From Bacteroidia bacterium (lineage in GTDB: Bacteria > Bacteroidota > Bacteroidia > Chitinophagales > Saprospiraceae): DNA of 34,976 bases. Positions 1 through 34,976 of the stretch are shown here, piece after piece. Position numbers and translations under genes: made by a program. The notes under the pieces are model-generated. The model was not told where the DNA came from and searched no databases. It was given only the letters and a program-made list of their open reading frames with translations. Every line of letters starts with the position of its first letter. Position 1 is the stretch's first letter. Location of the stretch: contig JAUIEA010000024.1 in assembly GCA_030429045.1 (NCBI GenBank), positions 1 to 34,976 of the forward strand. Direction: 5' to 3'.

Positions 1-137
1 AGTTCGCGGGCGACGACCGCGTCGCGCCCGCCGCCGAGCGCTTTTTCCATGGCGGCGAGGCTCGCCGCAAGCCGGTGTGGCGATTCGTAGAACACCAGCG
101 TCGCGCCAATGTCGGCCAGTTCGGCGAGGCGCTTGGC
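1..137 (-). pseudogene. rsmI: Fragment resembling 16S rRNA 2'-O-methyltransferase RsmI
   Basis: The minus-strand frame reads RLAELADIGATLVFYESPHR and continues through LAASLAAMEKALGG to AVVAREL, where it leaves the window. The ESPHR block followed by VVAREL is the signature of RsmI, which methylates the 2'-OH of C1402 in 16S rRNA using S-adenosylmethionine. Only about 45 residues are present. The residues before RLAEL do not look like RsmI, so the piece is joined to unrelated sequence. Composition suggests a high-GC donor such as a proteobacterium or actinobacterium, not the host of the rest of the window. Confidence 0.55.
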
Positions 138-373
138 GCGCGCCAGGTTCCACGACCACACCTGCTCGATGGTCTCCGCCGCCACGGCCTTGTCCAACGC
201 CGGCCGCTCGGTGGCGATCTGGTCGGCGTTGCGACGCCTCCAGTCGCGGACCAGCTCGGCGACGCGGTGCCCGCGAGGTCGGTCAGGGCCGGGGTCACCT
301 CGACGGCGTACTCGCCGGCGGTCCACTCGCTCGACGGGCTGAAGGTCACCGCCGCGCCGTCGACCGCTTCGAC
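1..373. other. GC-rich foreign patchwork at the contig edge (probable assembly chimera)
   Basis: This stretch is far richer in G and C than anything to its right and has long open frames on both strands, as expected for random high-GC coding DNA. Read on the minus strand it starts in frame with paaD, but after about 18 codons the protein stops resembling PaaD. It then reads like a bacterial Ig-like domain segment (residues TPALTDLAG), then an unrecognised segment in another frame, then a piece of RsmI. Three unrelated short coding pieces in under 400 bases suggest joined reads rather than real gene organisation. The exact junction is uncertain by about 15 bases. A genuine insertion is possible but less likely. 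Confidence 0.7.
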
Positions 374-427
374 CACCGTTTCCAGCAGGGTCCAGACAGA
401 AGCGATATCGGGTGCATTCGTATTCAT
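374..427 (-). pseudogene. paaD: 5' end of paaD, cut by the chimeric junction
   Basis: The ATG at 427 overlaps the paaC stop codon (TAATG), the usual sign of translational coupling. The first residues, MNTNAPDIASVWTLLETV, fit the start of PaaD, the MIP18/SufT-like protein encoded after paaC and thought to help iron-centre maturation of the phenylacetyl-CoA epoxidase. The expected next block (PDPEIP) is absent and the sequence turns GC-rich and unrelated. The gene is therefore complete only for about 18 codons here. The break is probably an assembly artefact. Confidence 0.6.
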
Positions 428-1191
428 TACCATTCCAGACCCGGATAGGCCCGTTGCATGTATTGCAGGTCAGCCAGCATGTGACCCAGGTGTTCGGTAT
501 GGATACCCGTTTTACCGCCGGTCTGCACCGCCGGATCATCCGGAGTGGTGAGTGTGGCTTCACGCAGGGTATCAGCGATGGTTTGTTCCCAATCATTCCG
601 GATCTCATCCGGACCGGCGATCACGCCGGCATCGATGAGTCGTTGTTCGAACGGAGCCGGCATCAGGAGTTCCAAACGGTACATCCAGGCTTCATCCAGA
701 GCAGTTTGCATGCGTTGATGGCTTTCATCCGTACCATCTCCCAAGCGCAATACCCATTCCCGGCTCCATTTGAGGTGATAGGTCACTTCCTTGACCGCCT
801 TCCCGGCGATGTCGGCCAGGCCCGCATCCGGCGAAGACAGCATGGTCTTCAGGAAGGGCAGGTGCCAGGCATCGAACAGGAACTGACGGGCGATGGTGTG
901 GGCAAAGTCACCATTCGGCAACTCTACCAGCAGGGCATTGGTGTACTCGCGCTCGGAGCGCAGGTAGGCCAGATCATCTTCGGTGCGGCCCTTGCCTTCG
1001 AGCTCGGCGGCATATTGATAGTAGAGCCGGGCCTGACCAATCAGGTCCAGGGAAATATTAGTCATGGCGATATCCTGTTCCAGGACAGGGCCGTGGCCGC
1101 ACCATTCACCCAAGCGATGGCCGAGGACCAGACAGTTGTCGGCCATATACAGGGCAAACTGGAACAAGGAGGGGGAAGCCGTTTGATTCAT
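427..1191 (-). CDS. paaC: Phenylacetyl-CoA epoxidase structural subunit PaaC
   Basis: This 254-residue protein is the non-catalytic ferritin-like partner of PaaA. The PaaABCE complex inserts one oxygen atom into the aromatic ring of phenylacetyl-CoA to give the 1,2-epoxide, the first committed step of aerobic phenylacetate breakdown. Visible family features are an N-terminal helix with LGHRLGEWCGHGPVLEQDIA, the block NISLDLIGQARLYYQYAAEL, and YLRSEREYTNALLVELPNGD with FAHTIARQFLFDAW. Length is normal for PaaC. The ATG at 1191 follows the paaB stop by 50 bases, and the stop overlaps the paaD start. The order A-B-C-D on one strand with short spacing marks a single operon driven from upstream of paaA. 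Confidence 0.95.
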   Translation of the reverse strand: MNQTASPSLFQFALYMADNCLVLGHRLGEWCGHGPVLEQDIAMTNISLDLIGQARLYYQYAAELEGKGRTEDDLAYLRSEREYTNALLVELPNGDFAHTIARQFLFDAWHLPFLKTMLSSPDAGLADIAGKAVKEVTYHLKWSREWVLRLGDGTDESHQRMQTALDEAWMYRLELLMPAPFEQRLIDAGVIAGPDEIRNDWEQTIADTLREATLTTPDDPAVQTGGKTGIHTEHLGHMLADLQYMQRAYPGLEW

Positions 1192-1241
1192 GTCAATCTA
1201 GATTTCTACTGCGATGAGAAAAGGTGGGAAGATTGCCAACC

Positions 1242-1523
1242 TTACATATGCCCGACTTCATCCGGGATGTCATAGAATGTCGGGTGCCGGTAGACCTTGT
1301 CGCGGGCCGACTCGAACATGCTGTCCTGCTCCTCCGGATCGGAGGCATGGATGTATTTGGATTCCACGACCCAGATACTCACCCCTTCATTGCGACGGGT
1401 ATACACGTCTCGGGCATTTTCAATGGCCATTTCCCAGTCGGCTGCATGGAGGCTACCGACATGTTTGTGATCCAATCCGTTGCGGGAGCGAATAAACACT
1501 TCCCATAGAGGCCAATCCTTCAT
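1242..1523 (-). CDS. paaB: Phenylacetyl-CoA epoxidase subunit PaaB
   Basis: A 93-residue protein matching PaaB, the small subunit that bridges the PaaA-PaaC heterodimers of the ring-epoxidising complex. Recognisable segments are the start WPLWEVFIRSRNGLDHKHVG, then SLHAADWEMAIENARDVYTR, then the stretch SIWVVESKYIHAS. Length is typical of the family. The ATG at 1523 lies 12 bases after the paaA stop, so the two genes are co-transcribed and probably translationally coupled. No catalytic residues are expected in this subunit. Confidence 0.95.
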   Translation of the reverse strand: MKDWPLWEVFIRSRNGLDHKHVGSLHAADWEMAIENARDVYTRRNEGVSIWVVESKYIHASDPEEQDSMFESARDKVYRHPTFYDIPDEVGHM

Positions 1524-1535
1524 AGCTCGTATTGA

Positions 1536-2483
1536 TTAAGGGGTTACAACTGCTTTTCGTGCTTGTTTCTTTTCGGCATAAGCCAGGGCGGCATCGCGTA
1601 CCCAGGCACCTTCTTCATGGGCGTTCACCCGGTCACGCAGACGCTGGCGATTGCAGATACCGTTGCCTTTGACCACGTTCCAGAATTCGTCCCAGTCGAT
1701 GGGACCAAACTCCCAGTGTCCGGTTTCTTCGTTCCATTTCAGGTCTGGATCAGGAATGGTCAGTCCGAGGTATTGGGCCTGGGGAACCGTGGCATCCACA
1801 AATGCCTGACGCAGGACATCATTGGACTTGCGCTTGATCTTCCAGGCCATGGACTGGGCAGAGTGCGTCGACTCGGCATCACTGGGACCGAACATCATCA
1901 GACTGGGCCACCACCAACGATTCAGGGAATCCTGGGCCATGGCCTTCTGCTCTGCACTTCCGCGCACCAGGGTAAGCAGGATCTCGTAGCCCTGGCGCTG
2001 GTGGAAGCTTTCTTCCTTACAGATGCGGATCATGGCCCGGGAGTAGGGGCCGTAGGAGGTCCGCTGCAACATCACCTGGTTCATGATGGCTGCACCGTCG
2101 ACCAGCCAGCCGATGGCACCCATGTCCGCCCAGCTGAGGGCTGGATAATTGAAGATGCTGGAGTATTTGGCTTTTCCGGTGTGCAATTCATCCAGGAGCT
2201 GATCGCGGGATACACCCATGGTTTCAGCAGCGGCATACAGATAGAGACCATGCCCTCCCTCATCCTGGACTTTTGCCAGGAGAGCCGCTTTCCGGCGCAG
2301 GGATGGGGCCCGGGTAATCCAGTTGCCTTCGGGCAACATGCCCACAACCTCGGAATGAGCATGCTGGGAGATCTGACGGATGAGGGTCTTGCGATACGCA
2401 TCGGGCATCCAGTCCTTCGCCTCGATCTTGACCTCCCGATCGATCTTGTCTTGAAAACGGCTTTCCAGATCCTGTTGATTCAT
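1536..2483 (-). CDS. paaA: Phenylacetyl-CoA epoxidase catalytic subunit PaaA
   Basis: The 315-residue di-iron catalytic subunit of the phenylacetyl-CoA 1,2-epoxidase. Iron ligands fit the visible ferritin-like motifs: [11 protein letters not shown] (E..H pair, first third) and [15 protein letters not shown] (second E..H pair, middle). The family signature [20 protein letters not shown] precedes them. Length and start are normal; the ATG at 2483 sits about 15 bases downstream of the expected transcription start of a consensus promoter. It is the first gene of the paaABCD operon. An operator-like inverted repeat covers the -33 box, so expression is probably relieved by phenylacetyl-CoA through a TetR-type repressor whose gene is not in this window. 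Confidence 0.97.
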
Positions 2484-2506
2484 ACTCGTCAGTTATGTGC
2501 GTTTCA

Positions 2507-2538
2507 CAAAAATAATCACTCCACGGCATACGAACAAA
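2507..2538 (-). promoter_or_regulatory. Bacteroidota-type promoter of the paa operon
   Basis: Read on the minus strand, TTTG (2538-2535) is followed by a 20-base spacer and TATTTTTG (2514-2507). This matches the primary sigma factor consensus of Bacteroidota, -33 TTTG and -7 TAnnTTTG with about 19-21 bases between. The paaA ATG lies 23 bases beyond the -7 box, giving a short leader of roughly 15-18 bases. Confidence 0.8.
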
Positions 2539-2546
2539 CGTTCGTA
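2529..2546. promoter_or_regulatory. TetR-type operator overlapping the paa promoter
   Basis: TACGAAC-aaac-GTTCGTA is a perfect 7-base inverted repeat with a 4-base centre. It covers the -33 box of the paa promoter, so a bound protein would block RNA polymerase. The core resembles palindromes bound by TetR-family PaaR repressors of phenylacetate genes, differing at one position from the CNAACG-NN-CGTTNG form as I recall it. The repeat is visible directly; assignment to PaaR is inference. Confidence 0.7.
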
Positions 2547-2613
2547 AGGAAGTGTTCAGCGACCTGTTGACCGCTGCACTGCAAAGCAGTCCCTATTCTC
2601 CACTTCAAGGTCA

Positions 2614-4068
2614 TCAAGCCTCCATGAAATTCAGGATCTCCCGATCATTGTGCAGCACTTTCATCTTGATCTGGCCGCCGATCTCCCCTCTTCTGCGCAT
2701 AATCCCATGAATGGAATCCTGGGGTAGTTCATGGACGACCAGGGGCAACAGTGCGGTATTGCCACTTCTCTTCTGTTGGTAATTGGCATTGATATCCTGT
2801 AGCAACAGGTCCAGTCGGTGAGCAAACAGGCCCACATCTGCCGGTGGAATCTCAAAGTTGATATACCATTCGTGCGACCCGGGTGTTCCCGGCTGGGGGT
2901 ATCGGGGAACCACGAAATAATGGCGGATATAGAATTCCATTTCCCCTTTCAATCGCTGCAAGGCCAGGGTAACATGTTCCAGGGAGAGGTCTTCGCCAAA
3001 TGCATTGATAAACTCGGTGGTCCGACCGATGATCCGCAATAGATAGGGATTTGTTGAACTGAACTGAACCAGATCTCCGGTTTTGTACCTGCACAATCCA
3101 TCGAGGGTGGTAATGAGCAATTCATACTTTCGATCGGTCTTGATCTCCCATAATGGCAGCACTTCATCCGTCCCTTTGTCCCGGAATTCATAAAAGATCC
3201 CGACATCCGTCAACAGCAGCAGATCCGGACTTTCCGGGCCATTTTGCAAGGCATAAAATCCCTCTGTTGAATTATACACCTCGATCAGGGTGATCTCGCG
3301 TTTCGGGTGGATCTCCTTAAAGATCTGTCGGTAATGGTTGAAATCTACCCCTCCATGCACGTATAAACGCCAGTCGGGCATAATCTCGACAATACGCGAT
3401 GGGTCGTGTTCGGTCAATTGATTGATCAGGGCCAGCACCCAGGTCGGTACGCCCGAGATCATATTGATCTTGCGGATCTCCTCCAGGTGCTGCCTGAAGA
3501 AGGCAAGCTTTTCCTCCCAGCTGCCAAACACCTGGTTCGGGAAGTTTTTGAAGCGAAAGTACCAGGGAAGGCGTTCGACCATCAGGGCAGAGATATCCAG
3601 AACATCCTTCCCCAGAAACGGATCCGGATAGCGATAGCCGGACATGGAGAGATGCCGGGCCTTCATCAACCATTTCTGGTCGAAGCGATCGTCCAGATTG
3701 GCCAGGATCAGTCGTGAACCGCGAAAGTGATTGGCCCGCAGGAACTCCTCCGAGATCGGAATACGCTTCTTTACTGCGGATGTGCCGCTGGTCTGCCCGA
3801 AATACTTTGGCTTGTACACCGACAGCAGGTCCTGGGAGGACTTCAGAGCGGGTAGTTGTTGCAGCCAGGGGACCACATCGTCATAACTCTGAATGGGCAA
3901 CCGGGCGACAAAGCGATGATAATCCCCTCTGATTTCGTCAAACCGATGCTCTTTCCCAAACAGCGTTCGTCGATTCCCATCAATGATTCGTTTCAACAAG
4001 GCCCGTTGAAGCTCTTCCGGCTGTGTACGCATCCGGTCCAGTAAATAACGATAGGGGAAAAAGATCAT
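2614..4068 (-). CDS. GH3-family acyl-adenylating enzyme
   Basis: A 484-residue member of the GH3 family, which activates carboxylic acids with ATP and usually transfers them to an amine. The three ATP/AMP-binding motifs are present: FGQTSGTSAVKKRIPIS (about residues 90-106), YNSTEG (265-270) and RYKTGD (327-332). ELLITTLDGLCRYKTGD is very like the family consensus. I chose the ATG at 4068 over the in-frame TTG at 4128 because a -7 promoter box lies across 4118-4125, right where the longer form would start. Plant GH3 enzymes conjugate auxin or jasmonate; bacterial substrates are mostly unknown. It sits just upstream of paaA on the same strand, so an aryl-acetate substrate is conceivable but unproven. 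Confidence 0.85.
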   Translation of the reverse strand: MIFFPYRYLLDRMRTQPEELQRALLKRIIDGNRRTLFGKEHRFDEIRGDYHRFVARLPIQSYDDVVPWLQQLPALKSSQDLLSVYKPKYFGQTSGTSAVKKRIPISEEFLRANHFRGSRLILANLDDRFDQKWLMKARHLSMSGYRYPDPFLGKDVLDISALMVERLPWYFRFKNFPNQVFGSWEEKLAFFRQHLEEIRKINMISGVPTWVLALINQLTEHDPSRIVEIMPDWRLYVHGGVDFNHYRQIFKEIHPKREITLIEVYNSTEGFYALQNGPESPDLLLLTDVGIFYEFRDKGTDEVLPLWEIKTDRKYELLITTLDGLCRYKTGDLVQFSSTNPYLLRIIGRTTEFINAFGEDLSLEHVTLALQRLKGEMEFYIRHYFVVPRYPQPGTPGSHEWYINFEIPPADVGLFAHRLDLLLQDINANYQQKRSGNTALLPLVVHELPQDSIHGIMRRRGEIGGQIKMKVLHNDREILNFMEA

Positions 4069-4117
4069 TCCATCTGGATTTCCAACCCGATCAATAGTGA
4101 ACGGACAGGCCTCTTTC

Positions 4118-4125
4118 CAAAGATA
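4118..4125 (-). promoter_or_regulatory. -7 promoter box for the GH3 gene
   Basis: TATCTTTG on the minus strand matches TAnnTTTG exactly. It lies about 50 bases upstream of the ATG at 4068, and this decides that start over the upstream TTG. No clear -33 TTTG sits 19-21 bases above it, so strength is uncertain. Confidence 0.5.
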
Positions 4126-4207
4126 CAAATGAGAAGATACATTCGCTACAGGTAGTTCAACGGGGGATTAACCACCCGGGATTGATTGCCTGGAAGCACA
4201 GGATGGA

Positions 4208-7200
4208 CTATCGCATCAATTGCAGATCGCCCTTGTACAGGCGTTCCTGGCCATCCGGCCAACGCAGGACCATGACATAGACATAGACTTCAATGCTAGC
4301 CGGTTGCCCACGGATTTCACCGTTCCAGCCCACATCCGGATCACCCAGCTGAAAGCCTCCGCTCCGAAAGACTTCATCCCCCCATCGGTCGAATATGCCG
4401 AAGTCGACAACCTCCACAGTGGGGTCCCCATGCGGAGCAAAGAGATCATTCAATCCATCATTGTTGGGGCTGAAGGAATTGGGAATGTAGATATCCCGAC
4501 GGTCCAGTTCGATGAGCACGGCATCCGTTGAGGTACATCCTCCCAGACTGGTCACGGTCACCGTAATCGTCGTGGTCTCCTTGACCCGAAATGCTGGATT
4601 CAGACAATCTTTACACAGTTCCGGAGACCATTCAATGGAGCCGATCGCGACAGAATCCGGGAAGATCTCGGCCAGCAGAAAGATCAATTTGTTTTCCTCG
4701 TGCAATTGGTTCGGGCCCAGTTCGACACTGAAGACGCTCTCCGATTCGATCTCCACCAATGTATCCACAGTACAACCATTTGCATCCGTGGCTGCCAACT
4801 CCAGTGGTCCCGCCGTCAGGGGTGGCCAGGTCTGGCCCGGATAGTCCACTCCATCCACCGCCCAGGTCAGCGGGGTGATCCCACCGGATACGGCGGCATT
4901 GACCACCTCAGGTGGCAACCCGTCACAGGGATCCTGGAAGATCGTCCAGGAAACCAGGAATGGCGGGGGCTCCACAAGTGTCTTGTCGAGAACCACCGAA
5001 CAACCGTGATCATCTGTGACCGTCACCGAAAAAGTTCCTGCGGACAGATCCATCAGTTCCGTTCCTGTTTCACCCGTAGACCAGAGTGCCTCAATGGGTA
5101 GTGTCCCCCCGGACAGGTAGTTGACCTGGAGGGATGCGGTCTGATCACCTGAACAAGCCACATCATATCCGTTGATCGTCGGTGAAGAGGACAGATCAAC
5201 CATTAACGGGTCAGGACTCAGGATGGTCACCGTATCCGACCAGGGGTGCCCTTCCTTGTCGATCAGGTTCAGAATATAGGTTCCGTCAGCAAGATCGGAA
5301 ATCAGATAAGGTGAGAAGAAGTTGGCCCAGGTCCCCATCTGGGGAGTCCCGCTTCCCTGGAGTGTCCAGGACACATCCACCGGGAAGGAACCGAGATCGG
5401 CTTCCAGCAGAATCTGGCCCGGGTCTCCGGCACAAGGCCCCGGGATGAGTGTTGGGGTCACGCGCAGGATACAACTGTCCAATGGGACGAGTTTGGTCGT
5501 CCAGGTGACCACACTGTCACATCCGTGCTGATTTGTGAACGTCTGAGAAATGGATCCGGTATCCAGCGGATTACAGGAAAAGAGAGTCAGCATTTTGGTG
5601 GAGCTGGGTAGCAACCGGATCTGCTCGATGATCACGCTGTCACATCCGTATTGATTGTTCAGGATGGTGGTGGTGGTATCCGCCACCATCGGGTCACAGG
5701 ATGTGGATTTCAGGACCAGGGTATCTGCCGGGATAAATGCAGTCTGGATAAGGACCATACTGTCACATCCCCATTGGTTGATCAGGTGCACAATCGTCTG
5801 GCCTGCATCGGCAGGATTGCAACTGTAGGCCTGGACCATACTGGTGTCAGAAGGCAACAGGGCGGTATTGGTCACCACCACGCTGTCGCATCCAAACTGA
5901 CTGGTCAGCACCTGGATGTCCACGCCCTGATCCTGGGGGTCACAGCTGGTTGCCGACACATGGGTGGTATCGGCCAATTCAAAACTGACCGCCAGGAGGG
6001 TGACGCTGTCACAACCGTATTGATTGGTGAGCAGGGTTTGAAACAAACCTGTATCCTGGGGATGGCAACTGGAGGTAAAGAGATGTGTGGTATCTGTGGT
6101 ATTGACGATCACCTCCACGGTATCAGTGCCAACACACCCATTCGCATCAGTAACCTCCACGGAATAGGAGCCGGCTGAGGACACCGGGATGGATGCAGAT
6201 TGTGCTCCGGAAGACCAGAGGTAGGAGGCGTATCCCATACCCGGGGACAGGACTGCGGAATCGTTCGGACAAATGACCGTGTTACCCATGATCTGTGGAT
6301 CAATGGGCGGGTAAAGCCCCAGGGTAATATCAGCTGTATCCCGACAGCCGAAGTCATCCTCCACAATCAATTCAAAGGTACCGGGCCCAATGGCCTTGAT
6401 GGATGGAGTGGTTTCTAGGGTTGACCAGAAATAATCCAGATAGATCGGGGGCGCTTCGAGGGTGGTCGAATCACCCGGACAGGTCAGGGTGTCTCCGGTG
6501 ATGACCAGGGGAACGGCAAAACTCTCTTTAACCTCCCATACGCCGATCCCGGGACAGCCTTCCTGATTGGTCACGGTAATCGTATATGTACCGGGCATGG
6601 TCACTTCGATCTGGGGAATGGTCGCTCCTGTAGACCAGAGGTACGTGGCGTAGACATCATCCACCTCCAGGAGGATGGTCTGTCCGGCACAGATCTGTTC
6701 AGGGCCAAAAATATAAGGTTCCGGTGCAGGTAATTCAGTGACGTCCCAATACGCTTCTCCGGTACACCCGAAATTATCTGTGACCAAAACCGAATAGAAT
6801 CCGGGGTCACTAACCGTGATCACCTGGGTATATCCGCCATTGGACCATTCGTACAGGGCATATCCGGGGCCGGCATCCAACTCGATGGTGGCTCCGGGAC
6901 AGATCTCTGTTGGTCCGGATATCATCGGTGTCGGAGCGGGATATTCTTCAATGGTGATGGAATCAGTGCCTACACATCCCCCCTCATTGGTCACCGTCAC
7001 CCAATAGGTACCCGGGTTACTGATGAAGATATCGGATGAGGTTTCTCCCGTCGACCAATCATACAGGGTATAATTGCCGTTTACGGAAAGTTGGACCACC
7101 TCCCCTTCACAGTACCAGGTTGGGCCGTCAATTGTCGGTTCGGGATCCATATATTCCACACCAACCGTGTAGGTATCCACTTCCGAGCATCCATTGGGTT

Positions 7201-8083
7201 CGGTTACGGTCACGGTATAATCACCCGGTGCCAGATCAGTAATGTCTTCGGTGGTTTCTCCGTTTGACCAGAGGTAGGTCGGTTCCTGGATGCACTCAGC
7301 AGTCACTTCCAGGTCGATCATCCCATCGGCACTGTTGTCGCAATTGGCATTCTGGACCACGGCATCAAGGGTCAGGACATTGTCACAACACACTTCACCT
7401 CCACAGTTGATAATAAACGGACATTCGGAACTGGGAAGATTGATCCAGATCGGGTTGGCCGGAGTGCCATACAGAAGGGTGACCACATCGATCCCGGACA
7501 AGTTGTCAATATCAAACGTAAAAGAATATCCACATCCAAGGCCCCCTACAATTCCACCGTCTGTACAACAGGTTGCCCAGACGAAACTGCCGGTAAATGT
7601 CGGAGGGACACCATTAAATTCACCCGGATCGTCTTGGAGCACAATGGTCGCTGAGTTGGGGAGGCAAGAAACCGTGACATCCATGGTTCCGCCGGTGGGG
7701 TCATTGGGCTCATCTGCAATGAAGATGAAACTCACCTCTCCTGTATTTGTATCCTCATAGAGCATGAGGATCAGATGTTCAGACTGTTCAAATCCAGTAT
7801 TGGCACATGCGCCCAGGGGGACTCCGTAGGAGTAGAAACTGAGCGCCGACTGGTTGTCCGAAAAGAACGGGAGGGTCGTACTGAAGGCATCCTGGGAAAT
7901 GGTACAGGGGCAATAGGAGGGTGCCTGTTCTACTTCTGGAAAGGGAACCTGAAAAGGATTTGCAGATGGATGCTGGCTCAGATCAGGCACAACCACTGTA
8001 GGCTGGGCTGAAAGGCTAGATTGCCAAACCACTAAAAAAGCTAGAATACCCCATCCAGCTAGAAACTTCATCATTTGGCCCAT
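4208..8083 (-). CDS. Giant secreted multi-repeat protein, T9SS type B sorting domain
   Basis: A 1291-residue exported protein. It begins with a signal peptide (MMKFLAGWGILAFLVVW... ending SLSAQ). Next come a Cys-rich N-terminal region, a SprB-like repeat (SADGMIDLEVTAE...YLWSNGETTEDIT), and about five PKD/Ig-like domains of ~80 residues, each with a [YF]xWS core and an NxxGC block. Five exact-length 41-residue repeats ending NQ-GCDSV follow, then more SprB-like units (GGTLPIEALWSTGETGTELM). The last ~95 residues (IPNSFSPNNDGLNDLFAPHG, IFDRWGDEVF, VGWNG, YVYVMVLRWPDG, YKGDLQLMR) are the gliding-motility-associated C-terminal domain, read by the type IX secretion system as a type B sorting signal. 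It is probably a cell-surface adhesin. The ATG at 8083 is chosen because AGGAGG lies 7 bases upstream. Confidence 0.9.
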   Translation of the reverse strand: MGQMMKFLAGWGILAFLVVWQSSLSAQPTVVVPDLSQHPSANPFQVPFPEVEQAPSYCPCTISQDAFSTTLPFFSDNQSALSFYSYGVPLGACANTGFEQSEHLILMLYEDTNTGEVSFIFIADEPNDPTGGTMDVTVSCLPNSATIVLQDDPGEFNGVPPTFTGSFVWATCCTDGGIVGGLGCGYSFTFDIDNLSGIDVVTLLYGTPANPIWINLPSSECPFIINCGGEVCCDNVLTLDAVVQNANCDNSADGMIDLEVTAECIQEPTYLWSNGETTEDITDLAPGDYTVTVTEPNGCSEVDTYTVGVEYMDPEPTIDGPTWYCEGEVVQLSVNGNYTLYDWSTGETSSDIFISNPGTYWVTVTNEGGCVGTDSITIEEYPAPTPMISGPTEICPGATIELDAGPGYALYEWSNGGYTQVITVSDPGFYSVLVTDNFGCTGEAYWDVTELPAPEPYIFGPEQICAGQTILLEVDDVYATYLWSTGATIPQIEVTMPGTYTITVTNQEGCPGIGVWEVKESFAVPLVITGDTLTCPGDSTTLEAPPIYLDYFWSTLETTPSIKAIGPGTFELIVEDDFGCRDTADITLGLYPPIDPQIMGNTVICPNDSAVLSPGMGYASYLWSSGAQSASIPVSSAGSYSVEVTDANGCVGTDTVEVIVNTTDTTHLFTSSCHPQDTGLFQTLLTNQYGCDSVTLLAVSFELADTTHVSATSCDPQDQGVDIQVLTSQFGCDSVVVTNTALLPSDTSMVQAYSCNPADAGQTIVHLINQWGCDSMVLIQTAFIPADTLVLKSTSCDPMVADTTTTILNNQYGCDSVIIEQIRLLPSSTKMLTLFSCNPLDTGSISQTFTNQHGCDSVVTWTTKLVPLDSCILRVTPTLIPGPCAGDPGQILLEADLGSFPVDVSWTLQGSGTPQMGTWANFFSPYLISDLADGTYILNLIDKEGHPWSDTVTILSPDPLMVDLSSSPTINGYDVACSGDQTASLQVNYLSGGTLPIEALWSTGETGTELMDLSAGTFSVTVTDDHGCSVVLDKTLVEPPPFLVSWTIFQDPCDGLPPEVVNAAVSGGITPLTWAVDGVDYPGQTWPPLTAGPLELAATDANGCTVDTLVEIESESVFSVELGPNQLHEENKLIFLLAEIFPDSVAIGSIEWSPELCKDCLNPAFRVKETTTITVTVTSLGGCTSTDAVLIELDRRDIYIPNSFSPNNDGLNDLFAPHGDPTVEVVDFGIFDRWGDEVFRSGGFQLGDPDVGWNGEIRGQPASIEVYVYVMVLRWPDGQERLYKGDLQLMR
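5490..6105 (-). repeat. Five tandem 123-bp repeats coding for 41-residue units
   Basis: Inside the adhesin gene the block CTGTCxCAxCC (plus strand) recurs at 5514, 5637, 5760, 5883 and 6006, an exact 123-base period. Each unit codes for SC-P-D-G...NQ-GCDSV. The two cysteines per unit could form a disulfide outside the cell. Nucleotide identity between units is only moderate, so the array is old, but its length is strictly kept. Confidence 0.85.
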
Positions 8084-8090
8084 AGGGAAT

Positions 8091-8096
8091 CCTCCT
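8091..8096 (-). promoter_or_regulatory. Strong ribosome binding site of the giant adhesin gene
   Basis: AGGAGG on the minus strand, 7 bases before the ATG at 8083. Such a perfect site is unusual in this phylum and fixes the start codon ahead of the signal peptide, against a longer in-frame form beginning near 8218. Confidence 0.7.
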
Positions 8097-8334
8097 CTCT
8101 TGGAGAGGGTCGGCCAAAGCACGTCTTCCCGGTTACTATAGAATGGTAACATCCTAGTAAATATAGGGGAAAATTTATTGAATAGCCTGTTCTTCCCTGG
8201 GTTTGATGTTGTTTCCAACTATAAACAAAATATACAGGCAAGCTTTGCTCCTGTTCGATAACAAAAAAAGAAGCCAACCTATACAGACTTAACCATGGCA
8301 GTAATACTCAAGTAGTGTATACAGGCATATAAAT

Positions 8335-8362
8335 AAGGCCCTGAACAAACTATCAGGGCCTT
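8335..8362 (-). terminator. Intrinsic terminator after the hybrid kinase gene
   Basis: AAGGCCCTGA and TCAGGGCCTT form a perfect 10-base-pair stem around an 8-base loop. On the minus strand the stem is followed by a T-rich stretch. It lies 8 bases after the stop codon of the kinase gene, so it ends the receiver-Hpt-kinase transcript. Confidence 0.8.
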
Positions 8363-8370
8363 CCAGCATT

Positions 8371-10953
8371 CTAAATATTTTTCACATTGGATTTCTGGCC
8401 AGGGATGTTTACACTTCTGTATATTTTTTGAACCAATTCATCAATATCAAATGGTTTCCCAATAAAATCATCCATGCCTGCCTGATAACATTTGTCAACT
8501 TCTTCTTTCAATACATTAGCTGTCATGGCAATAATTGGGACCCTATAATATTTATCTGATAACGACTTTATCTTATTAGTGGCTTCATACCCATTCATCA
8601 CTGGCATCTGCACATCCATGAGAATAACATCATATTTCTCAGATTTATACTTCTCTACTGCAATAGATCCATTTTCAACAACGTCAACAAATACATCGTC
8701 AATCGCATCACCCAACTCTTCCTGTGCAACAATAGCATTGAAAGCATTGTCTTCTGCCAATAATATTCGAATACCTTTCAATTCTGTCTTTAGTCTTTTC
8801 ATATCCACAGTTTGCTCGTTTGGCAATTTATGCTGTTCCTTTTCAACTAATGAATATGGTATAGTAAAATAAAATTGACTTCCTTTTCCTTTGACACTTT
8901 CAACCCATATTCTTCCACCTTGAAGCTCAACCAATTTTTTTGAAATACTCAACCCCAGACCCGTACCGCCAAATTTTCTCGATGTATCTGAATAGGCTTG
9001 CTCAAATGAATCGAATATTTTGTTTGCTCTTTCTTCTTCAATCCCAATCCCAGAATCAGATATACAGAATTGGATAGATATTTTATTATCGTTGGTAGAA
9101 TCTACTTTCTCTGCAGAAAAAGTAACTATACCCTTCTGAGTAAACTTTATAGCATTCCCGACGAGGTTCAATACTATTTGCCTCAATCGAACTGGATCTC
9201 CACTCACATAGGGAATACTATCTGAAATTTTTAATTTTAACTCCAACCCCTTTTCTTCAGCTTTAAATAGCATAATTGTATGAATCTGCTCCAAGCTCTC
9301 CTGAATTGAAAAAGGTATACATTCCAGCTCTGTTTTCCCTGCCTCAATTTTTGAAATATCTAGGATATCATTGATGATCACAAGTAAAGATTCTGACGAC
9401 TGCTTGATCCCATTTAAGTAATCTAATTGCTCCGCTCCAGGGTTCCTCCTGATCAAAATATCAGTCATTCCCTTTATGGCATTCATGGGAGTTCTAATTT
9501 CATGAGACATATTGGCCAGAAATAATTGCTTTGCCCTTTCTGACGATTCGGCTTTGGCTTTTTCTTTTTCTATTCGCCTTTTTGAATCTGCAATCAGGCG
9601 GTTTCGTCTAAATAAAGTGATAGAAAGTATAATCAGTAATCCTACAAAGCCCAACGACAGATTTCGCACCGTGTCTTTTCTTCGGGATTCCTTTTGATGT
9701 TCAACTTCTGCCTGAAGGTTCAAATTATAATATCGTAACGAATCTTCCTCCAAGTGCTTTTTGAAATCTAATTCCAACATAACTTGGGCTGTTTCTTCTG
9801 AATTCAAACTGTCTTCATACATCTGAACATACTCAAGATATTCCAGTGCCCTTTCAGAGTCTCCCTTATATCTATAGGCCTTGTACAAACATTCGCATGA
9901 TCTCTGTTGTAAACCAATAGCCCCCCCAATTTCTCCTGTTTTCAGCCCTCTTAAACACCATTCAATGGAAAGATTCGTCTTTCCCATCAACGCGTATAAT
10001 TCTCCTATGTCAGTTTCAGTGCCCCTGATTCCAATTGATACTGAATCTAGTTTTTGAAATTCTAAACTTGTAAAATAGTGATGCAAGGCCAATTCGTACT
10101 TACTCTGCCTTAAAAACAAATCTGCAAATAAGGAATTCAATGAATTCATGTGATAATAATAATATTCACCCTCTTCTTCTTTCACAAGAAATATCATTTG
10201 CTCTATCATACTAAGGGCCGCATCATACTCACCCAATTGAATAAGTATTTTCACTATGTTCCTCTTGGCTATACTATTTCCCTGCTTGTCCCAATTCCCA
10301 ATCTCTACACTTCTTTCAAAATAATCTAATGCTGTTTCATAATCATTCTGGTCAAGATAAATAAGGCCTATATTATTCAATATGCCACTTATTGACCTTG
10401 AATCATTGAGTTCCCCATATATGTCAATGCACTGCATATAGATGCGTAAAGCCTTTGCCTTTTGTCCAATATGATAGTAAATAAAGCCCAATCCCCAGAG
10501 AGAGGAAGCCATACCCCTCTTATCATTTTCTTCAGCAAATAATTGATATGATTTATTTCCATGGTCTACTGCATCCAACCATTTAGATTCTCGCTTATTT
10601 ATATCACACAAATATTTATGAGATTTAGCTACATAAATTTTTTGATTTTTGCTCGTTGAAAAAGCCAGCATCTGCAATACCACGTGCTTTAGTATGTCAG
10701 GACCTTCCGTTGATTTTGTCGTCTCATAATATTTTTCCAATGCGCTAAGCCTAACTGTGTCATGCTGCATTTCATTAGACCACACAGACCACAAGGAGTC
10801 TGTATGCGTTTGTGAACAAACTGTTTCACCGGTAATGAAAAAAATGAATATCAAAATGCCTTTAACAAAATAAATGCATCCAAGTTGCCTGCCTCGTAAG
10901 CCTGATCCGAAATATGACAAATTATAATATTTTTGACCTGAAATTTTCCACAT
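8371..10953 (-). CDS. Hybrid sensor histidine kinase with periplasmic TPR domain
   Basis: An 860-residue hybrid kinase. A signal/anchor segment lies at about 27-46. A TPR-rich sensor region follows (about 60-400; for example ILNNIGLIYLDQNDYETALD), then a membrane helix at about 431-448 and a coiled linker. The HisKA domain has phospho-acceptor H484 in NMSHEIRTPMNAIKG. The ATPase domain has N-box RQIVLNLVGNAIKF, G1 DSGIG and G2 GGTGLGLSI. The C-terminal receiver has D780 in VILMDVQMPVMNG. All catalytic residues look intact. The outside TPR region probably senses a protein or envelope signal. It follows the Hpt gene by 8 bases; with the Hpt and receiver proteins it can form a complete His-Asp-His-Asp relay. 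The gene is much more AT-rich than its neighbours on either side. Confidence 0.93.
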   Translation of the reverse strand: MWKISGQKYYNLSYFGSGLRGRQLGCIYFVKGILIFIFFITGETVCSQTHTDSLWSVWSNEMQHDTVRLSALEKYYETTKSTEGPDILKHVVLQMLAFSTSKNQKIYVAKSHKYLCDINKRESKWLDAVDHGNKSYQLFAEENDKRGMASSLWGLGFIYYHIGQKAKALRIYMQCIDIYGELNDSRSISGILNNIGLIYLDQNDYETALDYFERSVEIGNWDKQGNSIAKRNIVKILIQLGEYDAALSMIEQMIFLVKEEEGEYYYYHMNSLNSLFADLFLRQSKYELALHHYFTSLEFQKLDSVSIGIRGTETDIGELYALMGKTNLSIEWCLRGLKTGEIGGAIGLQQRSCECLYKAYRYKGDSERALEYLEYVQMYEDSLNSEETAQVMLELDFKKHLEEDSLRYYNLNLQAEVEHQKESRRKDTVRNLSLGFVGLLIILSITLFRRNRLIADSKRRIEKEKAKAESSERAKQLFLANMSHEIRTPMNAIKGMTDILIRRNPGAEQLDYLNGIKQSSESLLVIINDILDISKIEAGKTELECIPFSIQESLEQIHTIMLFKAEEKGLELKLKISDSIPYVSGDPVRLRQIVLNLVGNAIKFTQKGIVTFSAEKVDSTNDNKISIQFCISDSGIGIEEERANKIFDSFEQAYSDTSRKFGGTGLGLSISKKLVELQGGRIWVESVKGKGSQFYFTIPYSLVEKEQHKLPNEQTVDMKRLKTELKGIRILLAEDNAFNAIVAQEELGDAIDDVFVDVVENGSIAVEKYKSEKYDVILMDVQMPVMNGYEATNKIKSLSDKYYRVPIIAMTANVLKEEVDKCYQAGMDDFIGKPFDIDELVQKIYRSVNIPGQKSNVKNI

Positions 10954-10961
10954 AATAGGAA

Positions 10962-11315
10962 TTACAATAATTCTGAGTGACTATTGTTGTCAATAAATTC
11001 TCTTAATACAGCCTCCGATTCCTGGTGAAAGTTAAAGGCATTTCCATAAAGAATGGTAAGATTGTCAAATTGATTTTGATTAATACTATCTTCAATTTGC
11101 TTGAGTACCTTTTTCAAATTCAATAAACCCATGAAATCTGCCTGGGGCTTTAAGGAGTGTGCATTAATCCGAAGGTGATTCCAATCTTTCTCATCTAGAT
11201 TTCTCCGCATCTTACTAAATGTTTCAGGAGCAACATCAAGGTATAGAGCAATGTATCGCTTCATCTTACTGATATCCCCCTTGGTAAATTCTTCTAAAAA
11301 GGTAAGATCAACCAT
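10962..11315 (-). CDS. Histidine phosphotransfer (Hpt) protein
   Basis: A 117-residue stand-alone Hpt domain. The phosphorylated histidine is H53 in INAHSLKPQADFMG, matching the AHxLKGxxxxxG pattern of Hpt helices (P replaces the usual G). Length is that of a single four-helix Hpt domain and no other domain is present. The start codon overlaps the stop of the upstream receiver gene (TAATG), so the two are translationally coupled. Its role would be to pass phosphate from the receiver of the hybrid kinase to an output receiver, either the 128-residue receiver next to it or the divergent LytTR regulator. Confidence 0.88.
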   Translation of the reverse strand: MVDLTFLEEFTKGDISKMKRYIALYLDVAPETFSKMRRNLDEKDWNHLRINAHSLKPQADFMGLLNLKKVLKQIEDSINQNQFDNLTILYGNAFNFHQESEAVLREFIDNNSHSELL

Positions 11316-11701
11316 TATACATTTGCCTTTATCAGTTCATACACTTGTTCAAATGCATCCTGACCTTTAGGAACATAATGCACAGCCCCATACATAATCG
11401 TTTTAGCAGCAGTAGCATATTTTTTTTGACTAGAAAGCATAATCACGGGTATGGTTTTATCTAAAGATTTAATTTCCTTCAGAATGTCAATTCCATTGGC
11501 TGCATCTCTTTCTTTTGTATTCAGATAGTAATCAAGGACGACCACATCAGGACGTTGAATGATATGAGGCAAACATGCTTCACCAGTTGCAAAGGACTTA
11601 ATATTGAATCCACCATATTTGCTAAGTAAATAGTCGCTCAGCATCTCTGACAACAAAGGTTCGTCATCAACAATAAAAATGTTTGGATTTGCACGGTTCA
11701 T
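11315..11701 (-). CDS. Single-domain response regulator (receiver)
   Basis: A 128-residue receiver domain without an output domain. The acidic pocket is DDE at residues 12-14, the phospho-acceptor is D57 in VVVLDYYLN, the conserved Ser/Thr position is in VIMLSS, and the lysine is K112 in VPKG. It may act as a phosphate sink, or bind a partner protein as CheY does. It is the first gene of the minus-strand phosphorelay cassette and overlaps the Hpt gene. The LytTR regulator gene starts 135 bases away on the opposite strand, so the intergenic region must hold divergent promoters. Confidence 0.9.
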   Translation of the reverse strand: MNRANPNIFIVDDEPLLSEMLSDYLLSKYGGFNIKSFATGEACLPHIIQRPDVVVLDYYLNTKERDAANGIDILKEIKSLDKTIPVIMLSSQKKYATAAKTIMYGAVHYVPKGQDAFEQVYELIKANV

Positions 11702-11836
11702 CTCGAATTACTTTTGTTAACACAAATAACGGTGTTCCAATTGAAATACATCCAGTTAGATTATCAAGCGGTATTTTTATTGAGCAAGTGGTATGCAACC
11801 CTAGACGATTAGGATAATTATAGTATTTTACCTCAC

Positions 11837-12604
11837 ATGAAAGAAGTGGAAGGTAGCTGCATAAGATGCTTAATTATTGATGATCAGAGACTGAATGTTG
11901 AGATTTTATCCGATTTACTTGAAGGTGGACATCCCGAAGTTGAAGTTATTGGTAGAATATTGGATCCCTTTCAAGCAGTAGAGCAAATCAACCAACTGAA
12001 GCCTGACCTAGTATTGCTGGATGTGGAAATGCCTGGAATATCTGGATTTGATGTGCTCAGTAGAGTCGATTCAATTGATTTTCAGACCATATTTGTTACA
12101 GCTTATAGTCAGTATGCCATACAGGCAATCCGGTTTAATGCGCTGGACTACTTACTCAAGCCGATTAAGCCATATGAGTTGGCAGCAAGTCTGAAACGAT
12201 ATAAATTGAAGGACTATGCATTCCAAAACCAAAGCCAGGTTAAACAAGCAATCACAAACCTGAATACCAAGAATGTACTTGACCAGATTCTATTCTTGCC
12301 TTCCCACGATGGTGGTATGAAGTTTAAACTAGGTGATATCGTGAAGATATCAGGTGAACGGAATTATAGCACTATTCATCTATCAACCGGACGAACAAAG
12401 TTGAGTTCGAAAACCCTTGGATACTTTGAAGCAGCCCTTCATGGAAAAGGATTCTACAGATGTCACAGATCTATAGTAGTCAATGGCATTTATGTGGAGA
12501 AGTTAAAGAAGGACAAACTCTATTTAACTACAGGAGATGAAGTAACTATTTCACGAAGGCGGTTAAAGAAAACTAAGGACTGGTATGCAAGTAGGGTCAT
12601 GTAG
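11837..12604 (+). CDS. LytTR-family response regulator
   Basis: A 255-residue transcription regulator. The N-terminal receiver (about 8-125) has the acidic pair DD, phospho-acceptor D62 in LVLLDVEMPGISGFDV and K108 in DYLLKPIKP. The C-terminal LytTR DNA-binding domain (about 155-250) shows GDIVKISGERNYSTIHL, the core FYRCHRSIVVNGIYVEKL and VTISRRRLKK. These regulators usually pair with membrane kinases. Here the partner is most likely the divergently encoded hybrid kinase/Hpt set. A TACTTTTG box at 11709-11716 with TTG 17 bases above could be its promoter, with a leader of about 115 bases. The gene is AT-rich like the kinase cassette, which suggests they were acquired together. Confidence 0.92.
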   Translation: MKEVEGSCIRCLIIDDQRLNVEILSDLLEGGHPEVEVIGRILDPFQAVEQINQLKPDLVLLDVEMPGISGFDVLSRVDSIDFQTIFVTAYSQYAIQAIRFNALDYLLKPIKPYELAASLKRYKLKDYAFQNQSQVKQAITNLNTKNVLDQILFLPSHDGGMKFKLGDIVKISGERNYSTIHLSTGRTKLSSKTLGYFEAALHGKGFYRCHRSIVVNGIYVEKLKKDKLYLTTGDEVTISRRRLKKTKDWYASRVM

Positions 12605-12641
12605 TTTTCCAATGACCTTTTAACAGCCAATTGGGTGCTAT

Positions 12642-12732
12642 TGATGCCGGACCCACACATGGGCTTCAACCTTGGACCTTCGGATGATACCAGAGTACTT
12701 GGGACCGCTCTATCCTGCTGAGCTACCTCGCC
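12642..12732 (-). pseudogene. Degenerate tRNA-like copy 4
   Basis: On the minus strand GGTAGCTCAGCAGGATAGAG is a clear D-arm, followed by GCGGTCCC, an imperfect palindrome around AGTACT (12688-12704) where the anticodon should be, then ATCCGAAGGTCCAAGGTT. The T-arm end is replaced by a CCCA-TGTG-TGGG hairpin (12652-12663). Acceptor ends do not pair. It cannot work as a tRNA. It is the most diverged member of the tandem series descending from tRNA-Asn. Ends are approximate. Confidence 0.65.
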
Positions 12733-12769
12733 AGCCTGTTCTTTGATCTGTGCTTTGCTTCCTCAAATC

Positions 12770-12799
12770 AAAAAAGGCCCTCAACTTTCGTTCAGGACC
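12770..12799 (-). terminator. Terminator hairpin after tRNA-like copy 3
   Basis: Minus-strand RNA reads GGUCCUGAAC-GAAA-GUUGAGGGCC then six U. The stem is about ten pairs with one mismatch and one G-U pair, closed by a GAAA loop. It is a canonical intrinsic terminator and follows copy 3 directly. Confidence 0.8.
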
Positions 12800-12804
12800 T
12801 GTTG

Positions 12805-12887
12805 CGCCCCCTCAAGGACTTGAACATTCGAACTACGGATTAATCCCGAGTCCTCGGGACCGCTCTATCCTGCTGAGCTACCTAGCC
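12805..12887 (-). pseudogene. Degenerate tRNA-like copy 3 with palindrome in the anticodon arm
   Basis: The minus strand carries a D-arm (GTAGCTCAGCAGGATAGAGC), the start of a tRNA-Asn anticodon stem (CGG), then TCCCGAGGACTCGGGA in place of the ACTG before TTAATCCG, and an intact-looking TTCAAGTCCTTG T-arm. The acceptor strands GGCTAGG and AGGGGGC do not pair well. The anticodon GTT is destroyed, so it cannot decode. The RNA could still fold into a tRNA-like shape with a lengthened anticodon arm. Confidence 0.75.
12844..12859. repeat. Palindrome TCCCGAG-TC-CTCGGGA
   Basis: A 7-base perfect inverted repeat with a 2-base centre, sitting exactly in the anticodon loop of tRNA-like copy 3. It differs at one central base from the palindrome at 13006-13021. 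Confidence 0.85.
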
Positions 12888-12924
12888 AGCCTGTTCTTTG
12901 ACCTGTGCTTAGCTTCCTCAAATC

Positions 12925-12954
12925 AAAAAAGGCCCTCAACTTTCGTTCAGAGCC
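12925..12954 (-). terminator. Terminator hairpin after tRNA-like copy 2
   Basis: Minus-strand RNA GGCUCUGAAC-GAAA-GUUGAGGGCC followed by six U. Same family as the hairpins at 12770-12799 and 13074-13104, with a GAAA loop and one mismatch. Confidence 0.8.
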
Positions 12955-12965
12955 TTTGCGCCTCC

Positions 12966-12985
12966 TTCCCGCTTTAGAGCGGGAA
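12966..12985. repeat. Palindrome TTCCCGCT-ttag-AGCGGGAA
   Basis: A perfect 8-base inverted repeat with a 4-base loop, replacing the T-loop of tRNA-like copy 2. It is distinct from the CCCGAG palindromes but shares their CCCG...CGGG design, like REP-type elements. Confidence 0.8.
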
Positions 12986-13005
12986 ACCTTGGACCTACGG
13001 ATTAA

Positions 13006-13021
13006 TCCCGAGTACTCGGGA
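13006..13021. repeat. Perfect 16-base palindrome TCCCGAGTACTCGGGA
   Basis: Fully self-complementary 16-mer in the anticodon position of tRNA-like copy 2. The flanking bases (CGG ... TTAATCCG on the minus strand) are those of the tRNA-Asn anticodon stem, so the insertion point is exact. Confidence 0.85.
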
Positions 13022-13073
13022 CCGCTCTAACCAGCTGAATCGTTCTTGGTGCATTCAACCTTCCAATTTGCAT

Positions 13074-13104
13074 AAAAAAAGGCCCTGAACTTGTGTTCAG
13101 GACC
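13074..13104 (-). terminator. Terminator after tRNA-Asn
   Basis: Minus-strand RNA GGUCCUGAAC-ACAA-GUUCAGGGCC then seven U. Ten pairs including one G-U. It starts 5 bases after the discriminator base of tRNA-Asn, so the tRNA transcript ends here. Confidence 0.85.
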
Positions 13105-13109
13105 CTTTG

Positions 13110-13183
13110 CGCCTCCTCAAGGACTTGAACCTTGGACCTACGGATTAACAGTCCGCCGCTCTAACCAGCTGAGCTAAGGAGGC
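13110..13183 (-). tRNA. tRNA-Asn (anticodon GTT)
   Basis: A 74-base tRNA on the minus strand. The acceptor stem GCCTCCT pairs fully with AGGAGGC and the discriminator is G. The D-arm is AGCTCAGCTGGTTAGAGC. The anticodon stem-loop CGGACTGTTAATCCG gives GTT, reading AAC/AAU. The T-arm is CAAGGTTCAAGTCCTTG. The 3' CCA is not encoded. It is followed at once by an intrinsic terminator and then by three degenerate tandem relatives. Confidence 0.95.
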
Positions 13184-13332
13184 AATTATCTTGTTCGTTC
13201 CTTGGAACTTCAAATGACGCACCACTTTTGGTACCAGAGATATCTGATTGAGCTTTCGTTCAAAGCGGCAGCAAAGTTATCACAATCCCCTTAAAAGTGC
13301 AATCTTTGAGCCGCAAATCAATCCAAAATTTT

Positions 13333-14274
13333 ATGTCCCTCCTTGTTGTTGGCACAGTAGCCTTCGATTCCATCGAAACACCCTACGGAAAAGTCGATCA
13401 GGTCGTCGGTGGTGCTGCTACCTATATCTCCCTGGCAGCTTCCTATTTCACCAACCGGATCCAACTGATATCAGTCATTGGTGATGACTTTCCCGAAGCT
13501 ACACTATCCGACTTGACCAGACGAGGAGTGAATCTGGATGGCCTGCAGGTCAAACAAGGAGAAAAGTCTTTTTTCTGGGCGGGGAAGTACCACACCGATC
13601 TGAATACCCGGGATACACTGGTCACAGATCTCAATGTCCTCGCCGATTTCGATCCAGTCTTACCGGACGACGCGAAAAATGTATCCTATGTGATGCTGGG
13701 AAATCTGACTCCGGCAGTCCAGCGGCGAGTCCTGGATCAATTGGAGTCCACACCCCGGTTGGTCGCCATGGATACCATGAACTTCTGGATGGACATGGCT
13801 CTGGACGAATTACTTGAAGTGATCAAACGGGTTGATCTGCTCACCATCAATGATGAAGAAGCCCGCCAGTTGACCGGGGAATACAGCCTGGTCAAGGCGG
13901 CCCAGAAGATTCTCACGATGGGCCCTCACATTCTGGTCATAAAAAAAGGAGAACACGGAGCTCTATTGTTTATGCGTGACGAGGATGATCATGAAGTGCA
14001 CATTTTCTATGCCCCGGCCATGCCTCTGATGGATGTGTTCGATCCTACCGGAGCTGGAGATACATTTGCCGGCGGCATGATGGGTTACCTGGCCCAAACA
14101 GATGACCTGAGCTTTGACAATCTCAAACGTGCCCTGGTCTATGGCTCTGCCATGGCATCGTTCTGTGTTGAAAAGTTCTCCATCCAGCGCCTGACCGAGC
14201 TGGATGTTCCTCAAATCCTCCAACGCATAGAAAAGTTCAGACGTCTGGTCCATTTTGACCGCGACAAGGTCTGA
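13333..14274 (+). CDS. PfkB-family sugar/nucleoside kinase
   Basis: A 313-residue ribokinase-fold kinase that would phosphorylate a sugar or nucleoside hydroxyl with ATP in the cytoplasm. The N-terminal substrate region shows VGGAATYISLAASYF. The C-terminal PfkB signature is DPTGAGDTFAGGMMGYLAQ (about 237-255) with catalytic base D243 and the anion hole GAGD. I chose the ATG at 13333 rather than a GTG 36 bases upstream, because the GG-rich fold starts directly with MSLLVVGTVAFDSI and an AATCTTTG box (weak -7 match) lies at 13301-13308. Substrate cannot be told from sequence; it resembles the sugar kinase/adenosine kinase branch. It converges with rlmN, 17 bases apart. Confidence 0.9.
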   Translation: MSLLVVGTVAFDSIETPYGKVDQVVGGAATYISLAASYFTNRIQLISVIGDDFPEATLSDLTRRGVNLDGLQVKQGEKSFFWAGKYHTDLNTRDTLVTDLNVLADFDPVLPDDAKNVSYVMLGNLTPAVQRRVLDQLESTPRLVAMDTMNFWMDMALDELLEVIKRVDLLTINDEEARQLTGEYSLVKAAQKILTMGPHILVIKKGEHGALLFMRDEDDHEVHIFYAPAMPLMDVFDPTGAGDTFAGGMMGYLAQTDDLSFDNLKRALVYGSAMASFCVEKFSIQRLTELDVPQILQRIEKFRRLVHFDRDKV

Positions 14275-14291
14275 GTCGCCGATCGGCTGGT

Positions 14292-15344
14292 CTAGTCTTT
14301 ATTGGCCAGCTGGCCACAAGCCGCATCGATATCCTTCCCCCGGCTTCTGCGGACCGTCACAGTGACGCCCAGCCGGGTCAGTTCACTGGCAAATGCATCC
14401 AATCGGTCGACAGGCGACTTGACCATTTCCACCCCTTCCACCGGATTGTATTCGATAATATTCACCCTGACCGGAAACCGATGGGTCAATCGGGCAAGGT
14501 TACGCGCATCCTCCAGGGAGTCATTGAATCCATCAAAGGCGATATACTCGTAGGTTATGCGGTTGCGCGTGACCTGATAGAAGTAGTCCAGCGCATCCAT
14601 GAGGGATTCCAGGTTGTTCTGCTCATTGATGGGCATAATCGTATCTCGCTTCACATCATCAGCGGCATGGAGACTCAACGCCAGGTTGACCTTCGGATTA
14701 TCATCGGCAAGTCGGCGGATCATCTTGGCAATGCCAGCTGTACTCAAGGTGATACGCTTGGGAGAAAAGCCGAGTCCATCCGGTGAACTGATCCGTTCAA
14801 TACTCTGCATGACCGGGCCATACGCCAGAAGTGGCTCACCCATGCCCATGAAGACAATATTGGTCAGCGGATGGCCAAATCGTTCCATAGCCTGTGCGTT
14901 CACCATTTCGACCTGGTCTACGATCTCTCCCTGATCGAGATTACGAACCCGTTTCATCTGGCCTGTGGCGCAGAAGGAGCAGGTCAGACTGCAACCGACC
15001 TGACAGGATACACAGACCGTATATCGATCTTCATCGGGTACTGGAATCAGCACGGATTCCACCTTAAACCCATCATGTAAGGTATACCGGTTTTTGATGG
15101 TCCCATCAGTACTGAACTGGGATTTATCCGCAGTGATTCCGCGGATCATAAAGCGTTCCTGAAGTCGGTCACGCAGAGGGAGAGGCAGGTTGGTCATGTC
15201 GGCAAAATCACGACAACCTTTTTGCCAGAGCCATTGCCATATCTGCCTGGCCCGAAAGGGCTTTTCCCCCCATTCGGTCAGCGCCCCTGTGATCTGATCC
15301 AGATCCAGTTGACGAATGTCGATCGGTACTGGAGGTGATGCCAT
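14292..15344 (-). CDS. rlmN: Dual-specificity 23S rRNA/tRNA adenine-C2 methyltransferase RlmN
   Basis: A 350-residue radical SAM enzyme that methylates C2 of A2503 in 23S rRNA and A37 of some tRNAs. The [4Fe-4S] cluster motif CxxxCxxC is C118-C122-C125 in VGCSLTCSFCATGQMK. GMGEPLLAYG is the SAM-binding block, and the second essential cysteine is C343 in DIDAACGQLA. Other family blocks: LALSLHAADD and VNIIEYNPVEG. Length is normal. It starts 31 bases after the infB stop on the same strand, so it is probably read as the last gene of the rimP-nusA-infB transcript. Confidence 0.96.
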   Translation of the reverse strand: MASPPVPIDIRQLDLDQITGALTEWGEKPFRARQIWQWLWQKGCRDFADMTNLPLPLRDRLQERFMIRGITADKSQFSTDGTIKNRYTLHDGFKVESVLIPVPDEDRYTVCVSCQVGCSLTCSFCATGQMKRVRNLDQGEIVDQVEMVNAQAMERFGHPLTNIVFMGMGEPLLAYGPVMQSIERISSPDGLGFSPKRITLSTAGIAKMIRRLADDNPKVNLALSLHAADDVKRDTIMPINEQNNLESLMDALDYFYQVTRNRITYEYIAFDGFNDSLEDARNLARLTHRFPVRVNIIEYNPVEGVEMVKSPVDRLDAFASELTRLGVTVTVRRSRGKDIDAACGQLANKD

Positions 15345-15375
15345 TCCGTTCTGAATGTGAGGCCTGGCCCTCGGT

Positions 15376-18126
15376 TTAGTCCAGAGACTGCTTCACTTCG
15401 ACGATCTCATAGACCTCGATGGCATCCCCGACCTTGATGTCGTTGAAGTTTTTGACGGTTACACCGCACTCCATACCATTCTTGACCTCTTTGATATCAT
15501 CTTTGAAGCGCTTCAGTGATCCCAATTCGCCGACAACACCCTCTTTGGTCGGATAGATCACAATGCCATCACGAATGATCCGTACCCGGCTGTTTCGCGT
15601 GGCTTTACCCTCGGAAACATAACATCCGGCGATGGTGCCGATCTTGCTGATCTTGTACACTTCGCGAACATCCAGCTGGCCCAGGATCTTTTCTTCCTTG
15701 GTGGGCTCCAGCATGCCTTCCATCGCCATCTTGATCTCTTCGATCGCTTCGTAGATGATCGAATAGGTCTTGATCTCCACGCCTTCCTTCTCTGCCAGTT
15801 TCCGGGCCGTTTGGGAGGGTCGCACCTGGAAACCAATGATGATCGCATCGGAGGCTGAAGCCAGGAGGATATCAGATTCAATAATCTGTCCGACAGCTTT
15901 GTGGATCACATTGATCTGGATCGTTTCCACAGAGAGTTTGATCAGGGCATCGGTCAGGGCTTCGATGGATCCGTCAAAGTCTCCTTTGACAATCAGATTG
16001 AGCTCCTTAAAGGTACCCAGGGCCAGACGACGGCCGATTTCATCCAGGCTGATCCGCTTGCTGGCCCGGTTGGTCTGTTCTCTCGAGATCTGGGCCCTCT
16101 TGGCCGCGATCTGTCGAGCTTCGGATTCCTCCTCCATCACCCGGAAGATCTCGCCCGCCTGCGGCGCACCGGTCAACCCGAGTATCGCCACCGGATTGGA
16201 TGGCCCGGCCACTTTGACCTTTTTACCCCGTTCGTTGAACATGGCTTTGATCCGTCCGGAAAATTCACCGGCGACGATCGCATCACCCACTTCCATGGAT
16301 CCGTTCTGGACCAGCATTTTGGTGACATAACCACGCCCCTTGTCGAGGGAGGCCTCCAGGACAGTACCGGAAGCATTGCGATCCGGATTGGCTTTCAGGT
16401 CCAGGATCTCTGCTTCGAGCAGGATCTTCTCCAAAAGCTTGTCAATATTCAATCCCTTCTTGGCCGAGATGTCCTGGGACTGATATTTACCACCCCATTC
16501 TTCGACCAGAAGGTTCATATTGGCCAGGGCTTCCTTGATTTTTTCCGGATTCGCACCGTCTTTGTCAATCTTGTTGATGGCAAAGACCAGCGGCACGCCA
16601 GCTGCCTGGGCGTGGCTGATGGCCTCCTTCGTCTGCGGCATGATATTGTCATCCGCTGCGATCACGATCACAGCGACGTCCGTTACCTTGGCACCCCTGG
16701 CACGCATGGCCGTAAAGGCTTCGTGACCCGGCGTATCCAGGAAGGTGATCTTTTTATTATCCGGACCAACCGATACTTCATACGCACCGATATGCTGGGT
16801 GATTCCTCCGGCTTCTCCCGAAACGACATTTGCACTTCGGATATAGTCCAGCAGCGATGTCTTACCATGGTCAACGTGTCCCATGACAGTCACAATCGGC
16901 GCACGTGGAATCAGATCAGCCGGATCATCCTCTTCTTCTTCAATCTCTACGATTTGATCTTCAGCGCTGATGAATTCGACTTCACGTTCAAATTCGTTGG
17001 CCACGAATTCGATGATTTCCGCATCCAGGCGCTGATTGATCGATACGATCACACCCAGATTGAAACAGGTGGTAATGACCTCTGTTGGTGATACATTGAG
17101 CAGGCCAGCCAGTTCGGAAACGGAAATGAACTCGGTTACCTGCAACTTTTCATCGCCGGTATCCTGATCCCGCAACTCGGCTTTTTCGCGAAGTACTTCT
17201 CGCTTGTCCCGTCGGATCTTCTGGCGTTTTTTCTTTCCACCACCACCCAAACGGGCCATGGTTGCCTTGATCTTCTCTTCAATTTCTTTTTTGCTGACCT
17301 CCTTGGGCTGATCATCACGACGACGCGCACCACCACGAGCACCACCGCCCTGACTTCCACTGTCTCCAGTAGCGATCTTTTTGCGTTTGCGCTTGCGTTT
17401 TTTGGCATCCGCATCCGATGAAGCCACAGGTTTGGGTTCATCTTTTGCTTCGCGTTTCTTAGGCCCAAACTTGGAGGCATCGATCTTGCCCAGAATCTTC
17501 AACCCTTTGAGCTGAGGTGCTTCTGCTTTGATCAGCTTGTTAGCATCTGCCTGTTCTTCAGGTGCTTGCTCTCCTTCCGGAGGTGCTGTCGTCCCTTCAG
17601 TGACTTCAGCTGCCGGTGGTTCTGGCGGAGTTGCGTCTTCTTTGGGTTCAACAGGCTTGTCCTTTTGCTTGGCGGCCGGCTTGGGCTTCTTGGACAGATC
17701 GATCTTTCCGACCACCTTCAATTTGGCCTCATGCTTGACACGAAACACTTCATCGGAAACACCCTCTGTATCAGTTGAGGCTGCCTGCTCAGCAGGATCT
17801 GCTGGAGTAGCCTCCTTCTCAGCGGGGTCTGCCGGAGCGGCTTCCTCTGCCGGCGGGGCTGGGGCTGGCTTTTCAGCCGTCACTTCTGCCGGCTTCTCCA
17901 CCGGTGCATCCTTTACAGGGGTACGTGTACCCAGAACCAGCTGGTCGGCTTGCTCTTTGATGTCCATGGACTTCTTGAATTCACGCATGAGCTCCTGATA
18001 CATCTCATCCGTGATCTTTGCCGTCGGTTTGCTCTCGACTTCAAAGCCAGCTTTATGAAGGTGTTCCACGACAGTGGATACACCTACATTAAATTCCTTT
18101 GCAACTTTAACGAGCCTCTTCTCCAT
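15376..18126 (-). CDS. infB: Translation initiation factor IF-2
   Basis: The 916-residue GTPase that brings initiator tRNA to the 30S subunit and promotes subunit joining. Residues 1-65 form an IF2N-like domain ([20 protein letters not shown]). Then comes a long low-complexity Ala/Pro/Glu/Lys-rich linker (about 70-330) with repeats of the type [17 protein letters not shown]. The G domain has G1 GHVDHGKT (416-423), G3 DTPGHEAF and G4 NKID. Domains II-IV follow and end in [13 protein letters not shown]. All motifs are intact. It lies 99 bases after nusA; that gap holds a possible internal promoter and a small hairpin. Confidence 0.97.
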
Positions 18127-18145
18127 TTACTGGTTTTGGTCGGAA

Positions 18146-18184
18146 ACTCCATGTTCAATGGAGTCCTGACTGCTTACAAATGTA
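18146..18184 (-). promoter_or_regulatory. Possible internal promoter and leader hairpin of infB
   Basis: TACATTTG on the minus strand (18184-18177) is an exact match to the TAnnTTTG -7 box. It is followed by a 7-base stem ACTCCAT-(5)-ATGGAGT at 18146-18164 and then the infB ATG at 18126. No good -33 TTTG is seen, so activity is uncertain. The hairpin lacks a long T tract. Confidence 0.4.
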
Positions 18185-18225
18185 CATCCATTTTGGCGTT
18201 CCACACGTAGTGGCACCACGGCGGA

Positions 18226-19485
18226 TCAAGCCTCTTCGGGTGAACTGCGTTCCTCATCAAATTCTTCGGCCAGGATCTTCATCACATCCTGAACGGTTTC
18301 TTCTTCGAGATCCGTCCGACGAATCAACTCTTCAGCACTCAGGGCCAGAACACTTTTCGCTGTATCACAACCGATGCCTTTCAGTGCATCGATCACCCAT
18401 GCTTCAATCTCATCTGAGAATTCGTCCAGATCGACATCCTCCATTTCGTAATCCACATTGTTCCGGTAGACATCGATCTCGTATCCGGTCAGTTTGGAAG
18501 CCAATTTGATATTGGCTCCTCCACGACCAATGGCCAGGGAGACCTGGTCCGGATCCAGGTAGACCGAAGCGCGCATATTCTCCTGATCGAGTTCGATCGA
18601 ACTGATCTTGGCCGGGGTCAATGCCCGCTGGATATAGAGATTGGTGTTGTTGGTAAAGTTGACGATGTCGATATTCTCGTTCCGCAGTTCACGGACGATC
18701 CCGTGGATCCGGGAACCTTTCATGCCCACACAGGCACCGACCGGATCAATCCGGTCATCGTAGGATTCGACGGCTACTTTGGCACGTTCTCCAGGGATCC
18801 GCACGATATTCCGAACGGTGATCAACCCATCTTCGATCTCCGGAACTTCCTGCTCCATCAGTTTCTCCAGGAAGGTGTTTTCTGTTCTGGAGAGAATGAT
18901 GACCGGATTATTGTTTCGCAATTCTACCTTCTTGATGATGGCCCGAACCATGTCGCCCTTCCGGAAGAAGTCCCCACGAATCATTTCGTTCCGGGGAAGG
19001 ACCAGTTCATTATTGGTTGCATCATCAATGACCAGAATATCTCTTTTCATGATCTGGTTCACCTCGCAGATCACCATCTCACCAACACGGTCGCTGTACC
19101 GACGATAGACTTCATCCTTTTCCAGCTCCATGATCCTGGAGATCAAGGTCTGGCGGGCAGCCATGATGGCCCGGCGTCCAAAATCCTCCAGCTCCAGCTG
19201 CTCGTAACATTCCTCACCGACCTCGTAGTCCGAATCAATGTCAAACGCTTCCGAAATCGAAATTTGAGAGCGCTCATCTGTCACTTCACCATCCGGCACG
19301 ATCTCCCGCACCCGCCAGAGTTCCAGGTCACCTTTTGTGGTATTGACGATCACGTCAAAGTTTTCGTCTGACCCATACTTCTTCCGAATCAATGTCCGAA
19401 AGACGTCTTCCAACACCCTGACCATAGTGGGGCGATCGATATTCTTCCCGGCCTTAAACTCCGAAAAGGATTCTACCAGTTTCAT
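18226..19485 (-). CDS. nusA: Transcription termination/antitermination factor NusA
   Basis: A 419-residue RNA-polymerase-binding factor controlling pausing, intrinsic termination and antitermination. The N-terminal RNAP-binding domain covers about 1-125. An S1 domain follows (GEMVICEVNQIMKRDILVID). KH domains follow with the family signature RIPGERAKVAVESYDDRIDP, then GACVGMKGSRIHGIVREL and VSLAIGRGGANIKLASKL. The acidic C-terminal part (about 345-419, ALKGIGCDTAKSVLALSAEE) resembles a helix-hairpin-helix repeat. Length and order are standard for the phylum. It is the second gene of the operon, 17 bases after rimP. Confidence 0.97.
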   Translation of the reverse strand: MKLVESFSEFKAGKNIDRPTMVRVLEDVFRTLIRKKYGSDENFDVIVNTTKGDLELWRVREIVPDGEVTDERSQISISEAFDIDSDYEVGEECYEQLELEDFGRRAIMAARQTLISRIMELEKDEVYRRYSDRVGEMVICEVNQIMKRDILVIDDATNNELVLPRNEMIRGDFFRKGDMVRAIIKKVELRNNNPVIILSRTENTFLEKLMEQEVPEIEDGLITVRNIVRIPGERAKVAVESYDDRIDPVGACVGMKGSRIHGIVRELRNENIDIVNFTNNTNLYIQRALTPAKISSIELDQENMRASVYLDPDQVSLAIGRGGANIKLASKLTGYEIDVYRNNVDYEMEDVDLDEFSDEIEAWVIDALKGIGCDTAKSVLALSAEELIRRTDLEEETVQDVMKILAEEFDEERSSPEEA

Positions 19486-19502
19486 AATCTGTGGTTGTGC
19501 GA

Positions 19503-19979
19503 TTATTTAAAGGATAGTTTCACGTTGCTTTCCTGAATATCAGAGAATGGAATGCTCCGTTCCTGAATTTCTTTTTTCCGTCCCTTGACTTTAATGGTTT
19601 CTTCCAGGACTATTTCGTCGTCCTGAACTGCTTTCAGGACACCACTCACCTTGTCTCCATTCTGGAGCGATATCTGCAGGGTTCTGCCCACATGTTTCGC
19701 ATATTGACGAATGAAGCGCAATGGCCGGGTAGCACCCGGAGAAGATACTTCAAGGGTATAGTCTTCTCCCAATTGTCCGCCCTCGTCCAGAAGGCCTTCC
19801 AGATAGCGACTCATGTCCCTGCAGGTCGCCAGCGTGATCCCGGCATCCCCATCCATATAGACTTCAACCTTCTTTCCCCCTGTCACGGCGATCTCCAACA
19901 GGAAATAGGATTGCCATTCAGGTTCCTGTAGTCGGGTTTCCACCCAGGCACGAATGAGTTGTTCCGGATTCATTGACAT
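19503..19979 (-). CDS. rimP: Ribosome maturation factor RimP
   Basis: A 158-residue protein needed for 30S subunit maturation. Family blocks: FLLEIAVTGGKKVEVYMDGD, GITLATCRDMSRYLEGLLDE, and the signature YTLEVSSPGATRPLRFIRQY. The ATG at 19979 is chosen because a promoter at 20031-20062 and a terminator-like hairpin at 19983-20010 lie just upstream, excluding the longer in-frame form starting near 20033; the ATG at 19973 is an equal alternative. First gene of the classic rimP-nusA-infB operon. Confidence 0.93.
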   Translation of the reverse strand: MSMNPEQLIRAWVETRLQEPEWQSYFLLEIAVTGGKKVEVYMDGDAGITLATCRDMSRYLEGLLDEGGQLGEDYTLEVSSPGATRPLRFIRQYAKHVGRTLQISLQNGDKVSGVLKAVQDDEIVLEETIKVKGRKKEIQERSIPFSDIQESNVKLSFK

Positions 19980-19982
19980 AAC

Positions 19983-20010
19983 AAAAAGAGGGAACCGGAT
20001 TGGTTCCCTC
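19983..20010 (-). promoter_or_regulatory. Terminator-like attenuator in the rimP-nusA-infB leader
   Basis: On the minus strand GAGGGAACC-AATCC-GGTTCCCTC forms a perfect 9-base-pair stem, followed at once by TTTTTGT and, two bases on, the rimP ATG. This is the shape of an intrinsic terminator. It lies inside the predicted ~45-base leader, between promoter and first gene, so it can only act as an attenuator (or as a hairpin limiting ribosome access). On the plus strand no T tract follows. Confidence 0.75.
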
Positions 20011-20030
20011 CCTACATCTTCTTGTTGCTG

Positions 20031-20062
20031 CAAATGTACGGATTGTCTGGCGATTGACCAAA
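20031..20062 (-). promoter_or_regulatory. Consensus promoter of the rimP-nusA-infB-rlmN operon
   Basis: Minus strand: TTTG (20062-20059), 20-base spacer, TACATTTG (20038-20031). Both boxes and the spacing match the Bacteroidota primary-sigma consensus exactly. Transcription should start near 20025. Confidence 0.85.
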
Positions 20063-20166
20063 TGGTTTTTTCAGCCCACCTTCTTTTTCATACTTTCTTC
20101 ACGGAAGGTCGTGGGCTTTCGCCTGAGTGCAGGTATTTTCGGTCTTTCAAATCGATACAACCTACC

Positions 20167-21804
20167 ATGCGTATTGCCCTTGCCCAACTCAATGTTCACA
20201 TTGGCAATTTTCAGGGAAATCTGGAAAAGATGATCGCCGCAGTTGGAACAGCACGGGATCAGGGAGCGGATATTGTCTGCTTTCCAGAATTGGCCGTGTG
20301 TGGCTACCCGCCCAGGGATTTCCTCGAATTTGATGACTTTATTTCCCTGGCAGAGACCTCCATTCATCGATTGGCTGAACTGGCTACGGATATCGCCATC
20401 ATTGTGGGCGCGCCGTCCCGCAATCCGGTGATCGAAGGGAAAGACCTTTATAATTCCGCGTTCTTTCTGGCCGATGGAGGCATTTTACACGTGCAACACA
20501 AGACCCTGCTTCCCACCTATGATGTCTTTGATGAGTACCGATATTTTGAGCCCGCCCATCAATACCAGACCGTCACATTCAAGGGGAAAAAGATCGCCCT
20601 CAGCATCTGTGAAGACATCTGGAATGTCGGCAATGAAAACCCCCGATATACCGTTTGTCCGCTGGATGAAATGATGGGCGAACACCCCGACCTGATCATC
20701 AACCTGTCTGCCTCTCCATTTTCATACCGGCAGGCGGAGGAACGCATCAATGTCATCCGCGCCAATGTAGAGCGGTACAAGATGCCCCTCTTTTATGTCA
20801 ATCATGTCGGAGCACAAACTGAACTCCTGTTCGACGGAGGTTCGGTGGTCATGAGTCCTGATGGCGTGGTCTATGCTGAAATGCCCTATTTTCAAGAATC
20901 TATCCAAACCTTTGATCTTCAGGAGGTCATGACCCAAAAGGGGCCGGGGGAACAGACCCGGGAAAAGATCGCCCTCATCCACGATGGTCTGGTCATGGGT
21001 CTGCAAAATTATTTTGGCAAACTCGGTTTCACCAAGGCCATCCTGGGTTTGTCCGGGGGCATTGATTCTGCTGTCACTGCAGCATTGGCGGCCCGTGCCC
21101 TGGGTCCGGAAAATGTAACCGGCATCCTGATGCCTTCCACCTTTTCGTCCGATCACTCGGTAAAGGATGCTGAAGTCCTTGCCCAACAGCTGGGCATGCC
21201 CTATGAAATCATTCCCATTGCTCCCGGCTATACAACCATGCTGTCCGTTCTGCAACCCCATTTTGGCGACAAACCCTTCGATGTCACCGAGGAAAACCTT
21301 CAGGCAAGACTCCGGGGAATGATCCTGATGGCCTTTTCCAATAAATTCGGTCCCATCCTGTTGAACACCACTAACAAAAGCGAGATGGCAGTCGGTTACG
21401 GTACCCTCTATGGTGACCTGTGTGGCGGGCTATCCGTCCTTGGAGATGTCTACAAAACAGAGGTCTATGAACTGGCCCGGTACATCAACCGGGTGCAGGA
21501 GGTCATCCCTGAGAATTCCATTGTAAAGCCCCCTTCTGCAGAATTGCGCCCCGATCAGAAGGACAGTGACAGTCTTCCCGATTATGACATACTGGACCAG
21601 GTCCTCTTCCAGTATATCGAAAGGCACCAGAGTCCGGAGGATATCATAGAGCAGGGATTTGACGAGGCTTTAGTGCGCAGGATCCTCAGAATGGTCAATA
21701 TCAACGAATTCAAGCGGCATCAAACGGCCCCCGTCCTGCGTGTCTCCACCAAGGCCTTTGGGATGGGCCGGCGAATGCCCATTGTCGGCAAGTATCTGTC
21801 CTGA
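20167..21804 (+). CDS. nadE: Glutamine-dependent NAD+ synthetase
   Basis: A 545-residue two-domain enzyme that makes NAD+ from deamido-NAD+, ATP and glutamine, the last step of NAD synthesis. The N-terminal nitrilase-type glutaminase domain has the catalytic triad E41 (FPELAVCGYPPRDF), K112 (HKTLLPTYDVFDEYRYF) and C148 (SICEDIW). The C-terminal ammonia-dependent synthetase has the PP-loop SGGIDS at 296-301 and NKSEMAVGYGTLYGD. Length is typical. The ATG at 20167 begins directly with MRIALAQLNV; an in-frame extension upstream overlaps the divergent rimP promoter and is not likely real. A TATTTTCG box (20134-20141) is a near-match promoter. Confidence 0.97.
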   Translation: MRIALAQLNVHIGNFQGNLEKMIAAVGTARDQGADIVCFPELAVCGYPPRDFLEFDDFISLAETSIHRLAELATDIAIIVGAPSRNPVIEGKDLYNSAFFLADGGILHVQHKTLLPTYDVFDEYRYFEPAHQYQTVTFKGKKIALSICEDIWNVGNENPRYTVCPLDEMMGEHPDLIINLSASPFSYRQAEERINVIRANVERYKMPLFYVNHVGAQTELLFDGGSVVMSPDGVVYAEMPYFQESIQTFDLQEVMTQKGPGEQTREKIALIHDGLVMGLQNYFGKLGFTKAILGLSGGIDSAVTAALAARALGPENVTGILMPSTFSSDHSVKDAEVLAQQLGMPYEIIPIAPGYTTMLSVLQPHFGDKPFDVTEENLQARLRGMILMAFSNKFGPILLNTTNKSEMAVGYGTLYGDLCGGLSVLGDVYKTEVYELARYINRVQEVIPENSIVKPPSAELRPDQKDSDSLPDYDILDQVLFQYIERHQSPEDIIEQGFDEALVRRILRMVNINEFKRHQTAPVLRVSTKAFGMGRRMPIVGKYLS

Positions 21805-21863
21805 TTATCCTGATCGGGGTTGTTAAATCCGGTACAATTGGCCGGATAACGGAACAACCTCAT

Positions 21864-21871
21864 TACTTTTG
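21864..21871 (+). promoter_or_regulatory. -7 box directly before the SPOR gene
   Basis: TACTTTTG matches TAnnTTTG exactly and ends only 4 bases before the ATG at 21876. TTG at 21838-21840 is a possible -33 box with a long 23-base spacer. If used, the mRNA would be leaderless or nearly so. Confidence 0.4.
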
Positions 21872-21875
21872 AAAG

Positions 21876-22292
21876 ATGAAGGGCTATATCCACCATCTAC
21901 TTGTGATTTGCTGTTTCTGCAGCCTGCTGGCCGGGCTTCCCCTGTCGGCATCCGGACAACAGGTGGTCTATCAGGAGGAACCTGAAATTCGATCCATGAT
22001 CGATCGCTATATCCAATCCAACCGGAACCCCGAACGGCTGATCGATGTGTGGAAGATCCAGATATCGGCTACCGTTGACCGCCGTCAAATGGAACAGGCC
22101 AAATATGTCTTCAAGCAGCGATATCCGGGGTATGCCCTGCAATCCACCTATACCGAGCCATATTACAAATTGCAGGTAGGCGCGTATTATGATAAGCGCA
22201 AGGCACAAGCTGTGGCTTACAAGCTCAAGCAATATTATCCGGGAGCCTATCTGACCCGGGACAAGGTGAAGCTTGCCGATTTGACCGATTGA
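21876..22292 (+). CDS. Exported SPOR-like domain protein
   Basis: A 138-residue protein with an N-terminal signal peptide (HLLVICCFCSLLAGLPLSAS, cleaved near SGQ). Its C-terminal half resembles a SPOR domain, which binds glycan strands of peptidoglycan stripped of stem peptides: VWKIQISATVDRRQMEQAKY, then YKLQVGAYYDKRKAQAVAYK with KLKQYYPGAYLTRDKV. The fold's typical pattern of a VQVGaf strand followed by a helix is clear. It lies 4 bases before rodA, so it is probably co-translated with it and acts in cell-wall synthesis or shape, in the periplasm. Exact partner unknown. Confidence 0.8.
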   Translation: MKGYIHHLLVICCFCSLLAGLPLSASGQQVVYQEEPEIRSMIDRYIQSNRNPERLIDVWKIQISATVDRRQMEQAKYVFKQRYPGYALQSTYTEPYYKLQVGAYYDKRKAQAVAYKLKQYYPGAYLTRDKVKLADLTD

Positions 22293-22296
22293 CCCT

Positions 22297-23700
22297 ATGC
22301 TGCACCCCAAACGAAAGCGATTCGACGGGCTGCTCCTGATCCTCTATATCAATCTGTTGATCATCGGGCTGTTCATGATCTACTCTTCCAGTCAAACCGG
22401 AGGAGAAGCCATCGACCTGCTCAATCTCCAGTCCTCCCTGGGTCGTCAGATCCTGTTTTCCGGGGTTTCTCTGGTGGTCATCCTGTTCATCATGACCATC
22501 TCTACCGAATTCTGGAAAACATTTGCGGCACCCATCTATGTCATCTCGATCATTGGCCTGGTTCTGGTCCTCTTCCTGGGCGCAGAGATCAAAGGTGCCC
22601 GTTCCTGGTTCTCACTGGGTCCATTTGGCTTCCAGCCAGCAGAATTTGCCAAGTTGGGAACGCTCCTCCTACTGTCTTCCTTCCTGAGCAATTTTCGCAC
22701 AGATCTCGACGAATTGAAGTTCCAGGGCATCGCCATGCTCATTCTGCTTCTCCCGGTGGGGCTGATCCTTTTACAACCGGATGCCGGGTCTGCCCTGGTG
22801 TTTACGGCCATGTTGATCCCCCTGTACAGGGCCGGTTTTCCGGCTGGCTATTTTATCCTGGGGGGGATGATGGCCTTGGTCTTTGTCCTGGCGCTCGTGC
22901 TTCCGATCCAGCTGCTTCTCTTCAGCATTCTGTTTATCGGCCTGGCCAGTCTGATGCTCAGCTTTGATCGCAAGCACCTGTGGACGATCGCCCTGACCCT
23001 TCTGGCTGTGGTGTCCATCATCGCCTGGTTGGAGGACTTTGCAGAACTGTTGGCCGGACTGCTGGGGGTATTCCTGCTCATCCTGGGAATTCTGGCCTAT
23101 CGGGAGGGAAGGGGTCGATACCTGGCCTTTGTCTGCATCCTGATGATGATCAGTTCCATTCTGGCATTTTCTTCATTCTACGTCTATAATAATGTTCTCC
23201 AGCCTCACCAGCAGGAGCGCCTGGATGTCTGGCTCAACCCTCAAAAATGTGATCCGCGAGGTGCCTTGTATAATGTCCTGCAATCGAAACTGGCCATTGC
23301 CTCCGGTGGGTTGGAAGGAAAAGGTTTTCTCCAGGGCAACATTACCAAATTGAATTATGTCCCGGAGCAAACCACGGATTTCATCTTTTGTGCTGTAGGA
23401 GAGGAGCAGGGCTTCATCGGCACCTTCGGCGTGATCCTGCTCTTTACCCTCCTGGTCTTGCGTCTGGTCCAGCTCGCTGAACGCCAGCGTACGGACTTTT
23501 CGCGGTACTTCATCTATGGTGTAGCGGGGATCTTCTTTATCCACTATTTTATCAATGTGGGGATGACCATGGGGCTGGTTCCGGTCATCGGTATTCCCCT
23601 TCCATTCCTGAGCTATGGTGGCTCTTCCCTGCTCTTTTTCAGTGTCCTGATCGCTATCGCACTCAAGCTGGACTTTGGCAACCGGCTTCGGCAGGGCTAG
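22297..23700 (+). CDS. rodA: Rod-shape SEDS peptidoglycan polymerase RodA
   Basis: A 467-residue SEDS-family membrane protein, a glycosyltransferase that polymerises lipid II in side-wall growth together with a class B PBP. Conserved blocks: GARSWFSLGPFGFQPAEFAK, LLQPDAGSALVF (with the essential Asp), GLEGKGFLQGNITKLNYVPE, TTDFIFCAVGEEQGFIG, and near the end GLVPVIGIPLPFLSYGGSSL. About ten membrane helices can be seen. It is somewhat longer than many RodA proteins because of an extra hydrophobic stretch around residues 190-290. FtsW is excluded as first choice by the QPAEFAK-type loop and the SPOR/no-division context, but not absolutely. Its stop overlaps the stop of the convergent M14 gene by sharing CTAG. 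Confidence 0.9.
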   Translation: MLHPKRKRFDGLLLILYINLLIIGLFMIYSSSQTGGEAIDLLNLQSSLGRQILFSGVSLVVILFIMTISTEFWKTFAAPIYVISIIGLVLVLFLGAEIKGARSWFSLGPFGFQPAEFAKLGTLLLLSSFLSNFRTDLDELKFQGIAMLILLLPVGLILLQPDAGSALVFTAMLIPLYRAGFPAGYFILGGMMALVFVLALVLPIQLLLFSILFIGLASLMLSFDRKHLWTIALTLLAVVSIIAWLEDFAELLAGLLGVFLLILGILAYREGRGRYLAFVCILMMISSILAFSSFYVYNNVLQPHQQERLDVWLNPQKCDPRGALYNVLQSKLAIASGGLEGKGFLQGNITKLNYVPEQTTDFIFCAVGEEQGFIGTFGVILLFTLLVLRLVQLAERQRTDFSRYFIYGVAGIFFIHYFINVGMTMGLVPVIGIPLPFLSYGGSSLLFFSVLIAIALKLDFGNRLRQG

Positions 23701-25487
23701 GGCTCCACACCTGTAAAGGGCTTGAGCGACCAGGCAACCGGTGTCGGAATCGCCAGTATCGGATAGCGTCTGTGAGTCGGTTCATAATAGGGTGAGTGCC
23801 TGTAGATCCAATCGAGGATCGCTCTCGGATCCGAGTTCCACTCCGGGTGTTCCAGGAGAGCCTGGTTCAACTCCTCCTGCAATTCCGGATGCTCTTTCAT
23901 CCAGTCTGCGGCCAGGTCCTCGAATACATAAGCAGAGAAGTATTCTTTCTGATCGAGGATGCCATCCATGAAATTCCAGGCAAACCAACTGTCCGGAGCA
24001 CGCGGATCCATGGTCGCCATCAGGTAGGCAATGGCCTTTTGATCGGATGGGACCCACAGGTCACCGGTTCGAACCAGCATCTCCTCCTTGCGTTCCTCTA
24101 CCTGGACATCCACATGCGGATAATGCCCCTCATACGGTTGGGTATAGGTCTTCTCACTGGAGATGTACAAGACCGGGGCTTGAAGGACCGTGTCTCCCTC
24201 GATCCGGTACATCTGCACCTGGTTGACCGCCAATCGCTCGATAATATCCGTATAGGCCTGTGGCAGGATCCATCCGACAGGTCGGGAAACGGTGGCTACA
24301 GCCCGATATCGGGGGAAATAGGGAATGATCCGTTCATATGGCTGACTGCGATCGTAGAACAGGCGATCCATTCCGGTGACCGGGCTGGTTTTATAGGTAT
24401 GCTGATAACCCCGGAACAAGAGCGAATCTTTCCGATCCCGATCCAGGGTCCACCGGATCGGCCATTCCCTGCAGTTCAAGGCCTGGTTCCGGGCCTCGGC
24501 CCGGGCCCTGAGCAGGTCTTCCCTGTGTGCGGAGGCCAGATGCAGGATGGAATGAAGAAACCGGTGCGTACTGCGCACACGATCCGGGAAGGGTTTGAGC
24601 ATATGGGTTTCCGGCATAAATCCCAGGCTCTGGAACAATGCCGTATACCCTGTCGAATACCGGGGTAGATCCAGAAACCCGTGAATGCCCGTTTCGGGCG
24701 GGCCATCCGTATGGACGTAGGGGGTCATGGGCCAGCCAGCCCTGGCCATCGACCGATACAATCCTGGCAATAATGTCTGTTGCTGGAATTCTGCCAAGGC
24801 CGGGGGGATCTTGTCAGGCTGGGTGGCGATAACGGTGATGGTCGCCTGGTAATCGGCTCCATTGGAGGTATGCGTGTCGACAAAGATGTCCGGGTCCCAT
24901 TTTTGAAACAACCTGGAAAAGGTGAAGGCATTTCGGGAATCGCATTTGATGAAATCCCGGTTGAGGTCCAGATTGCGTCCATTGCCACGAAACCCCTGCA
25001 GTCGGGGGCCATTCTGATTGGCCCGGTAAGTCGGGCTTCTCAGCAATCCGCCATCGGCATTATAGTAGGGCAGGATCACCACCACCAGATCAGTCAACAA
25101 GGCCTGCATATCCGGCTGAAAAGCCAGCTCCCGGGCCAGCATCAGGCATGCATCGACACCTTCCGATTCACCGGGATGAATGGCATTGTTGATCAGCACT
25201 ACGGTCCTTCCCGAGGCTTTGACCTGAACGGGATCGGTCTCCCCATCTGCAGAGATGACAACTTCATACAACGGGAGAAAGCCATCTGATACGCCACATG
25301 TCCGTGTCTGTACCCGGGGTGATGCCGCAGACAGCCGATCCAGATAATCATGAGCTTCCTGCCGGGTAGCCGACCAGCTTGAATCACGTTCAAATGGGGT
25401 GATCCAGTTCTCTTCCATGAACTGGCCAATGCCACTGTCCTGGCAAAGCAGGAAAAGGAGCAGGAACAAACCGTTTCGAATACTCAT
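23697..25487 (-). CDS. Exported M14-family zinc carboxypeptidase
   Basis: A 596-residue secreted peptidase. The start at 25487 gives a clean signal peptide (MSIRNGLFLLLFLLCQDSGI). The M14 catalytic domain has zinc ligands H104 and E107 in NNAIHPGESEG and H206 in VDTHTSNG. GRNLDLNRDF is the substrate-binding Arg block, and E293 in PETHMLKPF is the likely general-base glutamate (the ETHxLKxF form of this subfamily). A ~290-residue C-terminal region (about 305-596) has no motif I know; it begins with a helix rich in basic and Ala residues and may be a binding domain. The enzyme would trim peptides or peptidoglycan stems outside the cytoplasm. In-frame extension upstream to 25652 is rejected because it would bury the signal peptide. 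Confidence 0.88.
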   Translation of the reverse strand: MSIRNGLFLLLFLLCQDSGIGQFMEENWITPFERDSSWSATRQEAHDYLDRLSAASPRVQTRTCGVSDGFLPLYEVVISADGETDPVQVKASGRTVVLINNAIHPGESEGVDACLMLARELAFQPDMQALLTDLVVVILPYYNADGGLLRSPTYRANQNGPRLQGFRGNGRNLDLNRDFIKCDSRNAFTFSRLFQKWDPDIFVDTHTSNGADYQATITVIATQPDKIPPALAEFQQQTLLPGLYRSMARAGWPMTPYVHTDGPPETGIHGFLDLPRYSTGYTALFQSLGFMPETHMLKPFPDRVRSTHRFLHSILHLASAHREDLLRARAEARNQALNCREWPIRWTLDRDRKDSLLFRGYQHTYKTSPVTGMDRLFYDRSQPYERIIPYFPRYRAVATVSRPVGWILPQAYTDIIERLAVNQVQMYRIEGDTVLQAPVLYISSEKTYTQPYEGHYPHVDVQVEERKEEMLVRTGDLWVPSDQKAIAYLMATMDPRAPDSWFAWNFMDGILDQKEYFSAYVFEDLAADWMKEHPELQEELNQALLEHPEWNSDPRAILDWIYRHSPYYEPTHRRYPILAIPTPVAWSLKPFTGVEP

Positions 25488-25779
25488 CTGGCAATGGTTT
25501 GTGATCAAGTTAGTGTTTTCGTCCACTTTCGTTGCGTCTCCCAAACGAGGTCCGGGCCAGGAAAGCCAAATCAGCAAGCTGACCTGGCTGACGACAAATC
25601 TGCAGGCGGGCATGGACCTGTGCTTTGGCTCAGAGGGGACGATCTGATCCAAATCAACCCGCCTTGCAGCTAGGCTGCATCAGCGGGAATCCCCGGTTGC
25701 CCTTCCACTTCGGGGTCTGATGAGAATGACCGGAAAGCCATCCAAAGTAATGTATCTTAGCCCGGTATCCCCAAGCATC
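25488..25779. promoter_or_regulatory. Divergent intergenic region between M14 peptidase and ATPase operon
   Basis: About 290 bases without a gene. TATCTTAG at 25753-25760 (one mismatch to TAnnTTTG) lies 19 bases before the ATPase ATG and is the best promoter candidate for that operon. No clear promoter for the peptidase, operator or RNA structure was seen. Confidence 0.4.
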
Positions 25780-28197
25780 ATGGACCAACCACTGACCGGC
25801 AAATCAATTTCTGTTCCGACGTTCGACGATCTCGTGGACAGTGCCTGGGCACACCCCATGGGCAATGAGCGACTGAAGGCGCTCTCCGACGGTGCGCATA
25901 CGGTATGTGAACGGATGATCTCCTTCGGTAATGCAGCTTTTGCGCGGGTTGGTCAGAATGGCGAACGGACACTGGAGGATTATGACGATATGATGATCAC
26001 GTTCTCCTGGTCATCAGGTGCCAAGTCGGCCCTGTTACTTTGGCGGGATATTATATTCCGCCATCACCAGGCACTACTGGCCTTTGATCGCCAGGAGGTG
26101 GATGAGGACGGATTGTCAAGGCTTGCCGATAAAAGCCGGCAGATCCTGGAAGAATCCGGTCGCGTCCTGATCCAAAAAGCAACCCGACCGGCTGATTCGG
26201 AACGCCAGCTGACCAAAACCATGAAATCCTGGTCCCTGCAAGCCAATCCATGGCCGGTCTACCGGGACCAGATGAATGCGATTGCCGGACAATGTTCAGA
26301 TCTGGTGACGGCAAATCACTTGTTGCGTCAGCTCGCCAGACAAGTGACCCAATTGGCAAAATCGATCGATCAGACCCTGAATCTGACGATCCAGGATCTG
26401 GGGATGCTCAAGACCCACCTCGATGAGATCCAGGATGACCTGACGGCCATCCCGGAAAAGGTGACCAAATCCTCCATTCAGAAAGTGCTGGCCAAAATAG
26501 AAACCGTAGAAGGGTTCTCCCGAGCCGCCATTGTATCCAATCCCTTTACGAGCATACTGGATAAATTTCTGATCCAGCTACCCGATGATCTGTTGATCCC
26601 GATGGATCTGCAGGGTGGTTATATCCAAACCAGAGAGATCCGGTTGCGCAGAAGCTTTCGGACCTGGCTGGAGGCAGAACTGATGCCCTTGATCTACGAA
26701 TTCGTTGAAACCCGGGATGAACATCACAGCGGCTCCGCCATTGTCCTGACCAATCTTAAAAATCGCCTTTCGGCCACCCTCGAAGGAGCCGGGAATCTGC
26801 ATACGCCCCAGCAAAGACAGGAGCTGGTTCATTCGCTGAATGATCGGAAGAACAGCATTCCGCTGGCTCGGGAGTCGATGATCCTGTTGCGGAAAGAAGC
26901 CATGAGTCGACTGAACACCTCGACCAATGTTCGGGATATGCAGGCGGCCGGCAGCACTTTCCTGGCCATGCCACTGGAATCATCCCTGCAACGGATGACG
27001 GATCAGTCGAGTGCCCTGAGCACGTTGATCGCGTCCCGTTTCCGGAAGGCCTGGAATGTGTTGCTGACCTGGCAACGACAGGCCCGAAGAGAGGAGTCCC
27101 TCAGTGTCGGTGAACGCTTGTTGCGCTATATCAAGAGTCACACTCCTGATCCGGCGGCGGAGATGTATACGAGTTTGTTTCTGACGGGAGGCTTTGTCGG
27201 GGATGCATTGTTGGTCAGCCGTCGATCCGAGCTGAAGCGCATCCAGGCCTGTCTCCAGGAATGGCGGGAAGGATATCGGGGGACCGTTCTTCTGACCGGT
27301 GGTCGATTCAGTGGCAAGACCATGTTCGTCGAATCCTTTTCCCGGAATCACTTTCCATCTGCCACTATTCGCCTCCTGCCCGGCCAGCCGATCATCCTGG
27401 CCGGACGAACCTTTATTCCCGGATATGATCTGGAGCCCGCCCTGGAGTTTATCGGCAAGTATGCACTTCAGAGTCGGGCCATGGTCTGGATCGATGACCT
27501 GGAGAACTGGTCCGAAGCCGGAGCATCCCTCAATCGGAACGTGCGTCACCTGGTCCGATTCATGGACACCCATTCGCCGAAACTGTTCTTTGTCGTCTCG
27601 ACCAATCGCATCCTCCTGCCCCACCTCGATCGAACCCATGGTCTGGCGCGCAGCTGCCAGGCCATTATCCACCTGGACAAGCTGGATCCGGAACACCTTC
27701 AAAATGCCATTCTGATCCGACACGGGGCGACCCACAAAACTCTGGTCGATGAACATGGGCAGCAGATGGAAACCGAGCAATTTGTCCGGGAGATCCGCCA
27801 GTTACATCGATTCGCACAAGGGAACATTGGTATTGCCCTGTATTCCTGGGCGTCCAGGATCAGGGTGCACAGTGAACTGGAAGTGCAAATGGCTGAGGCA
27901 TCCACCTATTCACTGCCCCTGGTGATGGATGCGCGCAGCTTTCCCTTGTTCCGGGTCTTGCTGCTCTACCGACAAGTCAATGAGTATCGCTTGAGAAAAT
28001 TGTTCGGGCCAAACTTTGATATCGAGTTCTCTCCCATCGTGCGACGATGGCTCAGCCTGGGTGTCTTGAACCGAAGCCCGGAAGGGTGGCTGGAGATCCA
28101 TCCGATCGTTGCCTATGAGCTGATCAAACAATTGGAACTCTATTCTGCCGAACCCATCTATTCCGAATCCACACTGACCGCATATGGAAACCATTAG
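25780..28197 (+). CDS. Uncharacterised AAA+/STAND-like ATPase with helical N-terminal half
   Basis: An 805-residue cytoplasmic protein that I cannot assign to a named family. Residues 1-480 are mostly helical and charged, with no signal peptide or membrane segment. Residues ~480-740 form a P-loop NTPase: Walker A GGRFSGKT (507-514), Walker B MVWIDDLE (568-575), a sensor-1-like FFVVSTN ending at N609, and an LDKLDPEHLQNAI segment like the AAA+/STAND lid. The last ~80 residues (LFRVLLLYRQVNEYRLRKLF ... RRWLSLGVLNRSPEGWLEI) look like a winged helix. The layout resembles ORC/STAND-type switches in which ATP turnover changes the state of a partner. The start at 25780 is preferred over 25720 because of the promoter-like box between them. 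The 3' end overlaps the next gene by 14 bases, implying coupled synthesis with the membrane protein. Confidence 0.8.
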   Translation: MDQPLTGKSISVPTFDDLVDSAWAHPMGNERLKALSDGAHTVCERMISFGNAAFARVGQNGERTLEDYDDMMITFSWSSGAKSALLLWRDIIFRHHQALLAFDRQEVDEDGLSRLADKSRQILEESGRVLIQKATRPADSERQLTKTMKSWSLQANPWPVYRDQMNAIAGQCSDLVTANHLLRQLARQVTQLAKSIDQTLNLTIQDLGMLKTHLDEIQDDLTAIPEKVTKSSIQKVLAKIETVEGFSRAAIVSNPFTSILDKFLIQLPDDLLIPMDLQGGYIQTREIRLRRSFRTWLEAELMPLIYEFVETRDEHHSGSAIVLTNLKNRLSATLEGAGNLHTPQQRQELVHSLNDRKNSIPLARESMILLRKEAMSRLNTSTNVRDMQAAGSTFLAMPLESSLQRMTDQSSALSTLIASRFRKAWNVLLTWQRQARREESLSVGERLLRYIKSHTPDPAAEMYTSLFLTGGFVGDALLVSRRSELKRIQACLQEWREGYRGTVLLTGGRFSGKTMFVESFSRNHFPSATIRLLPGQPIILAGRTFIPGYDLEPALEFIGKYALQSRAMVWIDDLENWSEAGASLNRNVRHLVRFMDTHSPKLFFVVSTNRILLPHLDRTHGLARSCQAIIHLDKLDPEHLQNAILIRHGATHKTLVDEHGQQMETEQFVREIRQLHRFAQGNIGIALYSWASRIRVHSELEVQMAEASTYSLPLVMDARSFPLFRVLLLYRQVNEYRLRKLFGPNFDIEFSPIVRRWLSLGVLNRSPEGWLEIHPIVAYELIKQLELYSAEPIYSESTLTAYGNH

Positions 28198-28954
28198 TCC
28201 CACCTGGACATCCTGGATCCTGCTCCTTGCTGCGCTGATCGGGCTTTGGTTGCTGGTGCGCTTTCTGGAAAGAACCTTTCCCGGATTTCTACGCGCCCTG
28301 CCACTTCCCCCCCGAAGCATCCTGGTCCTTCGACTCATGCGGAGGTGGTTGCCCCTCCTCATCCTGTTGGTCCTGTCCTGGCGATTCCTGCTGATCAATC
28401 CCCTGCCCCATGGCCTTTTTCTCCTGCTGGCTGTGCTGGGAAGTTTTCAGGCCATCCAGTCATTTTTCCTGGGGTGGGCCATCCGCAGCCGCCTGGTACT
28501 CTATCCCGATCCCTGGCTCCGCTGTGGCGAGATCAGCGGCCGGGTCGACCGCTTCGGACTTCTCGGACTGGAAGTCGTCAATCCCCAGGGAAGGCACACC
28601 CTCTACTATTCCCTCCTGGGACGAAAAGGGTACAGCTTGCTTCCGACCGGCGGCGAGGATACCTTCCTTGAATGCCTTCTGGAGGCCGAGGAAGAAATTA
28701 CCGGGACCAATGCCGGTCAAACCCTCAGTGACCTGCTGGCTTTATGCCCGTATACCGATTGGAATCATCCACCTCTGATCCGGATCACCAATCAATCCCG
28801 GAATCAGTTCTTATTGCGCGTCAATCTGTTGACCAGCCGATTTGAAGGCGCCTTTCGGACCATGCTTTCCGAATCGGGCTATCGCTCCATCCAGCCGGAA
28901 GTAGACCGTCCACTGACCGATTCATCCACCTCCACAGCACGAACATCTGACTAA
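28184..28954 (+). CDS. Membrane protein with MscS-like beta domain
   Basis: A 256-residue protein with three predicted membrane helices (about 10-28, 52-70 and 76-98). These are followed by a segment, LVLYPDPWLRCGEISGRVDR plus FGLLGLEVVNPQGRHTLYYS, that has the layout of the MscS beta domain (G-x-I-x-G-x-V, then strand, then N-x-x-G-R-x-x-x-Y-S). The helix before it (SFFLGWAIRSRL) is where the pore helix TM3 of MscS would be. The rest is a soluble alpha/beta domain without a known motif. I infer a small-conductance channel-like protein, possibly controlled by the ATPase whose gene it overlaps. Homology to MscS is weak by eye and needs a profile search. Confidence 0.6.
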   Translation: METISPTWTSWILLLAALIGLWLLVRFLERTFPGFLRALPLPPRSILVLRLMRRWLPLLILLVLSWRFLLINPLPHGLFLLLAVLGSFQAIQSFFLGWAIRSRLVLYPDPWLRCGEISGRVDRFGLLGLEVVNPQGRHTLYYSLLGRKGYSLLPTGGEDTFLECLLEAEEEITGTNAGQTLSDLLALCPYTDWNHPPLIRITNQSRNQFLLRVNLLTSRFEGAFRTMLSESGYRSIQPEVDRPLTDSSTSTARTSD

Positions 28955-28955
28955 T

Positions 28956-30251
28956 ATGGATATACTGGCTTCATATAACCTGATCATTGAGGCAAGCCTC
29001 ATCATCATCCTATCCTTTTTCTTCAGCGAGCTTTCCCGGAAGACCAATGTCCCGTCAGTCCTCATGCTCATCCTGTTGGGGATCGGGCTCCGTTTTGGTC
29101 TGGACCACATGGGAATGGGCTATCTGGATTTCTTTCCCGTCCTCGAGATCCTGGGGATCGTCGGATTGATCATGATCGTTCTTGAGGCAGCCCTCGAACT
29201 CGAACTGCGGAAGGATAAACTTGTCCCGATCGGAAAGGCTATGCTGATTGCCATCCTGGGATTGGTCCTTTCCGCCTGGGTGGCCGCCATGATACTCGAA
29301 CATTTTGTGCCCGGCATGACCACACGGCAGGCCTGGATCTATGCCACCCCTCTATCCATTCTCAGCAGTGCCATTATCATTCCAAGCGTCACGGGATTGC
29401 AAGCGTTGAAAAAGGAGTTTCATATCTATGAAAGTACCTTCAGTGACATCCTGGGGATCATGCTGTTCTATTTCCTCGTTGCCCCTTATGAAGCCACAGG
29501 TGGCGGGGAGTCCATCAGCGGGTTTTTTGGCACCCTGGTCCTTACCATCCTGATCTCGGTGCTGGCCAGCTACCTCATCGTGGTGATCTTTCAGAACATT
29601 CGATCCCAGGTCAAGTTGTTCCTCCTGATCGCAGTACTCCTCCTGCTCTATGCACTGGGAAAACAAATGCATCTCTCTTCGCTGATCATCATCCTGATCT
29701 TCGGCCTTCTCATTGCCAACAGGGGGGTCTTTTTCCAGGGTCGACTGGCCAAATTCCTGCATGTCGAAAAGGCCAAGGAAATCTATCATGGCCTGCACAT
29801 CCTCACCCTGGAATCTTCTTTTGTCGTCCGGACCTTCTTCTTTGTGATCTTCGGGATCACCATCAGCCTGGCCTCCCTGGCAGATACGACGGTAGTCGTC
29901 ATCAGCCTGCTGATCCTGGCTTCGATCTATGTGATCCGCTGGGGGCTCCTGCGTGCGTTCATGGGCGCGAATATTACACCTCAGTGGGCCATCGCTCCGA
30001 GAGGTCTGATCACCATCCTGTTGTTTTATGCGATCCCTGTCGATGCTCAGGTCGCTGCATTTGAACCGGGAATCCTGCTCTTTGTGATCCTCTTTACCGG
30101 TTTGATCATGACGGGTGCCATGATCTACGACAAACGCCGTCACCATCGGGCTATCCGTACAGCGCAAAACCAGCCGGTCGGGTATATCCAATGGCGGGCG
30201 CCGGAGGTAGAACCGAAAATGCCCGGGACTACATCTACCAGTGCTGAATAA
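28956..30251 (+). CDS. CPA-type cation/proton antiporter
   Basis: A 431-residue membrane transporter with about 12 hydrophobic helices. The fold is that of the CPA1/Na+-H+ exchanger family: first helices LILSFFFSEL and VPSVLMLILLGIGLRFGLD, then ALELELRKDKL, the crossed-helix region ATPLSILSSAIIIPSVTGLQ and the acidic helix ESTFSDILGIMLFYFLVAP. The final helices include WAIAPRGLITILLFYAIP, a strongly conserved Arg-containing block. It would exchange Na+ or K+ for H+ across the inner membrane. In place of the usual T-D-P and N-D pairs it has SS-A and S-D, so ion choice is uncertain. It follows the MscS-like gene by one base and is clearly in the same operon. Confidence 0.85.
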   Translation: MDILASYNLIIEASLIIILSFFFSELSRKTNVPSVLMLILLGIGLRFGLDHMGMGYLDFFPVLEILGIVGLIMIVLEAALELELRKDKLVPIGKAMLIAILGLVLSAWVAAMILEHFVPGMTTRQAWIYATPLSILSSAIIIPSVTGLQALKKEFHIYESTFSDILGIMLFYFLVAPYEATGGGESISGFFGTLVLTILISVLASYLIVVIFQNIRSQVKLFLLIAVLLLLYALGKQMHLSSLIIILIFGLLIANRGVFFQGRLAKFLHVEKAKEIYHGLHILTLESSFVVRTFFFVIFGITISLASLADTTVVVISLLILASIYVIRWGLLRAFMGANITPQWAIAPRGLITILLFYAIPVDAQVAAFEPGILLFVILFTGLIMTGAMIYDKRRHHRAIRTAQNQPVGYIQWRAPEVEPKMPGTTSTSAE

Positions 30252-30271
30252 GACGCATCTGGACAGAAGTG

Positions 30272-30279
30272 TATCTTCG
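30272..30279 (+). promoter_or_regulatory. -7-like box before the hydrolase gene
   Basis: TATCTTCG differs from TAnnTTTG at one position and ends 6 bases before the ATG at 30286. No -33 TTTG is visible. The hydrolase might therefore have its own near-leaderless transcript in addition to read-through from the antiporter operon. Confidence 0.35.
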
Positions 30280-30285
30280 CCACCC

Positions 30286-31071
30286 ATGTTGCATCACACC
30301 ACCTATACAAAAGAGGAAACAGCCCCCTGGGTAGCCTTTATCCACGGTGCCGGTGGCAGCTCTTCCATCTGGTATAAACAGATCCGTGCTTTCCAGGATC
30401 GATTCAATATTCTGCTGGTAGACCTGCGCGGTCATGGCCAGTCAAAAAATCAACCCGAAACCTCCACAGTAAAGTACACGTTTGAACAGATCGCGCATGA
30501 TGTACTGGATGTCATGGATCACCTTCGGATCAAATCTGCCCATCTGGTGGGCATCTCCCTCGGGACCATCATCGTTCGGGAGATCGCAGAGCTCCGCCCC
30601 GAAAAGGTGCGCAGTATGATCATGGCAGGGGCAGTCATGAAAATGAATGTCCGCGGGAAGATCCTGATGCGCTTCGGTGTATGGTTCAAAACGTTGGTCC
30701 CCTATTTGCTGCTCTATAAATTCTTCGCCTTTATCATCATGCCGCGGCGGCAGCATCGCGAGTCGAGGTCCCTGTTCATCCGGGAGGCAAAAAAGCTGGC
30801 CCAGAAGGAATTCATCCGCTGGTTTCGGCTGGCGGCAGATGTCAATGCCAAGTTGAAGTGGTTTCGCATGAAGGAGCTCCCCATCCCGACCCTGTATATC
30901 ATGGGCGATCAGGACCATATGTTCCTCCCTTCCATCCGGCACCTGGTCAGCACACATGCACGTACGGCCCGACTGGCCATCGCCCCCCGATGTGGCCATG
31001 TGGTCAATGTGGAACAACCCGGTTATTTCAATGAGACGGCTATCGGGTTTTTGGGGTCCCTGGACCCATAA
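30286..31071 (+). CDS. Alpha/beta hydrolase
   Basis: A 261-residue cytoplasmic alpha/beta-hydrolase fold enzyme. The oxyanion loop is HGAGGSSSIW (20-29), the nucleophile S91 lies in LVGISLGT, the acid is D210 in YIMGDQDHMF, and H238 lies in PRCGHVVNVEQPGYFNE; the catalytic triad is complete. RGHGQS and the lid region 120-190 rich in aromatic and basic residues are typical of esterase/lactonase-like members. Substrate unknown. The ATG at 30286 gives the expected N-terminus; an upstream in-frame CTG at 30241 would overlap the antiporter gene. It lies 34 bases after the antiporter and could be part of the same unit. Confidence 0.88.
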   Translation: MLHHTTYTKEETAPWVAFIHGAGGSSSIWYKQIRAFQDRFNILLVDLRGHGQSKNQPETSTVKYTFEQIAHDVLDVMDHLRIKSAHLVGISLGTIIVREIAELRPEKVRSMIMAGAVMKMNVRGKILMRFGVWFKTLVPYLLLYKFFAFIIMPRRQHRESRSLFIREAKKLAQKEFIRWFRLAADVNAKLKWFRMKELPIPTLYIMGDQDHMFLPSIRHLVSTHARTARLAIAPRCGHVVNVEQPGYFNETAIGFLGSLDP

Positions 31072-31125
31072 ACTGATCCCAACCCCGGATACTGATCTCG
31101 TTCACCACGCCTGGACCAGGATCGG

Positions 31126-31404
31126 TCAACCCCGGTGGGTCGCAGGCCATTCCCTGACAGGAAATACAGCCCTGTACTCTGCCCGCTGTCGATAATCCAC
31201 ACCTGGCTGGTCGCGGGATTTGAGTTGTTCAATATCCTCTTCCATTTTAACCTGCCGGCGGGCACCTTTGGCAATGAGCAGAAAGCCGGCAAAAATGACG
31301 GCGATCAGGATGCCCGTCAAAAAAAGACATCCCGCACTGATCTCATCAATAAGGCCATCGTCATAGGTTGGGCCATTTCCTTTTTGATGTTGAAATTGTT
31401 TCAT
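31126..31404 (-). CDS. Small single-pass membrane protein, unknown function
   Basis: A 92-residue protein with a short polar N-terminus (MKQFQHQKGNGPTYDDG), one membrane helix (about 26-46, CLFLTGILIAVIFAGFLLIA) and a charged tail with coiled-coil tendency (RRQVKMEEDIEQLK). I do not recognise the family. Support for coding comes from the clean topology and from an exact -7 box (31466-31473) upstream; a plus-strand frame over the same bases is less protein-like. The tail beyond residue 70 looks poor and may be slightly over-extended. Confidence 0.5.
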   Translation of the reverse strand: MKQFQHQKGNGPTYDDGLIDEISAGCLFLTGILIAVIFAGFLLIAKGARRQVKMEEDIEQLKSRDQPGVDYRQRAEYRAVFPVREWPATHRG

Positions 31405-31703
31405 TATGTGCCGCTTTTTGTTTTAAAGAATTCCTCCTCCAGAGAGAGAGTCATTAACTCTGAACCAAAATTACAGGCGGCACCACCCTGACCTGTGGCA
31501 ACTTATGCCACGATTATATAATTTATTATTACATATTAATACTCATCTGTTTGCCCGACAAGCTGATCACCTGAGAGGATATGTCGCCACTCGTCCCAGC
31601 AGAGCTGTTGCCCATCCAACCCCAGTACAAGTGTCGAATAGTCCGGTTAAACCTTCAGGGGGAAAGGATAATTAATACATCAGAAGTGGATCATTTGAAA
31701 TGC
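31405..31703. promoter_or_regulatory. Intergenic region with promoter of the small membrane protein
   Basis: About 300 bases without a convincing gene. Minus-strand TAATTTTG (31473-31466) matches the -7 consensus; TTG lies 25 bases above, too far to be sure. GGAGGAGG lies on the minus strand near 31433-31440 but 28 bases from the ATG, so it is not its ribosome site. Bases 31510-31545 are strongly AT-rich. A small GTGGC/GCCAC hairpin lies near 31490-31507. Confidence 0.4.
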
Positions 31704-32837
31704 CTAGCGCATCATACAGGATACACTGGCCACCGGTATCAGGTTTTTGAATTCGAAGCCATCATCGTAATTGGTCCGGACACCGTAGGAGAGCAGTACA
31801 TTCCGACTAATGCGCCAGTCTCCTCCATAGGAAGCGGAAAAATGGGTGACCTGAGTCAGAGCAGAATTGGACTTGTCGAAGGCGACATCCTCGCTGGAAT
31901 TGGAGTAAAATGCCTCGGCAAAGAAATTGAATCGAGGGCTTCCGTAGCGAAAGTTGGCACCCATCGAAAAGATGCCTTTCATCTGGCTTGACTGCGACAG
32001 GTCTGTGTTGATGGCTGTGTATTTCACGATACCACTCAACAGCATTTTCCGGCCGAGTCCCATGCATCCGTTCATCCAGATCGCATAGCCTTCGCCATTC
32101 AGGACAAGGTTGCTCAGGGAGTCATTTTGATAGGAATAGATCCTACCGTAAGCGAAATCCAGATAGGAGGCATTCCAGTACTTCTGTACATAATCCTTGG
32201 CCACTTCCTGAATTCGTTCCTTCTGAGTCCGATCCAACAGATCCCTCTGGTTGAGGAGATCATCAATGACATCACTCAGTGAATCCCGTATTTCATGGGT
32301 CCGATTGACCCGTTTGAGCTTTTTGATCTCATCGATCTGGCTTTGAATGGCATCTCGTTCTTCTCCATAGGTAGATTCGATATTCTGAAATGCTGCCGGA
32401 GATAAAAGGGGATCTCGTTCGCGATACAGATTGATCTTCGCGGCTACAGACAGACGCCGGGTCAGATCGTCATCTTCGATCGTCCCGACAGAAATATCCA
32501 GGGTGCTGAGGGTCTGCATGAGTTTACTGGCCTTTCGATACTTGCGCAAATCGGGACGATTGTACAGGATCTCCCATACAGGCTGAGCCTGTATGGCGAT
32601 ATTGGGCTTGAGACGCCAGGACCGAAAGGACCAGTCCACCTTGAAATCCCGGATATTACAAGGCCTTGTAACTTGACTCGGATTAATGCCGAGGATGTCA
32701 AATGCCGGCGAAACCGGTATGGCAAATTCTGTCGCCCCTTTCACCCCGGCATATCCCCCGTCCGATTGGGCAATGCTGAACATCGGAATGCAAAGCATGA
32801 ACAGGAAAACCAACTGTACAATTCTCATTTGATGCAT
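31704..32837 (-). CDS. Predicted outer-membrane or secreted protein, unknown family
   Basis: A 377-residue protein with a signal peptide (MRIVQLVFLFMLCIPMFSIA, cleaved before QSDGG). The mature part starts with a small beta segment, then has a helical coiled-coil insert (about 155-225: GEERDAIQSQIDEIKKLKRV and DDLLNQRDLLDRTQKERIQE). It ends in many alternating strands with glycine and aromatics (MKGIFSMGANFRYGSPRFNF, FSASYGGDWRISRNVLLSYG), as in outer-membrane beta-barrels. The final residue is R, not the common aromatic. I know no function. ATG at 32837 or, three codons in, at 32828. It is divergent from the GNAT gene; two hairpins lie in its leader region. Confidence 0.75.
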   Translation of the reverse strand: MHQMRIVQLVFLFMLCIPMFSIAQSDGGYAGVKGATEFAIPVSPAFDILGINPSQVTRPCNIRDFKVDWSFRSWRLKPNIAIQAQPVWEILYNRPDLRKYRKASKLMQTLSTLDISVGTIEDDDLTRRLSVAAKINLYRERDPLLSPAAFQNIESTYGEERDAIQSQIDEIKKLKRVNRTHEIRDSLSDVIDDLLNQRDLLDRTQKERIQEVAKDYVQKYWNASYLDFAYGRIYSYQNDSLSNLVLNGEGYAIWMNGCMGLGRKMLLSGIVKYTAINTDLSQSSQMKGIFSMGANFRYGSPRFNFFAEAFYSNSSEDVAFDKSNSALTQVTHFSASYGGDWRISRNVLLSYGVRTNYDDGFEFKNLIPVASVSCMMR

Positions 32838-32885
32838 GACTCTTTCGATTCAAACCAATGGATCAGAACCTCTGTATAACAGAAG

Positions 32886-32933
32886 GCTCCATGATGTTTC
32901 ATGGAGCTGTGGTTCATGCCTCCTAGCAGGCAT
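32886..32933. other. Two adjacent hairpins in the divergent leader region
   Basis: GCTCCATGA-tgtt-TCATGGAGC (32886-32907) is a perfect 9-base inverted repeat. ATGCCT-cctagc-AGGCAT (32916-32933) is a perfect 6-base one. Neither is followed by a clear T tract. They lie 49-96 bases upstream of the outer-membrane protein gene and could be leader RNA structures or protein-binding sites. Confidence 0.55.
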
Positions 32934-32967
32934 TTCCTAAAAATAGCACTTTCTGCGAAAGACACGC

Positions 32968-33000
32968 TTTGTTGGAATGTTCACCAAACCGCTATCTTTC
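32968..33000 (+). promoter_or_regulatory. Promoter of the GNAT gene
   Basis: TTTG (32968-32971), 21-base spacer, TATCTTTC (32993-33000), one mismatch to the -7 consensus. The ATG at 33051 lies 50 bases downstream. Confidence 0.6.
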
Positions 33001-33050
33001 AATCTCTACCCTGAATCAACGGTCTTTTACTCCACATACATTCACTGTCC

Positions 33051-33548
33051 ATGACCCCGACGCTCCGTCCCTGGCAACCTGATGATGTGGAAAGCCTGTC
33101 CCGGCTGGGTGACAATCCGAATGTGGCCCGGTTCATGACGGATGGATTTCCCTCCCCCTATACACCCGAGAAGGCCCGGGCATTCATCACCATGGCCAAC
33201 AGTAATACCCCATCGGCCATCCTGGCCATCTCCCTGGAGGGACAGGCCATAGGTGGCATCGGGATCCACCCGCAGAGTGATATTCACCGGCAAAATGCCG
33301 AGTTGGGTTACTGGCTGGGAGAGCCATTCTGGGGACGGGGGATCATGACAGAGGCCATCCGGCAAATGGTCGCCTACGGCTTTGAACACTGGCCGGTGAA
33401 CCGGATTTTTGCCCGCCCCTACCATACCAATATCGGCTCACAACGCGCCCTGGAAAAAGCCGGATTTATCCTGGAAGCACGACTCACCGGTACCATCCTG
33501 AAAAACGGGGAGATCCTGGACGAGCTGATCTATGCGATAAGGCGGTAA
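33051..33548 (+). CDS. GNAT-family acetyltransferase (RimJ/RimL-like)
   Basis: A 165-residue acetyl-CoA-dependent N-acetyltransferase. The pattern is that of the RimJ/RimL subgroup: start TPTLRPWQPDDVESLSRL, AELGYWLGEPFWGRGIMTEA covering the acetyl-CoA pyrophosphate loop, and NIGSQRALEKAGF near the end. The target may be a protein N-terminus or a small molecule; sequence does not tell. It is a single-gene unit: its own promoter upstream and a strong bidirectional terminator 19 bases after the stop. Confidence 0.9.
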   Translation: MTPTLRPWQPDDVESLSRLGDNPNVARFMTDGFPSPYTPEKARAFITMANSNTPSAILAISLEGQAIGGIGIHPQSDIHRQNAELGYWLGEPFWGRGIMTEAIRQMVAYGFEHWPVNRIFARPYHTNIGSQRALEKAGFILEARLTGTILKNGEILDELIYAIRR

Positions 33549-33567
33549 ATCCAGTAGGATGCGGCAT

Positions 33568-33603
33568 AAAAAAAGCCCGATACAATGCGTATCGGGCTTT
33601 TTT
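33568..33603. terminator. Bidirectional intrinsic terminator between the GNAT gene and atpC
   Basis: AGCCCGATAC-aatgc-GTATCGGGCT is a perfect 10-base-pair stem with an A tract on the left and a T tract on the right, so it can end transcription from both the GNAT gene (plus) and atpD-atpC (minus). Confidence 0.92.
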
Positions 33604-33623
33604 ATCTGGTTGAAGAGGGTTGA

Positions 33624-33878
33624 TCAGGCGGCTGCTTCCTGCATGGTCACCAGGAGGGCAACCTCATTCTTCAGCACTTCGATAAACCCGCTCTGGATCT
33701 CCACATTCTTGATACTTCCGTCTGCCAGGATGATCCGGATCGTACCGGGGTCCAGGCTGGAAACGATAGCTGCGTGATTCTCGAGGACTTCGAACTGACC
33801 GCCGGTGCCGGGCACGCGGACAGAGGTCCCTTCGCCTTCGAAGATCTTGCCAGTGGGAGTGAGGATCTGAATATTCAT
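33624..33878 (-). CDS. atpC: ATP synthase F1 epsilon subunit
   Basis: An 84-residue epsilon subunit of the F1 rotor. It consists only of the N-terminal beta-sandwich: IQILTPTGKIFEGEGTSVRV, GQFEVLENHAAIVSSLDPGT, VEIQSGFIEVLKNEVALLV. The C-terminal helical hairpin that inhibits ATP hydrolysis in many bacteria is missing, as is common in Bacteroidota. The start at 33878 lies one base after the atpD stop; a longer in-frame form would lie within atpD and is rejected. Confidence 0.93.
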   Translation of the reverse strand: MNIQILTPTGKIFEGEGTSVRVPGTGGQFEVLENHAAIVSSLDPGTIRIILADGSIKNVEIQSGFIEVLKNEVALLVTMQEAAA

Positions 33879-33879
33879 A

Positions 33880-34976
<1,097 letters not shown>

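Follow-up and report, generated by a model that had tools for sequence, protein, structure and literature searches.

Degenerate tRNA-Asn copies in a Saprospiraceae genome, probably the residue of a GIY-YIG element that invades tRNA genes

The DNA analysed here, hereafter the window, is a 34,976-nt stretch (contig JAUIEA010000024.1, positions 1 to 34,976) of the Bacteroidia bacterium assembly GCA_030429045.1, from the family Saprospiraceae. Its intact resident tRNA-Asn(GTT) gene lies at 13109–13183 on the minus strand, as called by ARAGORN and by the Rfam tRNA model (72.9 bits); tRNA is the only match that Rfam reports in the window at gathering thresholds. Downstream follow three degenerate copies of this gene, all on the minus strand and recognized from repeat families, sequence, and predicted fold: copy 1 (12957–13046), copy 2 (12804–12887), and copy 3 (12652–12732), the most decayed of the three. 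A first-pass annotation of the letters had described this inventory, and we confirm it; the ~150–155-base spacing that it gave holds in the main, the copies lying about 155 bases apart and the repeat-family spacings being 134 to 162 bases, mostly 150–162. Four repeat families (D1–D4) were found across the array, and the earlier statement that two neighboring units are nearly identical over ~95 bases was roughly right, family D1 measuring 149 nt at 87% identity.

Copy 1 consists of a D-arm, a hairpin in place of most of the anticodon arm, a variable region, a T-arm hairpin, and an acceptor 3' strand, with no 5' acceptor strand to match the latter. The first hairpin is the perfect palindrome TCCCGAGTACTCGGGA (13006–13021, minus strand) and the second, absent from the first-pass annotation, the palindrome TCCCGCTCTAAAGCGGGA (12967–12984, minus strand). 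In copy 2 the palindrome TCCCGAGGACTCGGGA (12844–12859, minus strand) likewise replaces most of the anticodon arm, and in both copies the anticodon-arm palindrome has the perfect form TCCCGAG-NN-CTCGGGA. The earlier description of an anticodon replaced by a palindrome thus stands for copies 1 and 2, but the palindrome of copy 3, TCCCAAGTACTCTGGTA (12688–12704, minus strand), is decayed. A terminator-like hairpin of the form GGNCCTGAAC-loop-GTTNAGGGCC, followed by a T-run, lies on the minus strand behind the tRNA gene (13074–13105), copy 1 (12925–12955), and copy 2 (12770–12800), as had been noted before, with one or two changes in the copies (family D2); no such hairpin is seen in the sequence behind copy 3. 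A consensus terminator scan flagged none of these hairpin and T-run sites, which counts against reading them as terminators, yet we take this zero as a limit of the scan because both stem and T-run are easily seen by reading the letters.

Upstream of the tRNA gene, TAACTTTG (13272–13279, minus strand) resembles the Bacteroidota -7 promoter box and is a candidate promoter for tRNA-Asn; a scan for promoters of the sigma-70 type gave a single match in the region, before the tRNA at 13213–13185. The PfkB-like sugar kinase gene beyond (13297–14274, plus strand) is a conserved neighbor that marks the orthologous locus in the relatives G001–G004. On the other side, a two-component gene block (8371–12604), absent at the locus in G001 and G002, stands between the array and the next gene. 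A PF01541 search found no GIY-YIG gene in the contig of the window.

We searched the DNA of this genome (G000) and of 59 relatives for the array. Array-like units recur in G002, G003, and G004 of the same genus and in G012 of another genus of the family, adjoining the same kinase gene (for G012 as shown by the kinase start in locus L074), and this recurrence excludes a chance origin. Units anchored on GGCGC lie at positions 338 and 492 in G000; 914, 1069, 1224, 1596, and 1752 in G002; 882 and 1036 in G004; 427 in G003; and 105 in G012, anchor matches within the kinase gene not being units. One junction, AGAGCGG-hairpin-TTAATCC (TTCATCC in G002), is common to all five genomes, with differing hairpin cores, and T-arm hairpins with other cores occur at the same place in G002, G003, and G004. 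A GIY-YIG ORF is found inside the array in G002 (L068), between tRNA-Asn and the units in G003 (L071/L072, two contigs with overlapping ends), and, with a broken frame, after a unit in G012 (L073). The G001 locus has the same kinase and downstream gene as that of G002, but there tRNA-Asn is bare, with neither copies nor nuclease; presence or absence of the nuclease differs at one orthologous locus within the genus. Kinase identity is 89.2% between G000 and G002, 86.5–86.8% between G001 and either of these, and, to all three, 78.7–81.6% for G004 and 74.8–76.8% for G003, values for which loss of the array in G001 is the simpler explanation. In G002, where the nuclease is present, the resident tRNA-Asn matches letter for letter that of G001, which has no nuclease and no copies.

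The terminators of the units bear on their history. Those of G004 are 0.94 identical to the terminator of that genome's own tRNA and at most 0.78 to others, and the corresponding figures for G003 are 0.92 and at most 0.74; units have therefore been renewed from, or homogenized with, the resident locus in at least two lineages. Among the five unit terminators of G002, three are nearest that of their own tRNA, one is a tie, and one is nearer that of G000, and the unit terminators of G000 are as near to the G002 tRNA terminator as to their own, or nearer. G000 and G002 are close relatives, between which this comparison does not cleanly separate own from other.

Of the eight PF01541 matches elsewhere in G000, two belong to long ORFs (638 and 390 aa). 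The other six are short, and all of them lie 44–676 bp downstream of tRNA genes: tRNA-Asp, tRNA-Phe (2, in tandem), tRNA-Ala (2, both broken), and tRNA-Ser. At 30 loci, drawn from the 42 tRNA hits of this genome, 32 distinct tRNA genes were examined, and partial copies were found within 1.5 kb of 8 of them; two of the 8 we discount, Thr because what matched was a tRNA truncated by the end of a contig and Val because it is one short segment. Like tRNA-Asn in the window, tRNA-Pro(TGG) and one tRNA-Met have hairpin copies, and the PF01541 search found no nuclease on their contigs. The proteins of the sister loci are GIY-YIG proteins by profile, with PF01541 E-values from 6.5e-12 to 8.3e-21 in all five that were scanned, and the columns invariant among all six sister proteins include Y5, Y16, G18, R26, H30, and E63, presumably the GIY-YIG catalytic residues. 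The domain and catalytic residues expected of a homing endonuclease element are accordingly found at the sister loci and not in the window, and it is at the sister loci that the gene sits at or beside the tRNA gene, its putative target.

Linkage of such genes to tRNAs was counted in 40 genomes, G000 and 39 relatives, at 67 loci with short GIY-YIG ORFs (<200 aa; G009:C10, G010:C4:43515, G037:C114, and G042:C123 were left out of the set). A profile built from six of these proteins matched all but L191–L193, and an intact tRNA lies within 250 bp at 36 of the 64 matched loci, a placement that we estimate would arise by chance at about 0.3 to 0.5% of loci (from 42 tRNA hits in 4.27 Mb). The other 28, with no intact tRNA within 250 bp, include some at contig ends and some that are UPF0213-like. 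Several of the extracted loci stop at contig ends. Two comparison groups gave no linkage: none of nine long-ORF GIY-YIG controls had a tRNA in the whole extracted stretch or a fragment within 450 bp, and none of the 29 loci of the UPF0213-like subfamily, a class drawn by eye after the loci had been viewed, had a tRNA neighbor or a fragment within 450 bp, as against 10 of 27 other short-ORF loci without an intact tRNA that had such a fragment. Outside the 40 genomes, 16 of 25 named-record relatives of the Asp-linked protein (26 loci extracted) are within 250 bp of a tRNA, the linked ones being in Bacteroidota, Patescibacteria, a Lentisphaerae bacterium, and a Deltaproteobacterium; this set is no fair sample, because resemblance to a tRNA-linked protein was the basis on which its loci were picked. 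A small GIY-YIG gene of Draconibacterium orientale lies beside tRNA-Pro (L197). Best matches sampled across the phylum, of which many are UPF0213-like, gave 7 of 28 loci with a hit (29 loci extracted).

All sets together provide 59 tRNA-linked loci, in which we sought the same tRNA in the rest of each locus. A partial copy was found at 46 of the 59, at 40 of which it lies beyond the nuclease, and the search was negative at 13; in a mismatched control, where a tRNA was compared with the flanks of a locus of another isotype, only 7 of 295 comparisons gave a copy. The far-side segments are polar. Where the order is tRNA then nuclease, 21 extend to the 3' end of the tRNA alone, 4 to the 5' end alone, 2 to both ends, and 11 to neither; where it is nuclease then tRNA, 12 extend to the 5' end alone and none to the 3' end, while 4 stop short of both. 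Such a polarity would be expected if an insertion into a tRNA gene also replaced the half that was lost. The nuclease stands close to its tRNA in either order: with the tRNA first, 23 of 39 loci have the start of the domain 36–64 bp behind it, and with the nuclease first, the reading frame runs into the tRNA in 10 of 20 loci. Measured over 57 tRNA loci, the parts least often copied are the anticodon loop and 3' stem (0.51 copies per locus), with 1.34 for the D-arm, 0.77 for the variable region, 0.77–0.85 for the T-stem, and 0.70 for the acceptor 3' strand.

In these copies a hairpin frequently replaces the anticodon arm or a neighboring stretch, often with a TCCCG/CGGGA base. We tallied 25 distinct copies that keep the D-arm and variable region (from 28 rows, of which two were re-reads in L196 and one was a false tRNA-Lys call in L243; L161 was entered as the TCCCG type from its sequence). 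A TCCCG..CGGGA hairpin stands in place of the anticodon arm in 17 of the 25, from tRNA-Pro, -Asn, -Val, and -Asp in eight genomes; the rest have another hairpin (4), a longer insertion (2), decay (1, copy 3 of the window), or an intact arm (1), the anticodon arm being kept in the tRNA-Arg copy of L159. At L006, the hairpin in tRNA-Met occupies the D-arm side instead. Relative to a reversed control, the pattern TCCCGN{4,14}CGGGA is enriched in G000 (171 to 59), G039 (21 to 1), and G091 (74 to 9) and hardly so in G018 (73 to 72), G014 (10 to 9), G109 (29 to 26), and G062 (82 to 70). The TCCCG hairpins are therefore in part a general genome repeat, over-represented in several of these genomes and not in others. 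REP palindromes, which are mobilized by RAYT, offer a likeness in that they too are short, dispersed palindromes, and such a palindrome is over-represented in G000. We reject this origin, since the palindromes at the Y1-transposase matches of G000 are of other sequence (CCCAGGGTT..AACCCTGGG and the like), with none shared between the array and those at any of the four Y1-transposase loci of that genome.

A tree of 59 tRNA-linked domains (86 columns, with many forks unresolved) relates the nucleases to their tRNAs; it leaves out L071 (a fragment), L172 (two tRNAs, ambiguous), and L195 (same contig as G001's), along with any second copy at a locus and any domain shorter than 60 residues. Isotype requires 21 changes on this tree, compared to a shuffled mean of 42.1 (0 of 200 shuffles as low). 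In a subset restricted to genomes that have two or more such genes (29 rows), isotype requires 11 changes against 19.5 when shuffled (0 of 300 as low), and host genome 18 against 18.2 (174 of 300 as low), so that the nuclease goes with its tRNA and not with its host. No isotype forms a single clade. Asn, Asp, and Met nevertheless cluster beyond every shuffle, and Ser and Val nearly beyond all (2 of 500 as low); clustering is weak for Arg (17/500), Glu (35/500), and Phe (15/500) and absent for Pro, Lys, and Ala (500/500).

Such clustering may reflect targeting, or else the vertical inheritance of old paralogues, each of which has stayed with its own tRNA gene. Part of the pattern is probably vertical, because a flanking protein is shared within the extracted stretch (about 1.5 kb on each side) by 11 of 173 same-isotype locus pairs, including six Asn and three Glu pairs from different genomes. 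In support of targeting, the other 162 pairs have no flanking protein in common within that stretch, and the nuclease occurs on both sides of the tRNA within single clades: in the Met clade before it in L142 and L165 and behind it in L145, L162, and L187, and in the Asp clade before it in L194 and behind it in five others.

We consider the window array to be probably the residue of a GIY-YIG element that invades tRNA genes. The full element would consist of a short GIY-YIG gene (coding for about 80–110 residues where this was read) near an intact tRNA, together with at least one partial copy of the same tRNA, mostly beyond the nuclease and at some loci on both sides. The nuclease would cut the tRNA gene, and repair from an element-bearing template would insert the nuclease along with a replacement tRNA half, so that one intact tRNA stays and the displaced half becomes a degenerate copy. 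The hairpin may keep that copy from being recut or from acting as a tRNA; the nuclease might be expressed by read-through of the tRNA terminator, and tandem arrays could come from repeated rounds or from unequal crossing-over. In the window the nuclease gene would have been lost, or would never have come with these units, leaving three scars, and because the nuclease is absent the array is a scar that is not by itself classifiable as a member of the homing endonucleases. Protection of the resident gene by recoding was considered and is rejected for Asn: the copies are interrupted by hairpins, yet the resident tRNAs of G001 and G002 are identical. Were the target inside the tRNA alone, the carrier's own gene would be cut too; either the target extends past the tRNA, therefore, or the nuclease cuts the resident gene weakly.

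The best surviving alternative is plain decay, which the first-pass annotation had raised as decay of a tRNA tandem: unequal crossing-over would have made a tRNA-Asn tandem whose extra copies are rotting, and the nucleases elsewhere would be inherited tenants of tRNA flanks. Copy 3 suits it, being clearly decayed and without a terminator, as do the bare locus of G001, the want of a known function for any unit, and the flanking protein common to some same-isotype loci. Decay does not, however, predict a perfect hairpin of changing core at one junction in five genomes, nor the same swap in tRNA-Pro, -Val, and -Asp copies of other genera; it leaves the polarity of copies around the nuclease unexplained, and the G003 and G004 units keep the terminator of their own genome's tRNA. 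We regard it as unlikely on these grounds.

Rather less probable still is the proposal that the units make small tRNA-like RNAs, acting as sponges for processing or modifying enzymes or as decoys for anticodon nucleases. Two of the three window units have a terminator-like hairpin, a D-arm is kept, an arm-like hairpin stands in for the anticodon arm, and the complementarity of that hairpin is conserved between genomes while its core differs. The copies are mostly halves that miss one acceptor strand, however, and the window units have no paired acceptor stem. The scoring of each copy that had been suggested came out negative: ARAGORN called none of the three a tRNA, the Rfam tRNA model matched none even at E≤10, and none of their minimum-energy folds is a cloverleaf, so that the units do not present as functional tRNA genes. 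The sole sigma-70-like match in the region, among the promoter types scanned, precedes the tRNA itself. We have rejected tRNA-like RNA as the main reading because no unit matches a tRNA at E≤10 and none folds as a cloverleaf.

The integration hotspot mentioned in the first-pass annotation came nearest of its options, inasmuch as short stand-alone GIY-YIG genes do sit at such tRNA genes. In its usual form, with the tRNA flank as the integration site of integrase-borne islands and the copies as att-site scars, it is very improbable. Tyrosine-integrase islands at tRNA sites repeat the 3' part of the tRNA on the far side of the insert, and the 3' parts behind the tRNA here do resemble attL/attR; the two-component block, present in the window and not in G001 or G002, could also be taken for an island. 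But 12605–13296 contains no ORF of at least 80 aa, so that an integrase gene would not fit between the tRNA and its copies, and no integrase was found at the window locus; what recurs next to such copies is a gene for a GIY-YIG nuclease, and 5' parts are copied as well, in mirror arrangement, in copies that bear hairpins. Also very improbable is a purely structure-selective nuclease acting on hairpins (cruciforms), with tRNA genes chosen as hairpin formers rather than by sequence-specific homing: the nearest relatives of solved structure to our nuclease profile, two UPF0213 proteins and then the SLX1 structure-specific nucleases, leave room for action on hairpins, which recur in the arrays read, but structure alone would not make the nuclease tree track tRNA isotype, and the relatives classed by eye as UPF0213-like have no tRNA neighbors.

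Among known systems, the kind nearest to the element proposed here is that of the free-standing homing endonucleases. SegB is a free-standing GIY-YIG homing endonuclease beside the tRNA cluster of phages T4 and T6; it is reported to have cut sites within tRNA genes (motif RAWTSGAAC, in 23 of 83 sites) and to drive segmental amplification of the tRNA region, and the same study states that such nucleases typically cut the donor allele inefficiently (PMC13096335). SegB is a precedent for a free-standing GIY-YIG nuclease that adjoins tRNA genes, cuts within them, and amplifies them. Inefficient donor cutting would be needed here too, because tRNA-Asn is the same in the carrier G002 and the non-carrier G001, and on our own reading the SegB motif fits the T-arm (GATTCGAAC, reverse strand). 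The present elements differ in lying on bacterial chromosomes as short ORFs that match little beyond the GIY-YIG domain, in going with a tRNA isotype, and in having partial tRNA copies with hairpins. The Asp-linked protein of L101 matched 22 phage records, and none of the 20 listed among these is T4-like. Homing endonucleases are likewise tied to tRNA genes where they are encoded in group I introns of bacterial tRNA genes (PMC3984707), but here the tRNA beside the nuclease is unbroken and broken copies flank it. The UPF0213 and other small GIY-YIG proteins (PDB 1zg2, 1ywl) are the best sequence relatives of solved structure and differ in the lack of tRNA fragments at the loci so classed by eye. 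Within open-access full-text literature other than preprints, we found no account of bacterial tRNA genes that are accompanied by GIY-YIG genes and by partial tRNA copies.

Beyond the window, we see an even chance that these loci represent an undescribed and widespread class of selfish elements, made up of minimal GIY-YIG nucleases whose lineages are each associated with a single tRNA isotype (most clearly Asp, Met, Asn, Ser, and Val, more weakly Arg, Glu, and Phe). Such an element would invade the matching tRNA gene, supply a replacement half that preserves one working tRNA for the host, and leave behind displaced halves neutralized by an anticodon-arm hairpin; the window array would be a scar of this kind without its nuclease. 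If so, this would explain the crowding of short stand-alone GIY-YIG genes at tRNA genes in these chromosomes and the origin of pseudo-tRNAs that bear palindromes, copies that annotation can mistake for small RNAs or tRNA pseudogenes. Homing-type elements are known from introns, inteins, and phages; the present ones would add a chromosomal form directed, isotype by isotype, at essential tRNA genes. The hairpin swap raises the concrete question of how a displaced tRNA half is made harmless, and, if cutting is confirmed, each lineage would be a natural nuclease for a given tRNA gene.

Beyond the array, the window's own genome carries hairpin-bearing copies beside other tRNA genes. On contig C72, tRNA-Pro(TGG) is followed by two copies that each end in a terminator (locus L065:808-1200), with TCCCGCCGTCAGGCGGGA and TCCCGCTGGTAAGCGGGA as their anticodon arms; no match to the GIY-YIG nuclease was found on this contig. 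On contig C131, tRNA-Met has copies on either side (L006:1355-1695), and those of both sides share the junction GGTTA/hairpin/TGACTCATAATC, give or take a base, and have different hairpin cores. A further tRNA-like match of 114 bases and 34 bits lies on a 5.7-kb contig (L067:484-597, equivalent to C17:2883-2996); ARAGORN made no call for it. The same-genus relative G002 has an additional partial tRNA-Asn copy upstream of its intact tRNA-Asn (L068, ∼2004-1913, minus strand), with ACTGCCTACGGCAGT in the D-loop.

Between the tRNA-Phe-linked nuclease and the tRNA-Phe 3' copy there is a longer nested palindrome, GTCCGGATCCAGACATCCCGC..GCGGGATCGTCTGG (L102:660-740). A closely similar element occurs at other genome sites (L085 and L091). 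On contig C73 of the window's genome (L104), several repeats, nearly identical to one another and with abundant GGCGAGC-type sequences, lie between tRNA-Ser(CGA) and its nuclease gene downstream. At loci with the nuclease ahead of the tRNA, the nuclease frame often stops within the tRNA gene (L142, L143, L146, L150, L153, and L155), so that the tRNA 5' end would encode the protein's last residues.

In the window, a two-component block (8371-12604) separates the array from the gene at 4208-8218; it comprises two short ORFs, one of them response-regulator-like in sequence, together with a hybrid histidine kinase at 8371-10953 and a response regulator of the LytTR type at 11837-12604. Because the homologue of the 4208-8218 gene adjoins the tRNA-Asn locus in the same-genus relatives G001 and G002, the window's lineage probably gained this block.
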